Position numbers and translations under genes: made by a program
The notes under the pieces: generated by a model
The model's input: the letters and a program-made list of their open reading frames with translations, nothing else
Databases searched by the model: none
Told to the model about the DNA's origin: nothing
Assembly: GCA_030549905.1 (NCBI GenBank)
Contig: JAUQQK010000001.1
Coordinates: forward strand, 62,001 to 126,000
Source: Aquificota bacterium
Lineage (GTDB): Bacteria; Aquificota; Aquificia; Aquificales; Aquificaceae
DNA length: 64,000 nt
Direction of reading: 5' to 3'
Shown here: piece by piece, positions 1-64,000 of the stretch
Layout of the letters: every line of letters starts with the position of its first letter
Position numbering within the stretch: position 1 is the first letter of the stretch

Positions 1-1
1 G

Positions 2-229
2 AGAGGTTCAAGGGATGCTATAAAGAATGCCTACAAATACGGTCTTTTAGAGGATGTGGAGCTATGGTTTAAGATGTTAGAGGCAAGAAACTTGACAGCA
101 CACACTTACGATGAGTCTCTGGCAAAGGAAATGCTTGTCAGGATAGCAAGAGAGTTTCATCCTGAGCTTGAAAGACTTTTTCAGGTCTTTAAGAAGATTG
201 AAAGCCATGAGCTGGGAGAAGGCACTTGA
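2..229 (+). CDS. HEPN-family (HI0074-like) nucleotidyltransferase partner, C-terminal part
   Basis: The window opens inside this gene; 75 residues and a TGA stop are visible. The segment around SRDAIKNAYKYGLLED and the following MLEARNLTAHTYDE is typical of the HI0074/KNTase_C group of HEPN proteins, including the R-N-x3-H type motif (RNLTAH). Such proteins pair with a minimal nucleotidyltransferase as a two-gene, toxin-antitoxin-like unit. The partner gene overlaps the 3' end by 23 nt, as expected for a coupled pair. The family assignment is from recognised sequence; whether it acts as a toxin here is not shown. Confidence 0.75.
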   Translation, partial: RGSRDAIKNAYKYGLLEDVELWFKMLEARNLTAHTYDESLAKEMLVRIAREFHPELERLFQVFKKIESHELGEGT

Positions 230-446
230 GAAGGTGTTAGGACTTCTGAAAGAAGAGCCTAAGGTGGAAAGAGTTCTGCTCTTTGGCTCAAGGGCAAGGG
301 GGGACTTCAAAAAGGGTTCTGACATAGACCTTCTTAAGTTTGAAAGCCTCTCAGACCCCTTTTTCAAAGAAACTATCTTGAGAGAAGGTAAAGAACTATA
401 TTTTAAAAACCGTGAAGGTAGCAGAAGGTTTCAGGCTAAAGACTAA
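207..446 (+). CDS. Internally shortened MNT-type nucleotidyltransferase
   Basis: This small (79 aa) protein has the polymerase-beta-like motif [16 protein letters not shown], with the GS and the D-x-D metal ligands. In normal family members about 30-40 residues, including a third acidic residue on a later strand, separate this motif from the C-terminal region resembling [18 protein letters not shown]. Here they are almost joined, so the middle of the domain seems deleted in frame. ATG 207 is preferred because it begins just where the HEPN partner gene ends; an upstream in-frame ATG at 168 lies deep in that gene. The protein is probably catalytically dead, and the HEPN/MNT pair may be decaying. 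Confidence 0.6.
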
Positions 447-2403
447 CCTTAAGCCCGCAGGAGACCAGCCAAAGGCTATTGCGGAGCTTTTAGAAAACCT
501 TGAGGCTGGCGTTAAAGAGCAGGTACTTCTGGGTGCCACTGGCACGGGCAAGACTTTCACCATAGCCAACGTGATAGAAAAATACAACCGCCCAACCCTG
601 ATAATAGCCCACAACAAGATACTCGCCGCACAGCTATACAGAGAATTAAAGGAGCTCTTTCCTGAGAACGCGGTAGAGTATTTTATCTCCTACTATGACT
701 ATTACCAGCCCGAGGCATACATACCAGAAAAGGACCTGTATATTGAAAAGGACGCCTCCATAAACGAGATACTGGAACGCTACAGGCATTCAGCCACCGT
801 GTCCGTGTTAGAGAGAAAGGACGTGATAGTGGTTGCCTCTGTCTCCTGCATATATGGACTTGGCTCACCCGAAGCCTATTACAACATGAGGATATCCTTA
901 GAGGTGGGGGACAGAATGAGCATAAGCAAGCTCGCAAGAAAGCTGGTGGAGATTGGCTATGAGAGGAACGACTATGCTATAAAGAGGGCTTCTTTTACCA
1001 TCCGAGGAAATGCCCTTGAGGTGGTGCCTTCTGATATGGAAGACCAGCTTATAAGGATTGAGTTCTGGGATGATGAGGTAGACAGTATAACCCTGATGGA
1101 TGCTTTAAACAGGCATAAGATAAAGGAGCTTAAAAAGGTAGTCCTCTTCCCGGCAAGCCACTACGTGGCACCAAGAGAAACCATAGAGGAAGCCCTTGAG
1201 CAGATAGAAAGGGACCTAAGGGAACGAGTAGAGTGGTTCAAAGCTCAGGGCAGGCTGGTAGAAGCCCAGAGGCTATACCAGAGAACCATGCACGATATTG
1301 AGATGATAAGAGAACTTGGACACTGTAAGGGTATAGAAAACTACTCAAGATACTTTGATGGCAGGAAGCCCGGGGAGCCACCCTTTACCCTTTTAGACTA
1401 CTTTCCCGACGAGTTTCTTCTAATCGTAGATGAGTCTCACGTTACTATTCCCCAGATAAGAGCCATGTATAACGGAGACCGCTCAAGGAAAGAAAAGCTT
1501 GTAGAATACGGATGGAGGCTTCCCTCCGCCCTTGACAACAGGCCCCTCAAGTTTGAGGAGTTTTTAGAAAGGATTGACAGGGTCATATACATGTCCGCAA
1601 CGCCGGGAGACTGGGAGGTGCAAAGAAGCAAAGGTGTTATAGTGGAGCAGATAGTAAGACCTACTGGTCTTCTGGACCCTGTGGTGGAAGTGCGTCCCAC
1701 AAGAAACCAGCTGGAGGACCTGATAAGGGAAATTCAGGAGAGGAAAAAGAGAAGAGAAAGGGCTCTGGTGCTAACTACCACAAAAAGGCTTGCTGAAGAG
1801 GTGGCTGAATATCTGAAGGAGAGGGGCATAAAGGCAAAGTATATGCACTCAGACCTTGATGCCATAGAAAGAGCTAAGGTGGTGAAGGAGCTTAGAGAGG
1901 GTGAAACGGATGTAATAGTGGGTGTAAATCTTTTAAGAGAAGGTCTTGACCTTCCAGAGGTTTCCTTGGTTGCCATATTAGAGGCGGATAAGGAGGGCTT
2001 TTTAAGGAGCTATACCTCTCTTATACAGACCATAGGGCGCGCCGCAAGGAACTTAAATGGCAAAGCCATACTCTACGCGGACAGAATAACCCAGTCCATG
2101 CGGAGGGCTATAGAAGAGACCAACAGAAGAAGACAAAAGCAGGAGCTTTACAACCTGCAGCACGGTATAACACCGAGGAGCATAGTAAAACCCGTAAAAG
2201 AGCTTCTTGCCATTGAGGAGCTTGACTATGTGAAACTGCCCACAAGGCTTCCAGAGGAAATAATGTCCGAAGAAGACCTTATAGAACGCATAAACAAACT
2301 GGAAAAGGAAATGTGGGAGTGTGCCAGAAGGTGGGAGTTTGAAAAGGCGGCAAAGCTCAGGGACGAAATAAAAAAGCTCAGAGAACTTCTAAAACTTGTA
2401 TGA
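412..2403 (+). CDS. uvrB: Excinuclease ABC subunit B
   Basis: UvrB, the damage-verifying helicase-like subunit of nucleotide excision repair (663 aa, usual length). Visible features are [10 protein letters not shown] near the N-terminus, Walker A GATGTGKT, the beta-hairpin region ([12 protein letters not shown]), the DESH box, helicase motif VI-type residues QTIGRAARN, and a C-terminal UVR motif ([13 protein letters not shown]). It starts at GTG 412, inside the 3' end of the MNT gene, with no clear ribosome binding site; translation may be coupled. The very N-terminus is therefore uncertain. Confidence 0.97.
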
Positions 2404-2409
2404 TATTAT
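2404..2409 (+). promoter_or_regulatory. -10-like hexamer directly before the methyltransferase ATG
   Basis: TATTAT ends 6 nt before ATG 2416, and no Shine-Dalgarno sequence lies between them. A transcript would start at or very near the ATG (leaderless). The -35 region is poor. Confidence 0.4.
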
Positions 2410-2415
2410 CTTATC

Positions 2416-3045
2416 ATGGCGCACAAGTTTGACCCTTCAAAACTGCAAAAGCTTGATGACCCTTCAAGGCTTGAGCTCTTTGACCCGGAAAAGGTCTTAA
2501 GGGAGTTTGGGTTGAAAAAGGGTATGAAGGTTTTAGATGTGGGCACAGGTGCCGGCTTTTACATCCCCTATCTTTCAAAGGCTGTAGGAGAGGAAGGAAA
2601 GGTCTATGCGGTGGATATAGAGCCTATAGCGGTGGATTACGTCAAGAGAAAGGTGCGGGAGCTTGGGCTTGACAATGTGGAGGTATTGCTGTCTGAAGAA
2701 AACCGGCTGCCACTTGAGGACAACACCATAGACTTTGTCTTTATGGCTTTTGTTTTTCACGAGCTTGAAAACCCCGTGAGCTTTATGGAAGAGGTAAAAA
2801 GGGTTTGCAGACCAATAGCCTATGTGGCTATAATAGACTGGAAAAAGGAGGAAAGGGACAAGGGACCCCCTCCACAAGAAGTATATTCAGAGTGGGAGAT
2901 GGGGCTACTGCTTGAAGAGGCTGGATTAAGAGTTGGCAGAGTTGTAGAGCTTGGAAGATACTGTTTTGGCGTATATGCTATGGTGGTCAAAGAAGAGCCA
3001 AAGGCCTTTCAAAGTCCGATAAGGGTTCCACCCGGTCTGTTATGA
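2416..3045 (+). CDS. Class I SAM-dependent methyltransferase
   Basis: A 209-aa Rossmann-fold methyltransferase of the Methyltransf_11/25 type. Motif I is VLDVGTGAGFYIPYLS (about residues 41-56), followed by an acidic motif II strand (VYAVDIEP) and the post-motif segment around DFVFMAFVFHELENP. The substrate cannot be told from sequence; the family includes quinone, small-molecule and arsenite methyltransferases, but the Cys pattern of ArsM is absent. It starts just after uvrB and overlaps the next gene by 4 nt (ATGA). Confidence 0.85.
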   Translation: MAHKFDPSKLQKLDDPSRLELFDPEKVLREFGLKKGMKVLDVGTGAGFYIPYLSKAVGEEGKVYAVDIEPIAVDYVKRKVRELGLDNVEVLLSEENRLPLEDNTIDFVFMAFVFHELENPVSFMEEVKRVCRPIAYVAIIDWKKEERDKGPPPQEVYSEWEMGLLLEEAGLRVGRVVELGRYCFGVYAMVVKEEPKAFQSPIRVPPGLL

Positions 3046-3287
3046 GGAGCATAAAAGAAGAGTTAAAACAGATAGGTATAGAGTTAGAAAGCAGGTATCT
3101 GATATACCGAAAACAAGAAACTACCTTCGTGGTGCCTTATTACCACATAAGAACCTTAGAGTTCAAAGGCAACAGGATAGTACTTTACACGGGTGGCGTA
3201 GAAAGGATAGTGATAGAGGTGCCAGAATACTATGCCCTTCCTCTCTTTGAAGAACTTCTCCTGCATATAGAGAGAGTCTATCTATGA
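3042..3287 (+). CDS. Hypothetical 81-aa protein
   Basis: Not recognised. The protein alternates short beta-type stretches (TTFVVPYYHIRTLEF, NRIVLYTGG, RIVIEVPEY) with a Glu-rich C-terminal helix, and has no signal peptide, membrane segment or Cys. The ATGA overlap with the methyltransferase supports translation and co-transcription. Its 3' end overlaps the convergent ThiS/MoaD-like gene by 10 nt. Confidence 0.7.
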   Translation: MRSIKEELKQIGIELESRYLIYRKQETTFVVPYYHIRTLEFKGNRIVLYTGGVERIVIEVPEYYALPLFEELLLHIERVYL

Positions 3288-3559
3288 CCACCCGCTATGG
3301 CAGGCACTATGGAAAGCACATCACCTTCTTTTAACTCCGTATCAAGCCCCTTAAGAAACCTTATGTCTTCATCGTTCAGGTATAGGTTCACAAATCTTCT
3401 TAGCTCACCCTTCTCGTCTATTAGCCTTTCCTTGAAGCCCGGAAACTGCTCTTCAAGTTTATCTATTGCATCCCTTATGGTGCTTGCAGAAACCTGCACC
3501 TCTCCCTGACCGTTTGTGATGCGTCTGAGGGGGGTAGGAACTCTGACTATAACAGCCAT
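3278..3559 (-). CDS. MoaD/ThiS-family sulfur-carrier protein with extended C-terminus
   Basis: A 93-aa beta-grasp protein: MAVIVRVPTPLRRIT at the start, then a helix (TIRDAIDKLEEQFPGF), YLNDEDIRFLKGLDTELKEGD and the C-terminal strand VLSIVPAIAGG. Known sulfur carriers end in Gly-Gly, which is adenylated and thiocarboxylated. Here two residues (His-Arg) follow the GG, so a protease would be needed to expose it, as known for CysO-type carriers. Start ATG 3559 has a strong AAGGAGG ribosome binding site. moaA and moaE lie about 56 kb away; this could serve cysteine, thiamine or molybdopterin synthesis. Confidence 0.85.
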   Translation of the reverse strand: MAVIVRVPTPLRRITNGQGEVQVSASTIRDAIDKLEEQFPGFKERLIDEKGELRRFVNLYLNDEDIRFLKGLDTELKEGDVLSIVPAIAGGHR

Positions 3560-3594
3560 TGCATAACCTCCTTTTCTATTATAACATATTTTCT

Positions 3595-4215
3595 GTGGAT
3601 AAGAAATACAGAGTGTATGTGGTTCTTGAAAGCGTGGTGGATTTGAGGGATGGGAGCATGCATGGCTACTGGGTGCTAACAAGGATAAAGACTGGTGATA
3701 GTGAAATAAGCTTTTCTGAGATTGCTAACAAAGATATAAGACGGCGGGCGGAAGAAATGACAATAAGGTATGTAGCTGGAAAGGTGCCGAATAAAAGGCT
3801 ATTTATCAACCCTCCACAATCAATACCTATGAATATGCTACCCCTGCTCAGCAAAAACTTTGTTATATGCCTGCCTATGGACCTGAGTCTAAAAGAAACC
3901 GCGGAAGTGCTAAGCTTTGTTAAAAAGTCAGGTTTAAAATCAGCCCTTAATAATTACAAAACCGTAGGCTATGACCTGAGTAATATAAGGCTTGGAGCCT
4001 TTGATTATGTTTTCTTCAGCGATGACTTTTATACAAATGCGAGTAAATCGGACCTTGAAAAAATAGTGGCGAGTATGAAGCTGTTTAAAACAATACTTTG
4101 TTTTAAAAACATAGACTCTCAGAAAAAACTTGACCTTGCCCTTGATTTAGGCATAGACCTGGGACATGGCTACTTTTTTGGAAGCGAAGAGCATGTGGTT
4201 GGTATTATAGAATGA
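3595..4215 (+). CDS. Degenerate EAL-domain protein
   Basis: About 206 aa aligning by eye with the whole EAL fold: ESVVDLRDGSMHGYWVLTRI where EAL proteins have QPIVDL...GYEAL.R, then LFINPP, a helix-strand region, and IDLGHGYFFGSEE matching the usual GVDLGQGYLFGKP end. The catalytic Glu of EAL is replaced (YWVL), the DDFG motif reads NNYKT, and the late Glu of EGVE is missing, so c-di-GMP hydrolysis is unlikely. GTG 3595 is chosen because the alternative TTG 3559 overlaps the start of the divergent ThiS-like gene. It may be a non-enzymatic binding or scaffold protein. Confidence 0.65.
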   Translation: MDKKYRVYVVLESVVDLRDGSMHGYWVLTRIKTGDSEISFSEIANKDIRRRAEEMTIRYVAGKVPNKRLFINPPQSIPMNMLPLLSKNFVICLPMDLSLKETAEVLSFVKKSGLKSALNNYKTVGYDLSNIRLGAFDYVFFSDDFYTNASKSDLEKIVASMKLFKTILCFKNIDSQKKLDLALDLGIDLGHGYFFGSEEHVVGIIE

Positions 4216-4688
4216 GGCTTCTTGTGCTTTTTATCTTTATCTTAACCTTCTCCTGCGCCAGGGTGGTGGTGCTTGAAGACCCTCTAAGTGCGGAGGAGCA
4301 TATTAACCTTGGCTACATATACGAAAAACAGGGCAAGGAGGAGCTTGCAAAGGAAGAATATCTAAAGGCTATAAAAAAGGACAGAAGAAGCTGGAAAGCC
4401 TACTTCAACCTTGGAAACCTTTATGCAACAAGGGGTGAGTGGAACAGGGCGGAGGAATATTACTTAAAAGCCCTTGAAATACAACGAGACCCAGATGTGC
4501 TTAACAACCTCGCCTATACGCTTCACAAAAAGGGTGAGGATTGCAGAGCTCTTAGGCTGGTAAAGGAAGCCATAAAAAAGGGAGAAAGGCAAGAGTACAA
4601 AGAAACCTTGAGGGATATAGAGAACCAGATAAAAGAAAGGGGTATAACCTGCTCATCTTTTGAAGGGGAAGGGGATTTTGGGCAGTGA
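4212..4688 (+). CDS. TPR-repeat lipoprotein
   Basis: 158 aa. The N-terminus MRLLVLFIFILTFSCA is a lipoprotein signal with the modified Cys at residue 15. Two to three tetratricopeptide repeats follow (AEEHINLGYIYEKQGKEELA, WKAYFNLGNLYATRGEWNRA, PDVLNNLAYTLHKKGEDCRA), so it is an envelope-anchored protein-interaction module. It overlaps the degenerate EAL gene by 4 nt, suggesting co-expression. The last 36 nt overlap the convergent ffh gene. No specific partner can be named. Confidence 0.85.
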   Translation: MRLLVLFIFILTFSCARVVVLEDPLSAEEHINLGYIYEKQGKEELAKEEYLKAIKKDRRSWKAYFNLGNLYATRGEWNRAEEYYLKALEIQRDPDVLNNLAYTLHKKGEDCRALRLVKEAIKKGERQEYKETLRDIENQIKERGITCSSFEGEGDFGQ

Positions 4689-5972
4689 AGGAAGCCCCTG
4701 CATGCCCTTAAGTCGCTTTATGAGCTTTTTCATCTCCTCATATTCTTTCAGCACCTTATTCACGTCAGAGATGGTTGTGCCGCTGCCCTTTGCTATCCTC
4801 TGCTTCCTGCTCATGTTTATTATCTTTGGATTTCTCCTTTCCTGCTTTGTCATAGATAGGATTATGGCTTCCGTCTTTTTAAACTTACTCTCATCTATCT
4901 TAAGCCCCTTTAACTGCGCTCCTATACCGGGAAGCATGCCAAGAAGCTTGTCAAGAGGCCCCATGCTTTTTATAAACCTGAGCTGTTTTAACATGTCTTC
5001 AAGGTCAAAGTCCCCCTTCAAAACCTTGTAGGCTAAAGCCTGAGCCTCATCCTCCGGTATTACCCTCTGAGCCCTTTCCATAAGGCTCTGAATGTCTCCA
5101 AGACCCAGTATCCTCTGAGCAACCCTGTCTGGATAGAAGGGCTCCAGGTCCTCCACCTTTTCACCCACACCCATGAACTTTACAGGCACGCCGAGGGCTT
5201 CCTTTACAGAAAGAGCCACACCACCCCTGGCATCACCGTCCATCTTTGTAAGCACCACACCAGTAAGACCCACGCTTTCGTGAAAGGCTTTTGCGGAAGC
5301 AAGGGCTGTCTGACCCTGCATGGCATCAGCCACATAAAGCACCTCGGAGGGGTTTACCGCATTCTTGATAGCCTTAAGCTCTTCCATAAGCTCCTCGTCT
5401 ATGTGAAGCCTTCCGGCGGTATCCAAAAGAAGGTAATCCACACCCTCAGACTTAGCCCTTTCCCTTGCCCTCTTGGCAATTTCCACAGGGGAAAGATCCT
5501 CCTCAAAGCCATAGTATGGCACGCCTATTTTTTCCGCAAGCCTCTGAAGCTGAAGCATGGCAGCGGGGCGTCTCACATCTGTGGAGCTAACTGCCACCTT
5601 AAAGCCCTGCTCTTTAAGGTAATGTGCCAGCTTTCCGATGGTGGTGGTCTTCCCCGTTCCCTGAAGACCTACAAAGAGGACTGTCCCCTTCCTCAGCTCC
5701 GCCTTCTGACCTCCTAAGGTCTTCACAAGTTCTTCATAGACGGTCATAAGAAAGCTATCAACGGGCGATGGACTGTTTTTGAGGTCTTCCTGCAAAGCCC
5801 TCTCCCTTACCCTTTTGAGAAAGCCTTTTGCTACCTCATAATCCACATCCGCCTCAATAAGAGCCATACGCACATCTCTAAGCACGTCGTTTACCTGCTT
5901 CTCCGTTAGCCTGCGCGTGTCCTTTAACCTTCCTATTGCCTTTGAAAACTTTTCTGTAAGCAGTTCTAACAT
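4653..5972 (-). CDS. ffh: Signal recognition particle protein Ffh (SRP54)
   Basis: The GTPase of the signal recognition particle, which with 4.5S RNA targets nascent membrane proteins to FtsY. The 439-aa protein has the N domain (1-95), G domain with Walker A GLQGTGKTTT, DTAGRLHID, TKMDGDARGG, and the C-terminal M domain with the RNA-binding SGTTISDVN region. Length is typical. A 23-bp gap separates it from divergent leuB. Confidence 0.97.
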   Translation of the reverse strand: MLELLTEKFSKAIGRLKDTRRLTEKQVNDVLRDVRMALIEADVDYEVAKGFLKRVRERALQEDLKNSPSPVDSFLMTVYEELVKTLGGQKAELRKGTVLFVGLQGTGKTTTIGKLAHYLKEQGFKVAVSSTDVRRPAAMLQLQRLAEKIGVPYYGFEEDLSPVEIAKRARERAKSEGVDYLLLDTAGRLHIDEELMEELKAIKNAVNPSEVLYVADAMQGQTALASAKAFHESVGLTGVVLTKMDGDARGGVALSVKEALGVPVKFMGVGEKVEDLEPFYPDRVAQRILGLGDIQSLMERAQRVIPEDEAQALAYKVLKGDFDLEDMLKQLRFIKSMGPLDKLLGMLPGIGAQLKGLKIDESKFKKTEAIILSMTKQERRNPKIINMSRKQRIAKGSGTTISDVNKVLKEYEEMKKLIKRLKGMQGLPSLPKIPFPFKR

Positions 5973-5980
5973 GAAAGTTT

Positions 5981-5988
5981 AGTATAAT
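5981..5988. promoter_or_regulatory. Overlapping divergent -10 hexamers for ffh and leuB
   Basis: The 23-bp ffh-leuB gap contains TATAAT (5983-5988, plus strand) 7 nt before leuB ATG 5996, and on the minus strand TATACT (5986-5981) 8 nt before ffh ATG 5972. The two elements overlap, so RNA polymerase probably cannot use both at once. Confidence 0.45.
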
Positions 5989-5995
5989 ACCTAAC

Positions 5996-7081
5996 ATGGC
6001 TCTTTTCAAGGTGGCAGTGTTAGAAGGCGACGGTATTGGTCCAGAAGTAGTCTCTTCAGCCCTCAGGGTGCTGAAAAAAATCGGAGAGCTCTCAGGAGTA
6101 GATTTTGTCTTTGAGAAGGCTCTCATCGGAGGCTCCGCCATTGACCAGAAGGGCACACCCCTGCCTCAAGAAACGGTGGAGCTTTGTCTGAATGCCCATG
6201 CGGTGCTTTTAGGTGCGGTGGGAGGTCCCAAGTGGGATGGCCTTCCTACCGATAAAAGACCGGAAAGGGGGCTTCTTGGCATAAGAAAAGCCCTTGACCT
6301 GTATGCCAACTTAAGACCCGCCAAAGTCTATGAGCCCCTCATAAAGGCATCACCCCTTAAGGAGGAGGTGGTGAGGGGGACGGACTTTATAGTGGTGCGG
6401 GAGCTAACGGGTGATGTCTATTATGGAGAGCCAAGGGGCATTTTTTATGAAAATGGCAAAAGGGTTGGCATAAACACTATGAAATACACAGAAGATGAGA
6501 TAAGGAGGGTGGTAAGGAAAGCCTTTGAGGTGGCAAGGCTGAGAAGGAAGAAGCTCACAAGCGTGGATAAATCAAATGTTTTGGAGGTAAGCGGTCTGTG
6601 GAAGGAGGTGGTGGAGGAGGTTGCCAGAGAATACCCTGATGTGGAGCTTGAACACCTTTATGTGGATAACTGTGCCATGCAGATAGTGAGAAGACCCTCC
6701 TCCTTTGATGTGATAGTCACGGGCAACATCTTTGGAGATATACTTTCTGACGAGGCGGCGGTGATAACCGGAAGCCTTGGCATGCTACCCTCTGCCAGCC
6801 TAGGAGACAAGTATGCCCTTTATGAACCCGTGCATGGCTCCGCACCCGATATAGCGGGCAAAGGCATAGCAAACCCCATAGCCACCATCCTATCTGCGGG
6901 CATGATGCTAAGGTATTCCTTTGGACTTACAAAGGAATCGGACATCTTAGAAAGGGCAATAGAGCTTGTTTTAGAAAGAGGCTACAGGACGCCGGATATA
7001 TACAGCGAGGGCTGTAAAAGGGTTTCCACTGAGGAAATGACTGAGCTTATAATAAGAACACTGGAGGAGCTATGGCAATAG
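5996..7081 (+). CDS. leuB: 3-isopropylmalate dehydrogenase
   Basis: LeuB oxidatively decarboxylates 3-isopropylmalate to 2-oxoisocaproate in leucine synthesis, using NAD. The 361-aa protein shows [23 protein letters not shown], the substrate-binding [33 protein letters not shown], the metal-binding Asp region ([15 protein letters not shown]) and the NAD-binding [14 protein letters not shown]. These favour LeuB over isocitrate dehydrogenase. It overlaps the following gene by 10 nt and appears leaderless. Confidence 0.96.
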
Positions 7082-8577
7082 CAGTTATTGTTCTCTTATT
7101 CTTTCTATTACCTGTAAAGGCGCAGGAGCTGACAGAAAAGGTAAGGGACTTTTTTAACCGTGAGGGCTATGTGGTAAAGGTGGAAGGCTCAAGGGCTATA
7201 GTGGATTTGGGAAGGGGGAAGGCTTTTAAAGGTGAAGAGTTTGAGGTCTTCCGAGAGGGCAGGGAGCTTCTGCACCCTATAACAAAGCAGGTGATAGGAA
7301 GGGAAAGGCAGAGGGTGGGTAGGATAAGGATCGAGATGGTGGAAGAGGGTTTTTCTTACGCCACTTTACTGGAGGGCGCTCCGAGGGAAGGGGATAGGGT
7401 AAAGCTTGCTTACAGGGATGTGTGCCTTGACGGGTCTGAGGAGCTTCTTTATAAGCTAAGAGCTGTCCTTCCAGAGCTAAAGCAGGCTAAGGAATGCACC
7501 TACATGCTAAAAGAGCTTAAGGATGGTTTGGGTATAGAGTTTAAGGGCTCTCCGCTTGCTTTCCTCTCCATGCCCGCACCCTCCCTTTCTGCCCAGTCCA
7601 GGGCTACCCTTGAAGACATAAACCTTCTTGGAAAGGCAAAGTTTATAAAGGCTTTACCCTCCCTGCCCCTTTCTGCGGACATATGCGACCTTACGGGCAC
7701 AGGAAAGGAGTTCTTAGTGGTTCTATATCAGAGTAAGGTGGAAGTCTATGAGCTTCTAAAAAACGACCTTGTAAAGAGGTCCGATTACAGCCTGCCTGCG
7801 GGTGTGGGTGTGGGTTTGAGCTGTGGAAGGCTCACCAGCTCTCAGCAGGACTATGTGCTTGTAAGCATGGTATCGGGCGACAGTGCAAACTCCCTCATAC
7901 TCAAGGCGGTGGGCGATAGCCTTGTGCCTGTGGCAAGAAACATACCCTATTACATGACCATACTGGACAAGAAAAGGCCGAAGGAGACCTTTATAGGTCA
8001 GAGGTTCAACTTCAGGGACAAGTTCGGTCAGACGGTGAGGCTCTCCTTTGAGGGCGAAAGCCTGAAGGAACTTGGTGCTTTTCTGGCTCCTAGAGGCTTT
8101 AGGGCTGACAGTGCCTTCTACTTTGGAGAATACCTTGTTTTTACTGACAGCACGGGGAGGATAAGGGTCTTTAAGGCTGATGGGGAGGTCTTTTCTACAG
8201 AAGAGGGCTTTGACGGCTCTTATACCCTTGTAGAAATACCCTTAGAGCAGGGTAAGATAAATTTCATATTCAACCCGAGGGGTGCTGTTCTTTCCTTCAT
8301 GGGCTTTAACATGGCTCTTGTACCAAAAAACCAGACGGGCGTGGTGCAGAAGTTTCTTGATGTGGTCAAATACAGCAGGGGCGAGCTTTTCTTTATAGGG
8401 GAAAGGCGCAAAGACCTGCTTTTTATTAAAAACATAAGAGGCTCTAATTTTGAAGAATCCATTCAGACGGTGCTTACCACCAAGGAGGGAAGGGTGCTTG
8501 TGCTTACTGGCAGGACGGGAGTTCTGACTATACAGAACAGGGGCGACCTTTACGAGCTTGAGCTGAGAGTTCTCTGA
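7072..8577 (+). CDS. Secreted protein with FlgT-like N-terminal domain and beta-propeller-like C-terminal region
   Basis: 501 aa with a signal peptide ([15 protein letters not shown], cleavage after A17). Residues about 30-105 ([22 protein letters not shown], then [11 protein letters not shown] and [16 protein letters not shown]) resemble the small beta domain at the C-terminus of FlgT and many periplasmic proteins. The remaining ~350 residues look like VCBS/propeller repeats ([35 protein letters not shown]). An envelope protein of unknown role; the flagellar link is only a resemblance. Translation overlaps leuB by 10 nt. Confidence 0.75.
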
Positions 8578-9509
8578 AGAAGCACCTTAAAGCGATCTCC
8601 CATGCTTATGAGCATGGTTTTTAGCCTTGATAGCCTCTCTATGTCCTCAGGCTTTTCGGAAAAACTGAGCTTTTCAAGCTCTTCCATGAAGGCTGGACTG
8701 GAAAGCAAAAAGTCCCTCAAAGACATAAGAAAAACCTTTTCCAGTCCAAAATCCCTTCCATATTCCTCAAGCAAGGAAAAATTCACATGGGCTGTTATGT
8801 CCGCAGGCTCAGAAAGCTCCAAAGCCTTGCTGTATACCTTATGCCCTCTATAGGCTACCACGGTCCCCTCTGGAAACCTATGAAGCTCCTTTGAAGTGTA
8901 TCCATAATCTATGACCAGATGGTAGCCCTTAAGAAGGTTTTCAGAAACCTTTTTGAGAAAGTCTATACAGTCAAGGCAGACCTCCACCACCTGCTTGAGG
9001 TCTTCATATCCAAGCCTTCTTAGCACATGCCATATGCGGGGCTCACTTATCTCAGCCCACTCTTCAGAGCGGTCTTTTACATAAAGCTCCTTACCTTCCC
9101 TTACCACATGCACGGGAAGACAGTCAAAGAACTCATTGGAAAATATGACACCTTCCATGGGAAAAAGCTCCTCACACCAGAAGACCTTTCCTTCGAAATC
9201 CTTTAGCCTGTTTCTTTGCAAACTCACAAGGGCTGGGCTAAAGTCGTATATGTAATAGCTGAGCCTTTCAAAAAGCTCCGGCTCTCTTTGCCTGCAGTAG
9301 CTAAGGATATCGTAGGCTAAGGCACCGCTTCCACCACCAAGCTCAAGGAAAAGGGGCTTTTCCAAATCCCTTACAAGATGGCAAAGGCTTTCAGCCAGTG
9401 CATAGCCAAAGGCTTTGTCCAGCTCAGGTGCTGTAAAAAAGTCCCTTCTGAAGTCTGAGGCGTAATACTCTCTTACTTTTTTTTCAAACCAGTCCCTGAA
9501 GCATATCAG
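8550..9509 (-). CDS. MidA/NDUFAF7-family SAM-dependent methyltransferase with CTG start
   Basis: Members of this family methylate arginine in respiratory complex I in mitochondria; the bacterial substrate is unproven. The protein (about 319 aa) has the N-terminal REYYASDFRRDFFTAPELDK segment (DFxTxPEL motif), motif I LFLELGGGSGALAYDIL, IFSNEFFDCLPV and VIDYGYTSKEL. The conserved N-terminus lies upstream of the first ATG/GTG/TTG-type codon (TTG 9365), and no such codon exists in frame before the upstream stop. The likely start is CTG 9509, whose CTGA overlaps the HIT stop, or CTG 9521 six nt after GGGAGGAG. The 3' end overlaps the convergent 501-aa gene by 28 nt. Confidence 0.8.
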   Translation of the reverse strand: MICFRDWFEKKVREYYASDFRRDFFTAPELDKAFGYALAESLCHLVRDLEKPLFLELGGGSGALAYDILSYCRQREPELFERLSYYIYDFSPALVSLQRNRLKDFEGKVFWCEELFPMEGVIFSNEFFDCLPVHVVREGKELYVKDRSEEWAEISEPRIWHVLRRLGYEDLKQVVEVCLDCIDFLKKVSENLLKGYHLVIDYGYTSKELHRFPEGTVVAYRGHKVYSKALELSEPADITAHVNFSLLEEYGRDFGLEKVFLMSLRDFLLSSPAFMEELEKLSFSEKPEDIERLSRLKTMLISMGDRFKVLLQRTLSSSS

Positions 9510-9865
9510 CCCGGTGGCCAGGACATACTCCTCCCTGCGATAAAGTGAAGGTGCAGGTGAAAGACGCTTTGACCCGCATCTCTACCCACATTGAAGACAA
9601 GCCTGTAGCCCCTGTTTAACTCCTCATCGGGTGCATAACCCAGTTCTTCGCCCAGCCTTCTTGCCACATAAAACATATGTCCCACAAGCTCCCTGTCCTC
9701 AGGCTCTATGCTCTGAACGCCCACTATATGCCTTTTGGGAACTATTAGAATATGGATGGGAGCCACAGGGTTGATGTCATGAAAGGCATAAACAAGCTCG
9801 TCCTCAAAAGCACTTTTTGAAGGCACCTCCTTTCTGACAATCTTGCAGAAAATGCAATCCTGCAT
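9506..9865 (-). CDS. HIT-family nucleotide-binding protein (HinT-like)
   Basis: 119 aa with CIFCKIVRKEVPS at the N-terminus (zinc Cys pair), HDINPVAPIHILIVPKRH, and the histidine triad HLHLHFIAG near the end. HinT-type proteins hydrolyse adenosine phosphoramidates and related AMP conjugates. ATG 9865 follows GGAGGG. It lies between tmk and the MidA-like gene, whose start overlaps its stop, so these probably form one operon from alr onward. Confidence 0.92.
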   Translation of the reverse strand: MQDCIFCKIVRKEVPSKSAFEDELVYAFHDINPVAPIHILIVPKRHIVGVQSIEPEDRELVGHMFYVARRLGEELGYAPDEELNRGYRLVFNVGRDAGQSVFHLHLHFIAGRSMSWPPG

Positions 9866-9888
9866 GCAAACCCTCCTTATAAAAAATA

Positions 9889-10485
9889 TTACACCCTTAA
9901 ACCCTTATTTCTCAACACCCTTAAAACCTCCTGAAAAACCTCCTCTTCAGATACCTCCGCATCTATCACCACTATCCTGTCTTTGTTCTCGTGGGCTATA
10001 AGCAGGTAAGCGTCTCTCACCTTTCGCAGATAATCCAAATCTTCAAACCTCGTCCTTTTACCCTTTATCCTATTCAAAGCGGTCTCAAGCTTCACGTTCA
10101 AAAGAAAGGTAATGTCTGGCTTTTTGCCTCTTATGGCTATATGGTTTAGTATGCTTACAGTGCCTAAGTTTATCTCCCTTCCGTAGCCCTGATAGGCGGT
10201 GGTGGAGTCTATAAAGCGGTCCAGTATGACTATCTTTCCCTCCTTCAGGTCTGGAAAGACTCTGTACCATACAAGATGAGAGCGGGCACTTTCAAAAAGA
10301 AACAGCTCGGTGGTGGCGTCCATCTGACTGCTCAAAATAAGCTCCCTTATCTTCTCTGCCAGCTCTGTGGAGCCCGGGTCTCTGTAGAGGGAAGCATTGT
10401 ATCCGGCTTTTATCAGGTGTTCGTATAGCCTTCTTGCCTGCGTACTTTTGCCTGAGCCATCAATGCCTTCAAAGCTTATCAGCAT
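9889..10485 (-). CDS. tmk: Thymidylate kinase
   Basis: Phosphorylates dTMP to dTDP. The 198-aa protein begins [16 protein letters not shown] (P-loop), contains YRDPGSTELAEKIREL, the DR-type motif ILDRFIDSTTAYQGYG and the LID region. Length and motifs are typical. Its start overlaps the alr stop by 7 nt, so translation is probably coupled. Confidence 0.95.
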   Translation of the reverse strand: MLISFEGIDGSGKSTQARRLYEHLIKAGYNASLYRDPGSTELAEKIRELILSSQMDATTELFLFESARSHLVWYRVFPDLKEGKIVILDRFIDSTTAYQGYGREINLGTVSILNHIAIRGKKPDITFLLNVKLETALNRIKGKRTRFEDLDYLRKVRDAYLLIAHENKDRIVVIDAEVSEEEVFQEVLRVLRNKGLRV

Positions 10486-11498
10486 AACTCCCTCCTTATT
10501 CTACTTGATAGGTTTGTCATAAGCTCATAGGGTATGGTGCCCGCAAGTTTTGCAAGGTCTCCAAAGCTCTGCTCCTCACCCACTATGTCCACCCAGTCGC
10601 CCACCTTGGCATCCGTGCCTGTGAGGTCCAGCATGGTCATGTCCATGGTGATGTTTCCTATTACGGGCACAGGCTTTCCCCTGTAATAAAGAAAGCCTCT
10701 GTTTGAAAGGCTCTTCATGAGCCCGTCCGCATAGCCGAAGGCAACCACGCCCACAAGGGTAGGCTTTGAGGTTATGTAGCTCCTTGAGTAGGAAACAGGA
10801 TGGTTGGGAGGAAGCTCTTTGACAGAAATGAGCCTTGCCTTTAACGACAAAACCCTTTTTAGCTCCACAGGATAATCTGGTGCAGGCTTTTCCCCATAGA
10901 GGGCAAGCCCAACTCTTATATGGGTGGTAAAATCAAGCCTATACAGAAGACCTGCGGAGCTTTCCATATGAATATAAGGAAGCTTTCTTCCATAGCTCAT
11001 GACTATCCTTCTGAAAGTTTCCACCTGCCTCAGAGAAAACTCCCTGTCTAAAGGGCTCGAAAAGTGGCTGAGTATACCCTCAACCCTTTCATCCTCTATC
11101 AGCTCCTCCATAAAGCCAAGCCTTCCCATGCCCGTGTCATACTTTACATGGAAAGTTATGTTCATGCCACGAATAGCCTCAAGATGCTCTCTGTGAGAGA
11201 CCACGGGCGTTAGCCTGTATTCAAGAAGGTCCTTCTCCTCACCCCTCAGAAGACCACCAAGCACCAGTATCTTTTTACTTATACCCGCAAGCCTTAGCTC
11301 TATACCCTCTTCCACGCAAGCCACCGCAAAGGCATGGACGCAGTCAAGTTCTTCCAGCACCCTGCTTACTTCTCTCATACCTACACCGTAAGCATTAGCC
11401 TTAACAACGGCTATGATGGGCTTTTTTGAGTATTCATAGAGGCTCAGGGCATTATCTATAAGGGCTTGCCTTTTAATGGTCAGGATAGCTCTGGGCAT
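10479..11498 (-). CDS. alr: Alanine racemase
   Basis: PLP-dependent interconversion of L- and D-alanine for peptidoglycan. The PLP lysine motif is [10 protein letters not shown] (Lys at about 33), with [11 protein letters not shown] in the barrel and a C-terminal beta domain containing SYSRSY and [13 protein letters not shown]. The 339-aa length is slightly short for the family (about 360) but all core motifs are present. First gene of alr-tmk-HIT-midA, divergent from nfi across 22 bp. Confidence 0.95.
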
Positions 11499-11508
11499 AG
11501 GCAGGTTT

Positions 11509-11514
11509 TATTAT
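11509..11514 (+). promoter_or_regulatory. -10-like hexamer before nfi
   Basis: TATTAT ends 6 nt before ATG 11521 in the 22-bp alr-nfi gap; no ribosome binding site precedes the ATG. The same A/T stretch read on the minus strand gives TATAAT for alr. Confidence 0.35.
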
Positions 11515-11520
11515 TATACC

Positions 11521-12189
11521 ATGCAGGGCATAGACCTTAAAGAGCTGGAAAGGACCCAGCTTGAGTGTGCAAAAAGGGTGGTTCAGAAAGATGACTTTGA
11601 AAAGGCAGAGCTTATAGGTGGCATAGACCTTACTTTTGAGAACATCAAAGAAAACCCCACGAGAGCCTGGGCCTGCCTTGTGGTTATAAGGCTTCCTGAC
11701 CTGAAAGTGGTTCATAAGCATGTGGTGGAGGGTGTGGTGGATTTTCCATACATACCCACCTTTTTAGCCTTCAGAGAGCTACCTCTCATGCTAAAGCTTG
11801 TGGAAAGCTCTCCAGTAAAGCCAGATGTCTATTTTATAGACGGGCAGGGCGTGGCTCACCCAAGAGGCTGTGGCATAGCCAGTCATTTTGGTGTTGAGAC
11901 AAACTATGTAAGCGTGGGTGTGGCAAAGACGAAGCTTTTTGGCTCTGGCATAGAGCCTGAACAAAAAAGGGGAAGCTATTCCTATTTGACCCACAGGGGG
12001 AACATAATCGGTGCCCTTGTGAGAACCAAAGAAGGTGCAGAACCTGTGTATGTGTCTGTAGGACATCGCATAAGCCTTAAAAGTGCCATAGAGCTTGTTC
12101 TGAAGACTTCCATTTACCGCATTCCAGAACCCACAAGGCTTGCCCACAACCTGCTACAAAGAGTAAGGAGGGGAAGTGTAAAACCGTAA
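11521..12189 (+). CDS. nfi: Endonuclease V
   Basis: Cleaves DNA one nucleotide 3' of deaminated bases, chiefly hypoxanthine. The 222-aa protein has the catalytic Asp in LIGGIDLTF, the second metal ligand in [20 protein letters not shown] and the lysine-containing [12 protein letters not shown] 11521 is chosen over an upstream in-frame codon (11476) that would overlap alr and add residues unlike the family. Confidence 0.93.
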
Positions 12190-12198
12190 AAAGTTCGC

Positions 12199-12204
12199 TA
12201 TAAT
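12199..12204 (+). promoter_or_regulatory. -10-like TATAAT before the 35-aa ORF and glyQ
   Basis: TATAAT ends 7 nt before ATG 12212. With this element the transcript would begin at that ATG, making the 35-aa ORF the leaderless first cistron before glyQ. Confidence 0.4.
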
Positions 12205-12211
12205 AAACCTT

Positions 12212-12319
12212 ATGGACAGGCTTGACAGAATAAAAGAGCTTGTGGAGAAAAAGACGAAAGAGCAAGAGATACTGGCGCAGGTTGGGTTAAAATACTCTCC
12301 ATGTATTTCCAGGACATAA
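12212..12319 (+). CDS. Possible 35-aa leader or small protein upstream of glyQ
   Basis: A short ORF beginning [20 protein letters not shown], highly charged and predicted helical (coiled-coil-like), ending TAA inside glyQ with an 18-nt overlap. It sits directly after a TATAAT element and fills the whole gap between nfi and glyQ. It could be a real small protein, a leader whose translation is coupled to glyQ, or chance. glyQ itself lacks a strong ribosome binding site, which favours coupling. Confidence 0.4.
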
Positions 12320-13143
12320 TAATGTCTCTTCATAGCTTCTGGGCGCAGAGGGGCTGTGCCGTCTGGCAACCGTATGATATTGAGACGGGTGCGGGTACCA
12401 TGAACCCGGCCACTTTCCTTAAAGTCCTTGGGAAAAAGCCCTGGAATGTAGCCTATGTGGAACCCTCAAGAAGACCGAAGGACGGAAGGTATGGGGAGAA
12501 CCCCAACAGGCTTCAGCATTACTTCCAGTTTCAGGTAATACTGAAACCTGCACCTGATAACCCTCAGGAGATATACCTTGACAGCCTGAGAGCCCTGGGC
12601 ATAAAGGTAGAAGAGCATGATATAAGGTTTGTGGAGGACGACTGGGAATCACCCACCCTTGGTGCATGGGGTCTGGGCTGGGAGGTATGGCTGGACGGCA
12701 TGGAAATAACCCAATTTACCTACTTTCAGCAGGCGGGCGGTCTTGACCTTGAGGAGATATCGGTAGAAATAACCTACGGGCTTGAACGTATAGCCATGTA
12801 CCTGCAGGATGTGGATAGCGTCTTTGACATAAGATGGAACGAGTGGCTCACCTACGGCGATGTTTTTAAGGTTTCCGAATACCAGTGGAGTGTTTATAAC
12901 TTTGAAAAATCTGACCCAGACATGCTCTTTAAGCTATATGAGACCTACGAGCAGGAAACAAAGAGACTGTTAGAGGAAGGGCTTGTCCTTCCAGCCTATG
13001 ACTACCTGCTCAAATGCTCCCACACCTTCAACCTGCTTGATGCGAGGGGTGTTATATCCGTTCAGGAGAGGGCAAGGTATATAAGAAGGATGAACCGGCT
13101 GGCTCAGGCTGTAGCAAAGCAGTATCTTGAAATACTCTCATGA
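12301..13143 (+). CDS. glyQ: Glycyl-tRNA synthetase alpha subunit
   Basis: The catalytic class II alpha subunit of the bacterial alpha2-beta2 glycyl-tRNA synthetase. The 280-aa protein starts [20 protein letters not shown] and includes [35 protein letters not shown] (class II motif 2 region) and GLEITQF-like [15 protein letters not shown]. Length fits. The beta subunit gene (glyS) is not adjacent or elsewhere in the window. Confidence 0.97.
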
Positions 13144-14525
13144 AGGTTATACCATACGGGGGTGCTAAGACAGTAACGGGTAGCTGTTATTATGTGGAGG
13201 TGAGGGATTTAAAGCTTCTTATTGACTGCGGTCTCTTTCAGGGCTTAGAAGAGGAAAAAAACTATAAACCCCTTCCCTTTGACCCAAAGGAGATAGACTA
13301 CCTCATACTCACCCACGCACACATAGACCACTGCGGTCGCATCCCCCTGCTTGTAAAGGAAGGCTTCAGGGGTAAGGTAATATGCACAGAGCCTACGGAA
13401 AAGCTGGCAAGGCTCATGCTCCTGGATGCAAGCAAGGTAATGTATGAGCACTATAAGAATGCCCTCAGGAAGCTACCAAGAACCGGCAAAGTGCCAAATC
13501 CACCCCTTTATGAGGAATACGATGTTTTAGAGGCTATGGAGTATTTTAAGATAAGGCTTCCCTACTATCAGGAGATGAACCTTTCAAGGGGTGTGAGCCT
13601 TATGTTTAGAGACTCCGGACATATTCTTGGCTCCGCCTTTGTGGAGCTGATGGTTTACGACGAGGATAAAAAGCATAAGAGGGTCATATTTTCAGGAGAC
13701 CTGGGCAACAAGAGAAAGCCCATCGTAAACGACCCTGATAAGCCTTCTCAGGCGGACTATGTGTTTATGGAAGGCACCTACGGAGACAGAAACCATAAGA
13801 GCTTTGAAGAATCAAAGCAGGAGCTACTGGAAGCTATAGAGTATGCTATAGGCAGAGGAGGCAACGTGATAATACCCTCTTACGCTTTAGAGAGGGCTCA
13901 GGAGCTTCTTTTTGTCCTAAGAGAGTTTTATGAGGAGGGCAGGCTTCCCAAGTGTGAAATCTTTCTTGACAGCCCCTTAGCCATAAGCATAACAAGGCTT
14001 TTTACTTCACACCCCGAATACTATGATAGAGAAACATACCGCATATTCCTTGAAAGGAACCCCTTTGAACTTCCAAACCTTCACTTCACAAAGGAGGTAG
14101 AAGAGTCAAAAGCCATAAATTCTATAACCTCTGGAGCCATAATCATAGCCGGCTCTGGCATGCTAAACGGCGGAAGGGTTTTACACCACCTTAAACATAA
14201 TCTCTGGAGGGAAGAATGTGCCTTGGTCTTTGTAGGCTTCCAGCCAGCGGGAACCTTAGGTAGAAGAATCATAGAAGGTGCTGAAAGCATAAAGATATTT
14301 GGAGAGGACATAGCGGTAAGGGCAAAGGTTTATACGATTAATGGCTTTTCATCACACGCAGACCAGAGCGGGCTGTTAGAATGGCTATCCTTTACAGGAA
14401 AGCCAGAGAGGGTTTTCTTGGTACACGGAGAGGAGGAAAAACTGCAGGTGCTTTCTAAAGCGGTGCAGGAAAACCTTGGTTTTAAGACACATATACCCGG
14501 CTTTGGAGAGGTTCTGGAGCTTTAG
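13140..14525 (+). CDS. Metallo-beta-lactamase/beta-CASP nuclease (YsxB/CPSF73-like)
   Basis: 461 aa. The MBL zinc motif is [13 protein letters not shown] (about 58-70), with [10 protein letters not shown], the SGDLGN Asp and a late His in FLVHGEEE. The inserted beta-CASP domain has motif [10 protein letters not shown], motif B FLDSPLAI and motif [14 protein letters not shown]. Such proteins are RNA endo/exonucleases in processing and decay. It overlaps glyQ by 4 nt. RNA rather than DNA substrate is a family-based guess. Confidence 0.9.
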
Positions 14526-15643
14526 TCTAAAACATTTACGCTTACTATGGCTCTGTGTATGTTTCTGAGCCTGTGGCTTTCAAGGAGGTTCTTCTTTATG
14601 GCTTTTATCCACCATTCGGAACCTGTTTCACTCTTCAATTTGTAGACCGCATGATACAACACGGGTTCGTTTCCTTCCATACCGCCGTATATCATCACAT
14701 GACCCTTGAAAAATATCAGGGTCTGAAAGGGAGGAAGCCCTCTCAAAGTTTCCTTAAGCTCCTCATAGCTCTTAAAGCTCGTCGCCACCACCCTACCCAC
14801 CTGAGCCTGCTGTGAGGAATTTCTTGGAAGCTCAAGACCAAAGACCGCATAAAGGTCCTTTACTAAGGCAGAGCAGTCCCACTTGCCACCCCACCTGTAT
14901 GGACTTCCCAGAAGGCTATCCAGTATATGCTTTGCTCTATCTGGAGAAAATTTTAGAAAGCCCTCATGAAAACCCTCATCAAGGCTAACCCACCTCCTGC
15001 TTCCATCTGGAAGAAGGACAAGATACCTGTTTTTGTCCTTTTCCAAATAAGGCACTCTTGAGCCAAGGTAAAACCACACTCCGCCGATCTTAAGACTGCC
15101 CTTCACCACCACCAGAAAAGGAAGGCTCAGTATATGTTTTAATTCTTCCCTGCTCGCCATGTGCAGGCTAACACACTCAACCCATCCCCTCATGTAAGGG
15201 GCATGCACATAACACCATCTTTTATCCTTTGAACGGTGGAGCAAAACCACCGGAGTAAAGGCATCAAGCATCGTATACTGGTTATAGTCTATATCCTTAT
15301 CCCCCTTGTGTATAACAACCCTTGTGGGGTATAGCTTCATGTCCGTGGGCTTTTTTGTCCAGCCAAAGGAAACCTCTACCTTTGGAGGCACTTCGGAGAG
15401 GTTCATGTTTTCATGAAGGCTTTTCATATGCTCCTTCTTTAGCTCCTCATCGCCATAAAAGAGCCTTCCTGAGGGCAAGCTATCCTCTGTAAGCCAGAGC
15501 TTTAAAAGCTCCCCCTGAATGTAGTCAGGAAACTCTTCAATCTTCTTCATGTACTCAATGGCTTCGTAAGCTTGCCTGTTTATGGCGGATACATTCAGGG
15601 CAAGGGCTATTACAGGTATGAGTAAAAGGGACAGCAGGCTCAT
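14522..15643 (-). CDS. Secreted SH3-domain NlpC/P60 peptidoglycan hydrolase
   Basis: 373 aa with an N-terminal hydrophobic signal (LLSLLLIPVIALALNVSA). The central part carries SH3b-type segments (DAFTPVVLLHRSKDKRWCYV, MRGWVECVSL), and the C-terminal NlpC/P60 domain has the catalytic Cys in YRWGGKWDCSALVKDLY and the His in FFKGHVMIYGG. This architecture matches YgjB/SH3b1-type gamma-D-Glu-diaminopimelate endopeptidases. It overlaps the upstream 79-aa ORF by 4 nt. Confidence 0.88.
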   Translation of the reverse strand: MSLLSLLLIPVIALALNVSAINRQAYEAIEYMKKIEEFPDYIQGELLKLWLTEDSLPSGRLFYGDEELKKEHMKSLHENMNLSEVPPKVEVSFGWTKKPTDMKLYPTRVVIHKGDKDIDYNQYTMLDAFTPVVLLHRSKDKRWCYVHAPYMRGWVECVSLHMASREELKHILSLPFLVVVKGSLKIGGVWFYLGSRVPYLEKDKNRYLVLLPDGSRRWVSLDEGFHEGFLKFSPDRAKHILDSLLGSPYRWGGKWDCSALVKDLYAVFGLELPRNSSQQAQVGRVVATSFKSYEELKETLRGLPPFQTLIFFKGHVMIYGGMEGNEPVLYHAVYKLKSETGSEWWIKAIKKNLLESHRLRNIHRAIVSVNVLD

Positions 15644-15879
15644 GCCTTTATACTTAAACCCTTTTTAAAAACCTCTTCAAACCAGCCAAAGCATATGCGA
15701 TAGTTTTCTTCAAGCCTTGGCTTTAGCTCCTCTAAAAAGTCCCTAAGAAGGATAAGCTCCTCTTTACTCATGCCCGGAAGCTCCTCTAAAAGACTTTCCA
15801 GCTCCCTATGAAGAAGCTCTGGCTTGAAGGGGTCAAGGGCTAACCTGCCTATCTTTTCTAACCTGTCTTCTAACTTCAC
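15640..15879 (-). CDS. Hypothetical 79-aa helical protein
   Basis: Not recognised. It is almost fully helical and acidic/basic mixed (LHRELESLLEELPG, EELILLRDFLEELKP) and ends in an aromatic-rich patch (ICFGWFEEVF). There is no signal or membrane segment. An ATGA overlap with the NlpC/P60 gene supports it being translated in the same operon. A 27-bp gap separates it from divergent apbE. Confidence 0.65.
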   Translation of the reverse strand: MKLEDRLEKIGRLALDPFKPELLHRELESLLEELPGMSKEELILLRDFLEELKPRLEENYRICFGWFEEVFKKGLSIKA

Positions 15880-15906
15880 AGAAGAAGATTATACTTTATT
15901 AAAAAG

Positions 15907-16773
15907 ATGAGGATAGCTTTACCTGTTCTCCTATTGTTCACCATTTCCTTCTCTCAGGAAAAGCTCTTTTACCTTATGGGCACCTATGCCCTCCTTGAGC
16001 TTTCAGGTAAAGAATATGATGCCTACAGGTATATGAGGTCTTTGGAAGAAAAACTATCAGACTACATGGAAAGCTCAGAAGTATCAAGGATAAATGCATT
16101 TGCTGGCAGGGGTTGTGTGGAGGTTTCAGAGGAGACCCTTCAGGTGGTCAAAAGGTCCTTAGAAGTGGCGAGGCTTACAGGGGGTGCCTTTGACCCCACG
16201 GTTGGCAGTTATACGATAAACTACAAAAGAAAAAGGCTTCTTGACCCAGAGAAGGCTAAGGCTCTGATAGACTACAGAAGGGTGAGGATTGAGGGAAACA
16301 AGGTATGCCTTGAGGAAAAAGGGATGGCTCTTGACCTTGGGGGTATAGGCAAGGGCTATGCGGTGCAGAAGGCTTATGAATACATAAACACGGATAGGGG
16401 CTTTATATCCATCGCAGGAGACCTTAAGGTATGGGGACACAAAAGGCTTCTGGCTGTCTTTAACCCTATTAATAATAGTCTTTTGGTGGAAGGCTACAAT
16501 GCAAGGGATATGTGCCTTTCTACAGGAGGCAACTACTTCAGACAGCACATCATAGGAAAGGAAAACAGCCTTCTGCAGGCTACGGTAGCCCACACGGACT
16601 GCACCCTCTCAGACGCTATAGAGACAGCCCTATTAGCCATGGGGGACCGGGAAAGGGAAGAGTTTTTAAAGGCTAATTCAGACATTGGCGTGCTTTTGCT
16701 ATACAGGGACGGTAGCCTCTACATAAACAGGGCTTTCATGGAATTCTTTGAAGGTCTTAAAATATACCGTTAA
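15907..16773 (+). CDS. ApbE-family FAD:protein FMN transferase
   Basis: ApbE attaches FMN to Thr/Ser of membrane or periplasmic flavoproteins such as NqrB/RnfG. The 288-aa protein has a signal peptide (IALPVLLLFTISFS), FDPTVGSYT, the FAD-binding MALDLGGIGKGYAVQKA and the STGGNYFR and HTDCTLSDAIETALLAMG regions containing the metal site. It is shorter than typical (about 330) but the core is present. No obvious flavinylation substrate lies next to it. Confidence 0.9.
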   Translation: MRIALPVLLLFTISFSQEKLFYLMGTYALLELSGKEYDAYRYMRSLEEKLSDYMESSEVSRINAFAGRGCVEVSEETLQVVKRSLEVARLTGGAFDPTVGSYTINYKRKRLLDPEKAKALIDYRRVRIEGNKVCLEEKGMALDLGGIGKGYAVQKAYEYINTDRGFISIAGDLKVWGHKRLLAVFNPINNSLLVEGYNARDMCLSTGGNYFRQHIIGKENSLLQATVAHTDCTLSDAIETALLAMGDREREEFLKANSDIGVLLLYRDGSLYINRAFMEFFEGLKIYR

Positions 16774-17675
16774 GGCTTCTTCTTAACTATCAGAGAAGCC
16801 ACCACAGAAAGGAATATGGCACTGCCTATCAAAAGCAAAGAAACCTCCACCGGTATCTTGTAGAATTCAGAAACCAGCATCTTGACACCGATAAAGCCCA
16901 GTATAAAGGAAAGACCGTAGTGCAGGTAATGGAAAAGGGGCAGGACGCCCGCCGCAGCAAAGTAAAGAGACCTCAGACCCAGTATGGCGAAGATGTTGGA
17001 GGTATATACAACAAAGGGGTCCTTTGATATGGCAAGTATGGCAGGCACCGAGTCTATGGCAAACATGATGTCGGAAGATTCTACAAAAAGCAGTGCCAGA
17101 AACATGGGCGTGGCATATAACCTTTTGCCTTCCCTTATGAAGAACCTGCCATCTGCATTATGGGGCTTCATTGGTAAGAGCCTTCTGGCTATCTTATAGA
17201 TAAGCGTGTCTTCTGGATGAATCTCCTTTTCTTCCGTAGTTAACAACTTTATGGCGGAAACTATCAGTATTATCCCAAAGATATAGACAACCCAGTGAAA
17301 GTGCTTTATCAGCTCAAGACCCGCAAAGATGAAGATGGCTCTGAAGACTATGGCGCCAAAAACACCCCAGAAGAGGACCTTGTGCCTGTATTCTTCCGGA
17401 ACCTTAAAGTAGGAAAATATGAGGATAAAAACAAATATATTGTCAAGGCTGAGAGACTTCTCTAAGAGATAGCCCGTCAGGTACTCTAAGGTCCTGTCAT
17501 AGCCTCTCGTATAATAAACAAAGCCTGCAAAGGCAAAACCTAAGGCAATCCAGAAGGCGGAAAGCAAAAGGGCTTCCTTTATGGATATCTTATGGGGGTG
17601 TCTGTGAAAGACAAAAAGGTCAAGAAAGAGGGCAAGCACCACCACAGCTCCAAAAACCAGCCATCCATAGTCCAT
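16770..17675 (-). CDS. TerC-family integral membrane protein
   Basis: 301 aa with about nine membrane segments and the TerC signatures LEKSLSLDNIFVFILIF and VESSDIMFAIDSVPAILAIS, which carry conserved acidic residues inside membrane segments. TerC proteins are linked with tellurite resistance and, in several bacteria, manganese export or metalation of exported proteins. It is convergent with apbE with a 4-nt overlap and follows the PGI/PMI gene by 8 nt. Confidence 0.93.
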   Translation of the reverse strand: MDYGWLVFGAVVVLALFLDLFVFHRHPHKISIKEALLLSAFWIALGFAFAGFVYYTRGYDRTLEYLTGYLLEKSLSLDNIFVFILIFSYFKVPEEYRHKVLFWGVFGAIVFRAIFIFAGLELIKHFHWVVYIFGIILIVSAIKLLTTEEKEIHPEDTLIYKIARRLLPMKPHNADGRFFIREGKRLYATPMFLALLFVESSDIMFAIDSVPAILAISKDPFVVYTSNIFAILGLRSLYFAAAGVLPLFHYLHYGLSFILGFIGVKMLVSEFYKIPVEVSLLLIGSAIFLSVVASLIVKKKP

Positions 17676-17683
17676 GAGTATTA

Positions 17684-18634
17684 TTATCCCAGATTCTTCT
17701 TTATAAAGTCTATGACCCTGACCGGCAGAGGGTCCTGACCGTAGATTTCAGCCAGATACAGGCTCACCCAGTCCCCAAGATAAGCAAGATAAAGAAGCCT
17801 TTCAAAAAGGCTTTCACCCCTTCCTTCAAAGACCCTCAGAAGAAGACCAAGCTCCTTGAAAACCTCCTGAGTGATATGCACCCTCTTGATAACCCTTGGA
17901 TGGTCTTCTGGGTCGTAAAGTAGCACGAAGCTGCAGAGGTTCCTTATAGACGGGTTGTCAAGTCCTACCACCTCGTTGTGGTGCATTTCAGGAAGGAAGG
18001 CGTTGTAGCACAGGGTTTTTGAGTTTTCGTTTATCTGGGTCTTCCACCTGAAGGCTACAGGCTCTGTGAGGGGCGTGCCATAGACCACTGGCAGGTAGGT
18101 AAAGAGAGAGCTGGCTACTTCCCTTGCCCTTTGTTTTATCTCCTCCCTGTGTTTCTCCAAATTCCTCCTTATGCCCTGAATTTCCTCCCTCATGCCAAAA
18201 AGGCTCAAAAGGACTGAAAGCATAAAGCCCATGGCATATCTTGGAGGATAGCCCTCAGGAAGAGGCAAATGGGTCAGACCCTTCTCCTCTGCCAGCTCCT
18301 TTAGCCTTCCTCCAGAGCTTATACAAACAGCCTTTGCTTTTCTCTTCAAAGCCTCCTCAAGGATGCTTATGGTTTCCTCCGTGTTTCCGCTGTAGCTGGT
18401 GCATACTACAAGCCAGTTTTCTTTCACACAGGCTGGAAGGCTATAACCCCTGATGGAAAAGACAGGCTGTTCCACTCCCTTCTTCTCAAGCATGAGCTTT
18501 GCAAAGTCCCCCACAATGCCAGAACCGCCCATACCGCTAAAGACTACACCTTCAAAGTCAGCCACGCAGAGCTTTTTGCACTCTACAGGCTCAAATTGAG
18601 ATAAAAAACCCTCAAGCATCTCGTGGGCTTTCAT
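17684..18634 (-). CDS. Bifunctional phosphoglucose/phosphomannose isomerase-type SIS protein
   Basis: 316 aa, with the SIS fold: VVFSGMGGSGIVGDFAKLM, VVCTSYSGNTEETISILEEA and the catalytic-type region NENSKTLCYNAFLPEMHHNEVVG. It matches the compact archaeal/Aquificales PGI/PMI family that interconverts glucose-6-P or mannose-6-P with fructose-6-P, and is distinct from classic Pgi. It begins ATG 18634 with AGGAGAGG nearby. Confidence 0.88.
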   Translation of the reverse strand: MKAHEMLEGFLSQFEPVECKKLCVADFEGVVFSGMGGSGIVGDFAKLMLEKKGVEQPVFSIRGYSLPACVKENWLVVCTSYSGNTEETISILEEALKRKAKAVCISSGGRLKELAEEKGLTHLPLPEGYPPRYAMGFMLSVLLSLFGMREEIQGIRRNLEKHREEIKQRAREVASSLFTYLPVVYGTPLTEPVAFRWKTQINENSKTLCYNAFLPEMHHNEVVGLDNPSIRNLCSFVLLYDPEDHPRVIKRVHITQEVFKELGLLLRVFEGRGESLFERLLYLAYLGDWVSLYLAEIYGQDPLPVRVIDFIKKNLG

Positions 18635-18655
18635 GATGCCTCTCCTCTTAGCCCT

Positions 18656-19375
18656 TCAAAAGCCTATTATAACCTGAGTACCACCCATAGTTTTTAATTT
18701 TGGCTCATGCCTCAGAAGATTTATGGAAAAGTTCAGGTTGTCATATAGGGTTATGGAATAGTTATCCCAGAAGACACAGGTACCTGCAAGGCAGAAATAT
18801 CCTCCGCTTGTAGGTGCTATCTGCTCTGCGATAAGGAGGGTATAATTGCCCATGTTAGATTTAGCCGTATCCTCCGCTCTTACCACCACCTTTATGTCAG
18901 GCATGAGGGGTTTGATGGAGGCACTGCAGGCAAGCATAATTTTACTGACATCCACCTCGTTCTTTTCGTTCCTGTTATACCTTCTTATCTTGGAGGTGAC
19001 CACAAAGTAGGGGTCTGAGTTGTGGTTGTTTGTCTCATCTGTCACCTCATCCGGGTTTAGCTCCATGCCAAACCTTCTTGCAAGGGTGTTGCAGGTATCC
19101 GCAATGTGGTCCTCGTTCTTGTAGTAGCCCAAAAGTATCACCTTTTTCCCCTCCTCCCACACCCACCTTTCCACCTCCTGAGCCTCCTTTTCTGTGAAGG
19201 GTATTTCAGGGTAGTTAAAGACTATGGTGTCATACTCAGAGAGCTTGCCCCACTGGCTTACCTCCTCCACAACAAGCCCCCTCTTTTCTGCCTCCTTCTG
19301 GAGTATGGAAAAGTAGTAATAATCCGTTATGGTAAATTCCTGATGGGTTATGCTCCAGGCTACTCTTGTCTTCAT
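18656..19375 (-). CDS. Class I glutamine-amidotransferase-like hypothetical protein
   Basis: 239 aa. The N-terminal half alternates strand and helix as in the GATase1-like/DUF4350 fold (TRVAWSITHQEFTIT, YDTIVFNYPEIPFTEKEAQE, GKKVILLGYYKNED), without a clear nucleophile Cys-His-Glu set. The rest has several strands and Cys residues. No signal peptide is seen. A TATAAT element lies 9 nt before the ATG on the minus strand. Function unknown; the fold call is by eye. Confidence 0.6.
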   Translation of the reverse strand: MKTRVAWSITHQEFTITDYYYFSILQKEAEKRGLVVEEVSQWGKLSEYDTIVFNYPEIPFTEKEAQEVERWVWEEGKKVILLGYYKNEDHIADTCNTLARRFGMELNPDEVTDETNNHNSDPYFVVTSKIRRYNRNEKNEVDVSKIMLACSASIKPLMPDIKVVVRAEDTAKSNMGNYTLLIAEQIAPTSGGYFCLAGTCVFWDNYSITLYDNLNFSINLLRHEPKLKTMGGTQVIIGF

Positions 19376-19415
19376 GGCTTAAAAATTATACTACACAGCA
19401 TGTATAAAATTAGCC

Positions 19416-20807
19416 CTACCAAACACCAGACCTCTCGTAAGCCCTGCTCTTCCTAAAACCGTAGGCAAAGTAGATAACAAATCCGAGCAAGTTCCAAACA
19501 ACAAACCTTATCCATGTTTCTTTTGGAAGACCACTCATTATAAAAAGTAGAAGGAACAGGTTTATAGGAAGAAGAATTTTTGCATAAGGTACTCTAAAGG
19601 TAGGCACCGCATCATTCCTGATGCGAAGGAGTATAACACTTACGCCCACCATAAAATATGCAAAAAGTGTTCCTATATTAACAAGCTCCGCAAGGACTTT
19701 TAGAGGTATAAAACCTGCCAGTAATGAGAGAAAAAGACCACCCAGAAGGGTGGATATGTAAGGCGTTTTAAATTTAGGATGTATGGCTGAAAGACTTTCA
19801 GGTAGGAGACCATCTCTTGATAAGGCGTATATTATCCTCGTAAATCCAAGTCCCATTACGAGCATAACGCTCGTTATAGTTATAACAGCTCCTGTAGCTA
19901 TGAGATTGGCAACTGCATTATTTCCAACCTTTAGCATAGCAAAGGCTAAAGCGTCAGGCACGTTAAGTTCTTTGTAGCTCACCATACCCACAAGCACAAA
20001 GCTTACAGACATGTATAGCAAAGTGCTTACTCCTAAGGACAGGATAAGACCAAGAGGCACATTCCTTGTAGGGTTTTTTGTTTCCTCCGCAACGGTTGAT
20101 ACGGCATCAAAGCCAAGATAGGCAAAGATGATAAGAGCTGTCGCATGCCAAACGCCAGAAAGTCCAAAAGGCAGGAAGTTTTCAAGATTTTTAAAGTCTA
20201 TATACTTCACGCCAAAGAATAGAAAAATCAATAAGGTGAGGATTTTTAAAACTACTATTATCGTATTTACCGTAGCACTTTCCTTTACACCGATTGTTAG
20301 CAATATAAATACGGCAAGGACGCCAAGCAGGGCAAACAGGTCCACCACCGTACCCTTTGAAGGGTCATAGGCACCTGTCAGGAAATGTGGCAGAGTAAAG
20401 CCAAAATTTTGCTCAAGAAAGGTGCGTAAATATCCTGACCATCCAGTAGCAACCGCTGCAGTGGCAACGCCATACTCAACAAGCAGGTTCCATCCTACAA
20501 GCCATGCGATGATTTCACCTATAGTTGCGTAAGTATAGCTGTACGCACTTCCCGATATGGGATATGCGGAGCTAAGCTCCGCATAAACTAAGGCACTTAT
20601 ACCTATAGCAACCGCACCCAGAAGAAAGGAAAGGACAATGCCTGGACCTGCATAAAGTGCAGCCGCCTGTCCTGTTATAACAAATATACCCGCACCTATT
20701 ATAGCCCCTATACCCAAAAAGGTCAGGTCAAGAAGACCGAGCTTTCTTGGAAACCTACCCTCATCAACCGCATAACATTTTTTTCTGAAGACTTCCCTCC
20801 AAAACAT
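19416..20807 (-). CDS. APC-superfamily amino-acid permease
   Basis: 463 aa with about 12 membrane segments. The APC signature [17 protein letters not shown] lies in the first segment, and [19 protein letters not shown] and [10 protein letters not shown]-like [21 protein letters not shown] follow; the latter resembles cationic amino-acid transporters (CAT/YfnA group). ATG 20807 is preferred over TTG 20825; TATAAT on the minus strand ends 9 nt before it, implying a very short leader. Substrate is not determinable. Confidence 0.9.
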
Positions 20808-20835
20808 ACTTTGAATATTATACAACTTACACCTA

Positions 20836-22800
20836 TTAATCAGGTTTTAAAAAGGCGGTGTGTATGGTTTTCCTGCCTGCTTTAAACTCCACCACAGCCC
20901 TTGAATCTTCCAAAGCAAGCACCACACCCTCTCCGAAAAGCTCATGCCTGACCCTGTCTCCCACCTTTATTCTGTATGGGCTTTTTAGCTCTGGCATGTA
21001 GCTGGTCTTTTTCCTCTCAAAGGCTGAGAGGTCTAAATACTTTTTAGGAATGTAAGATAGAAACCTGCTGGGCTTTGAAGAGCTTTTTGTGTAGGTCATG
21101 AAAAGTAAGTCCTTAGCCCTTGTGATGGCTACATAGAAAAGCCTTAGCTCCTCTTCCAGCTCCTCCTGAGAATGCGTAGCCTTTTCATGGGGCAGAATTC
21201 CTTCCTCAAGTCTTGGAAGAAATACCACATCAAACTCAAGCCCCTTGCTGGCATGTATGGTCATGAAAGAAACCGCACCCTCTACCTCTTCCTCTTCCTG
21301 CATAAAGCCCAGCTCCTCAAAAACCTCCCCTAAGCTATAGCCCTCTTCCTGTCTCTGCCTTAAGAACTTTATAAGCTCCTTTACGCTCTCCTGCCTTTCC
21401 TGAGGGTCCTTGTAGGCACCTTCAAGGTAGCCATAAAAGTCTATATGCTGGAGGAACTCCTCAAAGGCTACCGCATAGCCTGAAAGGTTTTTGTAGAGCC
21501 TTGAAAGCTTCTGAAGAAAAGCGTATAGCTCCTGAGCCTTTGAGGCGGGCAGGCTCTTCAGAGCCAGCTTTGAACCAAGAAGGCAATCTCCCTTTCCCAG
21601 CTCTCTTATCAGCTCTACGCTCCTGTCTCCCAAGCCTTTTGTGGCAATCTTTACAGCCCTTGAAAAGCTAAGCCAGTCAAAGGGGTTGTATAAGACCCTT
21701 AAGAAGCTAAGGGCGTCTTTCACCTCCGCCCTTTCAAAAAACCTCACCGCACCCACCACCCTGTAGGGAACTTTCAGGTTAAAAAAGGCTCTTTCAAAGG
21801 TTTCTGTAATGTAGCCCACCCTGAAAAGAACTGCCATCTGCGAGGGCTTGTAGTGGCTGAGCAGTTCCTTTACCTTCTGAGCTACCCATACAGCTTCTTC
21901 TTCCTCCTTATCAAACCTCCTCACATAGGGCTTTTCCTCTCCAGACCTTACGGGCTTTAGCTCTGGAATAAGCTCCCTCCAGCCTGCCTTTGATTCCTGA
22001 AGGACTGCATTAGCCACATATAATATGTAGGGCTTTGAGCGGTAGTTATACTCAAGCTTTATGATATCGGGGCTGAAGTCCTCTTTGAACCTGAGGATGT
22101 TGTCCGGTCTTGCATACCTCCACTCGTATATGCACTGGTTTGGGTCTCCAACCACGCATATGTTCTGTCCTGCAAGAAGCTTTAAAACCTCATACTGAAC
22201 CGTGTTGGTATCCTGAAATTCATCCACCAGTATAAAATCAAACTTGCCTCTTACAGGCTCCGGGTTCTCCACCAAAAGCCTGTGAAGATAGTGCATTAGC
22301 GTGCTAAAGTCCATGAGGTTGTTCTCTCTTAAAAGCCTAAGATACTCCTGAAGGGCTTCCTCCAAGGAACCTTCTTCTTCCAAGTCTTCAAGCCTCTTTG
22401 ATGCGTAGCTTTTCAGAGCTTCATGGGGCACGCCCCTTAGCTGGGCTACCTTCTTAAGAAGCCTTTCCTTATCCCTTTCGTCAAGAAGGCTGAAGTTAGG
22501 TTTTATGCCTATGCTAAGACCCTTCTCCTTTAAAAGCCTGAGGGCTACCGAGTGGAAGGTGCCAGCCCAGGCAAGCTCCACGCCCACCACCCTTCTTACC
22601 CTTTCCTTTATCTCTCTTCCTGCCTTGTTGGTAAAGGTTATGGCAAGTATCCTGTCAGGCTCTATGTGTTTTTCTTTTATGAGAAACTCCACCTTGTGAG
22701 CTAAGGTCTTTGTCTTTCCAGAGCCAGCCCCTGCCACCACAAGCAGTGGCTTTCCAAAGTGCCTTACAGCCCTTTCCTGAGAGGGGTTTAGCCTCTCCAC
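20836..22800 (-). CDS. UvrD/PcrA/Rep-type superfamily I DNA helicase
   Basis: 654 aa ATP-dependent 3'-5' helicase. Visible motifs are LNPSQERAV (Q motif), Walker [33 protein letters not shown] (Walker B), [20 protein letters not shown] and the C-terminal [16 protein letters not shown] and [11 protein letters not shown] Tudor-like C-terminal segment ([17 protein letters not shown]) is typical of PcrA. Roles would be in repair and replication restart. The stop codon directly abuts the region of ndk upstream. Confidence 0.93.
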
Positions 22801-23223
22801 TCAGATTATTTCAAGCTGGGAAAAGATAAAGGGTATTTCGTAGCTGGCGGATTCAGGCGAGTCAGAGGCATGGACCGCATTTTTGCCCTTGTCGGTGCCA
22901 AAAAGGGCTCTTATGGAGGTGGGGGCTGTCTTTCTTGCTTCGTTGCTGTCTGTGGGACCTATAATTTCTCTTACCCTCCTTATGGCATCTGGTCCCTCTA
23001 AGACCATAGCCACTACAGGACCAGAGGTCATAAACTCTACCAGCTCACCAAAGAAGGGTCTTTCTCTGTGAACCGCATAAAAGCCTTCCGCCTGCTCACG
23101 GGTGAATTTAAAGAGCTTTAAAGCTTTGATTTGAAAGCCTTCGGATATAAACCTGTCAATTATCTTGCCGGTGGCTCCCTTCTCAAAGGCATCGGGCTTA
23201 ATTATCACTAAGGTCCTTTCCAT
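22801..23223 (-). CDS. ndk: Nucleoside diphosphate kinase
   Basis: Transfers phosphate among nucleoside di- and triphosphates through a phosphohistidine. The 140-aa protein begins MERTLVIIKPDAFEKG and has RPFFGELVEFMTSGPVVAMV and the catalytic His in KNAVHASDSPESA. Length is normal. It is followed without gap by the uvrD-like helicase gene, so these are probably co-transcribed. Confidence 0.97.
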   Translation of the reverse strand: MERTLVIIKPDAFEKGATGKIIDRFISEGFQIKALKLFKFTREQAEGFYAVHRERPFFGELVEFMTSGPVVAMVLEGPDAIRRVREIIGPTDSNEARKTAPTSIRALFGTDKGKNAVHASDSPESASYEIPFIFSQLEII

Positions 23224-23235
23224 CTTTAGCCTCCT

Positions 23236-23514
23236 CTATTCTCCTTCAAAGGATTGTAGTTCTTCCATAAGAGACTTTATCTGATGCATAACCGCACCAA
23301 GAAGGCTTTCCAAGGAGGAATTCCAGTAGGCTTCGTTAAAAACAAGCTCCTTTGAGGGTCCCTCCTCATCACCTTCAAGGTGTGTGATGACCACCGTAGG
23401 ATACTCCACGCTATCCTCTTCTGGAAGAAGCACCTCCACATCTACCTCTGGAGGAATAGCCATAGACTTTATCCTTCTTGCCAGCTCTATAAACTTTTCC
23501 CTTGGATATTCCAT
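23236..23514 (-). CDS. Hypothetical 92-aa acidic protein
   Basis: Not recognised. Acidic, with a helix at the start (REKFIELARRIKSMAIPP), short strands (VDVEVLLPEEDS, YPTVVITHLEGDEEG) and a long helix (LLGAVMHQIKSLMEELQSF). It has no Cys, signal or membrane segment. It lies 1 nt after atpH and 12 nt before ndk, so it belongs to the atp-ndk run of minus-strand genes. Confidence 0.65.
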   Translation of the reverse strand: MEYPREKFIELARRIKSMAIPPEVDVEVLLPEEDSVEYPTVVITHLEGDEEGPSKELVFNEAYWNSSLESLLGAVMHQIKSLMEELQSFEGE

Positions 23515-23515
23515 G

Positions 23516-24052
23516 TTAGCTCCTTGTCAGGACTTCAAGGCTTCTCCTTATGGAGGCGTCAATCACAAGGCTTGACGTCTTTAAAAGAAAGCCTCCTATG
23601 AGGCTTGGGTCTTCTATCACCTCAAACTCATAGTCCCTCCCTGTAAGCCTTTTTATGGCGGATTTTATCTTCTCCAGTTCCTCATCGCTTACACTTCTTG
23701 CCAGCACAAGCAGTGCCTTGCTGACCCTCAAAAGCTTTTCCACCTCATGCTCATAAACCCTCTTTACCTCACCCAGAAGTGGCACCGCGTTCAGCTCAAT
23801 CACGTAGCTTAAAACCCTATCCACCTCTTCCCCAAGCTTTAGCCTTTCCCTGAGGGTTTTCAAAAAGCCAAGCTTGACTGAGTTGTCTATGGTAGGGTTT
23901 AGCATAAAGCCTCTAAAGTCCTTTTCCCTTCTGTACAGGCTGTATATTAAGCCAAGAAGGTCTGACAGGGCTGTCAGCCTTTCCCTCTCCTTTGGCACTG
24001 CCTCTAAGAAAAGCTTTGCCAGCTTTCTTATAAGCTCGGGTCTTGCGGTCAT
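23516..24052 (-). CDS. atpH: F1Fo ATP synthase subunit delta
   Basis: 178 aa. The N-terminal helical bundle (RKLAKLFLEAVPKERERL, GFLKTLRERLKLGEEVD) and C-terminal DPSLIGGFLLKTSSLVIDASIRR motif are those of delta/OSCP, which links F1 to the b/b' stalk. It follows atpF with a 4-nt overlap. The remaining ATP synthase genes are outside the window, so the operon is split as in other Aquificales. Confidence 0.92.
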   Translation of the reverse strand: MTARPELIRKLAKLFLEAVPKERERLTALSDLLGLIYSLYRREKDFRGFMLNPTIDNSVKLGFLKTLRERLKLGEEVDRVLSYVIELNAVPLLGEVKRVYEHEVEKLLRVSKALLVLARSVSDEELEKIKSAIKRLTGRDYEFEVIEDPSLIGGFLLKTSSLVIDASIRRSLEVLTRS

Positions 24053-24543
24053 CTTTGCTCCTCCAGCCTTCTTAGAACCCTGTTTATGTATGCCCTCTGA
24101 ACCTCTTCCTTCTTAAACTCCTCCGCAAGAACCTGCCTTGCCAAGAAAACAGCCCTTTCCGCACCGTAGCGCACCAGCTCTTCCTTTGCCTTTTTCAGCT
24201 CTATTTCAATAACCTCTTTCGCCTTCTCCCTTATTCTCTGAGCCATTTCATGAGCCTTTTTCTCTTCCTCTTCCTTCACAGCCTTAGCCGTCTCCTGCGC
24301 AAGCTTTAACTGCTCCTCATACCTTCTTTTGGCATCTCTAAGGCTTTCTTCCGCTTTTTTTAGCTCCTCCTTAGCTTCTCTCAGCTCCCTTTCAGAGCTT
24401 AGAAGTCTTTCTGTAAGACCCTGAAAGTATCTTGAAAAGGCTTCCGAGATGGGCTTTCTGCCAAAGTAATAGACTATGCCCAGAAAAGCGAGGATGTTTA
24501 TTCCCTTCCATATCAGCTCCAAAGCATGGTGTCCTTCGCTCAT
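24049..24543 (-). CDS. atpF: F1Fo ATP synthase subunit b
   Basis: 164 aa with one N-terminal membrane segment (IWKGINILAFLGIVYYFG) followed by a long charged coiled coil rich in Glu/Lys/Ala. This is the peripheral-stalk subunit b. It sits between the b' gene and atpH, with ATGA overlaps on both sides. Confidence 0.9.
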   Translation of the reverse strand: MSEGHHALELIWKGINILAFLGIVYYFGRKPISEAFSRYFQGLTERLLSSERELREAKEELKKAEESLRDAKRRYEEQLKLAQETAKAVKEEEEKKAHEMAQRIREKAKEVIEIELKKAKEELVRYGAERAVFLARQVLAEEFKKEEVQRAYINRVLRRLEEQR

Positions 24544-24980
24544 GCTGCTTCCTCCAGCACTTTCTTTGCTATTAGCTCCGCCACCTCTTTTACCTTCTCT
24601 TCCAGCTTCTTCTTCTCCTCCTCAAGGCTTCTTCTTATCTCTTCTACCGCCCTGCTTATTTCCTCCTGCGTCTGGGCTTCCACCTGCGCAAGAAGCTCAG
24701 CCTTCAGCTTTTCTGCAGACCTTTTTGCCTCTTCAAGTATCCTGTTTGCCTCCTGCCTTCCCTTTTCAATGGTTTCCCTTGCACTGTCAAAGAGCTTGTT
24801 AGCCTCCTCCTTTAGCCTTAAGGCTTCCTCCAAGTTCTTCTGCGTTATGGCTTCTCTTTCTTCTATCACCCTGCTGTAGGGGGCTGTCAGAAGACTTCTG
24901 ACAAGGGCTACAAATATGAGGAAAAGTATAGCCTGCACGAAGAGGGTGACGTTTGGATACATAGCCTGCTGTATGTCCAT
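24540..24980 (-). CDS. atpF': F1Fo ATP synthase subunit b'
   Basis: 146 aa. A membrane segment (VTLFVQAILFLIFVALVRSL) leads into a coiled coil (NLEEALRLKEEANKLF and on). Presence of two adjacent b-type genes indicates a b/b' heterodimeric stalk as in Aquifex and cyanobacteria. The start follows GGAGGCG. It lies 18 nt after nrdD. Confidence 0.88.
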   Translation of the reverse strand: MDIQQAMYPNVTLFVQAILFLIFVALVRSLLTAPYSRVIEEREAITQKNLEEALRLKEEANKLFDSARETIEKGRQEANRILEEAKRSAEKLKAELLAQVEAQTQEEISRAVEEIRRSLEEEKKKLEEKVKEVAELIAKKVLEEAA

Positions 24981-24998
24981 CTTTCGCCTCCATGGATA

Positions 24999-27101
24999 TT
25001 ATAGCACATATTCCAGCCTCTGTCTGAACTCTTCCTGCTTGCCCCTGTTCCATCTTTGCACTGGTCTATAGTAGCCCACCACCCTTGAATAAACCTCAGC
25101 AGGCTTCCCACATTCCGGGCAGTAAAAATGTTCGCCTTTTATGTAGCCATGTTCCTCACATACAGAAAAGGTGGGCGTTATAGTCAGGTAAGGTATGGGA
25201 TAGCTTTCAAAGACGGTTTTTATAAACCTTGCGACCGCGAACTCTTCTGGAGACTCCTGAAGGAAAAAGTGTATTACCGTACCACCCGTATATAGAACCT
25301 GCAGGTCCTTTTGATGTTCAAGCACCTCAAAGGGGTCATCCGTGTAGTTTACGGGTAAATGGGTGGAGTTCGTATAGTAAGGCTCCCTTTCTCCTGCGGT
25401 TATTATATCTGGGAACTTAGCCTTGTCTATCCTTGCAAGCCTGTAGGAGGTGCCTTCCGCAGGCGTTGCCTCAAGGTTGTAAAGGTGTCCTGTCTCCTCC
25501 TGAAAGTCTGAAAGCCTTTCCCTCATGAACCTGAGAACCCTTATTGCAAAGTCTTTACCCTCAGGCTCCGCAATTGAAACACCAAGCAGGTTAAGGCATG
25601 CCTCGTTCATACCCACAAGACCTATGGTTGAGAAGAAGGTGTCAAAAGAGTCAAGGTATTCCCTTGAGTAAGGCATAAGCCCCTTTTTGAGGTTCCTCTC
25701 TATTACCTTCCTTTTTATCTCAAGGCTGTCTTTGGCAAGCACCATAAGCTCATGAAGCCTTTCAAAGAACTCTTCTTCAGACTTTGACAGGTAAGCTATC
25801 CTCGGCATGTTTATGGTAACCACGCCTATGGAGCCTGTCTTGTCTGCACTTCCAAAGAGGCCACCCATTCTATTCCTCAGTTCTCTAAGGTCAAGCTGTA
25901 GCCTGCAGCACATACTCCTTATATCCCCCGGCTTTAATGTGCTGGAGATAAAGTTTTGGAAGTAAGGTATGCCATACTTTGCGGTCATCTTCCACAGAAG
26001 CCTTGCCCTTTCCGAGTCCCAGTCAAAATCCTTTGTGATGTTGTAGGTGGGTATGGGGAAGGAAAAGACCCTGCCCTCGTAGTCCCCTTCCATCATCACC
26101 TCCATAAAGGCTCTGTTTATCATATCCATCTCCTTCTGAAAGTCCCCATAACAGCCCATATCCGGTCTTTCTTTACCACCCACTATTACAGGTCTATCCT
26201 TCATGTCCTCAGGTACCACCCAGTCAAAGGTAAAGTTTATAAAGGGCGCCTGACTGCCCCACCTTGAAGGCACGTTTAAAGAAAACACCAACTGTTGTAT
26301 AAGCTGTTTTACCTCCCCGTAGCTAAGGCGGTCCACCCTTACGAAGGGAGCGAGGTATGTATCCACCGAGTTGAGAGCCTGAGCACCCGCAAACTCCATC
26401 TGCGTACATCCAAGAAAGTTCACCATTTGACCCAGTAGTGAGGAAAGATGCTTTGCCGGACCGGCGGATACCTTTCCATAACCTCCCCTAAAGCCCTTCC
26501 TCAAAAGGTCCTCTAAAGACCAGCCTGCACAGTATCCCACTATACCGTGAGAGAGGTCGTGTATGTGAAAATCCCCATCCCTGTGGGCTTTTGCAATTCT
26601 TTCAGGATATACATGAGTAAGCGTATAGTGGGCTATTAAAGTTCCCGCAGTGTGGAGCATAAGCCCTGAAAAGGAGTAGCTGGCGTTGGCATTTTCCTGA
26701 ACCCTCCAGTCCTGCTGGTATATGTATTCCTGCACTACCTTCTCCGCATCCACTATTGCCCTTGATAAGTCCCTTAGCTCCTCTCTCTTTTTCCTGTAAA
26801 GGATGTATGCCTTTGCAGGCTTGGCAAAGCCGTGAAGTATTAAGGTTTCTTCCACAAGGTCCTGCACTTCCTCCACATGAACCTCCCCCTTCTTAAGCTC
26901 AACCACCTTGCTTATCACATCCTCCACAAGCTCTTCAAGCAGGCTCTGGTCAAAGGGCTCTTCCACCGCTTTGAAAGCCTTTGATATAGCCCTCTCTATC
27001 CTTGAGCGGTCAAAGGGAACTACAGAACCATCCCTCTTTACAATTTTTGGCAGGCTTCCCTCTGCAATTCTCATGTTTTTTTCAAGCTTAAGGTTCAGCA
27101 T
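24999..27101 (-). CDS. nrdD: Anaerobic ribonucleoside-triphosphate reductase
   Basis: Class III, glycyl-radical, oxygen-sensitive reductase making dNTPs from NTPs. The 700-aa protein has an N-terminal ATP cone (IVKRDGSVVPFDRSRIERAI), the DFHIHDLSHGIVGYCAGWSL region, catalytic Cys pair in SMCCRLQLDLREL, four zinc-binding Cys (CEEHGY and CPECG), and the C-terminal glycine-radical motif RVVGYYRPVQRWNRGKQ. No nrdG activase gene is next to it. The start has AGGAGG 6-7 nt upstream. Confidence 0.96.
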   Translation of the reverse strand: MLNLKLEKNMRIAEGSLPKIVKRDGSVVPFDRSRIERAISKAFKAVEEPFDQSLLEELVEDVISKVVELKKGEVHVEEVQDLVEETLILHGFAKPAKAYILYRKKREELRDLSRAIVDAEKVVQEYIYQQDWRVQENANASYSFSGLMLHTAGTLIAHYTLTHVYPERIAKAHRDGDFHIHDLSHGIVGYCAGWSLEDLLRKGFRGGYGKVSAGPAKHLSSLLGQMVNFLGCTQMEFAGAQALNSVDTYLAPFVRVDRLSYGEVKQLIQQLVFSLNVPSRWGSQAPFINFTFDWVVPEDMKDRPVIVGGKERPDMGCYGDFQKEMDMINRAFMEVMMEGDYEGRVFSFPIPTYNITKDFDWDSERARLLWKMTAKYGIPYFQNFISSTLKPGDIRSMCCRLQLDLRELRNRMGGLFGSADKTGSIGVVTINMPRIAYLSKSEEEFFERLHELMVLAKDSLEIKRKVIERNLKKGLMPYSREYLDSFDTFFSTIGLVGMNEACLNLLGVSIAEPEGKDFAIRVLRFMRERLSDFQEETGHLYNLEATPAEGTSYRLARIDKAKFPDIITAGEREPYYTNSTHLPVNYTDDPFEVLEHQKDLQVLYTGGTVIHFFLQESPEEFAVARFIKTVFESYPIPYLTITPTFSVCEEHGYIKGEHFYCPECGKPAEVYSRVVGYYRPVQRWNRGKQEEFRQRLEYVL

Positions 27102-27123
27102 GTGAGCACCTCCTAAGATTTAT

Positions 27124-27137
27124 TGATTTTTAAATCA
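27124..27137. promoter_or_regulatory. Palindrome TGATTTTTAAATCA over the nrdD promoter
   Basis: A perfect 6-2-6 inverted repeat overlapping the putative -10 and start of nrdD. Half-site spacing (TTGAT-N6-ATCAT) does not fit the N4 spacing of FNR, so the binding protein is unknown; a repressor site is the simplest reading. Confidence 0.35.
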
Positions 27138-27161
27138 TAAAACTTTTATCTCATTAAGCAA
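27134..27161 (-). promoter_or_regulatory. Putative sigma-70-type promoter of nrdD
   Basis: On the minus strand TTGCTT (27161-27156), 16-bp spacer, TATGAT (27139-27134). The 102-bp gap to cobA holds this promoter and the palindrome and no other gene. Confidence 0.4.
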
Positions 27162-27203
27162 CAGCGGAAAATCTTGAGGATACTTGTTCAGGGCTCTTTG
27201 CCT

Positions 27204-27965
27204 TTAAGAGGGGGCGTTTCCGAGGATTTTATCCATGGAAAACCAGCCCAGATATTCCTTTAATCTCACCACTTTGCCCACCACCATAACAGCAGGGGGT
27301 TTCACCTCAGGCGGGTTCTCAGAAAGCTCCTTAAGGCTTGTAATAACTACCTTCTGCTCCTCTGTTGTCCCCCTCTCTATGAAGGCTACGGGTTCTTTCG
27401 GCTCTCTCCCCACGCTTATTAACCTCTTTGCTATCTCCTGCCTGTTTGAAACTGCCATCAAAAAGACAAGGGTGTTTATCCCCTTCAGGCTCTCCCAGTC
27501 TATGCTTGAACTTCCTTTCTTTGGGTCTTCATGCCCGGTTATGACAGCAAAGGAAGAAGATATGCCTCTAAAGGTCAAAGGAATGCCTGCATAGGCTGGC
27601 ACCGCTATGGCTGAGCTTATACCCGGCACCACTTCAAACTCTATGCCATGCTGTGCTAAAAAGAGGGCTTCCTCTCCACCCCTTCCAAAGACGAAGGGGT
27701 CTCCACCTTTTAGCCTTACCACTACCTCTTTGCTATACGCATACTCAAGCAAAAGCTCGTTTATCCTCTCCTGCTCTATGAAATGTTTTCCATCCTCTTT
27801 TCCCACATAGACAAGCTCGCAGTCAGGCTTTGCAAGTAAAAGCACTTCTGGGTTTACGAGCCTGTCGTATAGGATAACATCTGCAGACCTTATGAGCCTG
27901 TAGGCTTTAAGTGTTAAAAGCTCCAAGTCTCCAGGTCCTGCCCCTACGAGATAGACCTTACCCAT
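27204..27965 (-). CDS. cobA: Uroporphyrinogen-III C-methyltransferase
   Basis: SUMT adds two methyl groups to uroporphyrinogen III, giving precorrin-2 for siroheme, cobalamin and heme d1. The 253-aa protein has VYLVGAGPGDLELLTLKAYR, VGKEDGKH, VRLKGGDPFVFGRGGEEA and VPGISSAIAVPAYAGIPLT. As the last gene of the nor-nir operon its likely main role is heme d1 supply for NirS, together with the dehydrogenase at 51,274-51,858. It is a stand-alone SUMT, not a CysG fusion. Confidence 0.95.
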   Translation of the reverse strand: MGKVYLVGAGPGDLELLTLKAYRLIRSADVILYDRLVNPEVLLLAKPDCELVYVGKEDGKHFIEQERINELLLEYAYSKEVVVRLKGGDPFVFGRGGEEALFLAQHGIEFEVVPGISSAIAVPAYAGIPLTFRGISSSFAVITGHEDPKKGSSSIDWESLKGINTLVFLMAVSNRQEIAKRLISVGREPKEPVAFIERGTTEEQKVVITSLKELSENPPEVKPPAVMVVGKVVRLKEYLGWFSMDKILGNAPS

Positions 27966-27976
27966 GGCTCACCTCC

Positions 27977-29017
27977 TCACTTTATGAGAAAAACCCCGGA
28001 GGGGTTTGGCACGCTCACTTCCTCAAGAATTTCTAAACCCGGCACCTTTAAAGCCCTTAGCTTAGAGTCAAAATATGAAGATACATAAAGCTTTGAGCCA
28101 TCTAAAGAAAACCTCATATGCATCACCCTTCTACCTACAGTCTTCTGAGCCATAACCTTTAGCTCTTCTGCATCCACAAAGGCTATGTGGTCTTCCATAT
28201 CTGAACTGAAATTCACCGCCACGTACCCACCCTTAGGATTTGCCACTGCAAAGACAGGAAGACCGGGAAGCTCTACATAACCAAGCACCTCAAAACTTTT
28301 TAGACTAACCACATACAGCTTTTTTTCACCTACCGCAGGTATAAAAGCCCTATCGCCCACCACACCCCATGTGCCAAAGTGAGGTATTTTAAAGACCACA
28401 TCCTTGCCTTGAGAACTAAAGGAGACCCTTCTGTATTCCTCCTTTTCTATGTCAAGAAGACCAATGCCCCCCTCTTTAAAAAAGCCAACCACATAGAGAT
28501 TTCCCTTCAGAAAGGCATCAAAGGGCATGCTTCCAACCCTTTCAAAAACCTTAACCCTTTCACCCTTTACAAGCCATATCTCATCCTTGTCCATAAGAGA
28601 AAAGACAAAACCTCCCTTAAAGCCTTTTATACCTACATTCCTTGAACCTGTCTCATACCTTCTTACCACCTGAAGGTCTTCATTAAGCACCACCACATCC
28701 CTCGGCTCATAGTTGGCTACCACTATGTGCTCGTCGGTGAAGTCTATACCTATGGTGCTTTCACCCACCCTTATCCTTTTTACGAGCCTGTCCTCCTGTA
28801 TGTCTATTTGGGAAAGATATCCGTCCCTGCTTATCAAATAAGCCCTGCCCCTCCATAGCTTCAGCGTAGCATGGTTCAAATTACCAAGCCCTGTGATTTC
28901 CTTCTTAAGCCTTCCATCTTCCACCACTGCCAGCGCACCCCTCTCCCTTTCCACCACGTAGAGTTTCTCAGCAAAGACAATGAAGGGTATAAATAGTAGC
29001 CACATTAGAGATAACAT
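27977..29017 (-). CDS. nirF: Heme d1 biosynthesis protein NirF
   Basis: 346 aa beta-propeller related to the d1 domain of NirS. The start at 29017 gives a signal peptide (MLSLMWLLFIPFIVFA), consistent with periplasmic NirF; longer readings run into nirJ. Repeats such as LYVVERERGALAVVEDG, HIVVANYEPRDVVVLNED and KLYVSSYFDSKLRALKV are propeller blades. NirF acts late in heme d1 formation. It overlaps nirJ by 13 nt. Confidence 0.85.
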   Translation of the reverse strand: MLSLMWLLFIPFIVFAEKLYVVERERGALAVVEDGRLKKEITGLGNLNHATLKLWRGRAYLISRDGYLSQIDIQEDRLVKRIRVGESTIGIDFTDEHIVVANYEPRDVVVLNEDLQVVRRYETGSRNVGIKGFKGGFVFSLMDKDEIWLVKGERVKVFERVGSMPFDAFLKGNLYVVGFFKEGGIGLLDIEKEEYRRVSFSSQGKDVVFKIPHFGTWGVVGDRAFIPAVGEKKLYVVSLKSFEVLGYVELPGLPVFAVANPKGGYVAVNFSSDMEDHIAFVDAEELKVMAQKTVGRRVMHMRFSLDGSKLYVSSYFDSKLRALKVPGLEILEEVSVPNPSGVFLIK

Positions 29018-30090
29018 GCCGGGTCCTCCTCCCTGTAGTCTCCAAAAACCGCATAAGCCCTTGCCCTTGAGTTGCCATTGCATATATCTATGAAGGCACA
29101 GCTCCCGCACCTGCCCCTTAGCCGTCTCGGTCTCTGCCTGAGAAAGCTTAAAAGCCCGTTTCCTTCCCATATTCTCTGAAGCTCGTCCTGTCTGACGTTG
29201 CCAAGGCTATGGTTGAAGAAGGGGTCAGGCTTTACATTGCCCCTGTAGTCTATGTTCATGAGCCTTATGCCCGCCTGATTCCCTCCCCATAGCAGTAGCC
29301 TCTCGTAAAGCCTCGCAGAAAGGTCAGGATACCTCTTTGAAAACTCTCTGTATAGAAGCACTGCGTCCGCTTCGTTGTTGCCCGTTACCACATCAATAGC
29401 CTTTCCCCTTTCCACAAACTCAAAGGACTTTTCAATAATGAAGCTCACCCATTTTTTATACTCTTCCCTTTCAAGGTCTGAAAGCCTTCTGCCCCTGCCA
29501 GAATATACAAGATGTGAAATGTAAAGCTTTGGCACTCCTTCCCTTTCCACAAGTTCAAATATAAAAGGAAGACTTTTTGCGGTGGCGGGCGTTAGGGTAA
29601 ACCTCAGCCCCACCCTTATGCCCTCATCAAGGCAAGCCCTTATAGCCCTTAAAGATTCTTCAAAGGCACCCCTTCTGCCTCTAAAAAGGTCATGTACCTC
29701 AGGCTCCCCGTCTATGCTAATACCCACATAGTCAAAGACATCCTTGATTTCTCTTATATACTCCTTTACCAGAAGTCCATTGGTGGAAAGGTAGGTTTTA
29801 ATACCTGTGCCTTTCAGGAGCCTTGCAATTTTGAAAATGTCCTCCCGCAGGAGCGGCTCACCCCCAGAGAGTATGGCAAACCTTACCCCCACGGAAGGCA
29901 ATCTATGCACAAGGCTCACCACCTCCTCATGTGTAAGCTCCCCTTCCTCCCTTTTGCCTGCGGAAGAGTAGCAGTGTTTACAGGATAGGTTGCAGGCCTT
30001 TGTGAGGTTCCATATAAGAATGACACCCTCAAAGGCTCCTGGCTTCCTGCCCTCAAGGGTATCCCTTATGTATTCTGTTATCCTAAGCAT
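29005..30090 (-). CDS. nirJ: Radical SAM/SPASM protein NirJ (heme d1 biosynthesis)
   Basis: 361 aa. The radical-SAM cluster motif is CNLSCKHCY (preceded by WNLTKA), followed by AILSGGEPLLRED. The C-terminal SPASM-like region has Cys in GRCGSCAFIDICNG and DPACYL, with the NHSLGNV segment typical of NirJ/AhbC. NirJ converts didecarboxysiroheme by removing two propionates and forming oxo groups or precursors. Context between nirF and nirS favours NirJ over AhbC. ATGA-type coupling with the V4R gene (8-nt overlap). Confidence 0.9.
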   Translation of the reverse strand: MLRITEYIRDTLEGRKPGAFEGVILIWNLTKACNLSCKHCYSSAGKREEGELTHEEVVSLVHRLPSVGVRFAILSGGEPLLREDIFKIARLLKGTGIKTYLSTNGLLVKEYIREIKDVFDYVGISIDGEPEVHDLFRGRRGAFEESLRAIRACLDEGIRVGLRFTLTPATAKSLPFIFELVEREGVPKLYISHLVYSGRGRRLSDLEREEYKKWVSFIIEKSFEFVERGKAIDVVTGNNEADAVLLYREFSKRYPDLSARLYERLLLWGGNQAGIRLMNIDYRGNVKPDPFFNHSLGNVRQDELQRIWEGNGLLSFLRQRPRRLRGRCGSCAFIDICNGNSRARAYAVFGDYREEDPACYL

Positions 30091-30571
30091 GGTTCATCTC
30101 CACCACCACCTCGCATATATGGTCTCCGCTGGCGTTGCATTTGCTCTCATAAGTCCTTACCCTCCTCTTTACATGGCTTTCCACTATACCCGCCACAAAA
30201 CCAGCCTCAAAGTGGCATATGCGTTTTCCTATGTCTGGCATGCCAGAGCAGGTTATGCACTCGTCAAGAGCCACCACAAGCCTCTCTTCTGTAAGTTCCA
30301 CCGGCACAAGAAGACCTATCTTTGCATCCTTCACAAAATCCACAACCTTACCAAGGTAAGCCTCCAGGCTCTCATCCTTCAGCATAGCCCCAACCTCTTT
30401 CCCCAGCTCTCTTCCTGCCTTCTGGATAAGGGTGGAAGCCCCCTTATCTCCAACTATCTCTTCAAGGTATATGCCTGTAAAGACCCTGAAGGCTCTGAAC
30501 ACGAGCAGCGGCACCTCTTCACCAAGCTGTGGTCTTCTCACCTGAGATATGACCTCAATCCATCCAGCCAT
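30083..30571 (-). CDS. V4R-domain protein in the nir operon
   Basis: 162 aa. The C-terminal half matches the V4R (4-vinyl reductase) domain: VALDECITCSGMPDIGKRIC, HFEAGFVAGIVESHV and CNASGDHICEVVVE, with four conserved-type Cys. V4R domains bind small hydrophobic molecules and occur in XylR/DmpR sensors and in bacteriochlorophyll synthesis. Here it is a free-standing protein between NirN and NirJ. A role in handling a tetrapyrrole intermediate or in sensing is inference. It overlaps the NirN-like gene by 17 nt. Confidence 0.8.
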   Translation of the reverse strand: MAGWIEVISQVRRPQLGEEVPLLVFRAFRVFTGIYLEEIVGDKGASTLIQKAGRELGKEVGAMLKDESLEAYLGKVVDFVKDAKIGLLVPVELTEERLVVALDECITCSGMPDIGKRICHFEAGFVAGIVESHVKRRVRTYESKCNASGDHICEVVVEMNHA

Positions 30572-32192
30572 CTTTAAGCGCCTCCATGAAATTTATAAGA
30601 GCTTTAAGCTCCTCCTCTTTAAGCTCCACCTTTGGCATGGCGTTCCTGCTATAACCCAGGAGTCTGTAGGTGTTTTGAGGGTCAAGCACTTGAGCCATTA
30701 TAAGAGCCTTTTCTCTCCTTTGAGCGGACCACCTGAGGGGTGGTCCAAAGGCGGGCTTTGTGGTGTGATGACAGCCCCAGCACTTTTCCATAAAGACTTG
30801 ATAGCCAAGCCCCGCAGCTTCAAGTCTTCTTGACTTGTTTATGTAGTTGTATTTACCTGCAGGAAAGCTTGCGGGAAGCTCTCCAATCTTCTTAAGGCTC
30901 ACGCCATCGTAAAGCACAAGAGCCCCCTCCTTCTCATAGAGGCTCACATAGGCTATCCTTCCGTCTCCAGTAAACTCTGCGTGGGTTGCCCTCTTTCCCT
31001 CATAGGGTGTTATCTCAAACACATCAAGAGTTCTCTTATCTACAAGAATGAGGCTGTCTGAGGACGTATCCACCCACAGATAGGGGTTTTTGTAGTTGCT
31101 TCTTGCAAGGAAGCCTTCACCCCTTAAGGGTATATCCTTCACATGCTCCCAGCTGTAAGCCTTCCATATGGAAAGGACTGGCTTTTTAAGAAGGGGCGTG
31201 GCAAAGTAAAAGTTCCCCTTTGAATACCAGAAGCTAACAGAAGCTAAGTGAGGAAGGCCTCCGGCTTTTATCTCCTTAACAAGCCTTAAATTATCAAGAG
31301 AGTAAATCCTCAGGCTATCTTTGGAGCTTGCTATGAGATATTCCTCAAGGGGGTCTATGGTAAAGTCCTCAAGAGGTGTGTCTATGCTCCTGTATTCCAA
31401 AGACATGTCTAAAGGGTTGAAAAAACCCACAAGGGGCTTGTCCCGAAAGGTAAAAACAAAGGCTCCCTTTGATGGCAGTTCATATATGGCATTGACCCTA
31501 CCCTCCATCTCAAACCTTTTGAGAAGGTTTAGGTCCCTATCAAAGAGAAGCAGCGCCGATGGTAGCCAGCAGCTAACAGCAAGGTATCTGCCATCTGCAG
31601 AAAGGGCTATGTTTCTTAGGTATATGCAGGCTCTTACCTTTTTCAGCTCCCCTTCCTGAGGAGAGAACCTCCCCACCCAGCCATCCCTTGAAGGGATGTA
31701 GGCAGTGCCATCAGGGGAAAACTTTATGCCTCCATGCATGTTTGAGAAGGGGAACTTTGCAAGAAGCCTTTCACCCTCCATGACCCATACGGAGTTTTTG
31801 CCCCTTTCCACCACTAATGTGTAGTCTGAAAGGCTTTTTATCCTTAGCTTTTCTGTTTGCAAAGAATGGAGGCTTTCCCTAATCCTATCCTCTTTCCATT
31901 CAAGCTTTTCCTTTTCAATGGGCTTTTTAATGAACTCAACAATTACCCTTATCTCATCGTCCCTTAATTCTTTAAAGGCGGGCATTCCTGTAGAGCCTTC
32001 TTTTATTATCTTGGAAAGTTCCTCATCGCTTTTTAGGTTAAAAAAAGGGGGAAAGGGGAAAAGAGGAGGTGCGACCTTTCCCAGCCTGTCTTCTCCGTGA
32101 CATACAGAACAGTGCTTTAAATAAAGCTCAGCCCCCCCTCCGAGCGATAGGGAGCAAAAAAGCATGGATAGGAGGAAAGCCTTTAGCCTCAT
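30555..32192 (-). CDS. nirN: NirN-like d1-propeller protein with two c-type heme domains
   Basis: 545 aa, exported (MRLKAFLLSMLFCSLSLGGG). An N-terminal cytochrome c domain has CSVCH (28-32). The middle is the eight-bladed d1-type propeller. Uniquely for what I know of NirN, a second cytochrome c domain ends the protein: CWGCH (471-475) with a probable axial Met in RNAMPK. NirN is the dehydrogenase that makes the last double bond of heme d1. The C-terminal domain resembles a NirC/cytochrome c55x and may be its fused electron acceptor. Start overlaps the nirS stop as TGATG. Confidence 0.82.
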   Translation of the reverse strand: MRLKAFLLSMLFCSLSLGGGAELYLKHCSVCHGEDRLGKVAPPLFPFPPFFNLKSDEELSKIIKEGSTGMPAFKELRDDEIRVIVEFIKKPIEKEKLEWKEDRIRESLHSLQTEKLRIKSLSDYTLVVERGKNSVWVMEGERLLAKFPFSNMHGGIKFSPDGTAYIPSRDGWVGRFSPQEGELKKVRACIYLRNIALSADGRYLAVSCWLPSALLLFDRDLNLLKRFEMEGRVNAIYELPSKGAFVFTFRDKPLVGFFNPLDMSLEYRSIDTPLEDFTIDPLEEYLIASSKDSLRIYSLDNLRLVKEIKAGGLPHLASVSFWYSKGNFYFATPLLKKPVLSIWKAYSWEHVKDIPLRGEGFLARSNYKNPYLWVDTSSDSLILVDKRTLDVFEITPYEGKRATHAEFTGDGRIAYVSLYEKEGALVLYDGVSLKKIGELPASFPAGKYNYINKSRRLEAAGLGYQVFMEKCWGCHHTTKPAFGPPLRWSAQRREKALIMAQVLDPQNTYRLLGYSRNAMPKVELKEEELKALINFMEALKDGWMD

Positions 32193-33850
32193 CAGTAAAT
32201 GTCCTTCATGGTGTTATAGACGTTAAAGTGTCCTGTGGGGGTTGCCACCCAGTTGCCCGTTATAGCCTTCTTAAGCTGTAAGGTCTTGTCGTCATAGACA
32301 AGTATTGCCTGTTTTTCAGGCTCGTTTTTCTTACCCCAGACAGCCACCCATACCTCATCTCCGTTCTTGTTATATTCTAAGTGGACAGCCCTTCCCTGAA
32401 ACTCCGGCGGAATTTCTATGACCTTCTTGAGCTTTAGGGTGTTTTTGTCAAACACAAAGAGAGACCTTTGCAGCTTGGGGTCGTTGTTTAAAGCTCTGTC
32501 AGCCCAAAGGTGCGGAGATTTGGGATGCGTTTTTATAAAGAGATTTCCTCCACCCTCTCCAGGCATTTCCACCTTCGCAACCACCTTCCAGGCGTACTGA
32601 GGGTGTTTTACAGGGTCTGTGCCTATACACTGTATGGTGTTATCTCCCAAGTGTCCGGTGCACCATATGGGTCCATACTTGGGGTGATTTATGTTGGCAC
32701 CTCTACCCGGGTGTGGTCTTGTTCCTACCTTTATATTCTTTACAAGCTTTTTCTCTTTTGTATCAACTACTGATATGGTATCCCTGAAGTTTGCAGCAAC
32801 GAGGAAATACCTCTTTGTGCTGTCCCAGCCACCATCATGGAGGAACCTCTCCGCTTCTATCATGGTTATCTTAGGTGCATGGATGTTTGAATAATCCACG
32901 AGCCATATCTGACCCGCCTCCTTTACATTGACCACCCACTCGGGGTCATGGTGGGAAGCAACTATGGAAGCCACCCTTGCCTCTCTTAAAAATTCGTTCG
33001 TGTCGTATGTGTAGGCACTTGTGGCAACTATCTTAAGCGGTTCAAGAGTTTGACCATCCACGATAACAAAGGAAGGTGGCCAGTAGCAACCTATTATGGC
33101 ATATTTGTCAAGGAAATCTCCCTTTGGACCCTTATACTTTGAGGTGTCAAGGGACCTTCCATCATAACAGGTCTTTACCTCAGCTACTTTGTCAGGCTTT
33201 TTCATCCACAGGTCTATAAGGACTACCTTGCCATCCCTTCCTATGGTGTACAGGTATCTTCCAGATGCGGAATACCTTGCTATATGAACCGCATAACCCG
33301 TATCCACTATGCTAACCAGCTCCTTTGTATCACCGTCAATAATCGCCGTCTTGCCTATGTCCCTTAGTATGACAGCCATGAAGTTTTGCCAGTTTCTGTT
33401 GTGCTCAGGTTTTTTAGGTCTCTTCTCTGGTGGTACGTAGACCTTCCAGGACTTTTTCATCTCACCCAGGGGCAGTTCTGGTGGGGGTGGCGGTTCATGC
33501 TGTATGAACTTTGCCATAAGTTCCACTTCTTCAGGTGTAAGTATCCCCTGCCTTCCCCAGTCGGGCATGCCACCAGGCGTTCCATAAGTGATAAAGGTCT
33601 TTAAAGTCTCTGTCCCCATCTTCCTTGTCTTTTCTGGAAGGAGGCTTGGACCAGTGGCACCCTTCCTCAAAGCACCGTGGCATCCTGCACATCTGTCAAA
33701 GTAGATTTCCGAAGCCCTTTTCATTTCCTCCTTAGTCAAAGGAGGTGGTGGAGGAAGCTCCTCCTTTTGCTGGCTTTGAGCATAGACAGCAGCACTGCCT
33801 GCTATAGCCACTGCCCCCAGCACACCGCTTAAAAGCAACTTTTTACCCAT
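32192..33850 (-). CDS. nirS: Cytochrome cd1 nitrite reductase
   Basis: Periplasmic enzyme reducing nitrite to NO. The 552-aa protein has a signal peptide (KLLLSGVLGAVAIAGSAAVYAQ), a Pro-rich linker, a cytochrome c domain with CAGCHGALRKGATGP (heme c at 54-58), and the d1 propeller with the two catalytic-type His regions (IVASHHDPEWVV and GRGANINHPKYG). Length is typical of NirS rather than NirN or NirF. It has its own strong promoter inside the upstream sco gene and an AGGAGG ribosome binding site. Confidence 0.95.
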   Translation of the reverse strand: MGKKLLLSGVLGAVAIAGSAAVYAQSQQKEELPPPPPLTKEEMKRASEIYFDRCAGCHGALRKGATGPSLLPEKTRKMGTETLKTFITYGTPGGMPDWGRQGILTPEEVELMAKFIQHEPPPPPELPLGEMKKSWKVYVPPEKRPKKPEHNRNWQNFMAVILRDIGKTAIIDGDTKELVSIVDTGYAVHIARYSASGRYLYTIGRDGKVVLIDLWMKKPDKVAEVKTCYDGRSLDTSKYKGPKGDFLDKYAIIGCYWPPSFVIVDGQTLEPLKIVATSAYTYDTNEFLREARVASIVASHHDPEWVVNVKEAGQIWLVDYSNIHAPKITMIEAERFLHDGGWDSTKRYFLVAANFRDTISVVDTKEKKLVKNIKVGTRPHPGRGANINHPKYGPIWCTGHLGDNTIQCIGTDPVKHPQYAWKVVAKVEMPGEGGGNLFIKTHPKSPHLWADRALNNDPKLQRSLFVFDKNTLKLKKVIEIPPEFQGRAVHLEYNKNGDEVWVAVWGKKNEPEKQAILVYDDKTLQLKKAITGNWVATPTGHFNVYNTMKDIY

Positions 33851-33863
33851 GGCTATGACCTCC

Positions 33864-34664
33864 TTAGATGATTTTGCTCACTTTTATAAATATAAGTAAT
33901 TGTTTACCATATGTCAAGAGTTTTTTACTAATAAATCTTCTTCTAAAGAGGGCATATGCATCACCGCCCCACACAACTGCTGGAACCAACGTAAAGGTAA
34001 GAAGACCTCCAGCCAGGCTGAGTACAAAGAACCAGTCTATCTCATAGCCTCCGCTTTCACGGTTGAAGCGAAAGCATCTTAGCCATAGCCCTTCAAGGGG
34101 GCTAAGCCTTGCGACTTCTCTCTTTGCCTCAAGCACTGCCAGCTCAAGGTCTCTGAGCTTTGGGTTCACGCCGTATATATACCTTGATACCCTTAGGCTG
34201 GGGGTAAGCACCACATAGAGGTTTGGATGCTCATACTCCTTAAGACCTTCCTCATACCTATACCTGTAATCAAGTGCGGAAAGAAGCTTATCCACCTCCC
34301 GGCTCCTTGCCACATACCAGTTTTCTGGAAGTCTATGGGTTTCTTTAAAGCTCCTAAGGTCCTCAAGGTCGTCCCCTGGGTCGAAGGTCAGGGAAAGGAC
34401 CACTACCTTCTCCTTCAGCCCTTTAATGGTCCTTTTTAATCCTTCCGTCATCAGGGGGCAGGCGGAGGAGCATTTGGTGTATATGGGGTTCAGCACAAGA
34501 ACCTTGCCTTTAGCAATCTCCTTAAGGCTTAACCTTTTCCCTTCATGGGTTTCAATGGTTATGTTTGGTATATAGGTTCCTATTGTCTTTCCCTCATCCG
34601 GAAGGCTCACATCGCCAAAAGAAAGGCTTATAAGCAAAAGGAAAAGGCTAAAAAGTCCTGCCAT
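33864..34664 (-). CDS. Sco1/SenC-family copper chaperone with C-terminal membrane anchor
   Basis: 266 aa. A signal peptide (FSLFLLLISLSFG) precedes a thioredoxin-like domain with the copper motif CSSAC (65-69) and His 146 (YEHPN). A membrane segment lies near the C-terminus (FFVLSLAGGLLTFTLVPAVVW). Sco proteins load CuA of subunit II, fitting the CuA protein in this operon. ATG 34664 follows GGAGGAG; a longer reading from 34697 would overlap the upstream gene more. The nirS promoter lies in its last 55 nt. Confidence 0.88.
   Translation of the reverse strand: MAGLFSLFLLLISLSFGDVSLPDEGKTIGTYIPNITIETHEGKRLSLKEIAKGKVLVLNPIYTKCSSACPLMTEGLKRTIKGLKEKVVVLSLTFDPGDDLEDLRSFKETHRLPENWYVARSREVDKLLSALDYRYRYEEGLKEYEHPNLYVVLTPSLRVSRYIYGVNPKLRDLELAVLEAKREVARLSPLEGLWLRCFRFNRESGGYEIDWFFVLSLAGGLLTFTLVPAVVWGGDAYALFRRRFISKKLLTYGKQLLIFIKVSKII
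33889..33917 (-). promoter_or_regulatory. Internal promoter for nirS
   Basis: Minus-strand TTGACA (33917-33912), exact 17-bp spacer, TATATT (33894-33889). It lies within the coding 3' end of sco and would let nirS and downstream genes be expressed apart from the NO-reductase genes. The same two hexamers and spacing occur before the nos operon. Confidence 0.55.
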
Positions 34665-35916
34665 TGCCGTAGCTCCTCCATAAGGTGGCACCCGCATAGG
34701 CTAAGAAGAGAAGACCTCCGATGACCGCAAGCACACCTCCAAGCCCTACCATATTAAGGGCAAAAAGGACCATAACATCGCCCGCATATTCAAAGCCATA
34801 GGTCTTTCTGGGCGCACCCATCCTGCCAGCCAGGTAAAAACCAAACACAAGAAGGTTTATACCAAGACCGAAGAGGGGAGCCTGCCATTTAGCAAGTCTA
34901 TCCCAGACCACATGCCCCAGTTTCTCTTTAAGGAGGTAATAGGTAAAGCCCATAAAGGCTATGCTGACGCCTGATACCACGCCATGGTAGTGGGCGGGTA
35001 TCCTCAGGTCGCTCCGCATACCTCCGTAGGCTATGAAGGCACCCAGGTGGTATATACCCATGGAAAGCAGGAGGCTCAAAGTTGCTACACTAAAACCCTT
35101 TTTAAGGCTTTTTAGAATGTAAAGGGAATGGACGAGCAAAGGCACGCCCATACCTACTCCAAAGGAAAAGACCACAACCAGCCTAAACCTGTCTGAAAGA
35201 GGGTCTCCAAAGAAAAAGCCAGTAAGGAGCAATAGAGAGGTGTATAAAAGCAGGAGGTTTGATACCTTCAAAAGGGAGCTTTCAAGGCTTATACCCGAGC
35301 TTCTCTTTAAAAGCTCGTGCCATACCGCAAGCATAACGGAGGTATACATGAACTGTTGAAGGTGTCCGGGTATCCAGAAGAGCCTCTCAAAGTATAGCTT
35401 CATGCCACCCTCCTGGTGGGCTATAAAAAAGGAAGGCAGAAGGGAGAGGACGGTAAGAAGTCCAAGAAGGAGGGAAAGGGCATAAAGCTGTTTGGAAAGG
35501 GTGCCTTCCTTAAGCCCCCGTAAAGAGGACAGCCTGAGGAGGGCTTCCACAAAGAAGCCGAAAAAGAAAATGGAAAGACCGGCGTAAAACAGAGGGTGTG
35601 CTATGACGGGTATATAGTTGTTTAGATAAGGTTCTCCGTAGGGTAGAAGGCAGGAGAGGGAGAGGAGGAGCATGCCCAGTAGGGTGGCTGGAGGTGCAAC
35701 CCTTCCCTTCCTGCCTTCCTTATAATGCCAGTAGGCTAAGGTAAAGCTCATGAGCCATAGGGTTATGGAAAAGGTCACATGCCCTACAAGGAAGTGGTAG
35801 AAAAGCTCAGGAGACTTTAGTAAGGAGACTGCGGGCGTTCTTGTTAGAGCTATGAGAAGCCCAAAGAAGCCAGCAAGAAGAAGAGAAAAGAGGGAAAGGG
35901 AAAGGTAAAAGAGCAT
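34648..35916 (-). CDS. Degenerate heme-copper oxidase subunit I paralogue
   Basis: 422 aa with about 12 membrane segments. It aligns with the neighbouring NO-reductase subunit I: helix II-type H46 (GHVTFS), H185 in WIPGHLQQFMY, one His (H263) where subunit I has the CuB His pair, and AHYHGVVSG (H309, H311) in the heme helix. It thus keeps probable heme ligands but lacks a full CuB set. ATG 35916, overlapping the upstream stop as TGATG after GGGAGG, is preferred to GTG 35931. Its role, perhaps as a heme-carrying partner subunit, is unknown. Confidence 0.75.
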   Translation of the reverse strand: MLFYLSLSLFSLLLAGFFGLLIALTRTPAVSLLKSPELFYHFLVGHVTFSITLWLMSFTLAYWHYKEGRKGRVAPPATLLGMLLLSLSCLLPYGEPYLNNYIPVIAHPLFYAGLSIFFFGFFVEALLRLSSLRGLKEGTLSKQLYALSLLLGLLTVLSLLPSFFIAHQEGGMKLYFERLFWIPGHLQQFMYTSVMLAVWHELLKRSSGISLESSLLKVSNLLLLYTSLLLLTGFFFGDPLSDRFRLVVVFSFGVGMGVPLLVHSLYILKSLKKGFSVATLSLLLSMGIYHLGAFIAYGGMRSDLRIPAHYHGVVSGVSIAFMGFTYYLLKEKLGHVVWDRLAKWQAPLFGLGINLLVFGFYLAGRMGAPRKTYGFEYAGDVMVLFALNMVGLGGVLAVIGGLLFLAYAGATLWRSYGNGRTF

Positions 35917-37580
35917 CACCTTACCTCCCACATGGCTGCGAGCCAGCCCCAGTTGAGAAGGAGGAACACAAGGAACACGCCCATAAAGAGAAGGGTCAGG
36001 GTAAGGGTTCCGGGTGCCTCAAAGCCATGGTTTTCCTTTGGAGGTGGTGGTGGGGCTATCTGAAGCTGCATGTCCTGAGGTCCCCTTACGGGCTCTCCAA
36101 GAAAGACGGAATAGACCACTATGAGTATCCACATTAAAGCCCCCACAACCGCAGTTATACCTCCAAGGGCGAAGAGGACCCAGAAAAAGTCGGTGGCTGG
36201 ATTAAAGGTGTAAGTAAAGGGACCGCCCGAGAAGGTAATGTCATAATGCCTTCTTGGGACGCCAAAGGCTCCGAGTATATACATGGAAACCGCAAGCACC
36301 GCAATACCAAGTCCAAAGACCCAGGGCTGTAGCTTCGCAAGACTAAAGAAGGCTATCTTCTTTCTAAAGATTAAGGGTATCAGGTAGTAGGTGGCGCCCA
36401 TGAAGGCAAGGGTAGTTCCGCCCACAACCGTGCCTTTAAAGTGTCCGGGTATGGAAAGGGTGTTATGGACGATTATGTTGGTTTGCTCCATGCCGTTCAC
36501 CACACCCGTCACACCACCTATGAAGCCAAAGATGATTATGGAGAGAAACACCGCAGAGAAGGCAGGATTTCCCCATGGTGCGTTCTTGAGCCAGTCAAAA
36601 AGACCCTTTGTAAAACCCCTCCTTCTTTGTGCGGATTCAACCGCAGATGGCACCGCAAAAGCGTGTATCATGGATGCAAGCACCGCAATATACATGATGT
36701 AGCTCGTATTAAATACCTTCCAGGCTGGGCTCGGTCCTGGGTCCACAAGAAGGTGGTGTGCGGACGCCACATTTATACCTATTACATAGAAGACAAAGGC
36801 AAGCCTGCTAACCTTCTCGTTTATGGAAGTCCCACCCACCGTTAAGAAGGCTCCAAGATACCATACAGCTATCATGGCGGTCACATTTATCTGCTGTGAA
36901 GAGTGCCCCAAACCCCACCATACCAGCTTATAGACTCCTGCATCTATGCTCTTTATTATTCCCAGGGACCAGAGGAGGGTAGGTATGTATATTATTGCAC
37001 CCGACGCAAGGGTGAGGGTGGCTATTATGGCAGCCGCCACGAGTCCAAAGGTAAAAAGTGGAAGGGAGTCTCCATAAGTTCTTTCCTTCCTTGCAATCAG
37101 CAGGTTTGCAAAGAAAAGGAAAACACCTATCAAAGCCCCCACAGCAAAAAGGATGACGCCAAGGTAGTATAGAGGGTGTGCCTGAAGGGGTGCGTAGGAG
37201 GTCATAAGCACATCCGCATTGCCGGTCAGTATGGTGGCATTCACAAGCAAAAAGCCAAGAACCATAAGGATTAGGGCAAGCCAGCCAAACTTGGGGGAGG
37301 ACATGCGCGAGTTTAAAACCACCGTTGAGCCAAAGTATAGACCAACTATCTCAAAGAAGACAATCCAGAAGATGAGTGCGTTTAGCCCGTGAAGTGTAAG
37401 CACCCTGTAATACCAATCAACGGGCAAAAGATGCACCACCTGCCACCTTGTTAGCACAAGAAGCAAAGCGGCGATAACGCCTATGAGCAGAGAGACCACA
37501 GCCATAACAGCGTTTAGCTGTATGAGCCTCTCCGCCCTTGTATCAACCTTTAAACCTGTTATGTCGCATGTTCTAAACAT
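35916..37580 (-). CDS. Heme-copper nitric oxide reductase catalytic subunit (eNOR-like)
   Basis: 554 aa, about 13 membrane segments, closer to B-family oxidases than to cNOR. Visible ligands: H64 (LTLHGLN) for low-spin heme, H226 for CuB in GLGHSSQQ, H275/H276 (SAHHLL) for CuB, H380 (IPGHFK) for the high-spin heme. The tyrosine of the oxidase H-P-E-V-Y motif is Gln230, which argues against O2 reduction and fits the eNOR group as I recall it. K382 stands where oxidases have the second low-spin heme His. It lies between a CuA subunit II and nirS, so NO is the expected substrate. Confidence 0.8.
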   Translation of the reverse strand: MFRTCDITGLKVDTRAERLIQLNAVMAVVSLLIGVIAALLLVLTRWQVVHLLPVDWYYRVLTLHGLNALIFWIVFFEIVGLYFGSTVVLNSRMSSPKFGWLALILMVLGFLLVNATILTGNADVLMTSYAPLQAHPLYYLGVILFAVGALIGVFLFFANLLIARKERTYGDSLPLFTFGLVAAAIIATLTLASGAIIYIPTLLWSLGIIKSIDAGVYKLVWWGLGHSSQQINVTAMIAVWYLGAFLTVGGTSINEKVSRLAFVFYVIGINVASAHHLLVDPGPSPAWKVFNTSYIMYIAVLASMIHAFAVPSAVESAQRRRGFTKGLFDWLKNAPWGNPAFSAVFLSIIIFGFIGGVTGVVNGMEQTNIIVHNTLSIPGHFKGTVVGGTTLAFMGATYYLIPLIFRKKIAFFSLAKLQPWVFGLGIAVLAVSMYILGAFGVPRRHYDITFSGGPFTYTFNPATDFFWVLFALGGITAVVGALMWILIVVYSVFLGEPVRGPQDMQLQIAPPPPPKENHGFEAPGTLTLTLLFMGVFLVFLLLNWGWLAAMWEVR

Positions 37581-37592
37581 GGCTTTACCTCC

Positions 37593-38123
37593 TCACTCTT
37601 TTACTATAATTTTCCCTATCATCGTATGGTGCCCCACACCGCAGAACTCGTTGCAAACTATGGCAAACTCACCCGCAGAGGTAGGTCTGAAGGTCAGCAC
37701 ATAGTCGTAGCCTGGGTATACCATGAAGTTCATGTTTACGGGCTGGAGGGAAAAGCCGTGGAGCAGGTCAAGGGAGGATATGTGAAACCTGTATTCCTGA
37801 CCCTTTTTCAGCACCAGCACAGGCTCCCACCTCCACATCTTTCCGAGAAGAAACACATCGCTGTTGGGTGGAGGCTCCACCACCGGTATGCCGTTCATCT
37901 CACCCGTCTTGTATTTCTCAATAAAAGCCTGCGTGAGGGCGTTAAACTCCTGGGGCGTTGTCCTGTAGGTGGTAAAGGAGGGGTTCTGTCTTCCATAGAC
38001 ATGCCATACCACCATCCAGAAAAAGAGCGTAAGGCATACCACGAGGGCTATGGCTATCCACATCTTCTCATCCCTTGCCACCTTTTTGTAATACCATCCT
38101 TCTTCGGGTGGAAGCAGCGCCAT
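37593..38123 (-). CDS. CuA-containing subunit II of the NO reductase
   Basis: 176 aa with one membrane anchor (WIAIALVVCLTLFFWMVVW) and a cupredoxin domain. The CuA site is complete: H122 (LLHGFS), C157, E159, C161, H165 and M168 in CNEFCGVGHHTM. It would take electrons from a periplasmic cytochrome c and pass them to subunit I. Together with the 59-aa subunit this resembles the three-subunit ba3-type layout. It starts 1 nt after the 59-aa gene. Confidence 0.9.
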   Translation of the reverse strand: MALLPPEEGWYYKKVARDEKMWIAIALVVCLTLFFWMVVWHVYGRQNPSFTTYRTTPQEFNALTQAFIEKYKTGEMNGIPVVEPPPNSDVFLLGKMWRWEPVLVLKKGQEYRFHISSLDLLHGFSLQPVNMNFMVYPGYDYVLTFRPTSAGEFAIVCNEFCGVGHHTMIGKIIVKE

Positions 38124-38124
38124 G

Positions 38125-38304
38125 TCACTTACCTCCTAAAAGGCTTTGTTTGAGCTCTGCGGGTATGGGCGAGAGCCACGCAAGCTCTATGAGCCCCCAT
38201 ATGAGGTAGGAGACCGCATAGATGGTGACTCCCAAAAAGAGCAGGAACATAAAATCGTCCAGCACCAGCTGAAGGAAGGGTGTTTTTCTTTCCTTCTCCT
38301 CCAT
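38125..38304 (-). CDS. 59-aa single-helix subunit of the NO reductase
   Basis: A short gene beginning MEEKERKTPFLQLVLDDFMF with one central membrane helix (LLFLGVTIYAVSYLIWGLIE). A strong AAGGAGG lies 8 nt before ATG 38304, and the stop is 1 nt before the subunit II start. Its size, topology and place match the small subunit IIa of ba3-type B-family oxidases. It is the first gene of the nor-nir operon. Confidence 0.8.
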   Translation of the reverse strand: MEEKERKTPFLQLVLDDFMFLLFLGVTIYAVSYLIWGLIELAWLSPIPAELKQSLLGGK

Positions 38305-38319
38305 GACTACACCTCCTTG

Positions 38320-38333
38320 TAAGTATTTACTTA
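38320..38333. promoter_or_regulatory. Hairpin/operator TAAGTATTTACTTA before the NO-reductase operon
   Basis: A perfect 5-4-5 inverted repeat, TAAGT-N4-ACTTA, ending next to the AGGAGG ribosome binding site of the 59-aa gene and falling at the predicted transcript start. A closely matching 7-4-7 copy holds the same place before the divergent fusion gene. Confidence 0.5.
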
Positions 38334-38339
38334 ATTCTT

Positions 38340-38368
38340 AGATTAATACCAAGAGAGTTCTTTGTCAA
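38340..38368 (-). promoter_or_regulatory. Promoter of the NO reductase-nir operon
   Basis: Minus-strand TTGACA (38368-38363), 17-bp spacer, TAATCT (38345-38340); the predicted start is about 38,333. The rest of the 163-bp divergent region is A/T-rich with no further gene. Confidence 0.5.
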
Positions 38369-38438
38369 TAATTAAATTTATCATAAATTAAAGTGAAATT
38401 TAAACCTATAAAACTGTAATAAAGGGCTTATATTATTC

Positions 38439-38456
38439 TGTAAGTAATCACTTACA
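38439..38456. promoter_or_regulatory. Hairpin/operator with TGTAAGT-N4-ACTTACA before the fusion gene
   Basis: A perfect 7-4-7 inverted repeat whose last base overlaps the AGGAGG ribosome binding site of the gene at 38,468. A -10-like TATATT (38429-38434) would start the transcript at about the first base of the repeat, so the mRNA could begin with this stem-loop. The -35 region is weak, suggesting activator dependence. Confidence 0.55.
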
Positions 38457-38467
38457 GGAGGTTCCTC

Positions 38468-40408
38468 ATGTATATGGCAGGCATTCAGCCCCTTTATACG
38501 GGCTTTCAGAGGCTATCCTACACCTTAAGCAGGTTCTTCTCCTCAAGGCTAAACCCCCTTTATCACCTTGGGGCTATAGCCATCTTCCTTCTCATCATAG
38601 ATGCCCTATCGGGCATTTACCTTTTTCTTTTTTACAGCATAGACCCTCAAACCTCCTACCAGTCGGTGGAAAAAATATCCGGGAGCCTCTTAGGCAGCAT
38701 AATGAGGGGCATACACCGCTACTCTTCAGACGCCCTGATTCTTACAACCCTTGCCCATATGGTGCACGTGATAATAACGGACAGGTTTCGCATGTTCAGG
38801 TGGGTGGCGTGGGTCACGGGCGTGGCAACCCTTCTTATATTCTTAGCCATAGGTGTCTCCGGCTACATACTGGTCTGGGACGAAAGGGCACAGCTTACGG
38901 GTCTTTTAACCGCCAAGTTTTTCTCATTCCTTCCCGTTTTTGGCGATGCCCTTATGAGCGCCTTCCTCGGTAGCGACATAAAGTATCTTGGGGGTCTTTT
39001 CAGAATACTTCTCTTTGCTCACATTGCCCTCACCATACTCATAGTCTTTACCCTATGGGTGCATGTGATGAGAAACGCAAGACCGAGGCTCATACCCCCA
39101 AGGTTTCTGTATATAACCATAACCCTTCTGATAGTGCTTCTTTCTGTCCTCTTCCCCGCAAAGAGCGACCCACCAGCTTACATAAGCAGGCTACCCTTTG
39201 AGATGAGCGTGGACTGGTTTTACCTCTTTGGTTATCCTCTCCTTAAATACATACCCATGTCCGCTAACTGGCTGCTTTTTCTTGGCTTTTTCACCTTCCT
39301 TTTTGTCTTCCCCTGGCTCATAAAGGGCAGGAGAAACCCACCAGCCCGCATAGACTTTGAAAGATGCACGGGTTGCGAGCAGTGCTACATAGACTGTCCC
39401 TACGAAGCCATAGTTATGAAGGAGCATGAAGGAAAGAAGAAGGCGGTTCTAAACGAGGAAAAATGTGCGGGCTGTGGCATATGCGTGGGCTCCTGCAGTA
39501 CCCTAGTGATAGACATACCCACCTTCCCCGTTGAAGAGGTTATGAATAAAATAAGAGAGGAAAAGCCAAGGTATGTAGCCTTCAGGTGTCCCTTTAGCGC
39601 TGTACCACCAGAAAGAAAGGAACTTCTTACCTTTACGCTGCCCTGCGCCGGTGCCTTAAACACACATTATGTAGAGGACATATTAAGCATGGGGGTGGAG
39701 GGTGTGGTGGTTGTCTCCTGCGAGTATGAGGACTGCTACTTCAGGGAAGGCAACAAGTGGCTTGAGGAGAGGTATGAAAGGAAAAGAAGACCCATACTGA
39801 AGAAGAAGGTGATGGGCGGCAGGGTGCTTATACTTGAAGCTCCTTATGTGAGGTCCATAGAGAAGGAGGTGGATGAGTTTATCTCCTCTACAAAGGAGGG
39901 TCAGGAAGTAAAGCTTATCACCTCTGGAAGGCTAAACTACGCAGTAGCTTCAGGAGTGCTTGCCCTCCCCATATTCCTCTTTTACCCCCTGACTACCCAC
40001 AAGATAGCCTTTTATCCAACGCACAGCTCAGCTGTGGTCCTCAGCTTTAAATACAGGTCATCACCTGTGAAGGAGACAAAATCAGAAAGGATGGGGAGTC
40101 TAAAACATATGCAGGCTAAGTCTGCCGTGATAAAGGAGAGGTCTCCGGTAAAGATAGAGCTTTATGAAAACGGTAAGCTTTTAAGCTCAAAGGTTTTTAA
40201 CCCTAGGGGTATAAGGAAGGATGCCTCCATATTTGTTTATGAAGAGTTTTTCCTAACGCCGGGCGAGAAGGTCTTAAAAGTAAGGCTTATGGAGACCGCA
40301 CATCCAGAGAAGGTAAAAGAGCTTGAGCTCAATACAAGCCTTAGGACAAAGGAAAGCCTTCTTATAACCTACGATGAAACTAAGGGCGGTTTTGTGGCGT
40401 GGAGGTGA
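38468..40408 (+). CDS. Cytochrome b / 2x[4Fe-4S] ferredoxin / MvhD(FlpD)-domain fusion
   Basis: 646 aa. Residues 1-285 form a cytochrome b6-like core with both bis-His heme pairs in H-x13-H spacing (H83, H97, H185, H199), and VDWFY at 249-253 near where bc complexes have PEWY. Residues 296-345 hold two ferredoxin motifs: C300, C303, C306, C310 and C333, C336, C339, C343. Residues 366-435 resemble MvhD/FlpD (Cys at 374, 393, 418, 423; SCEYEDCYFREGNKW), the [2Fe-2S] electron-transfer subunit of Hdr/hydrogenase complexes. A membrane helix (about 489-508) and a beta-rich domain end it. It divergently faces the NO-reductase operon and converges on the nos operon. A quinol-linked electron donor for denitrification is inferred. 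Confidence 0.85.
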   Translation: MYMAGIQPLYTGFQRLSYTLSRFFSSRLNPLYHLGAIAIFLLIIDALSGIYLFLFYSIDPQTSYQSVEKISGSLLGSIMRGIHRYSSDALILTTLAHMVHVIITDRFRMFRWVAWVTGVATLLIFLAIGVSGYILVWDERAQLTGLLTAKFFSFLPVFGDALMSAFLGSDIKYLGGLFRILLFAHIALTILIVFTLWVHVMRNARPRLIPPRFLYITITLLIVLLSVLFPAKSDPPAYISRLPFEMSVDWFYLFGYPLLKYIPMSANWLLFLGFFTFLFVFPWLIKGRRNPPARIDFERCTGCEQCYIDCPYEAIVMKEHEGKKKAVLNEEKCAGCGICVGSCSTLVIDIPTFPVEEVMNKIREEKPRYVAFRCPFSAVPPERKELLTFTLPCAGALNTHYVEDILSMGVEGVVVVSCEYEDCYFREGNKWLEERYERKRRPILKKKVMGGRVLILEAPYVRSIEKEVDEFISSTKEGQEVKLITSGRLNYAVASGVLALPIFLFYPLTTHKIAFYPTHSSAVVLSFKYRSSPVKETKSERMGSLKHMQAKSAVIKERSPVKIELYENGKLLSSKVFNPRGIRKDASIFVYEEFFLTPGEKVLKVRLMETAHPEKVKELELNTSLRTKESLLITYDETKGGFVAWR

Positions 40409-40715
40409 AGTTCAATATCCATTTCGCCATGGCCCGCGCCTCCTCCTCCTCAAGCCTCTGGGGAGGCATGCATTCATACCTGCCCTTCCACTTATTGCAT
40501 GAGCCCTCCCTTATGCTCCTTATAAGTTTTTCTTCCGCATCCTTTACCCTTCTATACCTTTCAGCCACCTCCAAGAAGGAAGGACCCACAAGGAACCTTC
40601 TGGTATCATGACAGTCAGTACACCCTCTAATCCTGAACAATTCTTTCACATTGACGACCTCCTCTTTTTTACTCTCACAGGAAAAAAGAACAAAAAGAGC
40701 TATGAACCACCACAT
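40380..40715 (-). CDS. Small c-type cytochrome lipoprotein
   Basis: 111 aa. Lipoprotein signal MWWFIALFVLFSC (Cys13), heme motif CTDCH (32-36) and probable axial Met83 in YECMPPQ, the layout of class I cytochrome c551-type carriers. It is the last gene of the nos operon, 10 nt after nosY, and overlaps the convergent fusion gene by 29 nt. Probable role: membrane-tethered electron carrier to NosZ or the NO reductase. Confidence 0.87.
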   Translation of the reverse strand: MWWFIALFVLFSCESKKEEVVNVKELFRIRGCTDCHDTRRFLVGPSFLEVAERYRRVKDAEEKLIRSIREGSCNKWKGRYECMPPQRLEEEEARAMAKWILNFTSTPQNRP

Positions 40716-40725
40716 GTCTTTCTCC

Positions 40726-41493
40726 TTACATGTCTTTCCCCTTGAAAACCCTGAAGCCCAGGGCGTAGAATATTAGAGTATAAAATAAGGAGCATAAGGA
40801 AGGCAAAAACCACCATTTTTTCAGATAGACTAAAAGGGGCCTGCCTATAGAACCTATAAATTCATAAAGACCTGCATCAACGAGGAAGGAAAGCCTGAGA
40901 AGGTCTATGGGGTTTAGAAGGGTAAGAAGGAGCAAAGGCTTTTCTATGGGGTAGTCGGAAAAGGCAACCGCCATGTATAGAAGGAAGGTATCGTATAGGA
41001 TGCAGAAGGCAAACCAGAGGAGTAGGGAAAGCCCAATACCCCTGAGCCTGTCCTCTACAAGAAAGGCACAGAACATGCCTATGGAAACAAAGAGAGGAAT
41101 AAGGGAAAGAATCAGTATAGAAAACTTGATAAAAGAAAAATTAACGCCGAAAAAGTAGTAAAAAACAAGAAAGGAGCTTATAAAATAGGCAAGCATAACA
41201 GAGAGGCTCAGGCTTAAAAAAAGGGAAACGAAGAGATGGCTTCTTTTCAAAGGCTGTGTAAGAACAAACTCAATAAAATTTCTATTATGGTATGCATAGA
41301 GTGCAGATAGAAGCAGAGAAAAAAGCGGAATGGTAAGAAGGGAAACATTACCCAAGCTGAGCAAAGATTTTCTAAGCTCCCTACCGAATTCCAGGAGTAT
41401 ATAAAAAACAAGCAGGTAAAAGATGAATATTCCCACTATCCATCTGCTCTTTAAAAGGTCATAAAGTTCATATTTTATCAGCTTAAAAAGCAA
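40726..41493 (-). CDS. nosY: NosY-type ABC transporter permease
   Basis: 255 aa with six membrane segments, beginning LFKLIKYELYDLLKSRWIVG as in ABC-2-type NosY. It forms with NosF and NosD the complex needed for NosZ copper-sulfur (CuZ) maturation. The start is TTG 41493, preceded by GAGGAGG at 7 nt and overlapping nosF by 16 nt. Confidence 0.88.
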   Translation of the reverse strand: MLFKLIKYELYDLLKSRWIVGIFIFYLLVFYILLEFGRELRKSLLSLGNVSLLTIPLFSLLLSALYAYHNRNFIEFVLTQPLKRSHLFVSLFLSLSLSVMLAYFISSFLVFYYFFGVNFSFIKFSILILSLIPLFVSIGMFCAFLVEDRLRGIGLSLLLWFAFCILYDTFLLYMAVAFSDYPIEKPLLLLTLLNPIDLLRLSFLVDAGLYEFIGSIGRPLLVYLKKWWFLPSLCSLFYTLIFYALGFRVFKGKDM

Positions 41494-42176
41494 AGGACAG
41501 CCTCCTCAAGTTTTTCTTTGCCTGTTGTTTTCTTAAGCTCTTCCACGCTACCATGAAATATAACCCTTCCTTCCGTGATAAAAACAACACAGTCCGCCAT
41601 CTCTTCAACCTCTGACATAATGTGAGAAATGTAAAGTAGCGTTTTACCCCTTCTTTTTTCTTCAAGGAGTAGCCTTTTAAGCCTGTAGGCAGATAGAGGG
41701 TCAAGACCCACCATAGGCTCATCAAGTATCAGCAGGGGCTGGTCGAAGGCGAGGGCTAATAAGGCACCCACCTTTTGCTTGGTCCCACCGGAAAGGCTTC
41801 CAAATCTTTTTTCCATCTCACCCTCAAGCCTGAGCACCTCCAAAAGCTCTTCAAGCCTTTTAGCTTTTACACCTCTCAGCTCCTCCACCATACTAACTAT
41901 TTCCTTTACAGCGAGATTTTCTGGGAATTCTGGAACTTGGGGCATATATCCTATGAGCCTCTTATATCCATAACCCTTAGCTGTGTCAAAGCCCTTGACA
42001 AAAACCCTTCCTCTGTCTGGTATGACCAGACCCAGGATAATCTTGACAAGGGTCGTTTTCCCGGAGCCGTTCGGTCCAAGCAGTGCGGTCGTCTTACCTT
42101 CCGAAAATTCAAGGTTTATGTTTTCAAAAAGCTTCTTCTTACGGAAGGACTTATGAACACCCTCAAGCCTTATCAT
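41478..42176 (-). CDS. nosF: NosF-type ABC transporter ATPase
   Basis: 232 aa with Walker A ALLGPNGSGKTTLVKI, Q-loop region GYMPQVPEFPENL, signature LSGGTKQKVGALLAL, Walker B LLILDEPMVGLDP and the switch His (YISHIMSE). It powers NosDFY. It overlaps nosD by 4 nt and nosY by 16 nt. Confidence 0.92.
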   Translation of the reverse strand: MIRLEGVHKSFRKKKLFENINLEFSEGKTTALLGPNGSGKTTLVKIILGLVIPDRGRVFVKGFDTAKGYGYKRLIGYMPQVPEFPENLAVKEIVSMVEELRGVKAKRLEELLEVLRLEGEMEKRFGSLSGGTKQKVGALLALAFDQPLLILDEPMVGLDPLSAYRLKRLLLEEKRRGKTLLYISHIMSEVEEMADCVVFITEGRVIFHGSVEELKKTTGKEKLEEAVLCFLS

Positions 42177-43363
42177 GGTTTCCTCGTCAAAGGTTTCTTA
42201 TCCAGGAGGGCTTCCGGGTTAAGAAATGGTATAAGTCTTTCCACATAGTCAAGCAATCGCAGTAATAAGCTATCATAGAAGAGTGAAAGCAGGGGATACT
42301 TCTCAAGGAGAACGCCCGTAAAGGAAACGGGTCTGTATGGTATGTCCCCATACCCATCCCTGTCAAGGTCGTAGCCTTCATATTTGTCATAATAATTCCC
42401 TTCAAAGGTGTTTCTAAAGTATGAAAGGGTATTCGTAGAAACATCAAAAGCATTGTTTAAAAAGATGTTTTTCGCAAAAAAATTGTCTTCGCTATTTGCG
42501 TATATCCTTACAGCCCAACCGTTGCCTTCAAAGAGGTTCTCCTTAAACTCTGTCCTGTTGCATCCCTCAAGATAAACGCCATGGGTATTGTTTATAAATC
42601 TGTTTCTGTAAAGCCTGCTATCCGTTATATCCTTTAGTAAAAGCCCATAGTTTGCAGGTCCCTCATTCTTTTCAAAGGTGTTTTCTTCCATTGTTATGTT
42701 TTTTGAATACATGACCGCAACGCCTGCACCGTTCTTGTAAAAGTAGTTTTTTCTGTAAGCGTCATCGTTAGAAAACATAAAGTGTAGCCCATACCTTAGG
42801 TTATATTCACTTCTGTTGCCTTCTATGGTGCTATCCTTTACAAACTCAAAGTATATACCGTCTCTGTGCCCCCTTATATAGTTGTTCCTTATGGTAAGTT
42901 TTTCTGAGTTCCATGCATGTATGCCGTTTCCAGATGAACCTTCGCTTTTTGCAGAGCCTATTATCCTGTTTCCTTCCACAAGGCAACCGCTCGCCCCTCC
43001 AAGGTAAAGGGCAAAGAAGTTGTTTAAAAACTCATTGTTCCTTATTATACAGTTTTTAGAGGAGCTTACCTTTAAACCCGCAATGTCTTCGCTGTAAGAC
43101 ATACCGGAGTTTCTTATTACAAAGCCCTCTATTCTAACACCGTCCGCCTTTACAGTTATTGCTTGGTGTTTCCCCTCCCCGTCTATAACTGGGCTGTTTT
43201 CCCCAAAAAGCTCAACTCTTTTGTTTATTAATATAGGTCCCCTGTAGGTTCCCCCTTTTACCACTATCCTGTCCCCCTCCTTTGCAAGTTCTACAGCCCT
43301 TTGCAGGTCCTTCAACTCACAGCTCTGACATACAAAAAGCACGGAAACCATCAGGGCTAACAT
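42173..43363 (-). CDS. nosD: NosD periplasmic copper-processing protein
   Basis: 396 aa right-handed beta-helix made of many N-x-F/I-type repeats (NEFLNNFFALYLGGASG, NYIRGHRDGIYFEFV, NRFINNTHGVYLEGCN) with an N-terminal hydrophobic export signal (LALMVSVLFVCQSC). NosD is the periplasmic part of NosDFY and supplies copper/sulfur for the CuZ site. Near the C-terminus is the usual NosD end DRDGYGDIPYRP. Confidence 0.93.
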   Translation of the reverse strand: MLALMVSVLFVCQSCELKDLQRAVELAKEGDRIVVKGGTYRGPILINKRVELFGENSPVIDGEGKHQAITVKADGVRIEGFVIRNSGMSYSEDIAGLKVSSSKNCIIRNNEFLNNFFALYLGGASGCLVEGNRIIGSAKSEGSSGNGIHAWNSEKLTIRNNYIRGHRDGIYFEFVKDSTIEGNRSEYNLRYGLHFMFSNDDAYRKNYFYKNGAGVAVMYSKNITMEENTFEKNEGPANYGLLLKDITDSRLYRNRFINNTHGVYLEGCNRTEFKENLFEGNGWAVRIYANSEDNFFAKNIFLNNAFDVSTNTLSYFRNTFEGNYYDKYEGYDLDRDGYGDIPYRPVSFTGVLLEKYPLLSLFYDSLLLRLLDYVERLIPFLNPEALLDKKPLTRKP

Positions 43364-43365
43364 GG

Positions 43366-43821
43366 TCAGTGAGAGAATTTATACTCTCTTTTTATAAGCT
43401 CCCTAAGAGCCTTCCAGTCTAAAAGCTCACCTTCTTTTCCCTCAAGGGCTTTCTTTGCATCTTCTTTGCTTTTGTAAGCGGATAAATTCATACCCATCGG
43501 ACTTCTTATTTCAGGGCTTCTTACATAAAAAGCCTTCTCCGCAGGTATAAACTCCTTGGGATTTAAAAAGTTTACCACATAAGCCCTTTTTATTTCCTCC
43601 TCGTTTTGGTTGTAATAACCCACCATACACTCTATGGCGTCAAACTTATAGACCCTTCCCTTCTTCGTTATGACCTGAGCTGCAAACCTCTCATCCGCTA
43701 TAACCATTTTACAGTATTCACACACATCCTCCCCAAGCCGGACGGGCTCAGGTTTATCACCCTTGCAGGAAAAAAGGAAAAAGAGGGGCAGGAGGAAAGC
43801 CCACAGCACTCGGAGTTTCAT
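43366..43821 (-). CDS. nosL: NosL copper-binding lipoprotein
   Basis: 151 aa. Lipoprotein signal LLPLFFLFSC (Cys19) and the Cu(I)-binding motif CEYCKM (34-39), followed by FDAIECMVGYY. NosL hands copper to NosD for NosZ assembly. It overlaps the nosB-like gene by 4 nt. Confidence 0.93.
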   Translation of the reverse strand: MKLRVLWAFLLPLFFLFSCKGDKPEPVRLGEDVCEYCKMVIADERFAAQVITKKGRVYKFDAIECMVGYYNQNEEEIKRAYVVNFLNPKEFIPAEKAFYVRSPEIRSPMGMNLSAYKSKEDAKKALEGKEGELLDWKALRELIKREYKFSH

Positions 43822-44420
43822 GCGGGTTTTGCCTCCACGCTAAGCCCTTTAGACAGCTTTAAATCCACCAGCACAGCGAGCAAGCCAAGGAGTAAGGAAA
43901 CCACCGCAATGTATCCTCCTACATCTGGAAAGGAGCTTGCCGTCATGTTAAGTAGCTGTTTTGTTCCTATTAGTGGCGGCTGGTAGGCAAGACCCGGGAT
44001 CTTTATGGGTGCGCTGGGGTCAAGATTGTGCCCGTAGTCATACTCCCATTTGTAAAAGTCCGCAAGCCCCACAATGCCAAGGGTTATAAAGGTCAAAACC
44101 CAGCCATAAAGAAGCGCTCTTTTACCAAGCACTGCGGAGACAAGCCCAAAGGCTATTAGAAAACCCACGATAAAGGGTAAAACTTTAAGTTCTGGTATGG
44201 CTTCCGGCTCTATGGTTTTCATGCCTATGTAATGGTTTAAGAGGTTTATATTATACAGGTCAAACTCCGTTCCGCCAGTAATCCTATTGACCCATATATA
44301 CATCCTAAGCCCCTCAGGATACTGAGGAGCTATGAGCTGTATTCTCCAAAGCGGGAAAAAGTAAGTAAGGATAAGTAAAAGGGAGGCGAGGGCTAAAAGC
44401 CCCCTTGAAAAGATATTCAT
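43818..44420 (-). CDS. nosB: NosB-like membrane protein of clade II nos clusters
   Basis: 200 aa with four to five membrane segments and an extracytoplasmic loop containing QLIAPQYPEGLRMYIWVNRI, NLLNHYIGMKTIEPEAIPEL and the second loop YDYGHNLDPSAPIKIPG. A protein of this type follows nosZ directly in clade II clusters (nosB); its function is unproven but linked with electron delivery or maturation. Assignment rests on position, size and remembered family sequence. Confidence 0.75.
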   Translation of the reverse strand: MNIFSRGLLALASLLLILTYFFPLWRIQLIAPQYPEGLRMYIWVNRITGGTEFDLYNINLLNHYIGMKTIEPEAIPELKVLPFIVGFLIAFGLVSAVLGKRALLYGWVLTFITLGIVGLADFYKWEYDYGHNLDPSAPIKIPGLAYQPPLIGTKQLLNMTASSFPDVGGYIAVVSLLLGLLAVLVDLKLSKGLSVEAKPA

Positions 44421-44432
44421 TTTACTACCTCC

Positions 44433-46412
44433 TTATTTCTGGGCTGTGGGCGTGCCTGTGTAATATTTAAGTGGCACATTAGACCCTGCAGGCGATACCC
44501 TTACATAGCCCTGCATCTCCTGATGAAGGGCTGAACAGAAGTCCGTGCAGTAGAAGGGGTAAACACCGGGAGCCTTTGGTTTCCACACAAGGGTCTTTGT
44601 CTGTCCAGGCATTACCAGTATCTCCGCATTCTCGGAACCCCTAACAGCAAAGCCGTGAGGAATATCCCAATCCTGCTCAAGGTTTGTAACATGGAAATAA
44701 ACCGTGTCGCCCACCTTTATACCCTCTATATTGTCAGGCACAAAATGGCTTCTTATCATGGTCATGTATACATGCACTTCGTTGCCCTTCCTTTCAACCC
44801 TTGCATCCTTTTCCGCCTTCACCGCATAAGGGTGCTGATTTTCCGCAAGTGGGTAGATTTTCTTCACCTTGTCCTTTATCTTTTCCGCTGGAATACCCTG
44901 GGCGTAGTGAGGCTCACCCACGGTGAAGAACTCATGTATTAACTGCATCTTCTCACCGCTTATATCATAGAGCTGTGCGGACTGCAAAAGCTCTGGACCA
45001 GTGGGAAGCTGTCTATCCTTGGTTATCTTATTCATAGCTACAAGGTATTTACCATAAGGTTTCTTAGTATCTCCGCCCATTACCAGCAGGTGTCCTACAG
45101 AATAATAGGTGGGTGCCCTGTCAACTACCTTACAACCCTTGTAGTCATACTTTACAACCTCTGAGGAGACAAAGCAGGAAGTATAGGCAAAGCCTTTTCC
45201 ATCAAACTCTGTGTGCAGAGGACCAAGACAGGGCTTTTCCAACTCGCAGTGAAGAACCGCATCGTATTTTAGGACAGGAATACCATCTATCTCCTTTTCA
45301 AAAGCTTTCTGCTCTATAGCCTTCAACATCTTTGAAAAGGAATGTATGGGTATTACCGTTGCCAACTTTCCTCCACCCACTATGTATTCACCATCATCAG
45401 ATACATCAACACCGTGTGGAGATTTGGGCGTTGGCAGGAAATAAACTACACCAGGACAGTCTTTTGGCTCAATAATCTTAACAGAGTTTTTTACCTCAGA
45501 AACCGCCATATGCTTTTTCTCATCATAGTAGTTATGGTAGTATGTGGTAGGCATCTCCTTGTACTTACCCTGAGAAACGCATTCCTCCGCCCTCTTCCAA
45601 TTTACCGCTGCTATGTAGTCCTTGTCATTTTTTGAAGCATTTATCTCAAGCAAAGTGTAAGCCTGCTCCGTGTTGTAAGAGGTAAAGAAGCACCAACCAT
45701 GAGAAGGTCCCCTTCCACACCTTGCAAGGTCGTAGTCAAAGCCGGGCATGAGTATCTGGAAGGCAATGTCCATCTTGCCGGGCTCATTAGCCTTAATAAA
45801 GCTTATAGTTCCCTTAAAGTTTTCCTTGTAGGATTCTATAGGCACATCCTTCTGAGGCACTGGGATAGAAAATCTGGTGCCTGCCACCACATACTCCGTA
45901 TTCTCCGTTCCATAAGGCGAGGGGTGGTTTCCGGCAGAGTTCGGTATCTCAATTATCTCTGTGGTTTCAAAGGTGGAAAGGTCAATCCTCGCTATCCTTG
46001 GAACACTGTTTGCGTTTATAAAGAGCCACCTTCCGTCATGCTCGCCGTTAGTCTGTGAAAGCCAGGGGTGATGGGTATCGTCCCATGGTATAAAACCTTG
46101 AGAGGTCATAAGCATAGGTTTTGTCTCCGGAGTATAGCCGTAGCCCGTCTCAGGGTCTTGAGAAAAGACCTTTATTACCTTTATAATCCTGCCAGAGGGT
46201 ATACCGTATACAGACACCTGACCGCTAAAACCTCCAGAAAAGAAGACATAGAATTCGTCATGTTTGCCCGGAGGCACGTATACCTTTGAGGCTACATCTG
46301 CACCCACTGCGGCGGTTTTCACCGCCTCCTGCTTTGGCGGGCATCCAGCCAAAAGAGCACCTACCGCGAGGGCTGACAACCCTCCCAATAATAGCTTTTT
46401 CTTACCCAGCAT
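44433..46412 (-). CDS. nosZ: Nitrous oxide reductase, clade II type, predicted lipoprotein
   Basis: 659 aa. NosZ reduces N2O to N2 with a CuZ cluster in the propeller and CuA in the C-terminal cupredoxin domain: CTDFCSALHQEM carries C-x3-C-x3-H-x2-M. CuZ His regions include DDTHHPWLSQTNGEHDGRW, CGRGPSHGW, PKSPHGVDVS and GPLHTEFDG. The N-terminus KKLLLGGLSALAVGALLAGC is a Sec-type signal, as in clade II, and ends in a lipobox (Cys24), suggesting membrane attachment. Twin-arginine is absent. Confidence 0.94.
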   Translation of the reverse strand: MLGKKKLLLGGLSALAVGALLAGCPPKQEAVKTAAVGADVASKVYVPPGKHDEFYVFFSGGFSGQVSVYGIPSGRIIKVIKVFSQDPETGYGYTPETKPMLMTSQGFIPWDDTHHPWLSQTNGEHDGRWLFINANSVPRIARIDLSTFETTEIIEIPNSAGNHPSPYGTENTEYVVAGTRFSIPVPQKDVPIESYKENFKGTISFIKANEPGKMDIAFQILMPGFDYDLARCGRGPSHGWCFFTSYNTEQAYTLLEINASKNDKDYIAAVNWKRAEECVSQGKYKEMPTTYYHNYYDEKKHMAVSEVKNSVKIIEPKDCPGVVYFLPTPKSPHGVDVSDDGEYIVGGGKLATVIPIHSFSKMLKAIEQKAFEKEIDGIPVLKYDAVLHCELEKPCLGPLHTEFDGKGFAYTSCFVSSEVVKYDYKGCKVVDRAPTYYSVGHLLVMGGDTKKPYGKYLVAMNKITKDRQLPTGPELLQSAQLYDISGEKMQLIHEFFTVGEPHYAQGIPAEKIKDKVKKIYPLAENQHPYAVKAEKDARVERKGNEVHVYMTMIRSHFVPDNIEGIKVGDTVYFHVTNLEQDWDIPHGFAVRGSENAEILVMPGQTKTLVWKPKAPGVYPFYCTDFCSALHQEMQGYVRVSPAGSNVPLKYYTGTPTAQK

Positions 46413-46439
46413 GGCAACACCTCCTTTATAAGATTTTGC

Positions 46440-46907
46440 CTATTTTTCATCTATACTCCTTAAATACTCAAGTATCGCCCTTGCATCCTCCTGCGAGATA
46501 TCCTGAAAGGGCATCTGGGTCGGATATTCCGCAAGGTGCCCCTTTGCAATAGGGTCCTTCTGCACCATCTCCGCCGGGTTAAGTATCATGTTCATTATCC
46601 ACTCAGGCTTTCTCCTCTTTGTTACACCCTTCAATGGCGGACCCACATACTTTTCCTCAAGCTTATGGCACGAAGCACATTTAGAATCAAAGATTTCTTT
46701 ACCTTTTTTGGCGAGGTTCTGGTCAATGGGTCCCAGCTTAACCTCCTTTATGGGTCCTATTCCCTTATCGCTCACTGCCTCCTCTTTCCTCTCAACCTGT
46801 GCAGGCTGTTCCGCCGGCTTTGGAGCCTCCATGGTCTTTTCCGATGGCTTTTGCTGGCAGGATATGAAAAAGAGGGCAAGAGGAACAACGAAAAGTGCCT
46901 TTTTCAT
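46440..46907 (-). CDS. Cytochrome c lipoprotein preceding nosZ
   Basis: 155 aa. Lipoprotein signal FVVPLALFFISC (Cys17), a Pro/Glu/Lys-rich linker of about 45 residues, then a class I cytochrome c domain with CASCH and a probable Met ligand in YPTQMPFQDIS. As first gene of the nos operon it is the probable direct electron donor to NosZ. The linker would let it reach partners from the membrane. AGGAGG-like GGAGGTG precedes the ATG. Confidence 0.9.
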   Translation of the reverse strand: MKKALFVVPLALFFISCQQKPSEKTMEAPKPAEQPAQVERKEEAVSDKGIGPIKEVKLGPIDQNLAKKGKEIFDSKCASCHKLEEKYVGPPLKGVTKRRKPEWIMNMILNPAEMVQKDPIAKGHLAEYPTQMPFQDISQEDARAILEYLRSIDEK

Positions 46908-46921
46908 AGCACACCTCCAAG

Positions 46922-46935
46922 TTGATTTAAATCAC
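46922..46935. promoter_or_regulatory. FNR/DNR-like box TTGATTTAAATCAC near the nos start
   Basis: TTGAT-N4-ATCAC matches the FNR/DNR consensus (TTGAT-N4-ATCAA) at 9 of 10 fixed positions. It lies just downstream of the predicted nos -10, where binding would more likely repress than activate. Confidence 0.4.
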
Positions 46936-46942
46936 AGATATT

Positions 46943-46971
46943 AATATAGACTATAAGGAGAAAATTGTCAA
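46943..46971 (-). promoter_or_regulatory. Promoter of the nos operon
   Basis: Minus-strand TTGACA (46971-46966), 17-bp spacer, TATATT (46948-46943), identical in hexamers and spacing to the nirS promoter. Predicted start about 46,936. Confidence 0.55.
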
Positions 46972-47002
46972 GTTATAAGAAAAGCTTATAAGAATAGATT
47001 TA

Positions 47003-47016
47003 TGATTGTAATCATT
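47003..47016. promoter_or_regulatory. FNR/DNR-like box ATGATTGTAATCAT
   Basis: A palindrome TGAT-N4-ATCA centred at 47009.5, which is exactly -41.5 from ATG 47051, the class II activating position if the mRNA starts at that ATG. It is also about 73 bp upstream of the predicted nos start, so one bound dimer could affect both operons. Confidence 0.5.
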
Positions 47017-47050
47017 TACATACCTTTCAAAGTGGCTAAATTCTAAGAGC

Positions 47051-47545
47051 ATGGTAGAAGGTCTTGAAGCTGGAAAGAGGGTGGAGTTTGAAGGGCTTGG
47101 GCTTTCCCTTATACAGGAAACCCTTATGCCCGCCGCTGTAGGCTACGGAAGGCTTTACATACTTTCAGAGGGTTCTGGCAGGTATATACTGGGTCAAAGG
47201 TTTGGGAAGGTTGAGGCACCCTGCGTTTTTCATGTGGAGCCTTCTCTTCTCTTTGGCTTCATGCCTGAGGAAAAGGTAAGCCTGTATGAAATAGCATTGG
47301 GTAAAGAAGGAGAATGCGGGGGAGAGGTAATTGACTTAAGACCGCTTGAGCATGGAGCCAGACATCCCCTCGTCATGAAAAGGTTTTCAGAGCTAAAGAC
47401 AGATGAATGCTTTTACATCATAAACGACCATGACCCGCTCCCCCTATACTTTCAAATGGCTATGAGCTTTCCGAAAAAGGTAGGATGGGTGTATGTGGAG
47501 TTTAGAGATAACTTTTGGAAGATAAAAATCAGGAGGCTGTCATGA
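47051..47545 (+). CDS. DUF2249-domain protein with extra N-terminal domain
   Basis: 164 aa. The C-terminal ~75 residues match DUF2249 (VIDLRPLEHGARHPLVMKRF, YIINDHDPLPLYFQM, then WKIKIRRLS), a small TusA-like fold common in denitrifier and nitrosative-stress clusters. The N-terminal ~90 residues (RVEFEGLGLSLIQETLMP, GRYILGQRFGKVEAPCVFHV) are beta-rich and not recognised. There is no Shine-Dalgarno sequence; the gene appears leaderless and heads a five-gene operon. Confidence 0.8.
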   Translation: MVEGLEAGKRVEFEGLGLSLIQETLMPAAVGYGRLYILSEGSGRYILGQRFGKVEAPCVFHVEPSLLFGFMPEEKVSLYEIALGKEGECGGEVIDLRPLEHGARHPLVMKRFSELKTDECFYIINDHDPLPLYFQMAMSFPKKVGWVYVEFRDNFWKIKIRRLS

Positions 47546-47952
47546 GAAAGCTCTTGCTTTTTGGTTTCCTTTTTGGTCTTTCCTTTGCCCATGAACATGC
47601 TGAAGTAGAGCTCACCTTGAAGCAGGTTATGCAGATGGTGAACTTATCCGCACAGAAGATGCTTCAAGGCTTTCTGCTCAGCAATGAAGCCCTTATAATT
47701 GAAGGAGCAAAGGAGATAGCGGAACATCCTATGCCGAAAGGAGGACCTGTAAGATACATAGACCCTTCAAAAAGAGAAGAGTTTGCAAGGCTCATGCCAG
47801 CCTTTGAAAAACAGGTACATGGCAGTGCTAAGGAGGTTATAAGGTTTATTAAAGAAGGCAAGAGGGAAGAAGCCTTCCAAGCTTATACGAACATGCTTCA
47901 GGGTTGTATGTCCTGCCATGAGCTTTTCAGGGACAGGATAAAGGGAAGGTAG
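47542..47952 (+). CDS. Cytochrome c'-like heme protein
   Basis: 136 aa with signal peptide (KLLLFGFLFGLSFA), a four-helix-bundle-like body and the heme motif CMSCH at 122-126, close to the C-terminus as in class II cytochromes c'. Cytochromes c' bind NO and are found near denitrification genes. ATG 47542 (AGGAGG upstream, ATGA overlap with the previous stop) is preferred over a longer reading. NO binding here is inferred from family and place. Confidence 0.85.
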   Translation: MRKLLLFGFLFGLSFAHEHAEVELTLKQVMQMVNLSAQKMLQGFLLSNEALIIEGAKEIAEHPMPKGGPVRYIDPSKREEFARLMPAFEKQVHGSAKEVIRFIKEGKREEAFQAYTNMLQGCMSCHELFRDRIKGR

Positions 47953-47953
47953 C

Positions 47954-48202
47954 ATGAAGGAAGTGCTTGAAGCCTTAAGGGAAGTTATAGACCCGCATAC
48001 GGGTCTTGACATTGTTAGCATGAACATGGTAAAAAGCATAGAGGAGGTTTCAAAAGGAAAAATAAAGGTAGTTATAAAGCCCACAAGTCCCTTCTGTCCG
48101 GTGGGTAGCTTTCTTTTGCAGGCGGTGAAGGAAAAGGTGGAAGCCCTCGGTTATGAGGCACAGGTGGAGCTTGAAGGCTATCTTTTTGGAGGGGAGCCAT
48201 GA
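47954..48202 (+). CDS. DUF59/MIP18-family protein (PaaD/SufT-like)
   Basis: 82 aa: VLEALREVIDPHTGLDIVSM at the start and IKPTSPFCPVGSFL with a conserved-type Cys, typical of DUF59 proteins that help iron-sulfur cluster assembly or repair. In an operon with DUF2249 and DUF1858 modules it may belong to a nitrosative-damage repair set. It starts 1 nt after the cytochrome gene. Confidence 0.9.
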   Translation: MKEVLEALREVIDPHTGLDIVSMNMVKSIEEVSKGKIKVVIKPTSPFCPVGSFLLQAVKEKVEALGYEAQVELEGYLFGGEP

Positions 48203-48675
48203 GGCTTGATGTAAGGAACCTTGAACCACCTCAGCCCATGATAAAAGTGGCGCAGGCTCTGGAAAGTTTAAAGGAAGGTGAGGTGCTTGAAGTGCTTGGC
48301 TCAAGACCTTTTTCCCACCTACTGCCAAGGCTTGAAGAGCTTGGTTATGCTTACGAACTCAAGGAAGTGGAGGAGGGGTATCTTCTAAGGATATGGAAAA
48401 GGGGAACAGAGGGAAGGCTTGAGGAAGTGCCTGAGTGTTCAAAGGAGCTGGAATTTACCATTGATGAAAACACGAATGTGGGCGAGCTTTTAAAACGCGT
48501 GCCAGAAGCCCTTGATGTACTTATAAAATATGGCTTTACACCCCTCAAGAACCCAATCCTCAGAAAGATACTGCCCCATACGGTCACCTTAGGTCAGGCT
48601 AAAAGGATAAGGAGGCTTTCTGACGAAAAGTTCCAAGAACTTTTAAAGGAGCTAAGAAGGCTCACAGGACAATGA
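48199..48675 (+). CDS. DUF2249-DUF1858 two-domain protein
   Basis: 158 aa. Residues 1-70 are DUF2249 (RLDVRNLEPPQPMIKVAQAL). Residues about 90-150 match DUF1858 (ScdA N-terminal type): TIDENTNVGELLKRVPEALD, LIKYGFTPLKNPILRKILPH. DUF1858 domains occur at the front of RIC/ScdA di-iron proteins that repair iron-sulfur clusters after NO stress; here the hemerythrin part is missing. It overlaps its neighbours by 4 nt on both sides. Confidence 0.85.
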   Translation: MRLDVRNLEPPQPMIKVAQALESLKEGEVLEVLGSRPFSHLLPRLEELGYAYELKEVEEGYLLRIWKRGTEGRLEEVPECSKELEFTIDENTNVGELLKRVPEALDVLIKYGFTPLKNPILRKILPHTVTLGQAKRIRRLSDEKFQELLKELRRLTGQ

Positions 48676-49817
48676 TAAGACCAGCCTATTTTGTCAGGCT
48701 AACACCCCTATACATAGTTTTGAGCCTGTTCCTTGTTGCCTTGTCCGTCCCACTAAAGCTACTTGGAAAGTCCCACACAGACCTTCTTATTTTCTTGGTC
48801 TTTCCAGTGCTCATAAAAGGGACCCTTTTCCAGCTCTATCCCACTCTACAGGGCATTCCTTTAAAAGGCTCCGCCATACCTTACCTCCACTTTTTACTGG
48901 TACTTTTAAACCTCTTATACTGGCTTTTTAAAAACTCCGTAGAGCCACCCCTCTATGCTTTGGAAAACCTTTTATTTCTACTTTTTATCTTCCTCAACAC
49001 AAGAAGGCTTTCAGACCCTTCAGTAATCTTTCTCTTTGTAGGTTCCCTTTATATTCTGCCTGCAAGCATGCTGGTTTATGTAGGCTCAGAGACTCTCTTG
49101 ACAAAGCATGTGCTTACCTTAGGCTTTTTCCTAAACGTAATAATAGGCTCCTACTATATATTTGTGCCCATGCTACAGCTTGAAGAGCTTTGGGCTCCAA
49201 AGTTAAGGTGGCTCAACCTCCTGCTTCATAACCTTTCTTCCGCCTTGGTCCTATATGGCTTTTATATGAGGAACTACAGCCTTGTAGCCTATGGCGGCAT
49301 TGGAGTGCTTGTATCTCTTTTCCTCCTTTCTCTTATCCTGCACAAGACGCTTTCACAGAGAAGAAGCCCCCTTAAGGGTCTGGACCCCTCGGTAAAGCTC
49401 CTTCTTCTTGGTCTTTTTCTTCTAATAGCTTTTCTTTCCCTTGGTGTAGCAAGTGCAGGCACTCAAAACTTTGGCTTTATAAACTTCCACAGAGAGGGCA
49501 TGCTCTATGGCTTTCTAACCTTTATAACGGTCGGCGCCAGCTATCATATCCTGCCCTTTATGCTGTGGTGGAAGCTATATGCACCCAGAATGGGAAGGGA
49601 AAAAATTCCTACCCTGAAGGAGCTTTTAAAGCCTGAAGTGATAGAAACTTTTCTGATGGTGTCTTTGCCTTCCCTTCTCTTTTACCTTCTCCTTGAACTC
49701 TTTAATACTGCCTTGGCTAATATTTTCCTTACAGCCCTGTCCCTCTCAATACTCTACTACACCTTAAAGCTTGTACCCCTTTCCATCAGGGCTTTAGCTC
49801 CTCCACCTCTCTTATGA
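48672..49817 (+). CDS. Polytopic membrane protein, NnrS/heme-copper-oxidase-like
   Basis: 381 aa with about 12 membrane segments. His residues occur in patterns like those of heme-binding membrane proteins: LLTKHVLTLGFFLNVIIGSY, LLLHNLSSALVLYGFY, and FHREGMLYGFLTFITVGASY followed by HILPF. The size and helix count resemble NnrS or a small heme-copper subunit I-like protein, but the CuB His pair is missing. It closes the DUF2249 operon and overlaps rpiB by 32 nt. An NO-related role is inferred from context only. Confidence 0.7.
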   Translation: MIRPAYFVRLTPLYIVLSLFLVALSVPLKLLGKSHTDLLIFLVFPVLIKGTLFQLYPTLQGIPLKGSAIPYLHFLLVLLNLLYWLFKNSVEPPLYALENLLFLLFIFLNTRRLSDPSVIFLFVGSLYILPASMLVYVGSETLLTKHVLTLGFFLNVIIGSYYIFVPMLQLEELWAPKLRWLNLLLHNLSSALVLYGFYMRNYSLVAYGGIGVLVSLFLLSLILHKTLSQRRSPLKGLDPSVKLLLLGLFLLIAFLSLGVASAGTQNFGFINFHREGMLYGFLTFITVGASYHILPFMLWWKLYAPRMGREKIPTLKELLKPEVIETFLMVSLPSLLFYLLLELFNTALANIFLTALSLSILYYTLKLVPLSIRALAPPPLL

Positions 49818-50235
49818 GCTGAACTCTTCTTTCGTGCCTTCCACCCTCAAAGTCAGTATTTAACCACACTTCCACGATGGAAAGGGCAAGTTCTTCACCC
49901 AGTATCCTGTCTCCAAGGCACAAGACATTAGCATCGTTATGCTTCCTGCTCATACGAGCCATATACTCGTTCAAACACAAAGCTGCTCTTATGCCCTTAA
50001 ACTTATTGGCGGTTATGCACATACCTATACCCGTGCCACATACCAGTATCCCCCTTTGTGCTTCTCCTCTCTGCACTGCAAGGCATACCTCCTTGGCAAA
50101 GAGGGGGTAGTCTGTGGAATCCGTTGAAGTGGTGCCAAAGTCCAGCACCGCATAGCCCTTTGATACAAGGAATCCCTTTATCCTCTCCTTCAGTGGAAAG
50201 CCCGCATGGTCAGAGCCTACGGCAATGGTTAGCAT
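49786..50235 (-). CDS. rpiB: Ribose-5-phosphate isomerase B
   Basis: 149 aa RpiB/LacAB family. Begins MLTIAVGSDHAGFPLKERI; the active-site Cys lies in GILVCGTGIGMCITANKFKG and the His in SRKHNDANVLCLGDRIL. Interconverts ribulose-5-P and ribose-5-P. TATAAT on the minus strand ends 7 nt before the ATG, so it is probably leaderless. Confidence 0.95.
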   Translation of the reverse strand: MLTIAVGSDHAGFPLKERIKGFLVSKGYAVLDFGTTSTDSTDYPLFAKEVCLAVQRGEAQRGILVCGTGIGMCITANKFKGIRAALCLNEYMARMSRKHNDANVLCLGDRILGEELALSIVEVWLNTDFEGGRHERRVQLIREVEELKP

Positions 50236-50242
50236 GGCTATA

Positions 50243-50248
50243 ATTATA
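50243..50248 (-). promoter_or_regulatory. -10-like TATAAT of rpiB
   Basis: On the minus strand TATAAT is followed by 7 nt (TATAGCC) and ATG 50235. The same arrangement, with the same 7 nt, is found before gatB. Confidence 0.4.
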
Positions 50249-50295
50249 GCTTTTCCAGAGGGTAAAGGTTAAAGAGGCTCTTAAAAAAAAGTAAG

Positions 50296-50323
50296 TTGTT
50301 ATATACATACTTTTGCCTATATT
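50296..50323 (+). promoter_or_regulatory. Putative promoter of the siroheme decarboxylase gene
   Basis: TTGTTA (50296-50301), 16-bp spacer, TATATT (50318-50323), then 7 nt and ATG 50331. No clear Shine-Dalgarno sequence; leaderless start likely. Confidence 0.45.
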
Positions 50324-50330
50324 TAAAGGC

Positions 50331-51323
50331 ATGGTGGATGAGCTGTTAAAAGCAGTGCAGAGGGAAATACCCATCACAGACAGACCCTTTAAAGAAATAG
50401 GGGAAAGGCTTGGTATGAAGGAAGAGGAGGTTATAGAAAGACTTATGAAGCTCAAGGAGGAGGGGCTTATAAGGCAGATATCGCCCATATACGACACGAG
50501 GCTTTTAGGCTATGATTCTTCCCTCGTAGCCTTCAAGGTACCAGAGGAAAATTTAGAAAAGGTGGCGGATTTTATAAACGCACATCCCGGCGTAAGCCAC
50601 AACTATGAAAGAGAGCATGAGTTTAACCTGTGGTTTACCCTTGCAGTGCCAGAGGAAGCCCCCATCAGTCTTGAGGATACGGTGAGGCTAATGGCTGAAA
50701 GGACAGGCGTAAGGGAATATGCAATTCTCAGGACTATAAGGCTTTTTAAGATAGGTGTAAATCTTGACTTTGACAGCGTGGAGGAAAGGGAAGAGGTAAA
50801 GTTAAAGGAAACAAAGCCCTTTGAGCTTACGGAAGAAGACAGGCTTATCATAAAGGAAACGCAGGAGGACATGCCCCTTGTGGAAAGACCTTATTTAGTC
50901 TTTGCACAAAGGCTAAATATGAAGGAGGAGGAACTTTTAGAAAGACTAAGGCTTTATAAAGAGGCTGGTCTTATCAGGAGGGTATGTGCCATACTTTTCC
51001 ACAGAAGGGCAGGCTTTAGGGCAAACGGTATGGCAGTCTGGAAGGTGGAAAAGGATAGAGTAGAAGAGGTTGGAAACTATATAGCGGGCTTTAAGGGTGT
51101 CTCTCACTGTTATGAAAGGACAACAAACGAACACTGGAAGTATAACCTTTTTTCCATGATACACGGAAAGAGCAGGGAAGAGGTTGAAGAGCTTGTAAAG
51201 AGAGTATCGGAGGAGACGGGCATAAGAGAGTATGCGGTGCTTTATTCAAAAAGAGAATTTAAAAAAGTAAGGGTTAGATACTTTTCTGAAGCCTTTGAAG
51301 AATGGTATTCATCTTTTCTTTAA
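50331..51323 (+). CDS. Fused siroheme decarboxylase (NirDL/AhbAB type)
   Basis: 330 aa made of two homologous AsnC/Lrp-like halves: residues ~1-150 (with GVSHNYEREHEFNLWFTLAV) and ~170-330 (VSHCYERTTNEHWKYNLFSM). Each half has a winged-helix segment and a C-terminal ferredoxin-like domain, as in NirD-NirL fusions. The enzyme decarboxylates siroheme to 12,18-didecarboxysiroheme for heme d1. ATG 50331 is preferred over TTG 50313. It converges on the dehydrogenase gene, overlapping by 50 nt. Confidence 0.9.
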   Translation: MVDELLKAVQREIPITDRPFKEIGERLGMKEEEVIERLMKLKEEGLIRQISPIYDTRLLGYDSSLVAFKVPEENLEKVADFINAHPGVSHNYEREHEFNLWFTLAVPEEAPISLEDTVRLMAERTGVREYAILRTIRLFKIGVNLDFDSVEEREEVKLKETKPFELTEEDRLIIKETQEDMPLVERPYLVFAQRLNMKEEELLERLRLYKEAGLIRRVCAILFHRRAGFRANGMAVWKVEKDRVEEVGNYIAGFKGVSHCYERTTNEHWKYNLFSMIHGKSREEVEELVKRVSEETGIREYAVLYSKREFKKVRVRYFSEAFEEWYSSFL

Positions 51324-51858
51324 TAACCTGCATGAGCCTTTCAGCCCTCTCTTCACCCTTTGGCAGGCTTTTCCTAAGAGTTTCTAACTCTTCAATCAAA
51401 CTTTCCAGATTATCTGGCAGGCAGGTTTCAAGGTATTCCCTTACAGCTCTTGCGAGGGCTGGCACCTTTCCAGAGGTGCTTACACCCACTACCAAGCTAC
51501 CTCTGAGCACAAGGGCAGGAAAGAGAAAGGTGCAAAAGTCTGGACTGTCCACTGCATTACAGTGTATGCCTTTTCTTAAGCAGTATTTATAAACCCTTTC
51601 CTGAAGCCTCAGGCTATCCACAGCCACTATAACCATGAAGGCATCTGAAAGGTCTTTGAGCCTCACCTTCCTCCTTATAAGCTCAATCCTGCCCTCCCTT
51701 TCAAGGCTTTCTATGTAAGATGATACCCTTGGTGCCACTACCCTTATCTTAGGCTCAAAAGGAAGGAGCTTTTCTATCTTTCTACTTGCCACCTTTCCCC
51801 CACCTATAACCACCACCTGCCTGCCCTTCAGCTCTATAAAAAGCGGAAAATAAAGCAT
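51274..51858 (-). CDS. Precorrin-2 dehydrogenase/sirohydrochlorin ferrochelatase (Met8/CysG N-terminal type)
   Basis: 194 aa with an NAD-binding start MLYFPLFIELKGRQVVVIGGGKVASRKIE and the catalytic Asp region CNAVDSPDFCTFLFPAL followed by VVGVSTSGKVPALAR. It oxidises precorrin-2 to sirohydrochlorin and may insert iron, linking CobA to the siroheme decarboxylase in heme d1 synthesis. It lies 1 nt after gatB and is probably co-transcribed with it. Confidence 0.9.
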   Translation of the reverse strand: MLYFPLFIELKGRQVVVIGGGKVASRKIEKLLPFEPKIRVVAPRVSSYIESLEREGRIELIRRKVRLKDLSDAFMVIVAVDSLRLQERVYKYCLRKGIHCNAVDSPDFCTFLFPALVLRGSLVVGVSTSGKVPALARAVREYLETCLPDNLESLIEELETLRKSLPKGEERAERLMQVIKEKMNTILQRLQKSI

Positions 51859-51859
51859 A

Positions 51860-53275
51860 TTACAAGCTTAGCATCTCTTTGAGAATTTTATTGACAAGCT
51901 GTGGGTTTGCCTTTCCTTTCGCCTTTTTCATCACCTGACCCACAAGAAAGCCAAAGACCTTTTCTTCACCTGACCTGTATCGTTCCACCTCCTTCGGATT
52001 TTCCTTCAAAACTTCCTCTACAAGGCTCCTTATGGCGGACTCGTCGCTCACCTGCTTTAGACCCCTTTCTTCTACTATCTTTTCTGGCTCCTTTCCTGTC
52101 CGCACCATTTCCTTGATAACTTCTTTGGCTAATTTGGAAGAAAGTGTGCCTTCTTTTATGAGTTTTATGAGACTTGCAAGATGTTCGGGCTTTACCATGG
52201 AATCTTCAAAGTCTATACCCGTATCTCTGAGGCTACCAAGAAGGTCATTAAGCAGCCAGTTGGCGGTAAGCTTCGGGTCTTCTCTGTAGTATTTTAGAGC
52301 TTCTTCAAAAAAGTCTCCAAAATCCTTATTATCTACCAGTATCTGAGCGGTTTTTTCATCAAGTCCGTAATCCTTCATAAGTCTTTCCAGCCTTTGCTCT
52401 GGCATCTCAGGCATGCGGGCTTTTATCTCCTCTATCCATTCCCTTGGCACCAGAAGAGGTAGTAAGTCTGGGTCTGGGAAATACCTGTAGTCTTCTGCCT
52501 CCTCCTTTGTTCTCATAGGGTGGGTAAGCCCTGTGGAGGGGTCAAAGGTTCTCGTTTCCTGAATAACCTTCTCACCGCCTTTTACCAGCTTTACCTGACG
52601 TTCAAACTCCGCCTCTATGGCTTTTTGAACAAACCTGAAGGAATTTACGTTCTTTACCTCCACCCTCGTGCCAAGCTCCTTAGAACCCTTTGGTCTTATG
52701 GATATGTTTATATCGCACCTGAGCTGTCCCTTCTCCATGTCCGCCTTGGAAACGCCCGCATAACGCATTATATTCCTTAGCTTTTCAAGAAATTCCCTTG
52801 CCAGCTCAGGCGAATCTATGTCGGGCTCTGTCACTATTTCCATGAGGGGTGTGCCAGCCCTGTTTAAATCCACATAGGTCTTGGAGCCTTCATGTATGTT
52901 TTTACCCGCATCTTCTTCCAAGTGTAGCCTCCTAATCCTTACCCTTTTGCCCCCCACCTCCAGCCAGCCTTCAACCGCCAAGGGCTCCTCATACTGGGAA
53001 ATCTGATAACCCTTGGGAAGGTCAGGATAAAAGTAGTTCTTCCTTGCAAAAACCGACCTTTCATTAATCCTGCAGTTCAGGGCAAGCCCTGCCCTTATGG
53101 CAAGCTCCACAGCCCTTCTGTTTATCACGGGAAGGCTTCCAGGAAGACCAAGGCACACAGGACATACATTGCTGTTTGGCTCCGCACCAAACTCAACGGG
53201 ACAGGAGCAAAAGAGTTTGGTTCTTGTTTCTATCTGCACGTGTATCTCCAGACCTATGACGGGCTCAAACTCCAT
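51860..53275 (-). CDS. gatB: Aspartyl/glutamyl-tRNA amidotransferase subunit B
   Basis: 471 aa. Begins [20 protein letters not shown], with the zinc-type Cys pairs CSCPVEFG and [35 protein letters not shown] and the C-terminal GatB/Yqey tail. It activates the side chain of misacylated Glu-tRNAGln or Asp-tRNAAsn for amidation. It is divergent from the sensor gene by only 15 bp. Confidence 0.97.
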
Positions 53276-53278
53276 GGC

Positions 53279-53288
53279 TATAATTTTA
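53279..53288. promoter_or_regulatory. Overlapping divergent -10 hexamers for gatB and the sensor gene
   Basis: Within the 15-bp gap, plus-strand TATAAT (53279-53284) ends 6 nt before ATG 53291, and minus-strand TAAAAT (53288-53283) ends 7 nt before gatB ATG 53275. Both mRNAs would be leaderless and the promoters mutually exclusive. Confidence 0.45.
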
Positions 53289-53290
53289 GC

Positions 53291-54634
53291 ATGTTGTCTT
53301 TCCGGAACAGCCTCACTGTAAAAGCTGGACTTGCATACATACTCACAGCCATGCTGATTAGCATACCCCTGTATGTGTTTCTAATCAGGCATGTTGAGTC
53401 GCATGTGGAAAAGAACGTTCATCAGATAGCTGAGGGGTCTGCAAACCAGGTTTTTAACTCCATGTATCAGATAATGAGAAGAGGCTGGGAAAGAAAGGAC
53501 TTGCTTGAGTTTATTAAAAGTCTGGAAATCTCCTATGAAAAAACACCCATACGCATTGAGCTGTATAGGTCGGACATTGTGAAAGAGCTATACGGCACCG
53601 TGCCAGAGCCAGAAAAGGAGGAAATTCATATACTTGCACTAAAGGGCACACAGCAAAAGAGATTTGAAGGAAATCTATACACCTATGTAAATCCAATAAA
53701 GGCGGAGCAGGAGTGTTTAAGATGCCACTACAACGCCAAGGAGGGGGATGTGCTTGGCTTGGTGGAAATAAGGATGGATGTTTCATCCCTGCTATCTTCT
53801 TTCAGAGGCACGCTACAAACCACCATAGCAACGTATGTTCTATCTCTTTCCATATTTTTGACTGCCCTCATGTGGATATTCAGAAGAACCATAACCTCTC
53901 TGTCTTTCAGCATAACCAGGACTATTGAGGGCATACAGTCTGTAGGAGAATTAAACCTTTCGGTTCCAGAAAAGTCTGAACCTTATGATGAGTTAAAGCC
54001 CCTATACAGAGCCTTAGAAGCATTAACCAAGAAAATAAAAGATATAGCTGTAGACAAGGAAATTTTAAAAATAGAGGCTAACATTCTTGAACGGTTTATA
54101 ATAACATCAACCACAATAAAGGAATGGGAAGAATACTTAAGCAGCTTACTAAAGGAGATAAATAAAATTGTTAAAATTAATCTATTCTTCACCTTATTTA
54201 TTGAAAACAATAGCATTTATGTTAAGGTTTTCTGGTATTACAAGCCGGAAGATAGAACTAAAGATGAGGTAGAGGCTTACATAAAGTCAAAGATTAGCCT
54301 TGAACTTCCTGTTTCTTTATTAATGAATAAACACATAAGCTTTGGGCACAGCACTATAAACAGCGAGAAGTCCTTTGAGGATAGCATAGACAGCATCAAG
54401 CTTAGAACAAAAGCCCTGTTCCTTGAAAAGCCCCATATAGGAGGCGTGATAGGGCTGGGCTTTGAATCGGAGCTTGTAGAAGACGACACCAAGCATGTTT
54501 TGGCGGACACTCTCCTGTCCATGCTTGTGAATGTGGTTGGCTCCTCAAAAGCTATAAGCGACCACATAAAGCAGGTTGAATTCTATGCAATGAGAGACCC
54601 CTTAACCACCCTATACAACCAGAGGGTCTTCTGA
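53291..54634 (+). CDS. Sensor fragment of the broken GGDEF-EAL receptor
   Basis: 447 aa up to the TGA stop. It holds two membrane helices around a periplasmic domain with CLRCH (probable covalent heme c, DUF3365/Tll0287-like), a HAMP-like segment after the second helix, and a GAF-like domain ending where the GGDEF domain begins ([14 protein letters not shown]). The stop falls where family members have a residue such as Trp. This piece alone could still sense but has no output domain. Confidence 0.6.
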
Positions 54635-54652
54635 GAGCTTTTAAACTACGAG

Positions 54653-55078
54653 ATGGAAAGGGCAAAAAGGTTTGATAGAAAGCTTGCCCTCATTATGATG
54701 GACCTTGATAACTTTAAGTTTATAAACGATACATACGGACACAGCATGGGAGATTTCCTCCTTAAAGAAGTGGCAAAGGCTATAAGTGATGTAAAAAGGA
54801 AGGCTGATATTGTAGCCAGGTATGGCGGTGATGAGTTTGTCCTTATAGCAATTGATGCAGATATAAACAGTGCTTATACCATAGCAGTTCGCCTGAAGGA
54901 GAAGATAAAAAGCATTCACATAACCGCAGGAGAAACTACCATATCTCCGAAGGTATCAATGGGAATAGCGGTCTATCCAGAACACGGGGAAACTCCTCGG
55001 GACCTGTTCCTTATGGCTGATTCCATGCTTCTGAGTGCAAAGGAAGAGGGGAAGGGAAGGATAAGGTTGCCAAGCTAA
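54653..55078 (+). CDS. GGDEF fragment of the broken receptor
   Basis: 141 aa from ATG 54653 in the same frame. It contains LALIMMDLDNFKFINDTYGH and an intact YGGDEFVLIA active-site motif, ending at TAA after GKGRIRLPS. It lacks the first ~20 residues of the GGDEF domain and has no convincing ribosome binding site, so independent expression is doubtful. Confidence 0.45.
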   Translation: MERAKRFDRKLALIMMDLDNFKFINDTYGHSMGDFLLKEVAKAISDVKRKADIVARYGGDEFVLIAIDADINSAYTIAVRLKEKIKSIHITAGETTISPKVSMGIAVYPEHGETPRDLFLMADSMLLSAKEEGKGRIRLPS

Positions 55079-55084
55079 GAAGAT

Positions 55085-55831
55085 ATGCTTCAGGTTTATA
55101 AAGAACTCAGTAATAAAGCCATATACTTAATAACTGCACTGGACAGAGGGGAGGTTTTACCTTACTTTCAGCCCATAGTGGAACTTAAAAGCATGGAAAT
55201 ATACGGGTATGAGGTCCTGGCAAGGATAGGAGAAAAGCATTCTTCCGCAGGTGAGTTTATAAGCCTTGCTGAAAAGCTTGGGCTATCCGTCAGGCTTGAC
55301 AGGATGGTTTATGAAAAAGCCTTTAAACACGTAAAAGAAGTCGGATATAAAGGAGCCATATTCTTAAACCTTAACCCAAAAGCTCTGGTAGTTCAAGACT
55401 TTATTTCAAACATAGTAAAGATGACGGAATACTATGAAATACAGCCGGAAAAGATAGTCTTTGAGCTAACCGAGAGGGAAACCATTAAGAATGTTGAACT
55501 TTTAGAGAGGTTTGTGCGTGAGCTTAAGGAAAGGGGCTTTATGTTTGCCATAGACGATTTTGGCTCAGGCTATTCCTCCTTTCACTATCTTAAGAAGCTA
55601 CCTGTTGATTTTGTTAAGCTGGAGGGCGATTTTATAAAGGACTTAAAGAATGACTGGAGGGACAGAACCTTCGTTGAGTCTGTGGAAACCCTTGCGTTGG
55701 GTATGAACATGAAAACGGTAGCGGAGCATGTGGAGGATGAAGAAACATGCAATATACTAAGGAGCCTCGGCGTTAACTATGGACAGGGTTATTACTTTGG
55801 CAAGCCCTCCGAGCGTATAATGAATTTTTAG
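55085..55831 (+). CDS. EAL (c-di-GMP phosphodiesterase) fragment of the broken receptor
   Basis: 248 aa, a complete EAL domain: PYFQPIVELKSMEIYGYEVL (EVL for EAL), FLNLNPK, FELTERE, AIDDFGSGYSSFHYL, VKLEGDFIKDL and GVNYGQGYYFGKP. The metal- and substrate-binding acidic residues and Lys look intact, so the piece could be active if translated. ATG 55085 lies 6 nt after the TAA of the GGDEF piece, allowing coupled restart. Confidence 0.6.
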   Translation: MLQVYKELSNKAIYLITALDRGEVLPYFQPIVELKSMEIYGYEVLARIGEKHSSAGEFISLAEKLGLSVRLDRMVYEKAFKHVKEVGYKGAIFLNLNPKALVVQDFISNIVKMTEYYEIQPEKIVFELTERETIKNVELLERFVRELKERGFMFAIDDFGSGYSSFHYLKKLPVDFVKLEGDFIKDLKNDWRDRTFVESVETLALGMNMKTVAEHVEDEETCNILRSLGVNYGQGYYFGKPSERIMNF

Positions 55832-55832
55832 C

Positions 55833-56438
55833 ATGTTCAGAAGGCTTCTTATTGCCACCAGCAATGAAGGAAAGTTGAAAGAGATAAGAAAACTTCTTGA
55901 GCCTCTTGGTATGGAGGTAATAATGCCAGAAAAAGCCCTTGAGGTGGAAGAAGGAGGTCAGAGCTTTTTAGAAAATGCCTACATAAAGGCAAGGGCTTAT
56001 TACGAGAGGTATGGAGTGCCGGTACTTGCAGAGGATTCGGGTCTTGTAATTCCAGCCCTTGAGGGATATCCGGGCGTGTATTCGAGCAGGTTTTACAGCC
56101 TTGAGTGGGGCGGTGTGGAAGAAGTAAAGGAAGGCAAAGACCAGGCAAACATAAGAAAGGTTTTAAGGCTTATGAAGGGAATAAAGGAAAGGAGTGCTTA
56201 CTTTGTAGCCTTCGCCCTGCTCTATACAGGCGATGGAGGTCTGTGGGGAGAGGGAAGATGCGAGGGCTATATTCTGGAGGAGCCAAGGGGCTATGGTGGC
56301 TTTGGATACGACCCCATATTCCAGCCAGCGGGCTATGAGAAAAGCATGGCAGAGCTGTCTTTAGAAGAAAAAAACCTTATATCCCACCGTGGAAAAGCAC
56401 TGAGGAGGCTCTTGGAGCTTATTGCAGGAAACTGGTAA
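55833..56438 (+). CDS. rdgB: XTP/dITP (non-canonical purine NTP) pyrophosphatase
   Basis: 201 aa Ham1/RdgB family, hydrolysing ITP/XTP and their deoxy forms. Motifs: LLIATSNEGKLKEIRKLL, AEDSGLVIPALEGYPGVYSS, GYDPIFQPAGYEKSMAEL and SHRGKALRRL. It begins 1 nt after the EAL stop. Confidence 0.95.
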   Translation: MFRRLLIATSNEGKLKEIRKLLEPLGMEVIMPEKALEVEEGGQSFLENAYIKARAYYERYGVPVLAEDSGLVIPALEGYPGVYSSRFYSLEWGGVEEVKEGKDQANIRKVLRLMKGIKERSAYFVAFALLYTGDGGLWGEGRCEGYILEEPRGYGGFGYDPIFQPAGYEKSMAELSLEEKNLISHRGKALRRLLELIAGNW

Positions 56439-56450
56439 AATAAAAAACCT

Positions 56451-56852
56451 ATGAAAATAGCCTTCATATCCACGAGGAACGCGGTCAGAAGCATCATGGC
56501 GGAAGCTATAGCAAAGAGGGTCTCAAAGCTGGCTCTGCTGGCACCAGAGATATATTCCGCAGGAGTAAAACCAGCAGAATCTGTGCCAGAGGAGGTCTTG
56601 AGCCTTCTTCAAAAGAAGGGATACAGCACGGACAACCTTTATCCTAAACCCGTTGAAGCCATACCCTACGAAGAAATAGATATACTCATAACCCTATCAC
56701 CTGAGGCAAGGGATATATGCCCCTATTCCATATCCCACAAAAGGAGAGAGCACTGGGTTGTGGAAGAGCCAGACAGCTTAAAGCTTGAAGAGTTAGAAAA
56801 AACGCTACTTCAGATTGAAAAGTATATGATGGACTTTTTCAAAATAAGTTAA
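56451..56852 (+). CDS. Low-molecular-weight phosphatase/arsenate-reductase-like protein lacking the catalytic Cys
   Basis: 133 aa with the LMW-PTPase/ArsC fold: MKIAFISTRNAVRS replaces the usual C-x5-R-S loop, and the later segment EEIDILITLSPEARDICP holds no usual D-P pair. The nucleophile Cys is Ser here, so neither phosphatase nor thioredoxin-type arsenate reductase chemistry is expected; the Arg is kept. It may bind phosphorylated ligands. Confidence 0.75.
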   Translation: MKIAFISTRNAVRSIMAEAIAKRVSKLALLAPEIYSAGVKPAESVPEEVLSLLQKKGYSTDNLYPKPVEAIPYEEIDILITLSPEARDICPYSISHKRREHWVVEEPDSLKLEELEKTLLQIEKYMMDFFKIS

Positions 56853-56897
56853 GCTTATGCTTGCCATAAGGAAGTGTTATATTAAAATTTTAACTTG

Positions 56898-57809
56898 ATG
56901 ATTGACATAAGCAAGCTAAAGACCTTTGTGGCGGTGGCAGACCTTGGGAGCTTTTCAAAGGCTTCTGAAATACTATACATAACACAGCCAGCTGTAACAC
57001 AGCAGATAAAGGCACTTGAGAGGATTGTGGGTGCAAGGCTCTTCCAGAGGCAGGGTGGCAGGATAGTGCTTACGAACGAGGGCAAAAGAATATACCAGAT
57101 TGCGAAAAACCTGCTGGCAAACTACGAAAGCCTGATGGAGGAGATGGCAAAGATAAAAAAGGACTTTAAAGACACCTTACTTCTTGGTATAAGCACAACG
57201 CTCAGCGAGTATAAGATTCCGGAGCTCTTAGTGGAATTTCACTCTCAGCTCCCCAACATATCCATAAGGGTTCTGGTGGATAACTCACAGCACATAGAGG
57301 AGGCACTTTCTTCTGGCGTGCTTAATATAGGTGTTATAGAAAGAGAGCCTTCTGAGAGGTTTAGTTCTATAAAATGGTTTATGGACGAGGTGGTGTTTTT
57401 CACCCACCCATCGCATCCCTTTGCACTAAAGGGAGAAATTGAACCAGAGGAGTTATACGGTGTGGACCTTATATTCAGGGAGGTAAGTTCTGGCACGAGG
57501 AAGGTGGTAAAGGAAGAGCTGGAGCGTTTGGGGATAGTATTTGAAAAGCTCAGCATTAAGATTGAGATAAACTGCGGAAGGTCTATTCTCAGCATGGTTA
57601 AAAAGGGCTATGGAGCCAGTTTTCTGTCTAAGGGTCTTGTGGAGAAGGCTATAAGGGAAGGCTCTGTGGTACCTGTAAAAATCAAGGGTTTTAATGCGGT
57701 ACGATGGTATTACATAATATACCCTGAACATGAAAAGCTCACTTTCCTTGCCAGCAGGTTTATGAAGTTCCTGCTCTCAAAGGCAAGTCCTGAACTTGTG
57801 GCAGGATGA
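56898..57809 (+). CDS. LysR-family transcriptional regulator
   Basis: 303 aa. The N-terminal winged helix (KLKTFVAVADLGSFSKASEI, YITQPAVTQQIKALERIVGA, LFQRQGGRIVLTNEG) and the two-lobed periplasmic-binding-type effector domain are clear. It resembles CysB/CbbR-like members (TTLSEYKIPELLVEF). ATG 56898 rather than TTG 56895 is taken as start. The ligand is unknown; target genes may include the overlapping HAD phosphatase. Confidence 0.93.
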   Translation: MIDISKLKTFVAVADLGSFSKASEILYITQPAVTQQIKALERIVGARLFQRQGGRIVLTNEGKRIYQIAKNLLANYESLMEEMAKIKKDFKDTLLLGISTTLSEYKIPELLVEFHSQLPNISIRVLVDNSQHIEEALSSGVLNIGVIEREPSERFSSIKWFMDEVVFFTHPSHPFALKGEIEPEELYGVDLIFREVSSGTRKVVKEELERLGIVFEKLSIKIEINCGRSILSMVKKGYGASFLSKGLVEKAIREGSVVPVKIKGFNAVRWYYIIYPEHEKLTFLASRFMKFLLSKASPELVAG

Positions 57810-58474
57810 GAAAGGGTGTTATATTTGATGTGGACGGCGTCATAGTGGATGTGAGTCAGTCCTATCATTACGCCATAAAATATACAGCGGAGCATTTTCT
57901 GAGGAGGGAAGTCCCCTTAGAAGAGGTAAGGAGGATAAAGTTTTCAAAAGCTATAAACAACGACTGGCTTGCCACCCTTGAGGTGGTCAGAGAGTATGGA
58001 GGAGAGGCGGACTTTGAGGAAATTGTGAGGGTCTTCAACGAGTTTTATAAAAAATTAAGAGACAGGGAACTACTCATACTTGACGGTAGCTTTTTTGAAA
58101 AGCTCAAAAGGCAGGGCTACCCCCTCGGCATTGCCACTGGAAGACCAAAGGAGGATATGGATTATCTTTTTGAACGGTTCAGGCTAAGAGACTTTTTTGA
58201 CTGTGTGGTGCATGAAGAAACCATACCTCAGGAAGAGCTGAGAAAACCCCATCCCTTTGCCCTTCACTGGTGCGTAGAAAACCTTAACTTAGATGCCTTT
58301 GTTTATGTGGGGGACAGCCCGGCAGACTGGCATATGCTCAGAGATTACAGAAGGCTTTATTCAAAGCCCGCGGACTACATACACGTGGGCAAACACTGCG
58401 TGCCTGAGGGTGTTAAGGTCTGTCAGAAGGAGGAGCTTCTTGAGGAGCTTCTAAAGGCTTTGCAGAGTCTATGA
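57806..58474 (+). CDS. HAD-superfamily phosphatase
   Basis: 222 aa. Motif I is VIFDVDGVIVDVSQSY (D-x-D nucleophile), motif II ATGRPKEDM, and the acidic motif IV VYVGDSPADWHML, with a helical cap between. This pattern is close to the IA/TIGR01548-like group and phosphoglycolate phosphatases. ATGA overlap with the LysR gene suggests co-expression. Substrate not established. Confidence 0.88.
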   Translation: MRKGVIFDVDGVIVDVSQSYHYAIKYTAEHFLRREVPLEEVRRIKFSKAINNDWLATLEVVREYGGEADFEEIVRVFNEFYKKLRDRELLILDGSFFEKLKRQGYPLGIATGRPKEDMDYLFERFRLRDFFDCVVHEETIPQEELRKPHPFALHWCVENLNLDAFVYVGDSPADWHMLRDYRRLYSKPADYIHVGKHCVPEGVKVCQKEELLEELLKALQSL

Positions 58475-58613
58475 GCAGGATGGGTATGTCTTCCTCCACA
58501 GGATAATAAACACCGCAGCTTTTGCATATAAGTATGTTCCTTTTCTCATCATACAGAAGGTCGCCCTTACACTTGGGGCATGCGAGTATTTCTAAAAGCT
58601 CCTTGCTCAGCAT
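58413..58613 (-). CDS. Trm112-family zinc-ribbon protein
   Basis: 66 aa with four Cys in two pairs: LLEILACPKCKG and ICKSCGVYYPVEEDIPILL. Trm112 proteins activate methyltransferases in eukaryotes and archaea; bacterial YcaR-type members are of uncertain role. The C-terminal ~12 residues (Pro-rich) overlap the convergent HAD gene by 62 nt. Confidence 0.88.
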   Translation of the reverse strand: MLSKELLEILACPKCKGDLLYDEKRNILICKSCGVYYPVEEDIPILLIDSAKPLEAPQEAPPSDRP

Positions 58614-58614
58614 A

Positions 58615-59031
58615 TTAGTCCTCTTTGATGTATTCCCATAATTCTAACATAAACCTTTTAAACTCCTCAAAGCCCTCCTTCCCGAGCCTTTCGGTAAGCT
58701 TTTCTTCATCAAAAAGCAGGTCTCCGGATATGGGAGAGAAGTCCAAGTACTCCAAGTGTGCCACCTCCAGGTTAAAGATGCACATGTATTGCTGTGCCTC
58801 CTCCTTAAAACGCACAAACTCCTCTTCATAAGGTTCAGAGGCTTTTGTAGTCCAGTGGTAAGCTCCACCAAAGGGATTCAGCCAGAACTGCTCGTTGGAT
58901 TCAAGGCAGAAGACTGCCCTTTTCACAGACACTATATCCCTCATAAGCTCGCCATCTGGCATGTTTACAGCCCATACCCTGTTTTTTATGGGGTTTATGA
59001 GGAACTCCACCTGCCTGTATTCTACTACCAT
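58615..59031 (-). CDS. Hypothetical 138-aa protein
   Basis: Not recognised. Starts VVEYRQVEFLINPIKNRVWA and continues with aromatic-rich FWLNPFGGAYHWTTKA and a charged helix at the end (EEFKRFMLELWEYIKED). It is cytosolic by sequence. It lies 2 nt after moaA and 1 nt before the Trm112 gene, so it belongs to the moaE-moaA run. Confidence 0.7.
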   Translation of the reverse strand: MVVEYRQVEFLINPIKNRVWAVNMPDGELMRDIVSVKRAVFCLESNEQFWLNPFGGAYHWTTKASEPYEEEFVRFKEEAQQYMCIFNLEVAHLEYLDFSPISGDLLFDEEKLTERLGKEGFEEFKRFMLELWEYIKED

Positions 59032-59033
59032 CT

Positions 59034-60035
59034 TTATCCTCCTACCTTGAACATCTCTATCTTCTTTGGCAAAATACCCTTTTTAAGTAGCTCAAGCCTT
59101 TCTTCAGAATACCTGTCCTTTCTCTTAGACCACAGGCTTACTACAAAGTCTCTTATCTCTTCCTCCTTGGCTCCTCTCCTTATTAGACTCTTCACATCAT
59201 GCCCTTCACGAGCAAAGAGGCATGTAAGCAGTTTGCCGTCTGCAGTGAGCCTGAGCCTGTTGCAGTCTCCGCAGAAGGGCTGTGTTATGGAAGAAATAAA
59301 GCCCACCTCAAGACCGTCCTCCTTATACCTGTATCTTTCCGCCACCTCGCCCCTGTAGCTCCTGCCAACAGGTTCAAGCTCAAAGCTCCTTTGCAGAAGC
59401 TCCAACATCTCTCTGACGGAAAAGACCCTGTCTAAAGACCACCCGTTTAAAGTCCCCACATCCATAAATTCTATGAACCTTACCACCACACCCAGACCCT
59501 TGAAAAAGCGGGCAATCTCCGGAATCTCCTCATGGTTTAAACCTTTTACTACGCAGACATTCACCTTCACAGGCGAAAGCCCCACCTCAATAGCCTTCAA
59601 TATACCCTCTATTATCTGCGAGGCTTTAACCTCTCTACCTACTATCTTTGAAAGAACCTCATCCCTTAAGGAAGGCAGGCTGACGGTGACCCTCTTTAAA
59701 CCCGCAGACTTAAGCACCTCCGCCTTCTCTTTCAGTAAAAAGCCATTGGTTGTCAGGCTTATGTCTTCCACACCCAGCTCTGAGAGCATGGAAATGAGGT
59801 TTTCAAGGTGCCTCCTCAAAAGCGGCTCACCGCCCGTTAGCCTGACCTTTTTTATGCCCAGGGGCAGAATAGCCTTCACAAACTTTGCAATCTCTTCAAA
59901 GCTAAGAAGCTCCTCCCTTGGGAAGAACTCGTAGTCCTTACCCTCTGGCATACAAAAGGCACATCTGAAGTTGCATCTGTCCGTTATGGAAATCCTTAGG
60001 TCTCTAAGCTCCCTTCCTAAGCTATCGACTATCAT
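59034..60035 (-). CDS. moaA: GTP 3',8-cyclase
   Basis: First step of molybdenum cofactor synthesis. 333 aa with radical-SAM [24 protein letters not shown] and a C-terminal second cluster region [21 protein letters not shown]. The family's C-terminal Gly-Gly is seen as KVGG. ATG 60035, overlapping the moaE stop as ATGA, is preferred over 60050. MoCo would be needed for a nitrate reductase, which is not in the window. Confidence 0.95.
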
Positions 60036-60454
60036 GCACCCAGCACCCATTCACCCTTACCATCCTTGAAGACTTCCTTCTTCCATATGGGAGCACGCTT
60101 TTTAACCTCATCAACCGCATACCTGCATGCTTTAAAGGTCTCGTCCCTATGACCTCCAAAGACCACCACCATAAAAGAAGGCTCGCCCACCTTTACAACG
60201 CCGAGCCTGTGATGTATAAAGACCTCCCTTACCGGGAAAAGTCTCAAAGCTTCTTGCCTTATTTCCTCCATCACCTTTATTGCCATTTCAGGAAAGGCTT
60301 CATAATGAAGCTCAGATACATCGCCGTCCTCTGGAGCTGACCTTGCTATGCCTAAAAAGACAAGCCCTGCTCCACATTCTTGAGGCACTTCATAACCAGA
60401 AAGAACTCGCTCAGCACCAAACCATTCATATCCAAGATAGACCCTTGGCACCAT
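60032..60454 (-). CDS. moaE: Molybdopterin synthase catalytic subunit
   Basis: 140 aa. [58 protein letters not shown] and PIWKKE(V)F are the usual MoaE motifs with the catalytic Lys residues. It needs a MoaD partner; the ThiS/MoaD-like protein at 3278-3559 is a candidate. It is divergent from fliG across 68 bp. Confidence 0.95.
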
Positions 60455-60522
60455 AGCACTAATTATATTCCCGCTGACTTTTTATTTAATGACCTTACTC
60501 AAAAAGTTTTAAACTATTATAC

Positions 60523-61527
60523 ATGCCGGAGGCAAAAAACAAGCTTAGTAAGGCTCAAAAGGCTGCCATACTTTTGATGGCTATGCCGCCGGCGGTGGCT
60601 GTAGAAATCATGAAAGAGCTTTCAGACGAAGAAATACAGGAGATACTAATCCATGCAACGAATATAGAAGGTATAACGGTAAAGGATATTGAAGAAATAG
60701 CAAAAGAATTTATAGAAGAATACAAGGCTACCTCCTTTATAACGCCAGACATTGACGCTCTGTTAGAGTTTGCAAGAAAGGCATTACCACCGGACAAGTT
60801 TGCCAAGATCTACGAGTTTCTGAGCAGTTCCACCCTTATAAAGAGCTTTCAGGAGCTGGAAAGGGTTGACAGTAAGATACTTGCAAACATACTAAGGGGC
60901 GAACACCCACAAACCATAGCGGTGGTGCTCTCCCAGCTAAACCCGGCAAAATCCGCAGAGATACTGAAGGCACTCCCTGATACCTTAGCCATAGAAGTGG
61001 TAAAGAGGCTTGCAACCCTTGAAAACATATCTCCAGAGTTTTTTGGTGAGCTGATAGAGGTGCTTGCTGAAGAAATAAGGGGTATGGGAATAAGCGGGAT
61101 AATGCAGAAAATGGAAGGTATTACGCTTACCGCAGAGCTTCTCAACATGCTGGATAAGGACACTACCAACAAAATACTTGCCAAGCTGGATGAGGAAGAC
61201 CCCTACCTTTCAGAAAAGATTAAGGAAAAGATGTTTACCTTTGAAGATATACGCAAACTGGATAACAGAGCCATCGTTGAAATACTCAAGGCTGTGGATA
61301 AAAACACGCTCATAATAGCCCTGAAGGGTGCGCCAGAGGACATAAAGGAAAAGTTCTTCTCCAACATGTCCAAGAAGGCTGCGGATATTATGAGGGAAGA
61401 CATGGAAGCCCTTGGTCCCGTGAGGGCTTCTGAGGTGGAAAAGGCTCAGAAGCAGGTTATACAAGTTATAAAGAACCTTGCGGACCAAGGCATCATAGAC
61501 ATATCGGGCGGAGAATCTTATGTCTGA
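60523..61527 (+). CDS. fliG: Flagellar motor switch protein FliG
   Basis: 334 aa rotor protein linking FliF and FliM and interacting with the stator. Motifs: KLSKAQKAAILLMAMPP, LRGEHPQTIAVVLSQLNPAK (EHPQ motif) and the C-terminal torque helix region with DNRAIVEILKAVDK and MREDMEALGPVR. First gene of fliG-fliH-fliI; fliF and fliJ are not in the window. A TATTAT lies only 2 nt before the ATG, so the true promoter is unclear. Confidence 0.96.
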   Translation: MPEAKNKLSKAQKAAILLMAMPPAVAVEIMKELSDEEIQEILIHATNIEGITVKDIEEIAKEFIEEYKATSFITPDIDALLEFARKALPPDKFAKIYEFLSSSTLIKSFQELERVDSKILANILRGEHPQTIAVVLSQLNPAKSAEILKALPDTLAIEVVKRLATLENISPEFFGELIEVLAEEIRGMGISGIMQKMEGITLTAELLNMLDKDTTNKILAKLDEEDPYLSEKIKEKMFTFEDIRKLDNRAIVEILKAVDKNTLIIALKGAPEDIKEKFFSNMSKKAADIMREDMEALGPVRASEVEKAQKQVIQVIKNLADQGIIDISGGESYV

Positions 61528-62191
61528 GAGGAGGTTCAAACCCCTTTTTCACATGGAGGTGGAGGAAGAAGACAACCAGAAGGAGCAGGTGGAAATAGAA
61601 CAGGATAACCCATGTAATGAAGTGGAAAATACTTACCGCATAGAACTTGAAAGGGTAAGAGAAGAAATAACAAGGCTTAAAAGCCACATAGAAGCCCTTG
61701 AAGGTGAAAGGTCGGAGCTTTTGAAGGAAAAGGAAACATTAAGGAGCCTCCTTGAAGAGAGGAAACATACAGAAGGGCTGCTTAGCAATCTCACGGAAGA
61801 GATAGTAAATTCCATTGGCAGGGTAAAGGAGAGCCTCAAAGAGAGCCTTCTTGACATGGTGATGGAGCTTACAAAAAAACTGGTGCTTTCTACAGCCATT
61901 CCGAAGGAAGATACGTTAAGGAAAGCCCTTTCAAAACTGCTTGAATCTAATATTGAGCTCAAGGGTCAGCTAATCCTGCATCTATCACCCAAGGATGCAA
62001 ATAGGGTGGAGTCCTTTTTGAAAAGCCTTGAGGAAAAGTCCGGGGGTTCCTTGGAGCTTTCCATAATAAGGGAGGAAAACCTATCAGAGGGTGAATTTAT
62101 ATTAGAAACACCCAAGCTCTGGATAGAGAGAAAATACGAGGACCTCCTTGAAGACCTTATGGAAGAGCTAAGAGATGAGGGGAGTGTATAG
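61520..62191 (+). CDS. fliH: FliH-like flagellar export regulator
   Basis: 223 aa. An acidic, Gln/Glu-rich start (EVEEEDNQKEQVEIEQDN), a long coiled coil (EREEIT.. through LLEERK) and a C-terminal FliH/HrpE-type domain (LLDMVMELTKKLVLSTAI, then LSPKDANRVESFLKSL and EFILETPKLWIERKYEDLLE). It binds and restrains the export ATPase FliI. It overlaps fliG by 8 nt and fliI by 17 nt. Confidence 0.85.
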   Translation: MSERRFKPLFHMEVEEEDNQKEQVEIEQDNPCNEVENTYRIELERVREEITRLKSHIEALEGERSELLKEKETLRSLLEERKHTEGLLSNLTEEIVNSIGRVKESLKESLLDMVMELTKKLVLSTAIPKEDTLRKALSKLLESNIELKGQLILHLSPKDANRVESFLKSLEEKSGGSLELSIIREENLSEGEFILETPKLWIERKYEDLLEDLMEELRDEGSV

Positions 62192-63452
62192 AATTTACAG
62201 TAAGGTCTTCAAGGCGAGCGGTATATATGTGGAGGCTTACAACCATGATGGGGCTGTTGGGGACCATGTGATACTTTATCCCAGCAGGGGAAAGCCTGTA
62301 GAGGGTGAAGTTATAGGCTTTAACGAGGATAGGTGCATAATCATGCCCTTTTCTTTCCCTGCAGGCATAAAGGCTGGAGACAGGGTGCTGATAGGCAAAG
62401 GTCATATATCAACGGTTGTGGGCGAAGGTCTGCTGGGTGAGCTGATAGACCCTTTTGGCAGAAGGCTAAAGGACGGCTCAGTGGTAAGGGGTATAAAGGC
62501 ACCTATCCTGCTTGAAAGCCTGAACCCCCTTGAAAGGGAAAGGATAAGAGAGGTTTTTGACTGTGGCATAAGGTCCATAAACGCCATGCTCACCTTGGGA
62601 AAGGGTCAGAAGGTGGGCATCTTCGCGGGCGCTGGTATTGGTAAAAGCACCCTTCTGGGCATGCTGGTCAGGAACAGCAAAGCGGATGCGGTGGTTCTTG
62701 CTCTTGTTGGCGAGCGTGGAAGGGAGGTAAGGGAGTTCCTTGAAGATGTGCTGGGTGAGGAAGGCAGGAAAAGGAGCATAGTCATAGCCACCACCTCAGA
62801 CCAGACGCCCATACTGAAGGTTAAAGGTGCCATCAGTGCCTTAGTGCATGCCAGACATCTGGCAAGCAAGGGCATGCACGTGCTTTTAGTGATGGACTCT
62901 ATTACGAGGCTTGCCATGGCTCAGAGGGAGGTGGGGCTTACAGCCGGAGAGCCACCCACCATGAAGGGCTACACGCCTTCTGTCTTCTACCTACTTTCAA
63001 AGGTGGTGGAAGCCTGCGGAAACTTTAAAAAGGGAAGCATAACGGGTGTCTTTAGCGTATTAGTGGAGGGAGATGACATTAGCCTTGACCCGGTGGCAGA
63101 TGCCCTTATGGGTATGCTTGATGGACATATAGTGCTATCAAGAAGGAGGGCACACGCGGGCATATATCCGGCGGTGGACCCGGTAAAAAGCTTAAGCAGG
63201 CTCATGCCCCATGTGGTGAGCGATGAGCATTTAAAGATGGCCCTGTATCTTAGGGAGCTTTTAAGCGTCTATGAATCTATGGAAGACATGGTGAGCCTGG
63301 GGCTATACACACCCGGAAGCAATCCTCTGCTGGATAAGGTTTTAAGGCACAGAGAGGAGATAAAGGCATTCTTCAAACAGGGGGTGGAGGAAAAGGTAAG
63401 CTACGAAGAGAGCTTAAGACAGCTTAAAGAACTTTATACCAAATTGCTATAA
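62175..63452 (+). CDS. fliI: Flagellar export ATPase FliI
   Basis: 425 aa F1-beta-like ATPase of the flagellar type III export apparatus. Walker A is [16 protein letters not shown], with [37 protein letters not shown] and [14 protein letters not shown]. The type III-specific motifs separate it from F1/V1 subunits. Confidence 0.96.
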
Positions 63453-63453
63453 T
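63448..63453 (+). promoter_or_regulatory. Extended -10 before proA
   Basis: TGCTATAAT (TATAAT at 63448-63453 with an upstream TGn) ends 7 nt before ATG 63461; no ribosome binding site is present, so proA is probably leaderless. Confidence 0.45.
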
Positions 63454-63460
63454 TTTAATC

Positions 63461-64000
63461 ATGGTTGAGCTAAAGTCCTACGCGGAGGAAAAGGTAGAAA
63501 GGGCAAGAAGGGTTTTAAGAAGCCTTATGAGCCTCAGCACTCAGGTAAAGGACAAAACCCTGCTAAGGTCTGCAGAGCTTCTTTTAGAGAGGAAGGACTA
63601 TATAAAAGAGGAAAACCAGAAGGATATAGAGTTTGCAAAGGCTCAGGGACTCTCAAACGCCCTCATTGACAGGCTGCTTCTCAACGACAAACGTATAGAA
63701 GGGATGGCAAAGGTGCTCAGAGATGTGGCAAGCCTCCCGGACCCAGTGGGAGAAATAACGCGTATGTGGACAAGGCCAAACGGTCTTATGGTGGGCAAGA
63801 TGCGTGTGCCCCTGGGGGTTATCTTTATCGTCTATGAAGCAAGGCCCAATGTTACCATAGAGGCGGCTTCCCTCTGCATGAAGTCTTCAAACGCAGTGAT
63901 ATTGAGGGGTGGCAAAGAAGCCATAAATTCCAACAGGGCTTTGGTGGAAGTGCTTCGTGAAGCCTGCAGGGAAACAGGCTTTCCGGAGGAGGCCATTCAG
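63461..64000 (+). CDS. proA: Glutamate-5-semialdehyde dehydrogenase, N-terminal part
   Basis: 180 codons are present before the window ends. ProA reduces gamma-glutamyl phosphate in proline synthesis. Family motifs: [77 protein letters not shown] and [12 protein letters not shown]. The catalytic Cys would lie beyond the end. Confidence 0.95.

Follow-up and report, generated by a model that had tools for sequence, protein, structure and literature searches.

In Aquificaceae from hot springs, a single gene fuses a cytochrome b, a dicluster ferredoxin and an FlpD/MvhD domain to a further membrane helix and a beta domain, and its product is apparently a conserved, so far undescribed accessory of some eNORs. 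These are little-studied NO reductases, predicted to pump protons, whose operons are commonly annotated as cytochrome oxidases. From sequence and genomic context, we give roughly even odds (about 0.5) to the reading that the fusion is a dedicated accessory of one eNOR branch, a transmembrane electron conduit that would serve either catalysis or the assembly of copper/heme sites. The literature searched yielded no description of an enzyme of this kind, in agreement with an earlier sequence-only reading, which knew of no characterized enzyme with this domain combination next to nor/nir/nos genes. The gene was analyzed within a 64-kb window, the whole stretch of DNA under study, and all coordinates are positions in that window. 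It is a single intact open reading frame with an ATG start and an AGGAGG ribosome site directly 5' of it, laid out as follows:

38468..40408 (+), cytochrome b - 2x[4Fe-4S] ferredoxin - FlpD - TM - beta-domain fusion protein, 646 aa
38528..39328 (+), cytochrome b part (residues 21-287), helices A-D, which hold the two pairs of heme His, and helices E and F
39344..39505 (+), dicluster ferredoxin domain, Cys 300/303/306/310 and 333/336/339/343
39572..39892 (+), FlpD/MvhD domain, Cys 374, 393, 418 and 423
39941..39997 (+), seventh membrane helix (residues 492-510), from hydropathy
39998..40405 (+), beta-sandwich domain, predicted periplasmic; its own gene in Defluviimonas

The domains proposed from the sequence alone were recovered by profile searches. 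Residues 21-200 match Pfam Cytochrome_B (PF00033; 1.2e-15, 58.3 bits against a cut-off of 27.2) and contain the two H-x13-H heme pairs, H83/H97 and H185/H199; residues 293-345, with the eight Cys of two [4Fe-4S] motifs, match Fer4 and the dicluster Fer4_7 at about 1e-9, above the curated cut-off; and residues 389-472 match FlpD (PF02662; 7.5e-10, 39.3 bits against a cut-off of 22.3). An NCBIfam match (E 3.6e-20) places residues 293-476 on the C-terminal half of HdrA2, which consists of ferredoxin and FlpD. The order of ferredoxin then FlpD and the four Cys are shared with that half of HdrA2 and with MvhD/FlpD, whereas the flavin domain of HdrA2 is missing and its place at the front is taken by a cytochrome b. 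Residues 205-290, which the earlier reader overlooked, are cytochrome b helices E and F. In a profile alignment, residues 28-294 run alongside the genome's own bc1 cytochrome b across both of these helices, and V248-D-W-F251 falls on its PEWY motif (D249-W250-F251 on E-W-Y). The Qo motif of the homologues reads VDWF or LDWF, with the carboxylate and Trp retained and the Pro and Tyr replaced. The fusion has in common with b6f/bc1 cytochrome b the bis-His heme pairs, helices A-F and a carboxylate-Trp motif in the ef loop, and differs from it in that its operon lacks a Rieske protein, c1 or f, PEWY has become VDWF, and helix F enters cytoplasmic Fe-S domains.

Hydropathy and charge predict an N-terminus on the N side, cytochrome b helices in a 4+2 arrangement and a cytoplasmic Fe-S/FlpD portion, from which helix 492-510 would lead into a periplasmic C-terminal beta domain. 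The presence of this helix and beta domain in the same 646-aa chain, also part of the original description, is borne out by hydropathy and by an AlphaFold model of the beta domain alone, a confident beta sandwich with a pLDDT of 83. The AlphaFold model of the whole chain is poor (pLDDT 56.7, from a shallow alignment of 8 close homologues), yet still retrieves bc1/b6f cytochrome b in Foldseek. For the beta domain, Foldseek returned weak, mixed beta-sandwich matches only, and a PDB profile search gave no useful match.

Of 136 Aquificota genomes, 21 have a full-length homologue, distributed over three genera of one family at 51-88% identity, with one of the 21 interrupted by a contig end; the distribution is patchy inside genus g1, where 4 of 14 genomes carry the gene. 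A distant homologue (34% identity, E 1.6e-76) lies on a plasmid of the alphaproteobacterium Defluviimonas, in which the C-terminal helix and beta domain form a separate gene (P0003) that matches fusion residues 537-642 weakly (E 3.6e-4). Because uninterrupted full-length homologues exist across the family (54-88% identity) and in another phylum (34%), the fusion is not a product of chance. Between the Aquificaceae proteins and the Defluviimonas homologue, the heme His H83/H97 and H185/H199, the DWF motif, the eight ferredoxin Cys (300, 303, 306, 310, 333, 336, 339 and 343) and the FlpD Cys 374, 393, 418 and 423 are all invariant. Loss of the FlpD-type Cys in relatives had been named beforehand as evidence against a functional module; all four are kept in both phyla. 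Homologues mostly in organisms without denitrification genes had been named likewise, and within Aquificota none occurs in a non-denitrifier.

The full-profile search covered Aquificota, one plasmid collection and about 400 genomes from each of two further phyla; Pseudomonadota, Chloroflexota, Bacteroidota and others were covered through plasmids only. Neither the 397 genomes from the phylum to which a mislabelled Bathyarchaeota MAG is assigned, where the two halves are common separately, nor 399 genomes in the phylum of Clostridium sp. N3C contained the full fusion. A scan of genome contigs with the single sequence returned close relatives, all Aquificaceae by sequence, and one Clostridium ferredoxin match, while viral contigs gave no match to the fusion. 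In the MAG labelled Bathyarchaeota (L032/G137), the contig with nos genes and the fusion is of Aquificaceae type, with 75% similarity to the window and 91% for nosZ, and is evidently contamination.

Divergent from the fusion gene, the window encodes an operon with these members:

38125..38304 (-), small subunit of eNOR with one helix (59 aa); similar small ORFs lie 5' of subunit II in L069-L072
37593..38123 (-), subunit II of eNOR, a cupredoxin that carries the CuA motif CNEFCGVGHHTM
35916..37580 (-), subunit I of eNOR, in which Gln replaces the cross-linked Tyr (GHSSQQ; criterion from PMC8756737)
34648..35931 (-), second heme-copper-oxidase-like subunit without the CuB His-His pair, 427 aa
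33864..34697 (-), SCO protein with CSSACP copper motif

According to the published criterion, eNORs are recognized by a Gln that replaces the cross-linked Tyr of subunit I (PMC8756737). We identify the operon as eNOR because the GHSSQQ Gln of subunit I agrees with this criterion and a CuA motif is present in subunit II; on these residues the encoded enzyme is an eNOR, with predicted NO reductase activity. The 427-aa oxidase-like protein keeps His of the heme-ligand type and is found 3' of subunit I in nos-bearing loci, not in g6 loci. At the low-spin heme ligand position, the second His of helix X (GHFHG) is Lys (GHFKG) in the eNORs of Aquificaceae and Thermus and His in Defluviimonas. The haloarchaeal plasmid matches to the NOR that were looked at in detail have Tyr (GHPVVY) and belong to the ba3-type oxidases rather than the eNORs.

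A query with this eNOR on the 136 Aquificota genomes recovered 20, all among the 21 fusion carriers; in the 21st carrier (G079), the contig breaks off next to the fusion, after subunit II and the first part of subunit I. Co-occurrence in the same 21 of 136 genomes gives a Fisher value of 4e-25, uncorrected for phylogeny, and no case of an eNOR of this type without the fusion was found among the 136. The link to denitrification that had been proposed at the outset is supported, specifically for eNOR. Wherever the flank is long enough, the fusion and the eNOR operon point away from each other, and the eNOR operon goes on with SCO and nirS. On the Defluviimonas plasmid the genes follow one another as small ORF, subunit II, subunit I, cyoE, SCO, cytochrome b-Fd-FlpD, TM/beta protein and hemerythrin. 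In g6, a hemerythrin and an NnrS-like membrane protein lie 3' of the fusion (L033 12023-14089; L037; L054), and a convergent Rrf2-family regulator (NsrR-like, three Cys) is nearby. The eNORs of Thermus and Thermomicrobium (45-49% identity) have no fusion gene in the same neighborhood, so eNORs as a class can probably do without the fusion.

Two palindromes lie in the region of the divergent promoter:

38441..38454 (unstranded), palindrome TAAGTAATCACTTA, directly upstream of the fusion gene's ribosome site
38320..38333 (unstranded), palindrome TAAGTATTTACTTA, directly upstream of the divergent eNOR operon, next to its ribosome site

The form TAAGT-N4-ACTTA has 2 exact copies in the 64 kb, against 0.07 expected, and they flank the divergent promoter. 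Related elements with up to 2 mismatches and a spacer of 4 or 8 stand 5' of the fusion in all loci examined, and related palindromic elements are also present near nirS in some loci. The fusion and eNOR probably share this palindromic element as a putative operator and candidate site of NO response. Together with the hemerythrin, NnrS-like and Rrf2 neighbors, the palindromes look like an NO-responsive regulon, in which the regulator would presumably be paired with the operator.

Given its topology and ligands, an electron wire between cytoplasm and periplasm is the natural reading of the protein. A cytoplasmic donor would dock on the FlpD/ferredoxin portion and supply the electrons; a partner gene for FlpD was looked for in the fusion neighborhood and none was found, including a hydrogenase, formate dehydrogenase or HdrBC. 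Electrons would then most likely run from the FlpD domain, presumably of [2Fe-2S] type, through two putative [4Fe-4S] clusters and from bH to bL toward the periplasmic face, where the beta domain would sit. Their exit may be a quinone at the degenerate Qo site or a periplasmic acceptor on the eNOR side (subunit II or SCO), and they would be used for NO turnover or for maturation of the copper/heme sites. Electron supply is favored by RME88945.1, an ORF listed without discussion in Table A3 of PMC8756737 with cytochrome b6 (PRK03735), ferredoxin-like and FlpD domains: compared by this listing alone, it has the same domain set in one ORF and adds a C1 c-type cytochrome domain. Against a dedicated accessory count the genome's bc1, which could already feed eNOR via cytochrome c, the lack of an FlpD partner gene nearby and of a second FlpD in the genome, and the Thermus and Thermomicrobium eNORs without a fusion gene in the neighborhood.

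The SCO and cyoE genes of the operon speak instead for assembly, and a more specific version of that role is possible, at rather less than even chances: the fusion could be a reductase through which electrons from the cytoplasm cross the membrane and reduce periplasmic Cu(II), or the thiols of SCO, so that the CuA and CuB sites of eNOR can be built, a task that CcoG performs for cbb3 oxidase. The fusion sits with SCO, and in Defluviimonas cyoE and SCO stand between eNOR and the fusion. CcoG likewise has two [4Fe-4S] clusters and an Ig-like domain in the periplasm, and its gene neighbors an oxidase cluster (PMC7558416); CcoG/FixG and the fusion are both membrane proteins with a periplasmic beta domain encoded beside a heme-copper enzyme. 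However, the fusion has a heme b membrane part and FlpD, FixG_C (PF11614) has no match in the fusion or the genome, and the beta domain has neither a clear structural relative nor a fully conserved metal-ligand set between the two phyla. Copper reduction, moreover, needs neither an FlpD domain nor a Qo-like motif.

The same NO-response neighbors in g6, namely hemerythrin, NnrS-like and Rrf2 proteins, would fit a cytoplasmic-reductant:quinone oxidoreductase that maintains redox balance under NO stress and is merely co-regulated with eNOR. We consider this unlikely, in that the one-to-one pairing with eNOR in the 136 genomes and the linkage in a second phylum are tighter than a general stress role predicts.

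Quite improbable is a bifurcation of quinol at the xDWF motif, with one electron leaving toward eNOR on the periplasmic face while its partner passes via bL-bH to the Fe-S/FlpD portion, yielding low-potential reductant with which CO2 would be fixed. NO is a very strong electron acceptor, and the carboxylate at the PEWY position is kept in both phyla, as this scheme would want. In anammox, a related idea concerns Rieske/cytochrome b complexes and their coupling to NAD(P)H (PMC12954380). The operon nevertheless has no Rieske protein or other one-electron acceptor at the Qo site, and none was found among the identified neighbors of the fusion gene; a flavin-binding (HdrA FAD) domain is likewise absent from the chain and from those neighbors. 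Without flavin domain and Rieske protein bifurcation is unlikely, and Defluviimonas has no known need for such a CO2-fixation reductant. The sequence-only reading had suggested bifurcation-like energy coupling as a possibility, which the missing HdrA flavin domain and the lack of any second FlpD elsewhere in the genome speak against. We give no more credence to the wider form of the scheme, in which a Rieske-less cytochrome b would split electrons at a membrane quinol site between eNOR outside and FlpD/ferredoxin inside, so that NO reduction would power CO2 fixation.

A part in N2O respiration in place of NosG/NosH/NosC was suggested by the earlier reader, and nos genes do follow the fusion tail-to-tail in g1/g7. 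It is the least probable role, since in three g6 genomes the fusion occurs although no clade II nosZ passes the cut-off, ten relatives carry nosZ but no fusion, and the shared putative operator stands on the eNOR side. The counts come from 61 relatives, in which 5 carry the fusion with clade II nosZ, 3 (g6) the fusion only and 10 nosZ only, nosZ being scored as present only above the family cut-off (the g6 genome G026 has a weaker NosZ-like match, 501 bits). Of the two co-occurrences that had been proposed for testing, that with eNOR holds in all 21 carriers, while that with clade II nosZ holds in some genomes only: compared with eNOR and with nosZ, the fusion follows eNOR in its distribution, and a NosZ partnership is largely ruled out by the distribution among relatives. 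Unlike donors of the NosR/NosH/NapH type, the fusion is not tied to nosZ. Replacement of bc1, also proposed earlier, is ruled out by the genome's own complete bc1 operon, which encodes a Rieske protein, a PEWY-bearing cytochrome b and cytochrome c1 side by side. At the end of the nos cluster, a small c-type cytochrome gene (40380-40715, -) overlaps the fusion gene tail-to-tail at its 3' end. Two DUF2249 proteins are encoded beside the nos cluster (47051-47545 and 48199-48675, +), the second with TusA and DUF1858 matches, and the nir cluster contains a V4R-domain protein (30083-30571, -) that resembles the C-terminal part of MsvR and is possibly a redox sensor.

If the fusion is indeed a transmembrane conduit dedicated to eNOR, it would constitute a new link from cytoplasmic reductant to a denitrification enzyme, by way of a bc-type cytochrome b joined to Hdr/FlpD-type wiring. 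The fusion gene can serve as a marker for eNOR operons, and as a conserved partner it bears on the question of how eNOR is fed or built.
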